In this document: positions 1 to 43,753 of the stretch, piece after piece
How positions within the stretch are numbered: the first letter of the stretch is position 1
How the letters are laid out: every line of letters begins with the position of its first letter
DNA from: Bacteroidales bacterium
Lineage (GTDB): Bacteria > Bacteroidota > Bacteroidia > Bacteroidales > Paludibacteraceae
Assembly (NCBI GenBank): GCA_015654525.1
Contig: JAATGT010000290.1
Span: forward strand, 1-43,753
DNA: 43,753 nucleotides
Direction of reading: 5' to 3'
Translations under genes and position numbers: made by a program
Notes under the pieces: generated by a model
Databases searched by the model: none
Seen by the model: the letters and a program-made list of their open reading frames with translations, nothing else
Told to the model about the DNA's origin: nothing

Positions 1-1
1 T

Positions 2-310
2 CCTACCAGCGCATTTGAAATTGCCAACCTTATCAAAGAAGGTGCAATCTGCCTTGGAGAAGCCATTGATCAACTCGATGTTTTAAAGAAAAATTCTAAA
101 AAGATCAAAGAATATTGTGCACAATTACATGTAATTGAAAACAAAGCCGATGATGTTTATGAAAACTTCCTGATTGATTTATTTGAAAATCAAAAAGATG
201 CTGTAGAGATCATCAAATTGAAAGAAATCATGTACGAACTGGAGAAAGCGACTGATGCCGCTGAATATGTTGGAAAAATTATCAAAACGATCATTGTTAA
301 GTACGCATAA
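2..310 (+). CDS. DUF47/PhoU-like phosphate transport regulator, 3' end only (truncated by window start)
   Basis: Frame 2 is open from the window edge to TAA at 308-310 (...EIANLIKEGAICLGEAIDQLDVLKKNSKKIKEYCAQLHVIENKADDVYENFL...); lies directly upstream of a PiT transporter, the usual DUF47-PiT arrangement. Confidence 0.8.
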   Translation, partial: PTSAFEIANLIKEGAICLGEAIDQLDVLKKNSKKIKEYCAQLHVIENKADDVYENFLIDLFENQKDAVEIIKLKEIMYELEKATDAAEYVGKIIKTIIVKYA

Positions 311-329
311 TAATTATAGACTATAAAAA

Positions 330-1373
330 ATGACGCTCTTAATAACTATTATCGTTCTGGCATTACTATTTGATTATATCAATGGATTCCACGATGCAGC
401 TAATTCAATTGCAACTATTGTTTCCACAAAAGTTCTAACTCCTTTCAGAGCTGTATTGTGGGCGGCTTTTTTTAATTTTGTAGCTTTTTTTATTGCCAAA
501 TACTTTAGCGGATTTGGGATTGCAAATACTGTTTCGAAAACAGTTCTTGAGCAATACATCACATTACCCGTTATTTTTTCAGGCATAGTTGCTGCTATTA
601 TGTGGAACCTGGCTACCTGGTGGTTGGGCATTCCATCATCCTCTTCACATACACTGATCGGTGGATTTGCCGGTGCAGCCATTATGAGCACAATTATAGC
701 AAATGGATATACCACATCAGGGTTTGAATCTATCAAAACGGATGTTATTATCAAAATTGCAGCATTCATTGTGCTGGCTCCATTAATAGGCATGATTATC
801 TCATCGCTGATCACCATCATGATTTTATACATCTTCAGGAAGGTAAACCCGCATAAAGCTAATCAAATGTTTAAAAAGCTGCAGCTGGTTTCATCTGGAT
901 TATTTAGTATTGGTCATGGGTTGAATGATTCTCAAAAAGTAATGGGTATTATTGCTGCTGCACTTTATGCAGCTTATCATCAGCATGGCATTGACATGGG
1001 AATTCATGACATTAAAGAAATTCCCGATTGGGTAGCATTTGCCTGTTTTACGGCTATTTCACTCGGAACCATGTCAGGTGGATGGAGAATTATCAAAACA
1101 ATGGGATCGAGAATTACAAAAGTAACACCACTCGAAGGGGTAGCAGCAGAAACGGCTGGTGCACTTACTTTATACCTCACTGAAATACTCAAAATTCCTG
1201 TAAGTACCACACATACCATTACCGGTTCCATTATTGGTGTTGGAGCAGTAAAAAGACTTTCGGCTGTACGCTGGGGGGTAACGCGAAGTTTAATGATTGC
1301 CTGGCTTTTGACTATACCTGTAAGTGCAGCATTAGCAGCTCTTATATTTTATTTGTTCGGAGGATTGGTCTGA
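330..1373 (+). CDS. PiT-family inorganic phosphate transporter
   Basis: 347 aa with PiT signatures (FDYINGFHDAANSIATIVSTKVL, GIPSSSSHTLIGG, SIGHGLNDSQKVMGI, PVSTTHTITGSIIGVG). Confidence 0.95.
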   Translation: MTLLITIIVLALLFDYINGFHDAANSIATIVSTKVLTPFRAVLWAAFFNFVAFFIAKYFSGFGIANTVSKTVLEQYITLPVIFSGIVAAIMWNLATWWLGIPSSSSHTLIGGFAGAAIMSTIIANGYTTSGFESIKTDVIIKIAAFIVLAPLIGMIISSLITIMILYIFRKVNPHKANQMFKKLQLVSSGLFSIGHGLNDSQKVMGIIAAALYAAYHQHGIDMGIHDIKEIPDWVAFACFTAISLGTMSGGWRIIKTMGSRITKVTPLEGVAAETAGALTLYLTEILKIPVSTTHTITGSIIGVGAVKRLSAVRWGVTRSLMIAWLLTIPVSAALAALIFYLFGGLV

Positions 1374-1392
1374 GCTTATTAAAACATATATA

Positions 1393-1432
1393 ATTAAAAA
1401 GGTTGTTTCGTGAATGAAACAACCTTTTTAAT
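1393..1432 (+). terminator. Intrinsic terminator after PiT gene
   Basis: attaaaaaggttgtttc-gtgaat-gaaacaacctttttaat, long stem with flanking A/T runs. Confidence 0.85.
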
Positions 1433-1465
1433 TTTATATGTCCTTGCTTATTGTACAATAATAGC

Positions 1466-1473
1466 TACTTTTG
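1466..1473 (+). promoter_or_regulatory. Bacteroidota-type -7 box (TACTTTTG) upstream of porT
   Basis: TAnnTTTG match 34 bp before the ATG at 1507. Confidence 0.5.
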
Positions 1474-1506
1474 TACGTTTAAATTTCACATAAGTAGGAA
1501 GGTTGT

Positions 1507-2205
1507 ATGCTGATTAATAGTATTAAAAGAAAGTATTTGCTTATTGTTTTTGCAATGGGATTAACACTGACAGCCCATTCCGAAGGCAATCTGCCTTATG
1601 TAGACGACAAACTTATCCATTTTGGATTTTCATTGGGTGTAAACTTCATGGATTTTGGAATAGTAAGTAATCCTGACTTAGTAAATACAAATGCAAGGGT
1701 TTCAATATTAAGCCCCGGATTTTCAGTAGGCATGATTACCGATTTAAGATTAAACCGGTATTTAAATTTACGCTTCACTCCCACCCTGCATTTCGGTGAC
1801 CGTCAAATAAACTATTATCCAAGGTCAAAGAATGACTCGGTAACAATTTCATCAATTCCTATATGCTTACCCTTTTATCTAAAGTACAGCGCTGAGCGGA
1901 AGGGCAATTATCGCCCTTATGTGATATGGGGTGGTGGAGTTTCAATTGATTTAGGTACCAATAAAGAAAATCCGGTACTCTTAAAGCCACTGAATTTTTA
2001 TACTGAATTTGGAGTTGGTTGCGACCTTTATTTTTCGTTTTTTAAACTCGCACCTGAACTTAAATACTCCATTGGATTCAATAATATATTTACTCCTCTC
2101 GACAAACGTGAGTCCGGACAACTCACCACAAGTCAGAAACAGTTCTCACTTCTTTTGTCAAAACTAACCTCACGGATGCTTACCCTGACATTCAATTTTG
2201 AGTAA
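1507..2205 (+). CDS. porT: PorT-like outer-membrane beta-barrel protein (type IX secretion)
   Basis: 232 aa with signal peptide; PorT-like motifs HFGFSLGVNFMDF, PGFSVGMITDLRLNRYLNLRFTPTLHFGDR and LPFYLKYSAERKGNYRPYVIWGGG. Confidence 0.8.
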   Translation: MLINSIKRKYLLIVFAMGLTLTAHSEGNLPYVDDKLIHFGFSLGVNFMDFGIVSNPDLVNTNARVSILSPGFSVGMITDLRLNRYLNLRFTPTLHFGDRQINYYPRSKNDSVTISSIPICLPFYLKYSAERKGNYRPYVIWGGGVSIDLGTNKENPVLLKPLNFYTEFGVGCDLYFSFFKLAPELKYSIGFNNIFTPLDKRESGQLTTSQKQFSLLLSKLTSRMLTLTFNFE

Positions 2206-2275
2206 GATTTCTAACAAAAAAAAAAGAAACAATTAAGAGTTATTTCTTCTTTTTGATTTATTTCTTCTTTTTGAT

Positions 2276-2554
2276 TTATAAAGCTTCGATTTCTTTAATC
2301 ACTTTTTCCATCGCCAGCTGCCAATCGGAAAACAACTTTCTAAAATATGTTTTAACCAATTTCGGATTATCCTTACCATCGGGACAATTAGCACGCAGAA
2401 CATACTCCCGATTAAGCTCCATAACGCCTACAACTAAACTATCAACTTTTTGTTCTTCAATGTTTTTAGACAACAAACAACGGAAATAAATATCGGTAAT
2501 CAATTCGGAAGAAACGAATTTAATGGTCTTTTTTAGCTTTCTACGACTTGCCAT
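2276..2554 (-). CDS. Conserved hypothetical protein (about 92 aa)
   Basis: ORF MASRRKLKKTIKFVSSELITDIYFRCLL...; internal Met at 2554 preferred over the track start at 2581. Confidence 0.65.
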   Translation of the reverse strand: MASRRKLKKTIKFVSSELITDIYFRCLLSKNIEEQKVDSLVVGVMELNREYVLRANCPDGKDNPKLVKTYFRKLFSDWQLAMEKVIKEIEAL

Positions 2555-2682
2555 GAGAGTATTTTTTAATATTAATACCACAAATATAAGCCAATATTAT
2601 GACAAAGCCATCTTTTACCGTAAATTTGCAGAAAATAATAAACCATTTTGTTCGTTTAATTTTGCAAAACCGGCATCCCGAT

Positions 2683-4128
2683 ATGACTTCAATTCAGCGA
2701 AATCTATTTTTCATTCTCCTTGTGGTTATTTCCACCGGATTCATGGCATGCAACGACGAAATATACTCCTCCAACCCCCAAAACAGACTCACATTGTCGA
2801 CTGACACGCTGGCATTCGACACTGTTTTTAGTTCCATAGGTAGTAGCACTTCCAAAATAATGATTTACAACCGTAACAATGTAAATCTGAAAATAAGTCA
2901 GCTTGGCATTGCCGGAGGAAAAGATTCTCCATTTAAAATTAATGTGGACGGTAGCTTAGATGCAAACAACCAATTTAAAGATATAGAGATCCGGGCAAAA
3001 GACAGTCTGTATATCTTTGTTTCAGTTACAGTGAATCCAACCAATTCAAATTCACCGTTATTTATCCGCGATTCACTCACGCTACAAACAAATGGGGTAA
3101 AACAACAGATACAACTTCAGGCTTTCGGGCAGGATGTCAGGATTTTCCGAAACAAGTATATACTGAATGACACAACACTCACTTCCGAAAGACCTTATCT
3201 GATTTATGGATATCTGGCTATTGATACTGCCAAAACACTCAATATTAAACCTGGTTGTAAATTCTATTTTCATAACAATGCCAATCTTATTGTGTATGGA
3301 AATATCAAAGCTGAAGGCACCGTCGGCAATCCTATAACGCTTAGAGGTGACCGACTCGATGATATTAAATTCGCCACGCCTTTCCCATATAATAATGTAG
3401 CCGGTCAGTGGGGAGGTATTTATCTATTATGGAAGGGCGGAAATCACACATTGAAGCATGTATATATGAACAGTGGATACCTTGGTGTTTATATGCCGAA
3501 TAAAGATGTAACTACTCTCCCTTCGTTGAATATTTCGGACTGTAAAATTCATAATTTTTTACTCTACGGCTTGTACGTCCGGAATGGGAATGTACTGGTT
3601 ACAAATACCGAAATATCAAACACCGGCAGTTATTCGGTGTATCTGAATGGTGGACAACATAGTTTTATCCAAAGCACGATAGCCAATTATTTCGACAACA
3701 GCAATGTTCAACCGGTATCACGCAATCGAAATCCTGCAGTAATGATCACAGATAGTAATCGCGTTGCAAGCACAACATCGGTATTCCGCAACTGCATTAT
3801 CAGTGGTAGTGAAGATAATGAGTTCAGTCTGATGATTCAAAACCAGAATCAGTATTCAGGCATTTTCGATCATTGTTATATACGCCGGTCTGAAGCATTA
3901 CCCTCATCACAATTTTCAGTCATCCGCTGGTCACAACCAAACGACACGGTTTTCAAAAGTATTCGTTATGATTACATCAAAAACACCTATTTCGATTTTA
4001 CACTAGATGTCTCTTCCCCCGCTCGTGGATTAGCCAACCCTGTTGTTGCAGCTCAATATCCGATTGACTTAAACGGAAACAGTCGTTTAACTGGCAATGC
4101 TCCTGATGCAGGAGCTTATGAATGGTAG
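2683..4128 (+). CDS. Lipoprotein with right-handed parallel beta-helix region
   Basis: MTSIQRNLFFILLVVISTGFMACNDE lipobox; later segment has beta-helix-like repeats (GNIKAEGTVGNPITLRG..., LNISDCKIHNFLLYGLYVRNGNVLVTNTEI) and an SPARGLANP...DAGAYEW C-terminus; start moved from 2599. Confidence 0.8.
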   Translation: MTSIQRNLFFILLVVISTGFMACNDEIYSSNPQNRLTLSTDTLAFDTVFSSIGSSTSKIMIYNRNNVNLKISQLGIAGGKDSPFKINVDGSLDANNQFKDIEIRAKDSLYIFVSVTVNPTNSNSPLFIRDSLTLQTNGVKQQIQLQAFGQDVRIFRNKYILNDTTLTSERPYLIYGYLAIDTAKTLNIKPGCKFYFHNNANLIVYGNIKAEGTVGNPITLRGDRLDDIKFATPFPYNNVAGQWGGIYLLWKGGNHTLKHVYMNSGYLGVYMPNKDVTTLPSLNISDCKIHNFLLYGLYVRNGNVLVTNTEISNTGSYSVYLNGGQHSFIQSTIANYFDNSNVQPVSRNRNPAVMITDSNRVASTTSVFRNCIISGSEDNEFSLMIQNQNQYSGIFDHCYIRRSEALPSSQFSVIRWSQPNDTVFKSIRYDYIKNTYFDFTLDVSSPARGLANPVVAAQYPIDLNGNSRLTGNAPDAGAYEW

Positions 4129-4292
4129 TTACAAGTAAGGAAAGAGTAAAGAACAAAGACAATAGACAACATTAAGCTTTGAACAGGGATGCTTTTTTCT
4201 CAAAAAACGAGTTTTTGCATTAGGGGTAAATTACAGGTAAGTTGTCATAAGATAGAAAGAACTATTTTTAAACATTATAAACGGCAAATCCG

Positions 4293-4300
4293 TACCTTTG
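4293..4300 (+). promoter_or_regulatory. Bacteroidota-type -7 box (TACCTTTG) upstream of ECF sigma gene
   Basis: TAnnTTTG match 19 bp before the GTG start. Confidence 0.55.
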
Positions 4301-4318
4301 TAAAAAATTAAATAGAGA

Positions 4319-4894
4319 GTGATTTTATCGGAAATCGAAACTGTAGAGGCATTGCAACAGGGAAATGCAGTAGTTTTTGAAAAAATATTCAAAAACTACT
4401 ATGAAAGTCTGTGTAATTATGCGAACTCCTTTACCAGTGATATGGATGAAGCCGAAGAGATTGTTCAAACAACCTTTATTACACTTTGGGAAAAAAGAAG
4501 TCAGATTGATATTCACACGTCGATGAAATCATATCTGTATCAGGCTGTCCGGAATCAATGCCTAAACAAGATAAAACACGATCAGGTAAAACAGACGCAT
4601 TTTGAATATATTACGTATCAAAACAATATTGAAAGTCCGGATGGATACCAAAACATGATTGGAAAGGAGTTGGATGAAATGATAAATGTTTCAATAAATT
4701 CACTACCCCCTCAGTGCCGTACAGTATTTATGCTTAGTCGGTTTGATAATTATTCATATGCCGAGATTGCCAAACAGCTTAATTTATCGGTAAAGACAAT
4801 CGAAAATCATATGGGCAAAGCATTGCGGATTATGAGAACGCAATTGATAGATTACCTTCCACTTATAGTGTGGCTATTATATATTCACAGCTAA
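4319..4894 (+). CDS. RNA polymerase sigma-70 factor, ECF subfamily
   Basis: GTG start; sigma region 2 (FEKIFKNYYESLCNYANSFTSDMDEAEEIVQTTFITLWEKR) and region 4 (LPPQCRTVFMLSRFDNYSYAEIAKQLNLSVKTIENHMGKALRIMR). Confidence 0.95.
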   Translation: MILSEIETVEALQQGNAVVFEKIFKNYYESLCNYANSFTSDMDEAEEIVQTTFITLWEKRSQIDIHTSMKSYLYQAVRNQCLNKIKHDQVKQTHFEYITYQNNIESPDGYQNMIGKELDEMINVSINSLPPQCRTVFMLSRFDNYSYAEIAKQLNLSVKTIENHMGKALRIMRTQLIDYLPLIVWLLYIHS

Positions 4895-5901
4895 TTATTG
4901 ATTCATTGATCATAGAAGACAATCATATTGACCACATTATCGCAAGATACCTCGTAAATGAAGCATCTCAGGAAGACTTGCTTTTACTTCGCGAGTGGAT
5001 GGATCAGTCGCCTGACAATACAAGATATGTTGAAAGTATCCGGTTATTGTACGACAATGCCCTTGCGTCACATTCTCCCGCTATAGTAAATACTGACAAA
5101 GCATGGGAAAAGGTGAAGTCAAAACTGAATCTGCAAGAACAAACTACGGCTCCGACAAAAAGCAGATTCTATATGTTCCAATCAAGAAACCTGACAAGAG
5201 TCGCTGCTGTCTTTGCGCTGATTATGGGTATTTCATTGGTATTCTATTATCTCTCTACCCCAGATATAATACGTTACAATCTGACCTCATCCAATAGCCC
5301 TGTGAGTAAAATCGTTGCCGGAAACATTCATGTTTGTTTGAACCGAAAAACAACCCTTGCAGTGGTCGAGAGCAAAAAGAAAAAGACACGGGAATTGCAA
5401 CTATCAGGCGAAGCATTTATTCAGGTAACACACTCAACAAACACACAGTTGATTGTTAAGGCCGGAGAAACATTGATAAAGGATATAGGGACCTCTTTTA
5501 ATGTGAAAGCAAATCCGGGAAGCTCCACCATCGAAGTATTTGTAGAATCCGGAGGAGTTTCCTTTTTTACCGACAGTCAATCCGGCATTAAGCTTACTAA
5601 AGGAGAAACAGGTATTTTTGATAAACAGACAAAAGCTTTTCGCATTTATAAGATTTTTAATCCGAACGTGAACTCATACAAGACTCACAAATTTGTTTTT
5701 GTCAATACACCATTATCGGAAGCTGTAAAAGAGATTAATGCTGTTTATCCTAAGGCCATTATTCTTGGCGATTCTTCCATTGCAAACCGAACGTTAAGTG
5801 TTACATTCGACAATGAACGAATTGAAGCTATTGCCGATATTATGTCGGAAACCTTAGGGTTGAAAGTTTCGCCATCCGGCAACGGATACATTTTACGTTG
5901 A
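4870..5901 (+). CDS. FecR-family anti-sigma factor
   Basis: 343 aa; N-terminal RYLVNEASQEDLLLLREWMDQSPDN, single TM, FecR segment (GEAFIQVTHSTNTQLIVKAGETLIKDIGTSFNVKANPGSSTIEVFVESGGVSF), DUF4974-like C-terminus; overlaps the sigma gene; exact start uncertain. Confidence 0.92.
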   Translation: MAIIYSQLIIDSLIIEDNHIDHIIARYLVNEASQEDLLLLREWMDQSPDNTRYVESIRLLYDNALASHSPAIVNTDKAWEKVKSKLNLQEQTTAPTKSRFYMFQSRNLTRVAAVFALIMGISLVFYYLSTPDIIRYNLTSSNSPVSKIVAGNIHVCLNRKTTLAVVESKKKKTRELQLSGEAFIQVTHSTNTQLIVKAGETLIKDIGTSFNVKANPGSSTIEVFVESGGVSFFTDSQSGIKLTKGETGIFDKQTKAFRIYKIFNPNVNSYKTHKFVFVNTPLSEAVKEINAVYPKAIILGDSSIANRTLSVTFDNERIEAIADIMSETLGLKVSPSGNGYILR

Positions 5902-7850
5902 TTAATAAAATGCAGATTAATAAACCTACAAGCAAGATATTTATTCTTTCGTTTTTTTTGTTCTTCTTTCTTTCGCTGCAAGCACAGTCTGTATCAATTC
6001 CTCTTTTGGAACGAAAAGTCTCACTTACAGCTATCAGGCAACCGACTGAAAAAGTTCTGAAACAAATTTCAGAACAAACGGGTTGTGTCTTTTCGTATAG
6101 CGGTGAATTGATAAATGTTCAGAACAACTCTACCGTTATAGTCACAAACAAACCACTGAAGGTGGTGTTGAATGATCTGTTCGGGAATAAGGTTAGCTAT
6201 AGAACCCGTGGAAAATATATTATTCTCAAAAAGAACAAGGAGACATCCAAACCGGCTGATATCAAAATTCTGGAAGGATATATTTACGATAAACACACCG
6301 GACGGCAAGTAACCGAAGCCAGTATTTATGATAAGAAATCACTTCTTTCAACCACTACGAATCAATATGGGTACTTCCGCATTGAAGTACCGCAATCACA
6401 ACTTACATCCAACTTATGCATCAGTAAAGCAGGTTATTCCGACACCTTGCTATTATCTTCTATGCTTGATTCATCCAGAAAAATGATGGAAGTGTCTTTA
6501 AGTACCAACGATGCAAAACGGGAACCGGGCATTAATTTTAAAAAATTTCTACCCAAATGGCTTTTACCTCATAAAATTGATATCCACTCAACCAATCTGA
6601 CCGACTCTCTTTTCCGCAGAGTGCAATTATCACTTATCCCCATGGTAAATACCAATGCGCTATTAACTGGTAACACCAAGAATGACTGGTCAATCAACCT
6701 CACAGTGGGATATGTATACGCTATCCAAAAATGTGAGTTAGGTGCAGGAATCAATATAGTGCGCACCAATGCCGGAGTTTGTCAATTAGCCGGTGCCGGA
6801 AATATTGTTGGAGCTAACTCATTCGGTTTTCAGGGTGCAGGTGGATTTAATAAAGCTCATAATGCATTCGGATTTCAGGCTGCAGGTGGAGCAAATGTTG
6901 TAAATCAGAATGGAAATATACAAGCTGCAGGAGGAATTAATATAGCAGGAAAAGTCAATGTACAACTTGCAGGAGGAATAAATATTGCAAGGGATACTGT
7001 CATCATTCAGGTTTCGGGGGGAATAAACAAGGTGAAAAACTATGCAAATATACAAGTCACAGGAGGTATTAATATTGCCAAAAATGCGAATGCTCAAATT
7101 GCCGGAGGTATGAATATAGCAAAAGATACTGCCATCGTTCAAGTTTCCGGAGGAATAAACATTGCTCGAAACAGCTCTTTTTTACAAGTTGCTCCCATAA
7201 GAAATCGTGTAATCAATTCATCCAACATCCAAATTGCAGGGTTTGCAAACAAAGCAAAAACAACGAATGTTCAAATTGGATTTTTGAATACTGCTAAACG
7301 GGTAAAAACATTACAGTTGGGAATTGTAAACATAGCCGATTCATGTTCCGGCATACCTATAGGTCTTTTCAGTTATGTTCGGTCGGGTTATCATCATCTG
7401 GAGGTATCAGTGGACGAAGCTTCTTTTGCCTCTCTAACCTATCGGTCTGGAGTACAACGTTTACACTCTTCTTTCTCGGTAGGTATTCTGACAAAGAATC
7501 TAAATGACAAACTATTTATACATGGCTTTGGGATGGGCACCTCGTTAGGCAATCCGCGAAAATGTCTTTTTGATATTGATCTTTCAACGAATCAGTTCGT
7601 CACGTCTCAAAAGTTTTTATCCGATGGAAACCAATTCAAACTTTATACCGGCATTGATCGAAAGATAAGTCGTCACATCTCACTGGCTGCAGGCATATCG
7701 TATAATATGCTGATAAATAAAACGACTTCGGCCTACGATCAATTGATGTATTCTCAGGTTGTTCCTTACACAATCAGTGACCGGATGTTGAACGGTGATA
7801 CCCGGTTGAGGTCCTGGATTGGCGGAAAAGTTGCTTTTCGTTTTATGTAA
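5898..7850 (+). CDS. Outer-surface protein: signal peptide + STN domain + carboxypeptidase-regulatory-like domain + Q-x-[AST]-GG-[IM]-N solenoid repeats + beta-rich C-terminus
   Basis: 650 aa; STN-like segment (VSLTAIRQPTEKVLKQISEQTGCVFSYSGELINVQNNSTVIVTNKPLKVVLNDLF), ILEGYIYDKHTGRQVTEASIYD...GYFRIEVP, then about 12 short repeats of type NIQVTGGINIAKNA; shares overlapping start/stop with FecR ORF. Confidence 0.85.
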   Translation: MINKMQINKPTSKIFILSFFLFFFLSLQAQSVSIPLLERKVSLTAIRQPTEKVLKQISEQTGCVFSYSGELINVQNNSTVIVTNKPLKVVLNDLFGNKVSYRTRGKYIILKKNKETSKPADIKILEGYIYDKHTGRQVTEASIYDKKSLLSTTTNQYGYFRIEVPQSQLTSNLCISKAGYSDTLLLSSMLDSSRKMMEVSLSTNDAKREPGINFKKFLPKWLLPHKIDIHSTNLTDSLFRRVQLSLIPMVNTNALLTGNTKNDWSINLTVGYVYAIQKCELGAGINIVRTNAGVCQLAGAGNIVGANSFGFQGAGGFNKAHNAFGFQAAGGANVVNQNGNIQAAGGINIAGKVNVQLAGGINIARDTVIIQVSGGINKVKNYANIQVTGGINIAKNANAQIAGGMNIAKDTAIVQVSGGINIARNSSFLQVAPIRNRVINSSNIQIAGFANKAKTTNVQIGFLNTAKRVKTLQLGIVNIADSCSGIPIGLFSYVRSGYHHLEVSVDEASFASLTYRSGVQRLHSSFSVGILTKNLNDKLFIHGFGMGTSLGNPRKCLFDIDLSTNQFVTSQKFLSDGNQFKLYTGIDRKISRHISLAAGISYNMLINKTTSAYDQLMYSQVVPYTISDRMLNGDTRLRSWIGGKVAFRFM

Positions 7851-7936
7851 GTATCCGATAATTATTATTGATATGTTTTTCACCACATAGTACACAATAG
7901 TTTTGAAAATAAAAGATAAGACTAAGCACACATAGG

Positions 7937-7959
7937 ATTATCCCGAAAATCGGGATAAT
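7937..7959. repeat. Perfect 10-bp-stem hairpin
   Basis: attatcccga-aaa-tcgggataat. Confidence 0.8.
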
Positions 7960-8164
7960 TTCGGCGATGTAAAAAGTATCGTTAGATACTTTTACTATGC
8001 GAACTAAGTCTTTTTTCTTTAATAATTTCTATGTGTTCTATTGTGTTAGAAATATATCATTAAATATTTCAAACTACTTAATCCCCACTAAATTTTTTAT
8101 TTTTCTGATAGGGGTAGTTTGTTGTAATCTTGTCTTAGGGTTATACATCAAATCAGAATGCCTT

Positions 8165-9337
8165 ATGAAACTTAAAACAAGTATTATTACTCTTACGCTC
8201 TTTTCCGTTTTTTCTATTGGAAATGGCAACGCTCAAACAAATAGTTCAAAAAACAATATGCCTGACTCTATTCACAGGCAGATGCAAATCTCGTTTCTGC
8301 CCTATATGGGTACAGACGGTACTTCGTCAAGCAAAGGAAGTTATACCATTTCACTGAATATACTGGCAGGTACAATCAATGAGGTTACAGGCTTTGAGAT
8401 GGGAGGACTAATGAATCATGTACATCGCAATGCAGGGAAATGTCAACTGGCAGGCATCGGGAATATTGTTGGTGGCAAAGTAACAGGATTTCAGGGTGCC
8501 GGTATATTTAATCAATCACACTCCATGCAGGGAATACAAGTTGCAGGAGTAATCAACAATGCCGAAACCGTTTCCGGAATACAAATAGCAGGAACCGTAA
8601 ACAATGCACCTAAAGGAAAGTGTATCCAGATTGCCGGAGTTGTCAATAATACCGATTCAACAAGTGTACAGATTGCTGGAATTGCAAACAATGCGAACAG
8701 AATCTCGGGAACTCAAATTGCAGGTATTGTGAATCGTGCCACAGAGATTAATGGCGCACAAATAGCAGGAATAGTCAACATAGCAAAAAAGATAAAAGGT
8801 GTTCAGATTGCTTTTATCAACATTGCCGATTCTTGCCAGGGAACTCCCATTGGAATAATCAACATTATAAGAAACGGTGTACATCAGTTGGAGATATATG
8901 GTGATGAACTGTTCTACAGCAATATTGCATTCCGGTCGGGCACAACTAAGTTCCACACTATACTGACAGCCGGAATACGTCCAAAAGAATTGGAAAACCC
9001 ACTTTGGACCTACGGTTCAGGAATTGGAACTACTTTTTCTTTTTCAAAGAAAACAGCCCTCGATCTTGATGGAACTTTTTCGCATGTAATTAAAAATGGA
9101 AATTTTGGCAATAATTTTTTATACAAAGCCACACTAAGTCTTGATCATAAAATAGGTAAATCAACATCCATTGTTATTGGCTGTAGCTATAACTTTTTAT
9201 CAACCAATACACGAAGTGCCGATTATAATGATGCCTACTCATCCATACTTCATTACTATTTTACCAATCATACCTACAACAACGGATATAATCTAAAAAG
9301 TTGGGCCGGTATAAAAGTAGGGTTACGATTCTTTTAA
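8165..9337 (+). CDS. Solenoid-repeat outer-surface protein, paralogue of the repeat region of 5898..7850
   Basis: Start MKLKTSIITLTLFSVFSIGNGNAQ (signal peptide) preferred over 7997; repeats GIQVAGVINNAETVSGIQIAGTVNNA...; shares cap motif NIADSCxGxPIG and C-terminal SWxGxKVxxRF with the upstream protein. Confidence 0.85.
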   Translation: MKLKTSIITLTLFSVFSIGNGNAQTNSSKNNMPDSIHRQMQISFLPYMGTDGTSSSKGSYTISLNILAGTINEVTGFEMGGLMNHVHRNAGKCQLAGIGNIVGGKVTGFQGAGIFNQSHSMQGIQVAGVINNAETVSGIQIAGTVNNAPKGKCIQIAGVVNNTDSTSVQIAGIANNANRISGTQIAGIVNRATEINGAQIAGIVNIAKKIKGVQIAFINIADSCQGTPIGIINIIRNGVHQLEIYGDELFYSNIAFRSGTTKFHTILTAGIRPKELENPLWTYGSGIGTTFSFSKKTALDLDGTFSHVIKNGNFGNNFLYKATLSLDHKIGKSTSIVIGCSYNFLSTNTRSADYNDAYSSILHYYFTNHTYNNGYNLKSWAGIKVGLRFF

Positions 9338-9380
9338 TAAACCTCCTCCCCCTCGTTTGAAACGAGGGGGAGGAGGTTTA
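9338..9380. terminator. Perfect 21-bp-arm palindrome, probable bidirectional terminator; also a member of the composite repeat family
   Basis: taaacctcctccccctcgttt-g-aaacgagggggaggaggttta, directly after a stop codon and between convergent genes. Confidence 0.85.
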
Positions 9381-9429
9381 TTGTTTAAAACAATATATTC
9401 ATTATCAATAAGAAAGATGGCAATGTATC

Positions 9430-10725
9430 TTATTCTTTTTTCAACCTATAATTAGCAGTGTTCTGATCTTTTATCAGAGAATACCCATCTTTCAGCTCTA
9501 ATGTCCAACCATCTCCACTTATATTTTTATTCTCATTCAACAGAGGAAGGCTTATAGATATTTTACTCCAGTTGGGATTCATAAGTGCCCCATTCTTAAC
9601 TGTAAGTATTCCCCAGTTATCACTAACTCTGATAGTAGGATAAATTGTTCCCTTATCTTCCAGTGGCATAATATTTCGTGGATCAAACGATACATTCATT
9701 TTTTCAAAAACAAGTTCAACATGCGGTTGTACAATAAATTTGGCTTTATAGTCAGCAATCTGTTGTTCATTTCTTTTAGCTCTGATCTCTTCTTCCCTGA
9801 TAATTTCGATTCCTTTGTATTGTTTTAAAATCAAATCAGTAGATTTTTTTAGATCGACCGGCAATGAAATATTAAATGCCTTTATGAAATAATCAGTCAG
9901 GCTTGTTTTAATGGTTACTTCTTTGTTCCAGTATTTCTTAGTGCTCATCAGTAAGTAACCATACACAGGAGTAGTGTAATAAGCAAATGACCGGACAAAT
10001 GTAGGGTTCTTCAAAAAATAATCTATACTTTGTACAAAGTGTTCGGTAAATTGCTTCCGGTTTCGTCCGCCCATCACCACACCTGTATATTCAGCTATAC
10101 CTTCATTCAGTTCCAGTAAGTTTTCAGTTGCCTTAGCCTCGGGATAAATTAAATATCTGTACGCTCTGAAAGTAAAAGCATTGGTTAGATGCATTTTTCG
10201 ATCTTTCTGATTTGTTGCTTGCACTGCATTTTTCAATGCTTCCAGTTCTAAACGCAAATAGATTCTACCCTCTTTCTGGTCGAGATGATTATTCTCGGTA
10301 TTAAATAGCTGAAAACCCAATGACAGCTGACTAACGTGGAATAACTCATGAGCAAGCAAATTTAGCCGTTCCTGCTTATTGGTGGGCAACGGAAGCATAA
10401 TCATAGCCCAGTGTCTGCCATTCCAATCAATTGAAGTATTCGAGACATTAACCTCAGTAGGTAAAGTGCCTACATAAATTTCAGCTGCTTGTTTAAGGGC
10501 ACCAGTACTATCAGGCATATTTGCAACCATTTGTCTTGTATCAGGATCAACAAAAAACATGGGTCCATATAAATCTTTGCCCCATAGTTGTTTCTGTTTC
10601 CCCATCTCAACTTTTATTTCATTGAAATAAGTTGCAATACTATCCTGATAAGTTGGAACTTTCTGCCCAAAAGATGATTGGATAAACATCAAAAGCAATG
10701 TGCTAATGTAAAACTTTCTATTCAT
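9430..10725 (-). CDS. Secreted putative zinc metallopeptidase-like protein
   Basis: 431 aa with signal peptide (MNRKFYISTLLLMFIQSSFGQ) and HExxH motif (LNLLAHELFHVSQ). Confidence 0.65.
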   Translation of the reverse strand: MNRKFYISTLLLMFIQSSFGQKVPTYQDSIATYFNEIKVEMGKQKQLWGKDLYGPMFFVDPDTRQMVANMPDSTGALKQAAEIYVGTLPTEVNVSNTSIDWNGRHWAMIMLPLPTNKQERLNLLAHELFHVSQLSLGFQLFNTENNHLDQKEGRIYLRLELEALKNAVQATNQKDRKMHLTNAFTFRAYRYLIYPEAKATENLLELNEGIAEYTGVVMGGRNRKQFTEHFVQSIDYFLKNPTFVRSFAYYTTPVYGYLLMSTKKYWNKEVTIKTSLTDYFIKAFNISLPVDLKKSTDLILKQYKGIEIIREEEIRAKRNEQQIADYKAKFIVQPHVELVFEKMNVSFDPRNIMPLEDKGTIYPTIRVSDNWGILTVKNGALMNPNWSKISISLPLLNENKNISGDGWTLELKDGYSLIKDQNTANYRLKKE

Positions 10726-10742
10726 ATCGATTCTATTTCTCT

Positions 10743-10957
10743 CCCCCTCGTTTGCAATGAGGGAAAGGTGGTTAATTGTCTAAAACAATGCGGTTTATAA
10801 TCTGCATTAAAAATGCGAAACCAATTACCCCTCGTTACAAACGAAGGGGAGGTGAGTTTGTAGTTTATTGTTTAAACAATGTATTTCGCAGTGCATGTTT
10901 ATATAATCAGCATTGCAAATGCATAACCAGTTGTCCCCTCGTTGCAACAAGGGGGGA
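10743..10957. repeat. Composite hairpin repeat, locus B (three palindromes, two spacers)
   Basis: CCCCTCG palindromes at 10744, 10828 and 10935 separated by spacers containing ATTGTyTAAAACAAT-type and GCATTnnnAATGC hairpins. Confidence 0.85.
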
Positions 10958-10979
10958 GGAGATATTGATTAGGAATATA

Positions 10980-12203
10980 TTACCTGATCTTAGATCCTTT
11001 TACTGCAAAAAACACCATATACATATAATATATGAATAAACAACTTACGGCTACCACAACAGTTGTTGAGCTTTTAATGACACCCATAAGTGGCATTAAT
11101 AAAGCAGCACCAATCACCGAAGTTGCAATTACGCCCGAACCTACTTTTGCGTGTGGTCCTAAATCTTCAAGAGCTAGATTATAAATTACCGGCCACATAA
11201 TGGAATGGAACAAACCTGTGCCTAGAAACAACCACAGAGCCACTGTTGCACTACTGGCACCAATAGCTATTGATGAACCTAACAAGACAGCACCACCTAC
11301 AGCACAGAGGGTAAGAATAGTTCTTGGTTTGAAAGAACGAAGGATAAAAATTCCCAGAATACGACCAACCATTAAGCCACCCCAGTAATATTTCAGAATA
11401 TCGGTGGTATTAATTGTGGTAATGTCCATTTTCAGATGATCTTTCACATAGTCGGCCAGGAAACTTGGAATGCCTATTTCAATACCCATATAAAAGAAAA
11501 TAGCCAACGAGCCCAACCAAAGGTGAGTATACTTATACGGACTGGATTTGTACGTTTTTAATTCGCCGGTACTCGTTTTTTCTTCTTCAACTTTAATTTC
11601 AGGGAGTTTCAATAAAAACATAATCACTAAAATCACGGTAGTAACAATCCCGATCATCAAAAACGGGCGACTAACAATGTGTGATATCTCACTATTTGAC
11701 ATAGCCTGACCAGGACTTAGTTTTGGGGTTACTAAAAGAACCGATACAAAGATAGGAGCAATAACAGTTGCCACCGAATTTAATGCATTTGTCAATGTTA
11801 GTCGACTGGCTGCAGTTTCAGGACTACCCAATGCATTGACATAAGGAGCTGCCACAACCTGTAAAATTACCACTCCAATAGCAAAAACAGAAACCGTACT
11901 TAAAAAGCCATAATAACCAAATGACACCCCGGGAATACAAAGAAAAAAGCCAAGAGCTATTAATGCCAAACCGGCTAATACTCCATTTTTATAACCAATT
12001 TTTGTCAGCACATAACCAACAGGAACAGAAAGAATATAAGCACCATAGAAAAACGTGTTTGGAAGCTGTTTCTGAACATCATCTAAACCAAATGCATTTT
12101 TGAGAAACTCAATCGTTGAGTTATTCATCGTTGTTATAAATCCAAAAAGGAAAAACAACGAAGCCATTACAATTAACGGAAATAAATACTTGTTTTTTGA
12201 CAT
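10980..12203 (-). CDS. MFS sugar transporter, FucP-like
   Basis: 407 aa, 12 TM-like; FLFGFITTMNNSTIEFLKNAFGL, YILSVPVGYVLTKIGYKNGVLAGL, NALGSPETAASRLTLTNALNSVATVIAPI typical of the fucose/glucose/galactose MFS family. Confidence 0.88.
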   Translation of the reverse strand: MSKNKYLFPLIVMASLFFLFGFITTMNNSTIEFLKNAFGLDDVQKQLPNTFFYGAYILSVPVGYVLTKIGYKNGVLAGLALIALGFFLCIPGVSFGYYGFLSTVSVFAIGVVILQVVAAPYVNALGSPETAASRLTLTNALNSVATVIAPIFVSVLLVTPKLSPGQAMSNSEISHIVSRPFLMIGIVTTVILVIMFLLKLPEIKVEEEKTSTGELKTYKSSPYKYTHLWLGSLAIFFYMGIEIGIPSFLADYVKDHLKMDITTINTTDILKYYWGGLMVGRILGIFILRSFKPRTILTLCAVGGAVLLGSSIAIGASSATVALWLFLGTGLFHSIMWPVIYNLALEDLGPHAKVGSGVIATSVIGAALLMPLMGVIKSSTTVVVAVSCLFIYYMYMVFFAVKGSKIR

Positions 12204-12286
12204 AATATAGAATGATTAATAATTAATTGCTTCTCTTTTCGCCATAGCAAAAGGCTTTTATTTACAAAATTATAAAAACAAAAACT

Positions 12287-12401
12287 CCCCCTCGTTACAA
12301 ACGAGGGGTTGGTGGTTCATTGTTTACAACAATGTATTTTATATATAATCAGCATTACAAATGCAAAACCAGTTACCCCTCGTTACAAACGAGGGGGAGG
12401 A
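12287..12401. repeat. Composite hairpin repeat, locus C (two palindromes, one spacer)
   Basis: ccccctcgttacaaacgagggg at 12287 and cccctcgttacaaacgaggggg at 12376, period 88 bp, with conserved spacer hairpins. Confidence 0.88.
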
Positions 12402-12413
12402 AGATATCTTTTT

Positions 12414-13196
12414 TTATTCAATTAATTCAATCGAAGTACTATATGAAGACGCTTTTATTGGTGCATTCCCTGAAAATCCAGGATGCTTTGCTTTACTGCC
12501 TTGTATCGAAACTTCAGACTCCATTGCAATTACAATTTTCCTTTCTTTGTCAAGCCAAATACTTCCATTTATTATTCCATTGTCAGTCTGAGTATAGTCA
12601 TCTGACTTTCTTATGTCAGTAGAAGAACCACTAAAGTCAATTCGAAAACAATCATGACCGTTTTTGCTTTCAATTCCAATAATGATATTTCTGAGGCTTT
12701 TGTATTTTGTGCCATATAAACCAAATTCATCAGCCTTCCTTGTAAGCCATGTTTGTCCAACTTGAATTGGGCCTTTAGAAAGCTCAAAGAATCTTTCATC
12801 ATCTGAGTCATCTGATTTCAATAAATATTTGTTGTTTCTTTGATTCAGTAAATCCGTTTTTAAATTTGAGCCATATTTGTTATAAAGGATATGAATCTTG
12901 GCATTTCCCAGTTCTTCCTTTTTAGTCGTTATTCTCCTTGAGTCAACATAATATCCACATGAGTCTATACAAAATTCATACAAGACATTGCTATTTATCG
13001 TTGTATCTATAGGTAGAATAGAAATGTAAGAGTATGTTTTATCTCTATCTCGATTAGTTGTTTTTTTGTATTTGTAACTTTTACCTAATTGATAATTATA
13101 GTTTAATGTAATCATGCTGCTCTCTACATGATTTTTTTGTGCTGTCAATAAATAACAATTCAAAATTGTCAATATTAATAGATTTAGTCTAAGCAT
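12414..13196 (-). CDS. Hypothetical secreted protein
   Basis: Start MLRLNLLILTILNCYLLTAQ (signal peptide) at 13196 preferred; the track's upstream extension (to 13277) translates repeat DNA. Confidence 0.6.
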   Translation of the reverse strand: MLRLNLLILTILNCYLLTAQKNHVESSMITLNYNYQLGKSYKYKKTTNRDRDKTYSYISILPIDTTINSNVLYEFCIDSCGYYVDSRRITTKKEELGNAKIHILYNKYGSNLKTDLLNQRNNKYLLKSDDSDDERFFELSKGPIQVGQTWLTRKADEFGLYGTKYKSLRNIIIGIESKNGHDCFRIDFSGSSTDIRKSDDYTQTDNGIINGSIWLDKERKIVIAMESEVSIQGSKAKHPGFSGNAPIKASSYSTSIELIE

Positions 13197-13232
13197 AAAG
13201 TCTAACTTATATTTTACTATCTTTTTTCTACC

Positions 13233-13252
13233 CACCCCTCGTTGCAAACAAG
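13233..13252. repeat. Solitary degenerate palindrome of the composite repeat family
   Basis: acccctcgttgcaaacaagg, half-eroded CCCCTCGTTGCAAACGAGGGG. Confidence 0.6.
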
Positions 13253-13379
13253 GCATAGATGCAGAAAATAATTTCACTCCACAAAACTAAATAATTCACT
13301 TAACAAAAACAAGTATTTCAGAAAATAAATCACAAACTATCTAAAATCTGCTGTTTTATGTAATTGGAAACCTTCCTCT

Positions 13380-13755
13380 CCCCCTCGTTTGCAACGAGGG
13401 GGTTGTGGTTCATTGTTTGTAACAATGTAATTTTATAATCAGCATTAAAAATGCAGAACCAGTTACCCCTCGTTTACAAACGAAGGGGAAGATTGTGGTT
13501 CATTGCTTGCAACAATACAGTTTATAATCTGCATTAAAAATGCAGAACCAGTTAGCCCCTCGTTGCAAACGAGGGGTTGGTGGTTCATTGTTTGCAACAA
13601 TGTGTTTTATAATCTGCATTAAAAAATGCTTTACCAGTTAGCCCTTGTTTACAAACGAGGGGGGCAGGATTGTGATTTATTGTTTGTAACAATGCGGTTT
13701 ATAATTTGCATTATAAATGCTTTACCAGTTACCCCCTCGTTACAAACGAGGGGGA
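13380..13755. repeat. Composite hairpin repeat array, locus E (five palindromes, four conserved spacers)
   Basis: Palindromes start near 13381, 13466, 13556, 13641 and 13733 (periods 85, 90, 85, 92 bp); each spacer holds ATTGyTTGyAACAAT and GCATTnnnAATGC hairpins. Confidence 0.93.
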
Positions 13756-13792
13756 GCAACTACTTACTATTTTCATGTTGACAGTTGACAAA

Positions 13793-13832
13793 AAAACCGT
13801 TTAGCTCGCAAGTCTAAACGGTTTTAGTTTTT
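13793..13832 (-). terminator. Intrinsic terminator for the fibronectin III gene on the minus strand
   Basis: aaaaccgtttag-ctcgcaagt-ctaaacggtttt, positioned 3' of the minus-strand CDS 13903..14523. Confidence 0.8.
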
Positions 13833-13902
13833 GATGTGTCAACAATTACAGATACAAGAGCTGGCATGCACATTTACCGAAACCCTGCATAGCTGGAAAC
13901 TG

Positions 13903-14523
13903 TTACATTACATAGCTTGTCACTTCAATACTCCATGCCCGATGAGGATCAGAGTTGACACCTGCTACCTGAATAACATACTGCTGTCCCTGTACAAGTT
14001 CCTCGAGGGTAATACTGTGTCGGGTAGTAGTCACAATAGTGTAAACAGTACTTTCAGTTATTGGTAAGCGGGCATACCGCACTTCATAACTATGAGCATG
14101 ATCCACTATATCCCATTCCACCACCAGAGTTCCCTGAATTTTACCCGGTTTTACAGTTACATTATACACCTGATCGAGTATCTCCACGTAAACCGGTTTC
14201 CGATAAAGATCGAATCCCGAACTCAGTAGTATCACCTCGTCACCTTTACTGATATTCTGGACCAAACGTCCGGTGTCAGTCATAGTGTCAGTCAAATCGG
14301 CACGTGCAACATTTTTTTGCGCCGTCCACTGTTTGTTACCACTCTCCATTTTGGACAGAAAATCATCAAAAGTTGTAATCTTCACCCTCAAAGTAGCTAC
14401 ATTATCCTTGAGTGTAGGAAAATATTCATTTCCATCAAGGGCACTAGCCACTGTCGAAGCTTTTACCTTCAACGAAGCATCGGAGTACGCGTTTTGTGAA
14501 AAATTCAAACTTATTTTTGCCAT
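13903..14523 (-). CDS. Fibronectin type III domain-containing protein
   Basis: 206 aa; C-terminal FnIII-like segment (GTLVVEWDIVDHAHSYEVRYARLPITESTVYTIVTTTRHSITLEELVQGQQYVIQVAGVNS); no signal peptide evident. Confidence 0.75.
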   Translation of the reverse strand: MAKISLNFSQNAYSDASLKVKASTVASALDGNEYFPTLKDNVATLRVKITTFDDFLSKMESGNKQWTAQKNVARADLTDTMTDTGRLVQNISKGDEVILLSSGFDLYRKPVYVEILDQVYNVTVKPGKIQGTLVVEWDIVDHAHSYEVRYARLPITESTVYTIVTTTRHSITLEELVQGQQYVIQVAGVNSDPHRAWSIEVTSYVM

Positions 14524-14619
14524 AAGCTTTGTGATTTTTTTGATAAGTAATAATAGTTAATAACCTCAAAAACAATAGATATAGAAAATAAATATAACGT
14601 TAGAATATAGAGTTATGAA

Positions 14620-15114
14620 CTAAAATAAGATTTTCTTATTCCACTTAAAAATGTTTAGTTTATCAAATCCTTTTTTCAATTTATAATATGATATTTTTGA
14701 TTTACCATATAATAAATTCAATTTATAACATGATATTTTTGATTTATAATACAATAAATTGAATTTATAATATGATATTTTCGATTTATAATGTGATAAA
14801 TTGAATCTATAACATGATGTTTTTGATTTATAATACAATAAATTGAATTTATAATATGATATTTTCGATTTATAATGTGATAAATTGAATCTATAACATG
14901 ATATTTTCGATTTATAATATGATAAATTCTGATTCATGTATGTAAGAAATCTTGTAACAGACCTACAAAATTGTTTCACAATCCTTATTGCTTCTTTATT
15001 ATTTGATAAATTGAATATCGCAGGTGTGATACGACATTTCAGCTTGGTTACAGAGTTCAAAGAGCGTCTTATTTTTATGATGGCAAAATAAATGGATTGC
15101 AAGAAATTTATCAA
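14620..15114 (-). CDS. Possible protein with 7-residue tandem repeats (NLLYYKS-KISYYKF), coding status uncertain
   Basis: 164-aa open frame; the 21-bp repeat keeps the frame open over the array (KISCYRF NLSHYKS KISYYKF NLLYYKS ...). Confidence 0.35.
   Translation of the reverse strand: MINFLQSIYFAIIKIRRSLNSVTKLKCRITPAIFNLSNNKEAIRIVKQFCRSVTRFLTYMNQNLSYYKSKISCYRFNLSHYKSKISYYKFNLLYYKSKTSCYRFNLSHYKSKISYYKFNLLYYKSKISCYKLNLLYGKSKISYYKLKKGFDKLNIFKWNKKILF
14675..14926. repeat. Hierarchical tandem repeat: three 84-bp copies built of 42-bp and 21-bp subunits
   Basis: 84-mers at 14675-14758, 14759-14842 and 14843-14926; 42-bp subunit ttgaatttataatatgatattttcgatttataatgtgataaa. Confidence 0.93.
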
Positions 15115-15193
15115 TCCCCCCTGGGATGGGGTAAACAGGCTAATCGTGCAAATAATTATTAATTTATTTGAAAAATAGCAGGTAAGTACTGTT

Positions 15194-15303
15194 TATAACT
15201 AAACAACTATCCGATTTTGTTAGTTATACAAAAAAATAAAGCCCGGCGTTAATGCCCCAACAGAAATCAGCTGCTGTTACTTCTGCCGGGGGAAATTTTT
15301 TAT
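15194..15303 (+). promoter_or_regulatory. Structured 5' leader / candidate attenuator or small RNA upstream of the LuxR-type regulator
   Basis: Stem 1 tataactaaacaa/ttgttagttata (15194-15228); stem 2 cccggc/gccggg (15242-15290) followed by aaattttttattt. Confidence 0.45.
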
Positions 15304-15331
15304 TTCTATCAACCTTAAAAATAATAATACT

Positions 15332-16156
15332 ATGGCTGCACATTCGCAACAAGTTCAGTATGAACAGGAGTTTGAAACATTAATTTCGCACTATCCGCTA
15401 ACACTCACAGAGGATGGCAAAAAATTTCAGCAGGAATATATTGAACAGCTGAGTAGCACCACTACGCTAAGCGAAATCGGGGTTACACTCTACAGCCCTA
15501 TCGAAGACCGGATTATCTATTCACAACTACGATATCAAAAACAATTAATGCATGTACCTGTATGTGTTGCTCTGTTGAAAAACAGACTGCATATAAACCA
15601 TCTGACACACCCCGATGATCTGGAGTTTTGGGCTAAAACAACGATGGAGTATTGTAAAATGATGATGGAGCATGATACGGGACAGTTTACGACAGTACTT
15701 TACTGTTCTCACCGATTATTGGAAAAAGACAATGAATATCACAGCTATATACACTGCATTGCCCCGATATACGAGAAGAATGAGATATACCCTTCACTCT
15801 TTATAATAACCAGCAAAAGGGTCAATATGGATAATTTTCCTCAGTTTCGACATTTTACGAATCCACCCGATAATTACAGTGAAGACCATCCTTTTTCAGC
15901 CGGTTTTCAACGAGTTCGGCTCAGGCCACGCGAAGAGAAAGTTATGCAACTCCACTGCGCGGGTGAAAGCCGGAAAAATATACAAAAGCTTATGAACATC
16001 ACCAGCAACACTATAGAGGATTACTACAAAAGCATCAAACAAAAAACAGATATCCACGATATACGGATTATATCGGAACTCTGGAAAATTGTGAAACAAC
16101 TACTGGTACTTGCTATAACTATGTGTAACGATCAGCTATTAGCGATTAGCATCTAG
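15332..16156 (+). CDS. LuxR-type helix-turn-helix transcriptional regulator
   Basis: 274 aa; C-terminal HTH (RPREEKVMQLHCAGESRKNIQKLMNITSNTIEDYYKSIKQKTDIHDIRIISELWK). Confidence 0.75.
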   Translation: MAAHSQQVQYEQEFETLISHYPLTLTEDGKKFQQEYIEQLSSTTTLSEIGVTLYSPIEDRIIYSQLRYQKQLMHVPVCVALLKNRLHINHLTHPDDLEFWAKTTMEYCKMMMEHDTGQFTTVLYCSHRLLEKDNEYHSYIHCIAPIYEKNEIYPSLFIITSKRVNMDNFPQFRHFTNPPDNYSEDHPFSAGFQRVRLRPREEKVMQLHCAGESRKNIQKLMNITSNTIEDYYKSIKQKTDIHDIRIISELWKIVKQLLVLAITMCNDQLLAISI

Positions 16157-16370
16157 TTATTAGCGATTAGTGGTGAAATAATTTCGATAGATCTTTTTTG
16201 TTGTAAACTTCAAGAGCAATTCACTACAATCCTGAAAAATAAGAATTACAACGTTTTTTATAAAACAGGTAAAATAAAGGATAATCATTAATCACGAAAT
16301 ACTTATCACTTATTGTTAACCATTTATCTGTCATAATTGATAATTTATCATTAATAATTTATCATTAATA

Positions 16371-17417
16371 ATGCTTATGAATCAGACTTTAAAAAAGGAA
16401 ATTGCCCTGTTGAGTTGTTTCTTCGTTTTTCTCGGATTACAGGCACGACAACACGAGAAGCTGCTTGTTCGGATTATGTGTTATAATGTGGAGAATTTTT
16501 TCGACTGTGTGGATGATTCAACCACCAATGATAATGAGTTTTTAACTACCGGCCAACGAGTCTGGAATTTTTCGAAATACGAAAAAAAGCAGGCCAATAT
16601 TGCCAAAGTAATTACTGCCATAGGTGGTTGGGATGCACCGGCGCTGGTAGGATTGTGTGAAGTGGAAAGTGAGCGCTGCTTGCTGGATCTGACACATCAT
16701 TCGGGTTTAAAAAATCTGCGATATAAATATTTACATCACGAGTCGCCCGATCCGCGGGGTATAGATGTCGCTCTTCTATACCAACCTCAACTGTTTAAAC
16801 CCATACACGATGAAGCCATTCGCATTCGTTACCCCGAAAGCCCGGGAAGTCGTACGCGCGATTTGTTATTTGCTTCGGGGATTTTACCTACCGGCGATAC
16901 ACTGCATGTTTTTATCTGTCATTTTCCATCGCGGCTGGGTGGCGAAAAAGAATCGGAAGGCAAAAGACGGTTTGTGGCTTCGGTGGTTCGTGCCCGGGTA
17001 GATAGTTTGTTTGCTGCCAATGCAAAAGCCAATATCGTCATTATGGGCGACTTTAATGATTATCCAACCAATGCCAGTATGAGCGAAGGATTGCAGGCAC
17101 AGCCTCTCTCCGACTCCATAGCCACAGGGAAACTTTATAACCTGATGTATAAACTGCATGCCGAAGGCAAAGGTTCCAACAAACACCTTGGTGAATGGGG
17201 TGCACTGGATCAAATCATTGTATCGGGCAATTTATTAAACCCTAAAAGCACAGTTTCGACCCGACAAGAGAATGCGCACTTTTTTGATGCCGACTTCCTG
17301 CTCGAAAACGATACAAACTATATGGGAAAACAGCCGTTCCGTACCTATGCCGGCATGAAATATCAGGGAGGTTTCTCCGATCATCTACCGGTGTATGTTG
17401 ATGTGATGATTCAATGA
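16371..17417 (+). CDS. Endonuclease/exonuclease/phosphatase family protein
   Basis: 348 aa; RIMCYNVENFFDCVDD, ALVGLCEVES, IVIMGDFNDYPTN, GGFSDHLPVYVDV; signal peptide-like N-terminus. Confidence 0.9.
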   Translation: MLMNQTLKKEIALLSCFFVFLGLQARQHEKLLVRIMCYNVENFFDCVDDSTTNDNEFLTTGQRVWNFSKYEKKQANIAKVITAIGGWDAPALVGLCEVESERCLLDLTHHSGLKNLRYKYLHHESPDPRGIDVALLYQPQLFKPIHDEAIRIRYPESPGSRTRDLLFASGILPTGDTLHVFICHFPSRLGGEKESEGKRRFVASVVRARVDSLFAANAKANIVIMGDFNDYPTNASMSEGLQAQPLSDSIATGKLYNLMYKLHAEGKGSNKHLGEWGALDQIIVSGNLLNPKSTVSTRQENAHFFDADFLLENDTNYMGKQPFRTYAGMKYQGGFSDHLPVYVDVMIQ

Positions 17418-17481
17418 GAAGAGATTAATTATGAGTGATAAGTGATAAATTGTCAATGATAAATTATTAATGATAAGTACA

Positions 17482-17649
17482 TGTTCGAAATTAGTTTATA
17501 CTATTTCGATCCACTCCTAAATCCCCTAAAGGGGACTTTTGCCGTGTGAAAATGTTGATTCTTTCTGCACATATCGCACTTCGGTAGCCCCCTTTAGGGA
17601 GTTGGGGGCAGTTTATACAGATTTTTTTAATATAAACTAATACTGGACA
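17482..17649. repeat. REP/MITE-like element with inverted GC-rich palindromes and terminal inverted repeats
   Basis: Outer inverted repeat ttagtttata (17491-17500) / tataaactaa (17631-17640); inner aaatcccctaaaggggactttt and agccccctttagggagttgggggc. Confidence 0.75.
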
Positions 17650-17800
17650 TACACTTAAGCGATTAATGGTTAGTGATAGCTTTATGAATGGAACAGACAT
17701 TATACAAGTTATAAATAGAAAGGGTCTATTGAAAAAACATTCTGTCCCACAGCGTGGCTAAATGTAAATATCACCCTCTAATGTAACTCGTAACTATCAA

Positions 17801-18904
17801 CTATACGTGAGTGACAAATAGCGGCGTATCGGAATGTAATACCATTTTGTAAGCCAGACTTGGATTAAAGAGTCTTGAAAATAAATTCCGACGACGGGCA
17901 TTGAAGGCCAACACATTAATTTGGTGAGTAACCATATAGTTGTTCAATAATTCCGGAGAGTCGCTGGCATCCAGCAATTCGTAGTTGGTATTGAGCAAAG
18001 GGTAATGATGAGAAAAATATGATTTGATACCAGCCAGCATCACTTCGCTCCAGGCCTGATTTTTATCCGAAGCATGAATGAAATACATTTCTACTTTTTC
18101 CGAAGCAAAAAGCGAGATAGCCCTGTCGATGGCAATTAAATCCTTTTGATCAAAGTTAGTGAGGAATGCCACTCGCTTAATGTCATCGGGCGATTGCATA
18201 GTCATTAACACCGGTACGGCAAACACAGGCGAAATACAGGCTTCCATTACTTCGGCGGTTACACTACCGATTAATTCTTTGGTCATCTTTTTGCCATGCG
18301 TTCCCATCACTACCAGGGCCGGTTTATGTTTTTTACAATAATCCAGAATCTGGTCTTCGGGGACTCCTTCTTTCATTTTAAACGTAAATGGAATATTCGG
18401 GAGCTCACCTTTGGCTATACGGGCCTTGATGGTAGACGTTAATGTTTCCACTTCCGCCTTGGCCGAACTGGTAATACGACGAAGCAATTCACTATCGCTT
18501 ATACTGTAAGTGCTTATATCATTATTGGATGAGATGGTAAATGCCGGACTGAAATACACATAAAGAAATACAACTTCGCACGCAAGTACGTCGGCAAAAT
18601 GGAATCCGAAATCAATCATTTTCGGTACCTGATCGGAAAAATCGATAGGAATCAATATTTTTTGTGATTCAACGCTCTCAGTAGCTGGTTCTTGTTCCCA
18701 GGCACTTTCCATTTCTTCCACTATTTTCAGTGCACTGGGCAAATCACTTTCTTTGATACGAACACGAACACCAACTGCCAGTTCGGGATGTTCCAGATTC
18801 AGATTATGAATCACCGTTTCAATTCCGTTCTCTTCTAAAACAGTCTTAATCATTTGCGCCCGTTGAAAAGTACGAATAGCAAGTGTAACTAATTTATCTT
18901 CCAT
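17801..18904 (-). CDS. DUF2007-like N-terminal domain fused to tandem universal stress protein domains
   Basis: N-term MEDKLVTLAIRTFQRAQMIKTVLEENGIETVIHNLN...; Usp segments KILIPIDFSDQVPKMIDFGFHFADVLACEVVFLYVY and VVMGTHGKKMTKELIGSVTAEVMEACISPVFAVP. Confidence 0.85.
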   Translation of the reverse strand: MEDKLVTLAIRTFQRAQMIKTVLEENGIETVIHNLNLEHPELAVGVRVRIKESDLPSALKIVEEMESAWEQEPATESVESQKILIPIDFSDQVPKMIDFGFHFADVLACEVVFLYVYFSPAFTISSNNDISTYSISDSELLRRITSSAKAEVETLTSTIKARIAKGELPNIPFTFKMKEGVPEDQILDYCKKHKPALVVMGTHGKKMTKELIGSVTAEVMEACISPVFAVPVLMTMQSPDDIKRVAFLTNFDQKDLIAIDRAISLFASEKVEMYFIHASDKNQAWSEVMLAGIKSYFSHHYPLLNTNYELLDASDSPELLNNYMVTHQINVLAFNARRRNLFSRLFNPSLAYKMVLHSDTPLFVTHV

Positions 18905-19053
18905 AATGTTCTATATTTTATCGATTTACAAATCAACAGTAATTGTGTCCCCTAGCAGTGCCTTTAGCTTCGAAAACGTTGTAAAGATAGCCAATTTCGG
19001 GTTACAGGCGGTTTCTTTTTTAGAATATTTTAATTCAATCGAAAAAAATGACT

Positions 19054-19061
19054 TATATTTG
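19054..19061 (+). promoter_or_regulatory. Bacteroidota-type -7 box (TATATTTG)
   Basis: TAnnTTTG match 30 bp before the CDS at 19091. Confidence 0.5.
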
Positions 19062-19090
19062 TATCCATAATCACTTTCAATCAAAAAAAT

Positions 19091-19474
19091 ATGAATCCGA
19101 AAGTAAAAAAAGGACTTACTATTGGAACGCTTGTGGCCTTTGTAGTGTTCGTTGTCTGGATATTTTTCAAATTTTATTTTGTATTTGGCGAAGGTGTAAA
19201 AACCGGTGAACTAAATTATCTGGTTCGGAAAGGTTTTGTCTTTAAAACCTACGAAGGAAAAATGATTCAGACAGGATTTCGCTCGGCAAATGCAGGAACA
19301 GTGCAGTCATACGAATTTCCTTTTTCGGTACAGGATAGAGTTGTTGCCGATTCGCTGATGCGATGTAGTGGCAAAACCGTGGAGCTTCATTATAACGAAT
19401 ACCTGGGCGTATTGCCTTGGCGGGGTGTCAATAAATTTGTTGTAGACAAAATCGTATCGGTCAAAGACAAATGA
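19091..19474 (+). CDS. Conserved hypothetical single-TM protein
   Basis: 127 aa, MNPKVKKGLTIGTLVAFVVFVVWIFFKFYFVFGEGVKTGELNYLVRKGFVFKTYEGKMIQTGF... Confidence 0.75.
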   Translation: MNPKVKKGLTIGTLVAFVVFVVWIFFKFYFVFGEGVKTGELNYLVRKGFVFKTYEGKMIQTGFRSANAGTVQSYEFPFSVQDRVVADSLMRCSGKTVELHYNEYLGVLPWRGVNKFVVDKIVSVKDK

Positions 19475-19616
19475 TATAGTTACGAGTAATTAGTTACGAG
19501 TTACAAATGGGTAGTTGGGAGTAAGAAGTTGGGAGCTACAAGCTATAGAGTTACTAGTTAAGAGATTGTTTATCTGAAGATAGCCTGTAGAGGACACAGC
19601 ATTCCTTGTTCATTAT

Positions 19617-19837
19617 TAATGCGAATCAGGAGCTGAATACATGCACATTCTATTTATAGTGAGTTGTTTCCCGTAGGGAATTACATATCAATAGAAAATG
19701 AAAACAGATACAACCAATTCCCTGTAGGGGATACACCTAAAAAAGAGGGAATGTCCTACGGACAATAACATACATATCTCTTTATTCTATAGATATATAA
19801 GTCCTACGGACTATTTTTAAACTACTGATTCGCATTA
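19617..19837. repeat. MITE-like element with 13-bp terminal inverted repeats and four internal CCTACGG/CCGTAGG-type hairpins
   Basis: taatgcgaatcag (19617-19629) / ctgattcgcatta (19825-19837); internal ttcccgtagggaa, attccctgtaggggat, gtcctacggac, agtcctacggact. Confidence 0.75.
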
Positions 19838-19861
19838 TTATTTATACGATTATCCTTTATT

Positions 19862-20070
19862 TTACCTAAGCAAAAAAAAACACAAAAGGCACAAAAGGAT
19901 CACAAAAGTTTTTATAAAATAAAAACTTAGCTTTTGTTTCCTTGAAAATGTAGACGATATATAGCTCAAGATTTTCATTTCTGACTTTTGTGTACCTTGT
20001 TGTGGCTTTAGTGGTGAATTGTTTTTTTAAGTCCACAAAAGATAATATCTATCGATATTATTTTAGGTAA
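19862..20070. repeat. Imperfect long inverted-repeat element
   Basis: Ends ttacctaa (19862-19869) / ttaggtaa (20063-20070); inner arms cacaaaaggcacaaaaggatcacaaaag vs cttttgtgtaccttgttgtg. Confidence 0.55.
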
Positions 20071-20110
20071 CAAAGCGGATATTCATATTATTTATTATTC
20101 AATTATTGTT

Positions 20111-20518
20111 ATGACGCTCGAACATATTGGTATCTGGACAGATGAGCTGGAAAGACTCAAAGAATATTACGCTCTTTATATGGGTGGCATTGCCAATCAG
20201 AAGTATAGCAACCCACTTACAGGTTTTGAGAGTTATTTTCTTTCGTTTGCATCAGGAGCACGGCTGGAGATCATGTCGAAACCCGAACTAAAGGGTAACA
20301 ACACAAATAATAATCCGCAACAGCAGCAAATGCATCTTGCATTCGGGCTGAACAGCATGCATGAAGTGGATGAAAAAGCAGTACTACTCCGACAGGCAGG
20401 GTTTGAAATAGCAAAAGGTCCCCGAAAAACAGGTGATGGTTATTATGAATTTGAGACTTTTGATCCGGACAACAACCGAATAGAGGTAGCAACAAAATAT
20501 ATTGAATCTAAATGCTAA
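20111..20518 (+). CDS. VOC-superfamily (glyoxalase/bleomycin resistance-like) protein
   Basis: 135 aa; LEHIGIWTDELERLKEYYALYMGG... and GPRKTGDGYYEFETFDPDNNRIEVA. Confidence 0.9.
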   Translation: MTLEHIGIWTDELERLKEYYALYMGGIANQKYSNPLTGFESYFLSFASGARLEIMSKPELKGNNTNNNPQQQQMHLAFGLNSMHEVDEKAVLLRQAGFEIAKGPRKTGDGYYEFETFDPDNNRIEVATKYIESKC

Positions 20519-20525
20519 ATAAAAG

Positions 20526-20558
20526 CCAAAGCCGTACCTGTCGGGCTTTGGTTTCTGT
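20526..20558 (+). terminator. Probable intrinsic terminator
   Basis: ccaaagcc-gtacctgtc-gggctttgg followed by tttctgtttt. Confidence 0.6.
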
Positions 20559-20633
20559 TTTGAATTTGCATAATGAATTGAAAACTGGGTCTATTATCGT
20601 TAATTTAATCCTTTTTCTTTCAAAAAAAATAAC

Positions 20634-20641
20634 TACTTTTG
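20634..20641 (+). promoter_or_regulatory. Bacteroidota-type -7 box (TACTTTTG) upstream of gldE
   Basis: TAnnTTTG match 51 bp before the TTG start. Confidence 0.5.
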
Positions 20642-20691
20642 CAGTAGTGGAAATTATGTTTTGACTAGTATTTTCTTAAAATCAGAATTCA

Positions 20692-22029
20692 TTGGAAACT
20701 GACGTCTTATATTCTACATTTGCAGGTATCACCGTTCACCCGGTAACTCTTTCGGCTATAATTTCGCTGATAGTAAGCATATTATTGCTCGGTTTTTCCG
20801 GTATAATCTCTGCCGCTGAAGTTGCTTTCTTTTCGCTCGATCCACAAAGCATGAACGAACTGGGAGATAGCGAACGAAAAGCCGATCATAACATTTTGCG
20901 TCTGCTACAAACGCCACAACGACTACTGGCCACTATACTGATTGCTAACAACTTTGTAAATGTTGCCGTAATCCTTTTACTGACCCATTTTACTACCACT
21001 GTTTTGAATTTTGACAGTGCTCCTGTTTTAGGATTCATCTTTCAAACCATTATCATCACCTTTGCCATCCTGCTTTTTGCAGAAATCGTACCAAAGGTGT
21101 ATGCTACTCAATTTGCACGAAAAACAGCCTCATATACAGTGCCGTATTTATCAACTCTCGAAAAGTTATTCGGCCCCTTCGTCAGCTTTCTGGTAAACTC
21201 TACTTCCATCGTCAATCGTAAGTTGGCCAGGCATAATCATTCCAACATATCAATGGATGAATTGTCGCATGCATTGGAATTAACGTCGAACAGTAAAGAT
21301 GAAGATACCGAGCTATTGGAAGGAATTATTAAATTCGGAAATATTCAGGTCGTGGACATTATGACTTCACGAGTGGATATGGTAGTAGTGGACATTAAAA
21401 CCAATTACAAACAACTACTCGAACTTATTATCAAGTCCGGATACTCACGCATCCCCGTTTACACAGGAACCCGCGACAATATCAAAGGATTACTTTATGG
21501 TAAGGATTTGTTACCACATCTGGATAAACCTGCCAATTTTCGCTGGCAGAGTTTGGTTCGTCAGGCTTATTTTGTTCCGGAAACAAAAATGATTGATGAC
21601 TTATTAAATGAATTTCAGGAAAACAGGGTTCACCTGGCTATGGTAGTGGATGAATATGGTGGCACTTCAGGTCTGATAACACTTGAAGATATTCTGGAAG
21701 AAATTGTTGGCGATATCAGCGATGAATATGATAATGAAGAACTGTTATTTACCAAAATAGACAATCACACTTTTATATTTGAAGCTAAAATATTATTAAA
21801 CGACTTTTTCAAGATTGCCGAAATTGAAGAAGAGGATTTCGTGAAAGTAACCGAAGAAGTTGAAACGCTGGCCGGTCTTATACTTGAATTAAAAGGAGAT
21901 ATCCCGGCTAAAAACGAACGGATTGGTTATGGTCGCTACGTTTTTGAGATTGTTGCCGCCGACAACCGTCGCATAAAGAAAGTAAAACTCTATATAAAAG
22001 ACGATTTCAAAAAATCAGGATTAGACTGA
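20692..22029 (+). CDS. gldE: GldE-like gliding-motility-associated CBS/CorC-HlyC-family membrane protein
   Basis: 445 aa, TTG start; N-terminal CNNM-like membrane domain, CBS pair (VDIMTSRVDMVVVDI..., YGGTSGLITLEDILEEIVGDI), CorC-HlyC-like C-terminus; adjacent to gldD. Confidence 0.87.
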   Translation: METDVLYSTFAGITVHPVTLSAIISLIVSILLLGFSGIISAAEVAFFSLDPQSMNELGDSERKADHNILRLLQTPQRLLATILIANNFVNVAVILLLTHFTTTVLNFDSAPVLGFIFQTIIITFAILLFAEIVPKVYATQFARKTASYTVPYLSTLEKLFGPFVSFLVNSTSIVNRKLARHNHSNISMDELSHALELTSNSKDEDTELLEGIIKFGNIQVVDIMTSRVDMVVVDIKTNYKQLLELIIKSGYSRIPVYTGTRDNIKGLLYGKDLLPHLDKPANFRWQSLVRQAYFVPETKMIDDLLNEFQENRVHLAMVVDEYGGTSGLITLEDILEEIVGDISDEYDNEELLFTKIDNHTFIFEAKILLNDFFKIAEIEEEDFVKVTEEVETLAGLILELKGDIPAKNERIGYGRYVFEIVAADNRRIKKVKLYIKDDFKKSGLD

Positions 22030-22065
22030 TTTAATCGTTGCACAGAATATTAAACCGAATTATAA

Positions 22066-22650
22066 ATGAAGCTATTTCGTTCTTCCATTATATATCTGAT
22101 TATTTGCATTTCAATCTTTTTAACCGGATGTGGTAAAAGTTCTATTCCACGTCCTTATGGATATTTCAGGGTAGATTTGCCAAAACATGCCTATAGAACT
22201 ATTGATACGTTGGGACTGCCTTACCGTTTTGACTTACCCAAAAATGCGAAGCTAATCAGTAGAGATGCGCATGGCGAAAAATACTGGGTTGATATTTATT
22301 ATCCTAAACTGAATGCAAGTATTTATTGCAGTTTCAAACCGGTAAAAGGGAATCTGATTAATTTGCTTGAAGATACCCGCAAAATTGTTTATAAACACAG
22401 CGTACGGGCCGACGGAATTGGCGAGAAAGTGTTTTCTCATCCGGAGAAAAATGTTCACGGGATTCTTTATGATCTGGCCGGAAATACCGCTTCGTCAGTT
22501 CAGTTTATATTAACCGACAGCACGCAGCATTTCTTCCGCGGTGCGTTGTATTTCAATAATGTACCAAACAAAGACTCCATAGCACCTATGTCGAATTATA
22601 TTCGTGAAGATGTGGTTCGGATTATGGAAAGTTTTGAATGGAAAAAATAA
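22066..22650 (+). CDS. gldD: Gliding motility lipoprotein GldD
   Basis: 194 aa; lipobox (ISIFLTGCGKS), IPRPYGYFRVDLPKHAYR typical of GldD. Confidence 0.88.
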   Translation: MKLFRSSIIYLIICISIFLTGCGKSSIPRPYGYFRVDLPKHAYRTIDTLGLPYRFDLPKNAKLISRDAHGEKYWVDIYYPKLNASIYCSFKPVKGNLINLLEDTRKIVYKHSVRADGIGEKVFSHPEKNVHGILYDLAGNTASSVQFILTDSTQHFFRGALYFNNVPNKDSIAPMSNYIREDVVRIMESFEWKK

Positions 22651-22682
22651 CTGTTTGTTCAATTTAAATCAACTCTTTACCT

Positions 22683-23300
22683 ATGCCAACAAGTAATTTC
22701 ATTTCCACCGAAGATGCTAAATTATTAGTATGGAATCTGACCGAAAGCGTTGAAGAACTGAAGAATCAATTAGGTTTGTTCCACGAGAATGATTTAAATG
22801 GAATAGCCTCTGAGAAACGCAAACGTGAGTTTCTGGGTGTACGGGTGGCTATGAAAGCATTACTGGGAAAAGAGACGCGAATTGAACATGATACAAATGG
22901 AAAGCCATTGCTTCCGGACAAGAGTTATCATATCAGTATTTCGCATAGTAAGAACTGGATTGCCGTAATGGCTCATGCCACACATTGTACGGGTATTGAC
23001 ATCGAATGCCCGACCGATAAAATTCAAAAGGTTTGCGCCCGCTTTTTAAGTCCGCGGGAACATCAGGATTTGTCAAACGGGAAAAATATAAAACAATTAC
23101 AACTGGCATGGTCGGTAAAAGAAAGTTTATATAAAATTATAGGCAAAGAAGCTATTGACTTTGCCAATCAGTTGCGGATTTTTCCTTTTGAAGTAAAACC
23201 TTCGGGTAAAATTATAGCTCAGCATATACTAACAAAAAAACTATATCAGTTACACTATATTCAGAATTCAGCATACACCCTGGTGTATTGTGTGGATTAA
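22683..23300 (+). CDS. 4'-phosphopantetheinyl transferase superfamily protein
   Basis: 205 aa; HISISHSKNWIAVMAH, TGIDIECPTDKI, LAWSVKESLYKIIG. Confidence 0.92.
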   Translation: MPTSNFISTEDAKLLVWNLTESVEELKNQLGLFHENDLNGIASEKRKREFLGVRVAMKALLGKETRIEHDTNGKPLLPDKSYHISISHSKNWIAVMAHATHCTGIDIECPTDKIQKVCARFLSPREHQDLSNGKNIKQLQLAWSVKESLYKIIGKEAIDFANQLRIFPFEVKPSGKIIAQHILTKKLYQLHYIQNSAYTLVYCVD

Positions 23301-23315
23301 AAAAACATATACAAT

Positions 23316-24092
23316 ATGAAGAACATATACAAAACTATCTTACTTAAAAGAGAAGCAAATCACAAAATGTTTGCAGTGTTACTTGACCCTGATCAATGCC
23401 GGGGAAGTATTTTGTCAAGTACTATAGCCGCGCTGAAATCGAATGCTCCCGATTTTATTTTTGTAGGAGGAAGTCATGCGGTGACACCTGTAGATTCACT
23501 GATAGAATTACTTAAAGAAGAAGTAAATTCAACTGTTATTTTATTTCCGGGGAATGCATCACAATTCAGTACCAAAGCAGATGCCTTACTGTATTTGTCT
23601 CTTTTATCTGGTCGTAATGCAGAATTTTTGATTGGACAACACGTAACTTCGTCGGTTGCCATAAAAAAATCAAACATTGAAGTTATTCCTACAGGTTATT
23701 TATTGATTGACGGCGGAAAACCAAGTTCAGTGGAATATATCAGCAACACGCGCCCTATTCCACGCGACAAAAATGAAATTGCGCTGTCTACTGCTGTTGC
23801 AGCTGAATTACTCGGCATGCGCATGGTTTATCTGGAAGCCGGAAGTGGTGCAAGCACAGTTGTACCTGCCGAGATGATTAAGTATGTAAAACATGGGTTA
23901 TCACTTCCGCTTATTGTAGGAGGAGGTATTAAAACAACAGAACAATTGATCGCTGCTTTTGATGCAGGAGCAGACCTTGTAGTGGTTGGTAATGTCTTTG
24001 AAACAAAATCGGAATTGATTTCCGAATTCGTAACATGTGCAAAATCCTATCAGGCAATTGCTGAACGCGAATTTTCGGAGACTGAAGACTAA
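23316..24092 (+). CDS. Geranylgeranylglyceryl phosphate synthase family protein
   Basis: 258 aa; FAVLLDPDQCRG, DFIFVGGSHAVT, VILFPGNASQFS, MRMVYLEAGSGA, LPLIVGGGIKTTEQ, GADLVVVGNVFE. Confidence 0.92.
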   Translation: MKNIYKTILLKREANHKMFAVLLDPDQCRGSILSSTIAALKSNAPDFIFVGGSHAVTPVDSLIELLKEEVNSTVILFPGNASQFSTKADALLYLSLLSGRNAEFLIGQHVTSSVAIKKSNIEVIPTGYLLIDGGKPSSVEYISNTRPIPRDKNEIALSTAVAAELLGMRMVYLEAGSGASTVVPAEMIKYVKHGLSLPLIVGGGIKTTEQLIAAFDAGADLVVVGNVFETKSELISEFVTCAKSYQAIAEREFSETED

Positions 24093-24117
24093 ACGGAAGT
24101 TTAGGCCCTGAAATAGA

Positions 24118-25344
24118 TTATCGCAATTTATTCTGAACAAAATGGGGTCCGGCAATTCGGGTAAAAAGTATAAACGAAAGACATACTGCAAACGCTCCCA
24201 TAAGAAAAGCGAGCGACAAACCACCTGTGGTATCGGCCAATCGACCTCCTAACACCAAACCGGCACCAACACCAATATCCCAACTGGTCAAATAAGTTGA
24301 ATTGGCCGTTGCACGCCGGTTGTTTGGAGCCAGATTGACAAACAAGGTATTGAAAGCAGGGAACAACATGCCGTAACCAACCCCAAGCACTATTGCTACC
24401 AAGTAAAACAATAACGTAACCAACGAAACAGAATAAGCAGATACAGCCAGACGATTCAATCCGGACAATGTAAAGAAGGCAAGGACACAAATCAGAATTC
24501 CCCACGTTATCACTTTTACAAGTTTACCCCTGTCTACCATTTTGCCAGCAAACATACGCGAACCAATCAGACCCGCTGCCATCAGCGAAAAGAAAATTCC
24601 CATCCCTGCTTTAATTCCCAACTCCCGGCCATAAATAGCTACATAGGTAGTGAGCATTCCATACGGGATGGCTAACAAAAACAAACTGGAACCTGCTTTA
24701 AGCCCTTTAAGCAGAAAAAAACGGTCGAAAACGATCGGTTGCTTCACGGTTTTATCCACTTTTTTATTCGATTTGACGGTTGATGCAACAATAAATCCAA
24801 CGAGTCCGCTACCGATAGCCATATAAAAAATAATATCGTAGGAATAATAATCGTGCATAAACAAACTAATCATTGGACCCATGGCCATGGCAATATTATT
24901 GGCTACACCAAAATAGCCCAGGCCTTCTCCCCGACGGGAAGCCGGCATAATATCAACTATCAGACTACTTCCGGCTGTACTTACCACCCCATATGCCAAT
25001 CCATGTAAAATACGAATGAACAAAAACATAGAGATAAAAGATGCCAGGGGATAACCTATAAATGTAAGCGAGAAAAGCCCGTAAGCCAGTAAATAAATAG
25101 GTTTGCGGTTGAACATATCCAGAACAAATCCGGCAATCGGGCGTACAATTAAGGCCACCAACGTATAGCAGGATAAAATTATACCCACCATAGATTTAGT
25201 AGAATGAAACCGGTCTATCAAATAAAGAGGTAGAATGGGAAGCAAGAGATAAAAGGCAAAAAAGAGCAAAAAGTTACCCGCGCAAGCACTGATAAAACTT
25301 TGTGTCCAAAGTTTATCTTTTGATGAAATAAGGGTTGATTCCAT
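24118..25344 (-). CDS. MFS transporter
   Basis: 408 aa, 12 TM-like; IVRPIAGFVLDMFNRKPIYLLAYGLF motif A-like loop. Confidence 0.9.
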   Translation of the reverse strand: MESTLISSKDKLWTQSFISACAGNFLLFFAFYLLLPILPLYLIDRFHSTKSMVGIILSCYTLVALIVRPIAGFVLDMFNRKPIYLLAYGLFSLTFIGYPLASFISMFLFIRILHGLAYGVVSTAGSSLIVDIMPASRRGEGLGYFGVANNIAMAMGPMISLFMHDYYSYDIIFYMAIGSGLVGFIVASTVKSNKKVDKTVKQPIVFDRFFLLKGLKAGSSLFLLAIPYGMLTTYVAIYGRELGIKAGMGIFFSLMAAGLIGSRMFAGKMVDRGKLVKVITWGILICVLAFFTLSGLNRLAVSAYSVSLVTLLFYLVAIVLGVGYGMLFPAFNTLFVNLAPNNRRATANSTYLTSWDIGVGAGLVLGGRLADTTGGLSLAFLMGAFAVCLSFILFTRIAGPHFVQNKLR

Positions 25345-25526
25345 AAAAGCTATTCAAATAAACAATTAAAACCAATAATAGTATATTCTTGATTTTCAAA
25401 CACATTTCAGAAATTCTTATCCCATCAAAACAGGACAGAAGTGAAGCTCATCAAGTACCAAAATCAGGGCATTTTCGAATGCTGATTTTAGATTCACATA
25501 TCAAATTGAGGTTTGTCTACAAACTC

Positions 25527-26087
25527 TTATTCTGTAATAGAGTTTGTATTGGGTCTTTTGGAAATACGATCAAAAAAAGGATTCTTCGAAGAGGAGCTAA
25601 TCGGAATACCATAAATATTACTGCAACCTGGTAAGAGATCCAACTCCTGTACCACTCTGCCTACTGAGAACATCACACGACTATCCACCCTATGATCGGC
25701 AGCTACCGAACAGGCCGAGCCGATAGCAATACCCACATCCACCGTGTTTAGTGCACAGGGAATGTCGGGATGCGTCATTTTTTCAAAGCAAGTATCGAAA
25801 CCGCAATATCCACAGTTCAATCCATGAACCTTTTGTTTAGTACCTATAAGGATAATAGCCCCGGCATGCAATATATTTTCGGCATCGCGGGTTATAAACT
25901 TAAAACCTGTTTTCTGACTATATGCAAGCATTGCTTTAGACAAATAATCAATAGTATCCCCGGTTACCATAGCCACTTCTATAATGTCAAAACCTTTTCC
26001 CTTTGGAGCTGTGCGGGCAGCAGTCATCATTTCGTCAGCCACCTGCAATAAGCGTTCGTGACGTGTATCTCGTTCGTTGATCAGCAT
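25527..26087 (-). CDS. DUF2148-like ferredoxin-domain protein
   Basis: 186 aa; KVHGLNCGYCGFDTCFEKMTHPDIPCALNTVDVGIAIGSACSVAADHRVDSRVMFSVGR. Confidence 0.85.
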   Translation of the reverse strand: MLINERDTRHERLLQVADEMMTAARTAPKGKGFDIIEVAMVTGDTIDYLSKAMLAYSQKTGFKFITRDAENILHAGAIILIGTKQKVHGLNCGYCGFDTCFEKMTHPDIPCALNTVDVGIAIGSACSVAADHRVDSRVMFSVGRVVQELDLLPGCSNIYGIPISSSSKNPFFDRISKRPNTNSITE

Positions 26088-26250
26088 AAATATTATCCTT
26101 TTATAGTGCCTGACGGCTTAATTATCATATAGCAACCAGTGGTTTAAGCCTGCTTGCAGCGTTATTTTTTATTGTTATTACAACCCGACAAGGGCGATAA
26201 AGTCGCTCTGTGGTATATTCCAAAACAGTTTGTCGAAGTTTAGGGGCAGT

Positions 26251-27024
26251 TTATTTAATAGGGAGAGTCAATAATCCATTTGAGGCCACAATTTCTTTAC
26301 CAAAAAGATAATTGTCCCCACCTTTATAATCAGTAACAACTCCACCAGCTTCTTTTACAATAATTGCTCCGGCAGCCACATCCCAGGGTTTGAGATCATA
26401 CTCCCAAAATACATCAAACCGTCCGCATGCCACATAAGCTAAATCGGTAGCAGCCGATCCTAGTCTGCGAACACCACGTGCATTGGTCATGGTCCATTTC
26501 AGCAATTCGATATATTCATCCATCCGACTAAAATCGGAATATGGAAAGCCGGTTGCCAACAAAGCATTATGCATATCGTTGCGTGTAGAAACCTGAATCG
26601 GTTGGTTATTCAGATATGCTCCGCCATCTTTCCATGCATAAAAACACTCCTGACGTCCTACTTCATATACCACACCCAACACCAATTCGTCTCCATCCAG
26701 CAAACCGATACTTACGGCATAAATTGGTACTCCCTGAATATAGTTTGTAGTACCATCCAATGGGTCAATCACCCAATTAAAACGTTCACCCCGTTTGGAA
26801 CAGGTTCCTTCTTCAGCAATAAAACCCGACTCAGGCAAAACAACCTGCAAAGCGGCAATAATACGTTTTTCCGATTCTTTATCCACATAACTTACCAGGT
26901 CATGCAATCCTTTAAATTCTATTTTCGAAGAATCAAATCCAACACGTTCTTCAGCCATAAATTTTCCTGTAGAGCGAGCCACATCACAAGCAAAAAGACA
27001 AAGTTCTTTATATGTCGGTATCAT
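26251..27024 (-). CDS. Inositol monophosphatase family protein
   Basis: 257 aa; GFIAEEGTCSKRGERFNWVIDPLDGTTNYIQGVP and WEYDLKPWDVAAGAIIVKEAGG. Confidence 0.95.
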   Translation of the reverse strand: MIPTYKELCLFACDVARSTGKFMAEERVGFDSSKIEFKGLHDLVSYVDKESEKRIIAALQVVLPESGFIAEEGTCSKRGERFNWVIDPLDGTTNYIQGVPIYAVSIGLLDGDELVLGVVYEVGRQECFYAWKDGGAYLNNQPIQVSTRNDMHNALLATGFPYSDFSRMDEYIELLKWTMTNARGVRRLGSAATDLAYVACGRFDVFWEYDLKPWDVAAGAIIVKEAGGVVTDYKGGDNYLFGKEIVASNGLLTLPIK

Positions 27025-27049
27025 AATTATCTGTTTATTAATACGAATG

Positions 27050-27057
27050 CAAAGTTA
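27050..27057 (-). promoter_or_regulatory. Bacteroidota-type -7 box (TAACTTTG on minus strand)
   Basis: caaagtta, 26 bp upstream of the minus-strand start at 27024. Confidence 0.5.
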
Positions 27058-27401
27058 GAGTTTTCCAGTCCAACTGGCAAGAAAAAAGAGAAGAATATAA
27101 GCCGGCAACCAGCATTAATATTGAGAACCAGCGAAAAGGATCAACGCTCCCCGAGCTGACTCAATAGATATGAAAACAACGGACAAAATCATGTTTAATT
27201 CATTTTTTCGCTTTATTATCATAATCTTTATTAATAAATACGGCAAGGAATGTTTATAACTTATATTTTTGTTTTTTATAAATACAAATTTGAATTCATA
27301 GGTAACTACACTTCTGAATTTCAATCATTTTTTTGTTTAAACAATAGTAGAAAGGGAAAAAAAAATTATCAATTTTATATATTAATTAAAACCATCGTAA
27401 A

Positions 27402-30110
27402 ATGAAAAAAATCTTTCTTCTGTGTTTTGCTTTCATGGTTGTTACACTGAGCAATGCACAAACTTGTAATTTTGAGACCTCTGTGGAAGGGGTGAAGGCT
27501 TACAGCCTTCCGAATGGGCTGAAGGTGCTTTTAGCACATGATCAATCTCAGTCGAATGTAATTGTGAACATTGTTTATGGTGTAGGCTCGCGTCACGAAG
27601 GTTACGGCGAATCAGGAATGGCTCACCTGATTGAACACATGTTATTCAAGCGCTCCGCCAGATTTACGGACATCAAAAAGGCTATTGCCGACAAAGGAGC
27701 TTCTGCTAATGGAACAACCTATTATGACCGAACAAATTATTACGAAATTCTGCCTGCTACCGATGAAAACCTTAAGTGGGCATTAGACATGGAAGCTGAC
27801 AGAATGGTTACCTCCGCCATCTTACAATCTGACCTGGATAAAGAATTCTCGGTTGTGAGAAACGAATTCGAAATCGGCGAAAACAATCCGGCTTCTATAC
27901 TGGAAGAACGAATAGTGTCCACAGGTTTCTTATGGCATAATTATGGAAAATCAACCATCGGAAGCAAAGAAGATATTGAAAGGGTAAAAGCAGACCGGTT
28001 AAAGAAATTCTACCAGAAATATTATCAACCTAACAATGCTACCCTGATTGTGGGCGGAAAGTTTGACGAAAAACAAACGCTTAAATGGATTGAAGAATAC
28101 TTTGCATCCATACCAAAATCTGTTGTCCCCATCGAACAAACCTACACCGTTGAACCCCCTCAGGATGGAGAACGTTCTGTTGAACTCAGACGCAATGGAG
28201 ACATTCAATATATGGCTATGATGTATCACACACCAAGCGTACCCGACAAAGATTATGCTGCTAATGATGCCTTGATTTCAATCCTGACAAACAATCCTTC
28301 GGGACCCTTATATAAAGCATTGGTAGACACGAAGCTTTCAAGTTCCATTTACGGCTATGCGCCAACACTAAAAGATCCGGGGTTCAGCTATTTTGCCTGC
28401 GAAGTACCCAAAGATAAAGATATAAATGCTGCTCAGGAAGCCTTTCTGTCGACAATGAATAAAGTACCTGAAATGACTTTTACCGAAGCAGATCTAACCA
28501 GAGCTAAAAATGAGTTAATAAAAAACATTGAAAACACATTCAACAAAACCATTAATTTTACTATTACTCTGACAGAATATATTGGTGCCGGCGATTGGCG
28601 TTTATTCTTTCTGTATCGCGACAATGTGGAGAAACTAACTTTGGCCGACATACAGAATGCAGCAAAGAAATATTACCTGACCACCAACAGAACTTGGGGT
28701 AAATTTATTCCAGACAGTAAAACTCAACGGACAAAGGTGGAAGAAATCAATGATATATCTTCGCTGGTAAATAACTACAAAGGAAAAACAATGGATCCTG
28801 CTGCAGGCAAATTTGACGCCTCCGTAGAGAACATTCTGAAACTATCGGAAGAAGGTAAACTTGCTTCCGGAGGGAAATACCTCCTGCTAAACAAGCCAAC
28901 CAAAGGAGACAAAGTTGAAGGAAGTATACTTATGAGAGTAGGAAGCGAATCTACCTTGAGCAACAAATCGTTGATTGCAGCACTTACAGCCAGAATGCTA
29001 AAGACCGGTACACTCACAAGATCAAAAGAAGAGATTAATGATTTGTTGAATAAATATAAAACCAACTTAAACTTATATGCCAGCGTAAACGCTGTATCAA
29101 TTAACATCAGCAGTGATAAAGCAAACCTGAAAGATGCTACCGACCTTATAAATGACATCCTACGTCATCCATCATTCAACGCCAGCGAATTTGAAAAAGT
29201 AAAACTGGAACTAAAATCGGAACTGGAAACGTATAAAAATGATCCGCAAATGGTAGCGAGCGAAAAAGTTACGAATTTGAGTTCAAAATATCCGAAAACA
29301 CATCCGTACTACGAAGCTACTACTGATGAAACGCTGGCAGAACTCAGTACTGTAAAACTGGAAGATATAAAAAATTTCTTCCAAAACTTTCACGGAGGCG
29401 TAAATACGTACTCGGTGTTTATTGGCAATGTAGATAAACAAGTTGCTTTGAATTTCCTGAACAACACATTCGACGGATGGACACCAAAAATAGCTTACAA
29501 AAGAATCCCGACACAATATTTCGATGTAAAAAGCCAGACACAAACCGTTCAGATAAACGACAAGACAAACGCTGCTGTTATGGGAAATCTAAATCTGAAG
29601 ATCGGTGAAGAAAATCCGGACTATCCGGCCGTAGAAATGGCGAATGAATTGTTGGGTGGAGGTGCATTTTTATCATCCCGAATTCCTCAACGTTTGCGCG
29701 AAGCTGAAGGTATGAGTTATGGTGCCGGATCATATACGAACGGAAATTCTATTGACCAAACAGGAAGCTGGGGAGTTTATGCATTCTTCAATCCGATTTA
29801 TAAGGACAAAATGGATAATGCACTTCGGGAAGAAATCAAAAAAGCCATCGATAAAGGATTCTCCAAGGAAGAATATGATAGCTCGCTGAAATCGTGGCTT
29901 CAAGGTCGTCAAACAAGTTTGAGCATGGATAACTTTTTATCTTATCAACTCAGAAAATATCTGGAATTAGGCAAAACAATAAAAGCTTATTCCGATTATG
30001 AAAACAAAGTAAAAGCGTTGGACGTAAATAAAGTAAATGCCGCTATCAAAAAATATTTCGATTTGAATAGACTTGTTTTAGTGTATGCCGGCGATTTCAC
30101 AAAGAAATAA
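27402..30110 (+). CDS. M16 family metallopeptidase (insulinase/pitrilysin-like), tandem domains
   Basis: 902 aa with signal peptide; HxxEH motif GMAHLIEHMLFKRS; C-terminal half resembles a second M16 domain. Confidence 0.95.
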   Translation: MKKIFLLCFAFMVVTLSNAQTCNFETSVEGVKAYSLPNGLKVLLAHDQSQSNVIVNIVYGVGSRHEGYGESGMAHLIEHMLFKRSARFTDIKKAIADKGASANGTTYYDRTNYYEILPATDENLKWALDMEADRMVTSAILQSDLDKEFSVVRNEFEIGENNPASILEERIVSTGFLWHNYGKSTIGSKEDIERVKADRLKKFYQKYYQPNNATLIVGGKFDEKQTLKWIEEYFASIPKSVVPIEQTYTVEPPQDGERSVELRRNGDIQYMAMMYHTPSVPDKDYAANDALISILTNNPSGPLYKALVDTKLSSSIYGYAPTLKDPGFSYFACEVPKDKDINAAQEAFLSTMNKVPEMTFTEADLTRAKNELIKNIENTFNKTINFTITLTEYIGAGDWRLFFLYRDNVEKLTLADIQNAAKKYYLTTNRTWGKFIPDSKTQRTKVEEINDISSLVNNYKGKTMDPAAGKFDASVENILKLSEEGKLASGGKYLLLNKPTKGDKVEGSILMRVGSESTLSNKSLIAALTARMLKTGTLTRSKEEINDLLNKYKTNLNLYASVNAVSINISSDKANLKDATDLINDILRHPSFNASEFEKVKLELKSELETYKNDPQMVASEKVTNLSSKYPKTHPYYEATTDETLAELSTVKLEDIKNFFQNFHGGVNTYSVFIGNVDKQVALNFLNNTFDGWTPKIAYKRIPTQYFDVKSQTQTVQINDKTNAAVMGNLNLKIGEENPDYPAVEMANELLGGGAFLSSRIPQRLREAEGMSYGAGSYTNGNSIDQTGSWGVYAFFNPIYKDKMDNALREEIKKAIDKGFSKEEYDSSLKSWLQGRQTSLSMDNFLSYQLRKYLELGKTIKAYSDYENKVKALDVNKVNAAIKKYFDLNRLVLVYAGDFTKK

Positions 30111-30130
30111 TCCAGGCAAATAAGCAGTAT

Positions 30131-30170
30131 AAAAAAAGACCGATCTAAAATTTCAGATCGGTCTTTTTTT
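30131..30170. terminator. Bidirectional intrinsic terminator between M16 peptidase and valS
   Basis: aaaaaaagaccgatct-aaaattt-cagatcggtcttttttt. Confidence 0.92.
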
Positions 30171-30202
30171 ATTTCTCACATCCAGAGAATATGGTAATGG
30201 AA

Positions 30203-32818
30203 TTATTTTTTCAAAGCTGCAATTCCTTCTTTCAACGAAGCTATTTTACTTTCGGCATCCGCTTTTTTCTTGCGTTCGGCTTCCACCACTTCTGGTTTAG
30301 CATTTGCCACAAATCGTTCGTTGCCCAATTTTTTCATAACCGATTCTATAAAACCTTCGTAATACTTGATCTCGGATTCCATCTTGGTGATTTCTTCTTC
30401 CACATTAATCAGGCTTCCCATAGGAATAGAAAACTCGGTGGTTCCAACCAGGAACGAAATAGAACCGGCCGCTTTATCGGTAACACTTTCAATCGTTTCC
30501 AAATTCCCTAGTTTGGATATCACAGCATTGAAGTCTGTTTTATGATCACCAATTATCTGCAAACTCAGACTTTCTTTGTTTGGTATATTTTTTTGCAAAC
30601 GAACCGAACGTATGCCTGCTATAACTTCTTTGGCATATTCAAATTTCACAATCAAAGCCTCATCAACAGCAAGAGCTTTGGGTTGCAACTGCACCATGAT
30701 ACTTTCGCCATCTTTGCGGTCTTCCAAAGCTTGCCACAATTCTTCGGTAATAAACGGCATAAACGGATGAAGCACTTTTAGCAATGAATCGAAGAAACCA
30801 AGAGTTGCTTCGTAGGTTGTACGATCAATAGGTTGCTGATATGCCGGTTTTGCCATTTCCAGATACCACGATGAGAATTCATCCCAGAACAATTTATAAA
30901 CTGCCATCAATGCTTCCGACAAACGGTATTTTGAAAACAGATCATCAATTTCAATCAATGTTTTGTTGAGCTGTGCATCAAACCATTTTACCGCCATACG
31001 GGCCGATTCGGGTTGCTCAATGTCGGCAACTTCCCAACCTTTTACTAATCGGAAAGCATTCCAGATTTTATTGTTGAAATTTCGCCCTTGTTCGCAAAGA
31101 CTGTCATCGTAAGGCAAATCATTTCCGGCTGGCGAAGTAAGTAACATCCCTAAACGGACAGCATCGGCACCAAAGTGAGCTATCAAATCCAATGGATCGG
31201 GAGAATTACCCAACGACTTCGACATCTTACGCCCTAACTTATCGCGAACGATACCAGTGAGGTATACATTTTTAAAAGGCATCTCACCCTTATATTCATA
31301 TCCGGCAATGATCATACGTGCCACCCAGAAGAATAAGATTTCAGGAGCAGTTACCAAGTCATTGGTGGGATAGTAATAGTTGATTTCTTCGTTTTCTGGA
31401 TTATTGATACCATCAAAAACCGAGATGGGCCATAACCAAGAGGAAAACCAGGTATCAAGCACGTCGTCATCCTGACGTAAATCGTCTATAGTCAATGGAT
31501 AGTTGACCATCTTTAATGCTTTTTCGTAAGCTTCTTCTTTTGAAAGTGCCACAACAAAACCTCCCTGCGGCAAGAAATAAGCCGGAATGCGATGTCCCCA
31601 CCAAAGCTGACGTGAAATACACCAATCCTTCACATTTTCCATCCAGTGGCGGTAGGTGTTTTTAAATTTAGCCGGATAAAGTTTAATATCATCTTCCATT
31701 ACCGCTTTCAATGCCGGCTTAGCAAGCTCTTCCATTTTCAGAAACCATTGCATCGAAAGCTTTGGTTCAATAACAGCATCGGTACGTTCCGAGAAACCAA
31801 CCTTGTTGGTATATACTTCCACTTTTTCGAGCAAACCAGCTGCTTCCAAATCCTTCTCTATTTGCTTCCGAACATCAAAGCGATCCATTCCGGCATATTG
31901 CAGTCCGTGAGCATTCAGCGTTCCGTTATCATTAAAAATATCAATCGTTTCCAGGTTGTATTTTTCGCCTAGCATATAGTCATTTACATCATGCGCTGGA
32001 GTAACTTTTAAAAAGCCGGTTCCAAACTCAACGTCTACGTATTCATCTTCAATAATGGGAACAACACGATTTACAATAGGCACAATCACCTTTTTACCCT
32101 TCAACGAAGCTGTTTTTTCATCTGTTGGATTGATACAAACAGCCACATCACCAAAAATTGTTTCGGGACGGGTGGTTGCAACCACAGCATAACCATCTTC
32201 TCCCTCTATTTTATATTTAATATAATAAAGTTTACCGTTTACTTCTTTGTGAATCACCTCTTCGTCCGACAAAGCTGTCAACGCTTTCGGATCCCAGTTT
32301 ACCATGCGTACACCGCGATAAATCAATCCTTTTTCATATAAATCAGCAAATACCTTCAACACACTTTCCGAACGCGTCTCATCCATGGTAAAAGCCGTAC
32401 GATCCCAGTCGCACGAAGCACCAAGCTTCTTTAGCTGTTCCAAAATGATTCCACCGTGTTTATGCGTCCAGTCCCAGGCATGACCCAAAAACTCATCACG
32501 TGTCAGGTCTGTTTTCTTTATTCCTTCGGCAGCCAGTTTTCCAACCACTTTTGCTTCGGTAGCAATGGAAGCATGATCCGTCCCCGGTACCCAACAAGCG
32601 TTCTTACCCTGCATACGTGCACGACGAACAAGAACATCCTGAATGGTATTATTGAGCATATGTCCCATATGCAACACACCGGTTACATTGGGTGGAGGGA
32701 TAACAATAGTATAAGGTTCGCGACCATCAGGCTTTGAACTAAAAAATCCTTTATCCAGCCAATATTGATACCACTTTGATTCGATGTCTGTTGGGTTGTA
32801 CTTACTTGCGAGTTCCAT
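30203..32818 (-). CDS. valS: Valine--tRNA ligase
   Basis: 871 aa; [21 protein letters not shown] (HIGH), [18 protein letters not shown] (KMSKS), C-terminal coiled coil. Confidence 0.98.
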
Positions 32819-32925
32819 CTTATAATTGTTGATTTACAAATTTACGATTTATGATTGTATTGAAAAACACAATCAATTCTTCTTCAGGGCTATAAAAACT
32901 TCCTGTTCTGAAATTTTCAAGACTG

Positions 32926-32933
32926 CAAAGATA
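32926..32933 (-). promoter_or_regulatory. Bacteroidota-type -7 box (TATCTTTG on minus strand) upstream of valS
   Basis: caaagata on the plus strand. Confidence 0.5.
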
Positions 32934-32967
32934 AATAAAAATGAGGGTATTAGAAAATAAAAATATT

Positions 32968-32975
32968 TATCTTTG
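32968..32975 (+). promoter_or_regulatory. Bacteroidota-type -7 box (TATCTTTG) upstream of ridA
   Basis: TAnnTTTG match 27 bp before the preferred ATG. Confidence 0.55.
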
Positions 32976-33001
32976 TGGTCAAATTATTAAGAACAAAAAT
33001 C

Positions 33002-33379
33002 ATGAAAAGAATTATCAATTCGAAAAACGCTCCGGCTGCTATCGGACCATATAGCCAGGCTGTTGAAGCAAACGGAACTTTGTATATTTCCGGGCAACTG
33101 CCAATCAATCCCAGTGTTGGAAAAATTGAAGCAACAGACATCGCATCACAAACCGAACAATCATTTGCCAACATCCATGCCATACTAACAGAAGCGGGTT
33201 ATTCTTTCAGTGATGTAGTAAAGTCCACTGTATTCTTAGCTGATATTGCTGATTTTGCAGAGATGAACGAAGTTTACAAAAAATATTACCAAACCGAATG
33301 TCCTGCTCGTTCGGCATTTGCAGTTAAAGCCCTGCCAATGGGTGCACTGGTTGAAATTGAAACAATCGCTGCAAAATAA
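33002..33379 (+). CDS. ridA: RidA family reactive intermediate/imine deaminase
   Basis: MKRIINSKNAPAAIGPYSQAVEANGTLYISGQLPINP...; start moved from 32975, which overlaps the -7 box. Confidence 0.95.
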   Translation: MKRIINSKNAPAAIGPYSQAVEANGTLYISGQLPINPSVGKIEATDIASQTEQSFANIHAILTEAGYSFSDVVKSTVFLADIADFAEMNEVYKKYYQTECPARSAFAVKALPMGALVEIETIAAK

Positions 33380-33547
33380 TATGATTTTGATATGATGATG
33401 TGGGGATGTAATGATGTGGGGATGTGATAATGTGTTTATTTGAAAATTCAAGAGCGTTGTTGTATAACAATTTAGTGATATGACAATTAATGATCAATAT
33501 CCTTTAATACCATATCACTACATCATCATATCATCACATCAATAAAA

Positions 33548-34489
33548 TCAAAACCTCATTCCCCGAAGTAATTCTCCTATTTCCATTCGTTTTTTACCTG
33601 CAACCTGAACTGATTTCAGGCAAATAAACCCATCTTCTAAAGCTATTTTTGCGTATTTTTTTCCATCGGTTACAACTGTTCCTACAGCTAACTCCTGAGA
33701 ACAAAATTCTTTCTCCGTTTCAAAAACCTTTAGAACCATTTTCTCTGTCTGATTAGGAAACTGAAGTTCTACCCAGGCTGCAGGATAAGGTGACAGCCCA
33801 CGAACGAAATTATAAATACGCTCCACATTCCACGACAAATCAATCTGACAAGTTTCTTTGAATATTTTAGGAGCTGCTTTTAGTTCTACGTCCGGATGAA
33901 TAAACTGAGCCTGATCAACCGCATCAATTTCACCATCTACCAGCATATCAACTGTTTTCTTTACCAGCTTTGCACCCATCAGCATTAAATTATCATGCAC
34001 CGTTCCAACATTATCGGTTTCGGTAATTGGAAGTTTTTCCTGTAAAATAATTTTTCCGGTATCAATTTCATGTGTCAGGAAAAAAGTCGTTGCACCGGTT
34101 TCTTTGTCACCATTGATAATAGCCCAGTTAATAGGAGCAGCACCGCGGTATTGAGGTAATAAGGAAGCATGAAGATTAAACGTTCCAAACTTAGGCATAT
34201 TCCAGACAACTTCCGGCAACATCCGAAATGCTACTACAATTTGTAAATCAGCATTCAAACTACGCAGTTCATCCAAAAAACGATCATCCTTAAGTTTTTC
34301 CGGTTGCAGAAGACGTAAGTTCTTATCTAACGCATATTGTTTCACGGCAGAGTATTGTACCTTATGTCCACGTCCGGCAGGTTTGTCGGGCATAGTTATC
34401 ACTCCCACCACCTCATAGTTGTTTTCAACTAATATCCTAAGACTTTCCACCGCAAAATCCGGTGTTCCCATAAAAACTATTCTCATCAT
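33548..34489 (-). CDS. fmt: Methionyl-tRNA formyltransferase
   Basis: 313 aa; MRIVFMGTPDFAVESLRIL, FNLHASLLPQYRGAAPINWAIINGDKETGATTFF. Confidence 0.97.
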   Translation of the reverse strand: MMRIVFMGTPDFAVESLRILVENNYEVVGVITMPDKPAGRGHKVQYSAVKQYALDKNLRLLQPEKLKDDRFLDELRSLNADLQIVVAFRMLPEVVWNMPKFGTFNLHASLLPQYRGAAPINWAIINGDKETGATTFFLTHEIDTGKIILQEKLPITETDNVGTVHDNLMLMGAKLVKKTVDMLVDGEIDAVDQAQFIHPDVELKAAPKIFKETCQIDLSWNVERIYNFVRGLSPYPAAWVELQFPNQTEKMVLKVFETEKEFCSQELAVGTVVTDGKKYAKIALEDGFICLKSVQVAGKKRMEIGELLRGMRF

Positions 34490-34618
34490 AAAAAGGTTAT
34501 TTACTTCGTGTTCTTTTTCTTAATACACTATTTGCTTCGCGACACCTTCGAAACAACGATTAATAAGGTCTGAAAGACAAATATTCATTAATATCGCCGT
34601 AGGCAAATATCGTTTAAT

Positions 34619-35491
34619 TTAATTTCTCTTATCTACCCCCCACATTAATTTATTCTTCAACGTATCAAAAAACGTGTGATTCAATTGTTTTACAACTTTA
34701 ACTGTAAAATTGGCTTTTCTTATTTTCAATTTTGTTTCCAGCTCCAGCACTTTCGACCGTCCATCCAATGCCACCAAATAACATTGACTCCGACTATGAA
34801 CCTCTAATTCGAAAACCCAGGTATCGGGAACTATCAGCGGCCGGACATTCAAACTATGAGAAGCAATAGGTGAAAGAATAAAGTTTTCGGCTTCAGGAAC
34901 AACTAACGGGCCTCCTACACTCATTGAATAGGCTGTTGACCCTGTAGGCGTTGCCACCAAAAGACCATCAGCATGATAGGTGTGCACCATCTCACCATTG
35001 ACACTCGCCGTTATACTTAGCATAGACGAACTATCCTGCTTCAACACAGAAACCTCGTTTAGCGCATACGGATACTCAAAACAGGTTCCATCCGAAGTTT
35101 CCACATGAAGTAATGTTCTTTCTTGGATACTATACTTTTTTGCCAGAATAGCATCTAAAGCCGGCACAATTTCATCTGTCGACACATCCGCCAAAAATCC
35201 TAACCTACCAGTATTAATACCTAGAATTGGAATTTGTTTTCGCCCTATTCGTGCAGCAGTATTCAAAAATGTACCATCGCCTCCTATACTTAATGCCAAA
35301 TCTGCCTCAAAACAATCGCTTATAATTATTTCTACATTATCCATACAACATTTGCCCTGCTCACTTACATACTGATACAATTCCTTATCAAGCAGAAGTG
35401 CAACATCTTTGTCTTTAAAATATTCAAAAAGAAGCTGAACATGCGTAAGTAACACACTGCGATATATATTTCCAAAAACAGCTATTTTCAT
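34619..35491 (-). CDS. nadK: NAD kinase
   Basis: 290 aa; SIGGDGTFLNTAARIG, LGINTGRLGFLADV, HADGLLVATPTGSTAYSMSVGGPLV. Confidence 0.97.
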   Translation of the reverse strand: MKIAVFGNIYRSVLLTHVQLLFEYFKDKDVALLLDKELYQYVSEQGKCCMDNVEIIISDCFEADLALSIGGDGTFLNTAARIGRKQIPILGINTGRLGFLADVSTDEIVPALDAILAKKYSIQERTLLHVETSDGTCFEYPYALNEVSVLKQDSSSMLSITASVNGEMVHTYHADGLLVATPTGSTAYSMSVGGPLVVPEAENFILSPIASHSLNVRPLIVPDTWVFELEVHSRSQCYLVALDGRSKVLELETKLKIRKANFTVKVVKQLNHTFFDTLKNKLMWGVDKRN

Positions 35492-35793
35492 ACAATCAAG
35501 ATATTTATAAACTCCAAATTCACAATAAAATTAACTCACAAAACAAAACGTACCTGCACCTCAATGTTTAAAATAATTGAAAGTCAAACATCCACTGATC
35601 TGCTTCTGTTTTTTTTAGCTATTTTTGTAGCTAAATAAACTTCAATCAAAATTTCATTACAAAGGAACTAAATGAAAATGATACCTGCAAGTATTTTTAT
35701 AATGAGTTACAATATATAAAGTTACAAGAAAACTGGCATAGAATCAAAAACACAAAACATTCCGAAAACAAAACTTTTAACTATCAAATAAAA

Positions 35794-36507
35794 ATGACTA
35801 AATTAAGCGTAAATATCAACAAAATAGCTACATTGCGAAATGCACGAGGAGGAAATGTTCCTAATGTGTGTCAGGTAGCTTTAGACTGCGAACGATTTGG
35901 AGCACAAGGAATCACTGTTCATCCACGACCTGACGAGCGTCATATTCGATATGCTGATGTTTGGGATTTACGTCCGATTCTCAAAACCGAATTTAATATC
36001 GAGGGATATCCATCGCCTGATTTTATTAAATTGGTTAAATTAGCCAAACCACATCAGGTAACCTTAGTTCCCGATCCTCCCGAAGCACTTACTTCAAGTG
36101 CTGGCTGGGATACCATCAAGAATTTGGAATTTCTAAAGGATGTTGTTGCCGATTTTCAAAGTGTGGGAATAAGAGTTTCTATCTTTATTGATACTGATCT
36201 GAAAAATATTGAGTTTGCATCAAAAACTGGAACTGACCGTGTAGAATTATACACCGAACCATATGCAACCAATTATCCTAAAGATAAAGAAAAAGCAGCC
36301 ACCCCATTTGTTGAAGCTGCTAAGCTTGCAAAAAAGCTAGGACTGGGATTAAATGCCGGACATGATTTAAGCCTTGAAAATTTAGCCTATTTCCACACAC
36401 TTATTCCATGGTTAGATGAGGTTTCAATAGGCCATGCACTTATTACTGATGCTTTATATTTCGGTCTGGAAGATACAATAAAACGCTATAAAAAGCAGTT
36501 AGAATAG
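35794..36507 (+). CDS. pdxJ: Pyridoxine 5'-phosphate synthase
   Basis: 237 aa; [49 protein letters not shown]. Confidence 0.97.
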
Positions 36508-36580
36508 AAGCTAAACGAAAAACGGTACGAAATTTGACGTTTTAAACAAAGAATACGAGTCAATAAAATAAATACTGGGA

Positions 36581-37456
36581 ATGACATATACAATCAGTAA
36601 ATCAGGAGGTGGCCTGTCAGACAACAATTTGAAAAAATCAAACTTATATGGTTTGATCGGGACTACCTTATCATGCTTAATATTATTTCTAATATTATGG
36701 TTTGCCGTTATGCCCGTTTTTAAAACCAAATCAACCGAAGAAGAAGGACTAGTAGTAAGTTTTGGCGACAGCGATGATGGTGGTGGATTAGGTGAAATGT
36801 CAGCTGGCAAACCAGATCAAGCTCCAACCAAACAGAACATAAAAACAGAACAGACCCAACAAGTAAAACAAACCAGAACTACATCCAAAACTGCCAACCA
36901 AACATTTATGACGCAGCAGATCAACTCAGTTGCCATTGCTGAGCAAAATGAAAAAAAACGTTTAAAAAAGGAGCAGGAAGATCTGGAACTCCAGCAACAA
37001 CAAATAAATAAACGAGTTGCAGAAAAAAGACAACGGGAACAGGAAGCCATCAATAATGCAAACAGAGTAAACGGTTTATTTGGGAATCATGGTTCGGGTT
37101 CAAGTTCAGGAAATGGCTCAGGAAAAGGAATCGGTTCGGGTTCGGGAAATGGAATACAGGGTAATCCGGCAGGAACTGGTACTTCTGGAGTTGGTTTTGC
37201 TTTAAGACTTGGGAATCGGACGTATTCCGGCAAACCGGCAAAACCCAATTATCCAAAAGACGTTGAAGGTAAAATAACTGTCACCATCCGTGTTGATGAA
37301 AATGGAATTGTAACGAGCACATCTATAGGTTCACCTACCACCATCTCTGATTCTGAAATGCGAAGAGATGCAATTTCAGCTGCTAATAAAACCCGGTTTA
37401 CCAAAGGGAAAGGTATTGAAACCGGATCTATCACCTATAACTACAAATTAGAATAA
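36581..37456 (+). CDS. TonB-like energy transducer
   Basis: 291 aa; N-terminal TM, low-complexity Q/K linker, Gly/Ser-rich linker, C-terminal GKITVTIRVDENGIVTSTSIG. Confidence 0.85.
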   Translation: MTYTISKSGGGLSDNNLKKSNLYGLIGTTLSCLILFLILWFAVMPVFKTKSTEEEGLVVSFGDSDDGGGLGEMSAGKPDQAPTKQNIKTEQTQQVKQTRTTSKTANQTFMTQQINSVAIAEQNEKKRLKKEQEDLELQQQQINKRVAEKRQREQEAINNANRVNGLFGNHGSGSSSGNGSGKGIGSGSGNGIQGNPAGTGTSGVGFALRLGNRTYSGKPAKPNYPKDVEGKITVTIRVDENGIVTSTSIGSPTTISDSEMRRDAISAANKTRFTKGKGIETGSITYNYKLE

Positions 37457-37999
37457 ATGAAAGCTTTTATATTTTTAGCTGATGGCTTTGAAGAGCTTGA
37501 AGCTATTGCGCCAATTGATATTTTCAGACGGGCTCAAATTGAGGTTACAACAGTATCGATCCAATCAAGAAAAACGGTACGTGGATCTCATGGGATTGAA
37601 GTTAATGCAGACAGCTTATTTTCTGAAACCGATTTTACAAACAGTGATATACTCTATTTACCCGGAGGTAAACTTGGTACTGAAAATTTAAATGCACACG
37701 AAGGGTTGAAACAATTAATTCAGAAACAAGCTAAAAATAATAAAGTACTGGCAGCTATCTGTGCCGCTCCGTCCATTCTTGGAAAAATGGGATTATTAAA
37801 CGGAAAAGAGGCCGTTTGTTACCCCGGGTTCGAAGATGAACTACAAGGAGCTATTTTATTAAAAAATAAAATTGTAAAATCTGGGCTCATCCATACAGCA
37901 AAAGGTGCCGGAGTATCGGTCCAATTTGCATTAAAATTAGTGGAGGAACTGAAAGGCAAGGAAACAGCTAATCAGATTGCTGATTCGATTTGCATTTAG
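37457..37999 (+). CDS. DJ-1/PfpI family (YajL-like) protein
   Basis: 180 aa; FLADGFEELEAIAPIDIFRRA, YLPGGKLGTENL, KVLAAICAAPSILGKMGLLNGKEAVCYPGFE. Confidence 0.93.
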   Translation: MKAFIFLADGFEELEAIAPIDIFRRAQIEVTTVSIQSRKTVRGSHGIEVNADSLFSETDFTNSDILYLPGGKLGTENLNAHEGLKQLIQKQAKNNKVLAAICAAPSILGKMGLLNGKEAVCYPGFEDELQGAILLKNKIVKSGLIHTAKGAGVSVQFALKLVEELKGKETANQIADSICI

Positions 38000-38020
38000 T
38001 ACAAACATTCATAGCAAAGA

Positions 38021-38054
38021 GAAAAAAAGAACATGCAAGCATGTTCTTTTTTTC
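38021..38054. terminator. Bidirectional intrinsic terminator
   Basis: gaaaaaaagaacatgc-aa-gcatgttctttttttc between convergent genes. Confidence 0.92.
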
Positions 38055-38067
38055 TTCAAATTAATTT

Positions 38068-38340
38068 TTAATTAATAGCAGCTGACAATTCGCCTCCGGC
38101 TTTAAATTTAGCTACTTTTTTTGCTGGAACATTAAGAGGCTGTTTCGTTAACGGGTTAATTCCTGAGCGAGCAGAGCGTTCTGCTACAGAGAAAGTACCG
38201 AAACCAATTAAACTAACTTTGTCACCGGCAATAAGTACATTCGACACACTTTTCAGTACTGCATCAAGAGCTTTTTTTGCATCTGCTTTACTAAAACCTG
38301 CTTCTGCAGCGATTGCATCAATTAAATCTGCTTTGTTCAT
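38068..38340 (-). CDS. HU family DNA-binding protein
   Basis: 90 aa; MNKADLIDAIAAEAGFSKADAKKALDAVLKSV...GFGTFSVAERSARSGINPLTKQPL. Confidence 0.97.
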   Translation of the reverse strand: MNKADLIDAIAAEAGFSKADAKKALDAVLKSVSNVLIAGDKVSLIGFGTFSVAERSARSGINPLTKQPLNVPAKKVAKFKAGGELSAAIN

Positions 38341-38390
38341 AAGATTTTGATTTTTTTATTAGAAACTATAAACATAAATTTTTGATTTTA

Positions 38391-38398
38391 CAAATATA
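38391..38398 (-). promoter_or_regulatory. Bacteroidota-type -7 box (TATATTTG on minus strand) upstream of HU gene
   Basis: caaatata on the plus strand, 51 bp upstream of the start. Confidence 0.5.
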
Positions 38399-38669
38399 GT
38401 AGTTTGTAAATTATATACAAGCGTTTATTTTTAAAAAAAACAGCTTATTTTACATATTTTCGAAAAAGATGTTAGAAAACATGTTTCTGGTGTTTTTTTC
38501 ATTACTTTTGTGTTGCGTGATGCAGGCATATGAAGCGTTTTTTTGAAGTTTATGCATCTTCCTTTTTTATTCAATAAACTCTCAAATTTCATTTTAGAGA
38601 TTAAAGAAGCAAAAAGAAACCATCAAGAAATGTTATTTTATTATTTCCTTTATTTTTCATATTCTCAAA

Positions 38670-39461
38670 ATGAATAGTTACAGATCATCTTTCCTGAACT
38701 CTATACCACCAGTAGTCAAAAATTTAATTGCCATAAACATTATTTTATGGCTGGCAAGTGTAGTCACACCTGGATTATTTACACGTTGGGGTGTAAATGT
38801 AGATCTAACCGATATTCTAGGAATGCATTATTGGGCTTCTTCAAAATTTAATCCAGCCCAATTAATAACTTACATGTTCATGCATGGAGGAATTGAACAT
38901 ATTTTCTTTAATATGTTTGCGCTATACATGTTTGGTGGAGTATTGGAACAATTATGGGGAACTAAACGTTTTTTGTTTTACTATTTACTTACCGGAGTTG
39001 GGGCTGCACTTGTTCAACAGCTATTTTGGACAATAGAGTATTACCCGGTAGTGAACGCATTAAACGATGCTATTTCTGCAAATTCTGGTCAAACTTTACT
39101 TGGCTACCAAAACATTCTGAGTCATTATTTCAGATTAGACAATCTTGGAGCCTTTGATGCACCGGCACTCATTGAAATGAAACGAATGTTTCTCAATCTA
39201 CCTATTACTATAGGTGCATCAGGAGCTGTATTTGGACTTTTATTGGCTTTTGGTTGGCTTTTCCCGGATGTAAATCTTTACCTCATGTTTATACCTATTC
39301 CCATTAAAGCAAAATACTTTGTTTTCTTCTATGGGATAGTTGAGTTATTTATGGGCGTTGCACAATTTTCAGGAGATAGCGTTGCACATTTTGCACACTT
39401 AGGCGGAATGTTATTTGGCGCAATTTTAATTTTAATCTGGAGAAAGAAAAAACTATATTAA
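38670..39461 (+). CDS. Rhomboid family intramembrane serine protease (copy 1)
   Basis: 263 aa; GGIEHIFFNMFALYMFGG, GASGAVFGLLLAF, SVAHFAHLGGMLFG. Confidence 0.95.
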   Translation: MNSYRSSFLNSIPPVVKNLIAINIILWLASVVTPGLFTRWGVNVDLTDILGMHYWASSKFNPAQLITYMFMHGGIEHIFFNMFALYMFGGVLEQLWGTKRFLFYYLLTGVGAALVQQLFWTIEYYPVVNALNDAISANSGQTLLGYQNILSHYFRLDNLGAFDAPALIEMKRMFLNLPITIGASGAVFGLLLAFGWLFPDVNLYLMFIPIPIKAKYFVFFYGIVELFMGVAQFSGDSVAHFAHLGGMLFGAILILIWRKKKLY

Positions 39462-39475
39462 TCAGCATTCTGGAA

Positions 39476-40366
39476 ATGACTATTTTTGACAACATCAAAC
39501 AAACTTTTCGTCAGGGAAACTCACTTATAAAATTGATTTATATCAATGCAGGTGTATTTCTTTTGCTAAAGTTGATTATAATATTACTTCTACTGTTCAA
39601 TATATCGGGAGAAATTATTTACTCATACCTTGCCATACCGGCATACCCTGCTGAACTACTACGCAAAGCGTGGACTCCAATTACATACATGTTTCTACAT
39701 GAAGGGATTCTGCATTTCTTTTTTAATATGCTGACTCTTTTCTGGTTTGGCAAATTATTTCTTATGTATTTTTCAGAGAAACAATTAGTTGGATTATATA
39801 TTGTCGGAGGACTTTTGGCTGCTTTATTTTATGTTGGAACTTTTAACCTGTTCCCCTATTTCTCACCAATTTTACAACAAAGTATTTTATTAGGTGCGTC
39901 CGGATCGATAATGGCGATCATCATTGCCACTGCAATTCAGTCTCCAAATATGGAAATGCAGGTTTTATTTTTAGGCAGCGTGAAACTTAAATACATTGCC
40001 ATATTTTTTATCCTGACCAGTTTTTTTGGAATCACCTCCAGTAATGGTGGAGGGCAATTGGCACATTTAGGAGGTGCTTTGGCAGGTTATTTATTTATTG
40101 TATCTTTGCGTCAGGGTAAAGATTTGACCAAAGGTATAAGCTCAATTCTGGACGCAATCTACAACTTATTTCGTTCCCGAAAAATGAGAATCAGGCCCAA
40201 TCCGAATAGAAGAAAGGCTCCAATGAGTGATGCTGAGTTTAATGCGAATAAAGCGCGTAAAATGGCAGAAATAGACAAGATACTCGACAAGATTAAATCT
40301 TCTGGTTACGAAAGCTTATCTACCGAAGAAAAAAAACGCTTATTTGAACAAGGGAATAAAAGCTAA
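39476..40366 (+). CDS. Rhomboid family intramembrane serine protease (copy 2, with C-terminal extension)
   Basis: 296 aa; EGILHFFFNMLTLFWFGK, GASGSIMAIIIA, GGGQLAHLGGALAGY; tail MSDAEFNANKARKMAEIDKILDKIKSSGYESLSTEEKKRLFEQ. Confidence 0.94.
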   Translation: MTIFDNIKQTFRQGNSLIKLIYINAGVFLLLKLIIILLLLFNISGEIIYSYLAIPAYPAELLRKAWTPITYMFLHEGILHFFFNMLTLFWFGKLFLMYFSEKQLVGLYIVGGLLAALFYVGTFNLFPYFSPILQQSILLGASGSIMAIIIATAIQSPNMEMQVLFLGSVKLKYIAIFFILTSFFGITSSNGGGQLAHLGGALAGYLFIVSLRQGKDLTKGISSILDAIYNLFRSRKMRIRPNPNRRKAPMSDAEFNANKARKMAEIDKILDKIKSSGYESLSTEEKKRLFEQGNKS

Positions 40367-40407
40367 TTCATAATCTCCGGTTATGAATAATGCATTAAAA
40401 CAAAGTC

Positions 40408-41523
40408 ATGTTTGGAAGAACTATAGTGAAATGGGGTATGATGGCTTCAAATATAATTGCAGCCGGGTTTATGCTCATGACCTTAATCGGAACAGTTCTG
40501 AGTCCTGAAAAAATAGTCCTGCCAGCCTATTTTGCTCTTATTTTCCCATTGGCTATTATAGTAAATATTGGCTTTGTAATTTTCTGGTTATTAATTAGAA
40601 AATGGTTTTTCCTTTTCTCAGTAAGCATCTTACTTTTCTCAGTATCAGAAATCCGAAGTACATTTCCTGTTCATCTCGGAGAAATCAAATCATCTATACA
40701 CACGCCATCAAATTCAATCAAATTTCTTACTTATAATACAAAAATGTGTGGAGAACTCAAAAAGCACACACACCGGAGTCACAATAAAGTAATCCAATAC
40801 GTTTTAGATTCAAACGCTGATATTGTTTGCTTACAAGAATTCACAGTTAGTGACAATAATGAATACCTGACTTTAAAGGATGTTTATCGCATTTTTAAAA
40901 AATATCCTTATAAACACATTCAGTTTAAACAAAAAATAAAGGAAAATGGTGTTGCCACATTTTCAAAATACCCAATTACAAACAAACAAGTAATTGACTA
41001 CCCATCCAGTTTCAACAATTCAATTTACTCAGACATCAATATCAAAGGCAAAACTATCCGCGTGATCAACAATCATCTGGAATCAAATAGACTGACTGAG
41101 AAGGATAAAAACATGCCCGGCCAATTGAGAGATAACTTTGATGCAAAGAATCTGACCGGAATAACCCGTCACTTTTCTCAAAAACTAGGTATCGCTTATA
41201 AGCTCAGGGCATTTCAAGCAGACGCAGTTGCAAAGTCAATTGCCGAATCTCCTTACAAAGTAATTGTTTGTGGAGACTTTAACGATGTACCTGCATCTTA
41301 TGCATACGAAACCATCAAAGGAGATTTAAAAGACGCTTTTGCAGAAACCGGAACCGGTTTAGGTTGGACGTTTAACGACCGATATTATCACTTCAGAATT
41401 GATTATGTGTTTTATGATTCAAGCGCAATTAATCTCACTCAGTATAAAACAGACAACGTTAATTATTCCGATCATTATCCGGTTTTATGCCAGATAGAAC
41501 TCAAAGACATACAAAAATTATAA
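40408..41523 (+). CDS. Endonuclease/exonuclease/phosphatase family membrane-anchored protein
   Basis: 371 aa; several N-terminal TM segments then EEP motifs (KFLTYNTKMCG, DIVCLQEFTV, VIVCGDFNDVPASYAYE, VNYSDHYPVLC). Confidence 0.92.
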   Translation: MFGRTIVKWGMMASNIIAAGFMLMTLIGTVLSPEKIVLPAYFALIFPLAIIVNIGFVIFWLLIRKWFFLFSVSILLFSVSEIRSTFPVHLGEIKSSIHTPSNSIKFLTYNTKMCGELKKHTHRSHNKVIQYVLDSNADIVCLQEFTVSDNNEYLTLKDVYRIFKKYPYKHIQFKQKIKENGVATFSKYPITNKQVIDYPSSFNNSIYSDINIKGKTIRVINNHLESNRLTEKDKNMPGQLRDNFDAKNLTGITRHFSQKLGIAYKLRAFQADAVAKSIAESPYKVIVCGDFNDVPASYAYETIKGDLKDAFAETGTGLGWTFNDRYYHFRIDYVFYDSSAINLTQYKTDNVNYSDHYPVLCQIELKDIQKL

Positions 41524-41540
41524 ACAAAAAAATTACGATT

Positions 41541-41918
41541 ATGAATGTACCAGCTAACTTAAAGTACACCAAAGAACATGAATGGATTCGTCTTGATGGC
41601 GAAGTTGCTTTTGTAGGAATTACCGACTATGCCCAGAGCGAATTAGGTGAAATCGTTTTTGTAGAAGTAGAAACTGTGGGCGAAACTCTTAGCGAAGGCG
41701 AAGTTTTTGGAACAGTAGAAGCCGTTAAGACTGTTTCTGATTTATATTTACCTATAGATGGAAAGATTCTGGAATTCAACGGAGAATTGGAAGATGCCCC
41801 CGAACTGGTAAACGACGATCCTTATGGAAAAGGTTGGATGGTAAAAATCGAAGTTTCTGATGCTGCTCAATTAAACCCTTTGCTTTCTGCCGCCGAATAT
41901 GAAGCTTTGATTGGCTAA
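41541..41918 (+). CDS. gcvH: Glycine cleavage system protein H
   Basis: MNVPANLKYTKEHEWIRLDGEVAFVGITDYAQSELGEIVFVEVE...FGTVEAVKTVSDLY (lipoyl-lysine motif); start moved from 41487. Confidence 0.97.
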   Translation: MNVPANLKYTKEHEWIRLDGEVAFVGITDYAQSELGEIVFVEVETVGETLSEGEVFGTVEAVKTVSDLYLPIDGKILEFNGELEDAPELVNDDPYGKGWMVKIEVSDAAQLNPLLSAAEYEALIG

Positions 41919-41952
41919 TGCTAATCTGGATAAACAGCTTATTAAATATCAC

Positions 41953-41997
41953 TTATCGCTCTCATCCAGGTAATAATTACATGAATGAGAGCGATAA
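41953..41997 (+). promoter_or_regulatory. Long hairpin just upstream of purE start
   Basis: ttatcgctctcat ... atgagagcgataa, 13-bp perfect stem, followed by A-rich rather than T-rich sequence. Confidence 0.6.
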
Positions 41998-42011
41998 AAA
42001 AATAAAATTAC

Positions 42012-42518
42012 ATGAAACCAAAAGTAAGTATTATAATGGGTAGCACATCTGATCTTCCGGTAATGGAAAAGGCAGCTGCTCTGCTTAATGAATTTGAGAT
42101 TCCGTTTGAAATAAATGCACTTTCTGCACACCGGACTCCACGTGAAGTTGAACAATTTGCCTCGAATGCAGATCAGAATGGCATCAAAGTTATTATTGCT
42201 GCCGCTGGAATGGCAGCACATTTACCTGGCGTCATTGCCTCTATGACTACAATTCCAGTCATTGGAGTCCCAATAAATGCATCATTAGATGGTATGGATG
42301 CACTATTAGCCATTGTACAAATGCCTCCGGGAATACCTGTAGCTACAGTTGGCATTAATGGGTCATTAAATGCGGCTATCCTGACAGTTCAAATATTGGC
42401 TTTAAGCGATGAAAAAATAAAAATAAAACTAGCTCAATATAAAGAAGATTTGAAAAAGAAAATTGTTGAAGCTAACGAACAATTGTCGAAAGTAAAGTAT
42501 AATTTCAAAACAAACTAA
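42012..42518 (+). CDS. purE: 5-(carboxyamino)imidazole ribonucleotide mutase
   Basis: 168 aa; [59 protein letters not shown]. Confidence 0.97.
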
Positions 42519-42575
42519 TCTTATTTGAATAAGACTGATTTAAACAGATTCGCCTGATTTATAAAAAATCTCATC

Positions 42576-43715
42576 ATGAAAAAAACACTTATTATATTAT
42601 TGATTCTGACAGGATTATTTTCATGCAAGCAACACGATAAATTCCATGTCACTGGGAAGATCGAAGATGCCAAAGATAAAATGCTGTATTTTGAATACAC
42701 CGGACTATTGAAAACAACGATTATTGATTCAATAAAACTGCATTCGAATGGTGAGTTTAGCTTTAAATCCAGCCGGCCGACATACCCTGATTTTTATCGG
42801 TTGCGCTTGGAAGACAAGATTATTACTTTTGCGGTTGACTCATGCGAGGATATAACAATCGATGCTAAGCTGACCAACTTTGCTACGGATTATACCCTAA
42901 CAGGTTCTCAACCATCTTTGCAAATTCAGAAACTGCGTCAATCAGTTATGAATATTCAACGGAAAGCAAATGAATTAAATTCAAATCTTAGTTCAGAACT
43001 TCAGAATGCGAAAATTGCAGAAATAGAAAAAGATATTGAGATTCATAAAGCAATGGCAAAAAATCTTATTCTTCAGAATCCTCGCTCCACAGCCGCTTAT
43101 TTTGCCCTTTATCAAAAAGTAAATAACACTTATTTGTTTTCGCCCTACATTAAAACGGATAAACCATTTTGCGCAGCAGTTGCTACGGCTTACAATGCAT
43201 ACATGCCTGACTACGAAAGAACCAAAAACATTTATAATTTAGTTTTAGATGCGATTAAAACTGAACGAAGCCAAAAAGAAAAAGAAGCTTGGAATGAAGT
43301 TCTAGCTAATGCATCAGCCGGATACATAGATATTGCTCTGCCAGACAAAAACAATGTAGAAAAAAAGCTCTCTCAATTAGAAGGAAAAGTGGTATTAATT
43401 GATTTTTCGGCTTATGAAACAAAAGAAAGTATAAATTACACCTTTGCTTTACGCGATCTTTACAAAAAATATCATAGTCGCGGGCTTGAAATTTATCAGG
43501 TTTCGCTAGACCAAAATAAACGTCAATGGCAAGAAGCTGTAGCCAATATTCCCTGGATATGCGTACGAGATGAAGCAGGTCCAAACACAAAATTTGTAGC
43601 ATCCTACAATATTTCATCAGTCCCAACCCATTTTCTTATGAATAGAAAGGGTACAATCATCGGACGAAACTTTAATTTAGAAGAACTTAACACTGAGATA
43701 GCTAAGAATTTGTAA
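42576..43715 (+). CDS. DUF4369/TlpA-like thioredoxin-fold lipoprotein lacking the CxxC motif
   Basis: 379 aa; lipobox LTGLFSCKQ, DUF4369-like N-terminus (FHVTGKIEDAKDKMLYFEY), C-terminal GKVVLIDFSAYETKES...YNISSVPTHFLMNRKGTIIGRN. Confidence 0.85.
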   Translation: MKKTLIILLILTGLFSCKQHDKFHVTGKIEDAKDKMLYFEYTGLLKTTIIDSIKLHSNGEFSFKSSRPTYPDFYRLRLEDKIITFAVDSCEDITIDAKLTNFATDYTLTGSQPSLQIQKLRQSVMNIQRKANELNSNLSSELQNAKIAEIEKDIEIHKAMAKNLILQNPRSTAAYFALYQKVNNTYLFSPYIKTDKPFCAAVATAYNAYMPDYERTKNIYNLVLDAIKTERSQKEKEAWNEVLANASAGYIDIALPDKNNVEKKLSQLEGKVVLIDFSAYETKESINYTFALRDLYKKYHSRGLEIYQVSLDQNKRQWQEAVANIPWICVRDEAGPNTKFVASYNISSVPTHFLMNRKGTIIGRNFNLEELNTEIAKNL

Positions 43716-43753
43716 CCCGTATCACGACCAATTTACACTATGAGTTTCATCAA

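What the first reader, a model, noticed from the sequence alone, without database searches (positions are those of the whole stretch)
13380..13755. Array of a composite three-hairpin repeat (palindrome - H1 - H2 - palindrome), four spacers
The repeat consists of a 21-23 bp palindrome (CCCCTCGTTnCAAACGAGGGG), then H1 (cATTGTTTGyAACAATg), then H2 (GCATTnnnAATGC), then the next palindrome. Periods are 85, 90, 85 and 92 bp. Variation sits mainly in the 2-4-nt loops: palindrome loops tgc/ac/gca/aca, H1 loops tgt/tgc/tac, H2 loops aaa/ata. Stems are mostly kept, with exceptions such as the bulged palindrome at 13466 and a G-T pair at 13641. In the first two spacers TGGTTC (13406-13411, 13496-13501) also pairs with GAACCA (13456-13461, 13545-13550), closing H1 and H2 into a possible multibranch structure. 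The pattern suggests selection on structure in RNA or single-stranded DNA. The repeat resembles a REP/BIME element, but the three-hairpin unit matches no family I can name. I could not check novelty.
Basis: partly seen in the sequence, partly recalled or inferred. Interest (0 to 1): 0.75.

Follow-up and report, generated by a model that had tools for sequence, protein, structure and literature searches.

The report
Two-hairpin REPIN array in Bacteroidota
The repeat is a tandem cluster of small "parasitic" DNA elements that fold into hairpins and almost certainly depend on a single-strand-cutting transposase (a RAYT) found in related bacteria; its recognition site is a pair of hairpins at a fixed spacing rather than the single hairpin known from E. 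coli and Pseudomonas.

Summary
The array is real: four units at 13380-13754, three more units and one half unit at 9.3-12.4 kb. The units are not "three-hairpin" repeats. Each is a head-to-head pair of one 47-nt module: outer hairpin P (CCCCTCGTTTGnAACGAGGGG), a 9-nt linker carrying TGGT, and an inner hairpin whose stem varies freely but stays paired (H1 on one arm, H2 on the other). Adjacent units share P.

A covariance model finds 38 modules in the window's genome, including 14 facing pairs, and about 50 in some relatives. H1 shows strong compensatory change. The palindrome occurs only in Bacteroidota in the capped genome scan. In relatives it directly flanks genes for REP-associated tyrosine transposases of TnpAREP subclass 2.6 (RAYT group 5); in the same genus all five full-length cognate genes lie between inward-facing modules. 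The window's own genome holds only weak fragments.

Other subclass 2.6 genes, flanked by unrelated sequences, also carry double hairpins 27-32 nt apart (32/130 flanks, 0.05 expected). The element's edge is a conserved [C/A]T dinucleotide; CT is where known TnpAREP enzymes cut.

Best reading: a REPIN family, now orphaned here, of the "atypical" Bacteroidota RAYT group, with a bipartite two-hairpin recognition site. New variant of a known kind. Mobilisation itself is inferred.

The parts
13380..13754 (+). Tandem array of four REPIN-like units sharing five outer palindromes P
13381..13487 (+). Unit 1: left module 13381-13427 (+), right module 13440-13487 (-)
   Evidence: R1 hits 69.4 and 46.8 bits
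13466..13576 (+). Unit 2: left module 13466-13517 (+), right module 13529-13576 (-)
   Evidence: R1 hits 31.1 and 57.5 bits
13556..13662 (+). Unit 3: left module 13556-13602 (+), right module 13614-13662 (-)
   Evidence: R1 hits 56.3 and 29.6 bits
13643..13753 (+). Unit 4: left module 13643-13694 (+, TGGT decayed to TGAT), right module 13706-13753 (-)
   Evidence: R1 hits 19.8 and 52.4 bits
12288..12396 (+). Separate complete unit (modules 12288-12334 + and 12350-12396 -)
   Evidence: 54.6 and 63.0 bits
10744..10848 (+). Complete unit (modules 10744-10790 + and 10802-10848 -), first of a two-unit array
10828..10954 (+). Second unit of that array, partly decayed (modules 10828-10881 + and 10908-10954 -)
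9349..9395 (+). Solitary module (P + inner hairpin), between convergent genes
   Evidence: 55.9 bits
13235..13253 (+). Lone decayed palindrome, about 130 bp before the array
   Evidence: 16.1 bits
13406..13409 (+). Conserved linker motif TGGT of unit 1, left arm, 5' of the inner hairpin
   Evidence: invariant columns 26-29 of alignment A4, but TGGT was used to select A4; independent support: inside 88 vs outside 13 of 209
13410..13427 (+). Inner hairpin H1 of unit 1 (CATTGTTTGTAACAATG) with preceding base
   Evidence: covariation of the homologous helix

Best explanation
This is an array of REPINs (inverted pairs of REP sequences, non-autonomous mobile DNA) belonging to the Bacteroidota-specific RAYT group 5 / TnpAREP subclass 2.6. 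Each REP here is a two-hairpin module: an outer palindrome P with conserved stem and apex (CTCGTTTGnAAC), a 9-nt linker with TGGT, and an inner hairpin with the same GTTTGnAAC apex but a freely varying, nearly always complementary stem, about 28 nt centre to centre. Two modules face each other to make a unit of about 110 bp whose edges are a conserved [C/A]T-NCC. Proposed mechanism: when the region is single-stranded (for example on the lagging-strand template), the hairpins fold, a HUH/tyrosine RAYT supplied in trans recognises the P-linker-inner-hairpin pair, cuts at the CT edge, and joins or copies the unit elsewhere; serial insertion or recombination at P gives tandem arrays that share P. 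Shown here: anatomy, covariation, copy number, intergenic location, physical and phylogenetic linkage to the RAYT, edge dinucleotide. Inferred: binding, cutting, transposition, array growth. The window's genome lacks a full cognate RAYT in its assembly (89% complete), so its copies are probably relics or depend on a gene in the missing part.
For: (1) RAYT-like ORFs lie directly between or beside the palindromes in about 18 loci from different Bacteroidota. Four were scanned and all exceed the NCBIfam REP_Tyr_transpos cut-off (86-101 bits vs 80); they carry the HUH (NHxH) and YIHxNP tyrosine motifs matching subclass 2.6. E. coli TnpAREP bound to REP (4er8) is the best sequence match in the PDB and the best fold match. 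(2) In the same genus all five full-length cognate RAYTs (345-360 bits) are flanked on both sides by R1 modules pointing inward. (3) Tree of 91 RAYTs: the CCTCGTT-flanked label needs 3 changes vs 13.3 in shuffles, 0/500. (4) Genomes with the exact palindrome carry a subclass 2.6 RAYT more often: 7/11 vs 11/90, p=4e-4. (5) H1 covariation score 0.208 vs 0.077 shuffled and 0.034-0.091 slid; two pairs have 22-24 compensatory changes among 50 sequences chosen without looking at H1. (6) Inside flanks of P carry a stem of 6 bp or more in 112/209 vs 26/209 outside. (7) Modules face each other: 14 units in the own genome, 15 of 21 adjacent pairs elsewhere. (8) Palindromes lie in ORFs in 8/100 cases vs 79% of random sites. 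(9) Element edge: T at -4 in 82/85 and C/A at -5 in 84/85, no information at -6; the same edge is seen in about 20 near-identical copies of one genome. TnpAREP enzymes cut at CT beside the REP (PMC8266576).
Against: No intact cognate RAYT in the window's own assembly, only weak fragments. No direct evidence of movement: no empty/filled site pair could be compared. Canonical REPs carry GT[AG]G at the 5' foot, absent here (subclass 2.6 is known to lack it). Adjacent-pair orientation is 15 facing vs 6 otherwise, so not absolute. The AlphaFold model is moderate (pLDDT 72; the C-terminal segment 153-176 is below 50).
Confidence: 0.86

Rival explanations
1. A structured non-coding RNA or RNA regulator whose hairpins act after transcription.
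For: Strong covariation and very stable folds are what an RNA would also show; REP sequences elsewhere do affect mRNA stability and termination.
Against: No Rfam family reaches threshold, and permissive matches are all far below gathering scores. Wobble pairs make up only 5 of 235 paired cells in the inner five H1 pairs, low for RNA. Both strands fold about equally well. Units sit between convergent genes (9349) as well as antisense between tandem genes. The element tracks a DNA transposase.
Confidence: 0.05
2. Ends or miniature derivatives (MITEs) of an ordinary IS200/IS605 insertion sequence that moves as a unit.
For: The transposase belongs to the same Y1 HUH superfamily (PF01797); the RAYT gene sits between facing modules like an IS between its ends.
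Against: The enzymes score as REP_Tyr_transpos and well below the IS200 cut-off (22-24 vs 55 bits). Typically one or two full cognate genes per genome but tens of modules. Modules are head-to-head inverted, whereas IS200/IS605 ends are not inverted repeats (established knowledge).
Confidence: 0.05
3. A host-domesticated structural element (attenuator, nucleoid or supercoiling site) kept for cellular benefit, RAYT association being historical.
For: RAYTs are often single-copy and considered domesticated; copies are intergenic and persist in genomes without a cognate gene (G000; G001).
Against: Copy number and presence vary widely between species of one genus (0 to 37 modules), and the flanking genes are ordinary, the one tested being rare in the genus, which looks like selfish turnover.
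Confidence: 0.04

Closest known systems
REP/REPIN-RAYT systems (E. coli BIMEs, Pseudomonas GI-GIII REPINs; RAYT groups 2 and 3)
   Same: Intergenic palindromes in inverted pairs; a Y1 HUH transposase gene per family flanked by its own repeat; CT at the element edge; compensatory changes in hairpins (PMC3116915, PMC8266576).
   Different: Each REP is two hairpins at fixed spacing with a TGGT linker, not one hairpin; no GTAG/GTGG at the 5' foot; tens rather than hundreds of copies; units share outer hairpins in tandem arrays.
TnpAREP subclass 2.6 = RAYT group 5 (Quentin et al. 2018, PMC6006769)
   Same: Same protein group by motifs (NH[LIV]H, WQ, YIHxNP), length and phylum; the paper reports flanking 'atypical secondary structures' with copies elsewhere in the genome.
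   Different: The main text gives no anatomy of those structures; the two-hairpin module, its 27-32 nt spacing, head-to-head pairing, CT edge and covariation are described here. Its supplementary table could not be read.
IS200/IS605 (IS608, ISDra2) subterminal hairpins
   Same: Y1 HUH enzyme, single-strand hairpin recognition; next-best structural matches after 4er8.
   Different: Not an autonomous multi-copy IS; modules inverted rather than same-strand ends.

Membership tests
REP/REPIN of a RAYT | Short hairpin-forming palindrome, many dispersed intergenic copies | tested here: met
   38 modules at E<=0.01 in own genome; 8/100 in ORFs vs 79% random
REP/REPIN of a RAYT | Copies arranged as inverted doublets | tested here: met
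   14 facing pairs in own genome; 15 of 21 adjacent pairs elsewhere, p=1e-5 vs 25%
REP/REPIN of a RAYT | A RAYT gene flanked by the same repeat | tested here: met
   In relatives. Not in the window's own assembly
REP/REPIN of a RAYT | Repeat sequence tracks RAYT clade | tested here: met
   3 changes on tree vs 13.3 shuffled
REP/REPIN of a RAYT | GT[AG]G tetranucleotide at 5' foot of the hairpin (canonical REP) | tested here: not met
   5' foot is [C/A]T-NCC; subclass 2.6 is reported to lack it, so it is not a canonical REP
REP/REPIN of a RAYT | Bound, cut and moved by the RAYT | not testable with these tools
   needs biochemistry
TnpAREP subclass 2.6 / RAYT group 5 (the enzyme) | HUH NH[LIV]H, WQ, YIH[QN]NP motifs, about 180 aa, Bacteroidetes | tested here: met
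   alignment (N61 H62 x H64, W125, Y146 x H148 x N150); most clade-1 members have E instead of Q/N (YIHENP)
IS200/IS605 insertion sequence | Transposase over the IS200 family cut-off and IS moving as a unit | tested here: not met
   22-24 bits vs cut-off 55; one or two cognate genes per genome
Rfam RNA family | Match above gathering score | tested here: not met
Integron attC sites | attC core sites and a tyrosine integrase IntI | not tested
   no integrase search was run; RAYT linkage made it a low priority

The most novel reading that the evidence does not exclude
RAYT group 5 enzymes use a bipartite recognition site: two hairpins at a fixed 27-32 nt spacing, the outer one fixed in sequence and the inner one fixed mainly in shape and apex, kept across a whole phylum while the hairpin sequences themselves turned over completely between RAYT clades. 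The 21-aa insertion reported for this subclass would read the second hairpin. That would be a new mode of substrate recognition for Y1 HUH transposases and would explain why their repeats were called atypical.
Probability: 0.5. Interest if true: 0.65.

Novelty: new variant of a known kind. Interest (0 to 1): 0.52.

Why it matters
RAYT/REPIN systems are known in detail only from Proteobacteria, where one hairpin plus GTAG is recognised. The Bacteroidota group was on record only as flanked by unspecified "atypical" structures. A defined two-hairpin module with covariation, a fixed spacing, a CT edge and named cognate enzymes makes its recognition rule directly testable with short oligonucleotides, and gives a covariance model with which REPINs can be mapped across this phylum.

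Tried and rejected
The four intact Y1 transposases of the window's genome (L019-L022) were first suspected as partners. None has the CCTCGTT palindrome nearby, they carry other palindromes, and they have the Y---Q--HH motif of subclass 1.2, so they were rejected as cognate. Rfam ncRNA families: none. Empty-site comparison through the neighbouring gene at 9430-10725: only two orthologues in 40 genomes of the genus and no synteny around them. The viral-contig scan gave no answer from the machine. TGGT/ACCA as a closing stem of a multibranch fold: not independent evidence, since inverted modules make it complementary by construction. GTAG at the element's right end in some copies is on the 3' side of the hairpin, opposite to canonical REPs, and is better read as the complement of the CT(A/C)C edge.

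Full report
OBSERVATION. The array is as described: five palindromes at 13380-13754 with H1 and H2 in each of four spacers. Single-strand folds are 4-8 standard deviations below shuffles, and the palindrome is about eight times more frequent in the window than expected. More units lie at 10744-10954 (two), 12288-12396 (one) and a half unit at 9349. They lie in gaps between ordinary chromosomal genes: a repeat-rich predicted outer-membrane-type protein, a hypothetical protein, an MFS transporter, a hypothetical protein and an fn3 protein.

ANATOMY. Other arrays in the same genome (contigs C47, C225, C237) have the same order of hairpins with different H1 and H2 sequences. On its inner side the palindrome is followed at a constant offset by TGGT and then by a hairpin with apex GTTTGnAAC: 112 of 209 inner flanks have a stem of 6 bp or more against 26 outer flanks and 12 shuffled; TGGT is in 88 vs 13. 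In 68 modules chosen by P and TGGT only, TGGT is at the same offset in 59, and 50 of them align without a gap over 47 nt. The inner stem covaries: all seven pairs show changes on both sides, two of them in 22-24 of 50 sequences; the covariation score is 0.208 against 0.077 +/- 0.009 shuffled and at most 0.091 when slid. Wobble pairs are only 5 of 235 paired cells in the inner five pairs, which favours DNA-level selection.

UNITS ARE INVERTED PAIRS. A covariance model (R1) finds a plus-strand module followed by a minus-strand module in every window unit: 13381/13440, 13466/13529, 13556/13614, 13643/13706, 12288/12350, 10744/10802, 10828/10908. H2 is thus the inner hairpin of the opposite module. 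The own genome has 38 modules at E<=0.01 and 14 facing pairs, counted by hand from the full table. Elsewhere 15 of 21 adjacent palindromes face each other. This is the REPIN layout (PMC3116915). In tandem arrays neighbouring units share P.

EDGES. In 85 modules from different genomes, information outside P ends sharply at -5/-4 with [C/A]T (C 64, A 20; T 82) and is zero at -6. About 20 near-identical copies in one related genome (G020) show the same border in different surroundings. CT beside the hairpin is the cleavage dinucleotide of TnpAREP enzymes (PMC8266576).

THE PARTNER. A profile from the genome's own Y1 transposases, then iterated, found RAYT-like ORFs beside or between the palindromes. 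Four scanned by NCBIfam are REP_Tyr_transpos at 86-101 bits (cut-off 80); Pfam gives Y1_Tnp. Motifs, length and phylum match TnpAREP subclass 2.6 = RAYT group 5, whose genes are reported as flanked by 'atypical secondary structures' without GT[AG]G. The E. coli TnpAREP structure 4er8 is the best PDB match by sequence (E 6e-4) and by fold (E 1e-4; model pLDDT 72). In the window's genus (one member, G102, coincides by contig number and coordinates with a MAG deposited as Paludibacter jiangxiensis, locus L108) all five full-length cognate RAYTs lie between inward-facing modules: G102:C307, G102:C46, G101:C24, G117:C41, G125:C43. On a tree of 91 RAYTs, being flanked by CCTCGTT needs 3 changes against 13.3 by chance. 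Across 101 genomes of the family, 7 of 11 with the exact palindrome and 11 of 90 without it carry such a RAYT (p 4e-4). The window's genome has only weak fragments.

GENERALITY. Next to subclass 2.6 RAYTs from other genera, with entirely different palindromes (for example CGTAGGCTCCGCCTACG followed 29.5 nt on by GGAAAGCTCCTGCTTTCC in L192; CGCGTCTGTGACGCG and GCGCGTCTCTGACGCGC 28 nt apart in L280), hairpin pairs again sit 27-32 nt apart: 32 of 130 flanks against 0.05 expected, with a sharp peak at that distance. Only a minority of flanks pass this strict perfect-stem test, and several of these RAYTs are close relatives, so the figure is not a count of independent events.

MECHANISM. Supported: element anatomy, inversion, edges, RAYT linkage. 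Inferred: RAYT in trans binds two hairpins on single-stranded DNA, cuts at CT, and moves the unit; arrays grow through shared P by insertion or recombination. The idea that the second hairpin is read by the 21-aa insertion of this subclass is a guess from PMC6006769's remark that the insertion lies near the REP-recognition region.

VERDICT. A REPIN family of a known but little-described RAYT group, with a two-hairpin recognition module that I did not find described in the papers I could search; supplementary tables and Bertels 2017 could not be read, so novelty of the anatomy is not certain.

Noticed in passing
L019 (C58), L020 (C204), L021 (C355), L022 (C283): Four intact Y1 transposases of the window's genome carry the Y---Q--HH motif of TnpAY1 subclass 1.2, and at least three (L019, L020, L022) sit inside dense arrays of their own palindromes; in L019 TTTCTATGG/CCATAGAAA arms flank palindromes, and in L020 a 73-bp unit repeats. 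PMC6006769 describes subclass 1.2 as generally without typical terminal IS200 secondary structures.
   Followed up: partly
L053 1489-1599, 2909-3019, 3896-4006 (contig C270): Three direct copies of a 111-bp sequence beginning in a P+inner-hairpin module separate small gene pairs that look, by eye, like toxin-antitoxin modules (RelE/ParE-like; nucleotidyltransferase + HEPN-like), a cassette-like arrangement.
   Followed up: partly
window 14673-14928: AT-rich 21/42/84-bp tandem repeat of 250 bp inside a small predicted ORF (14620-15114, no Pfam family).
   Followed up: no
window 6910-7161: 132-bp tandem repeat coding for a GGINIA-type repeat protein (5898-7850), with a related gene at 7997-9337.
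   Followed up: no
L186 (G020 C31): Highly uniform REPIN copies (27 exact palindromes) in a genome with an intact-looking cognate RAYT flanked by units: looks like a recently active system and a good experimental source.
   Followed up: partly
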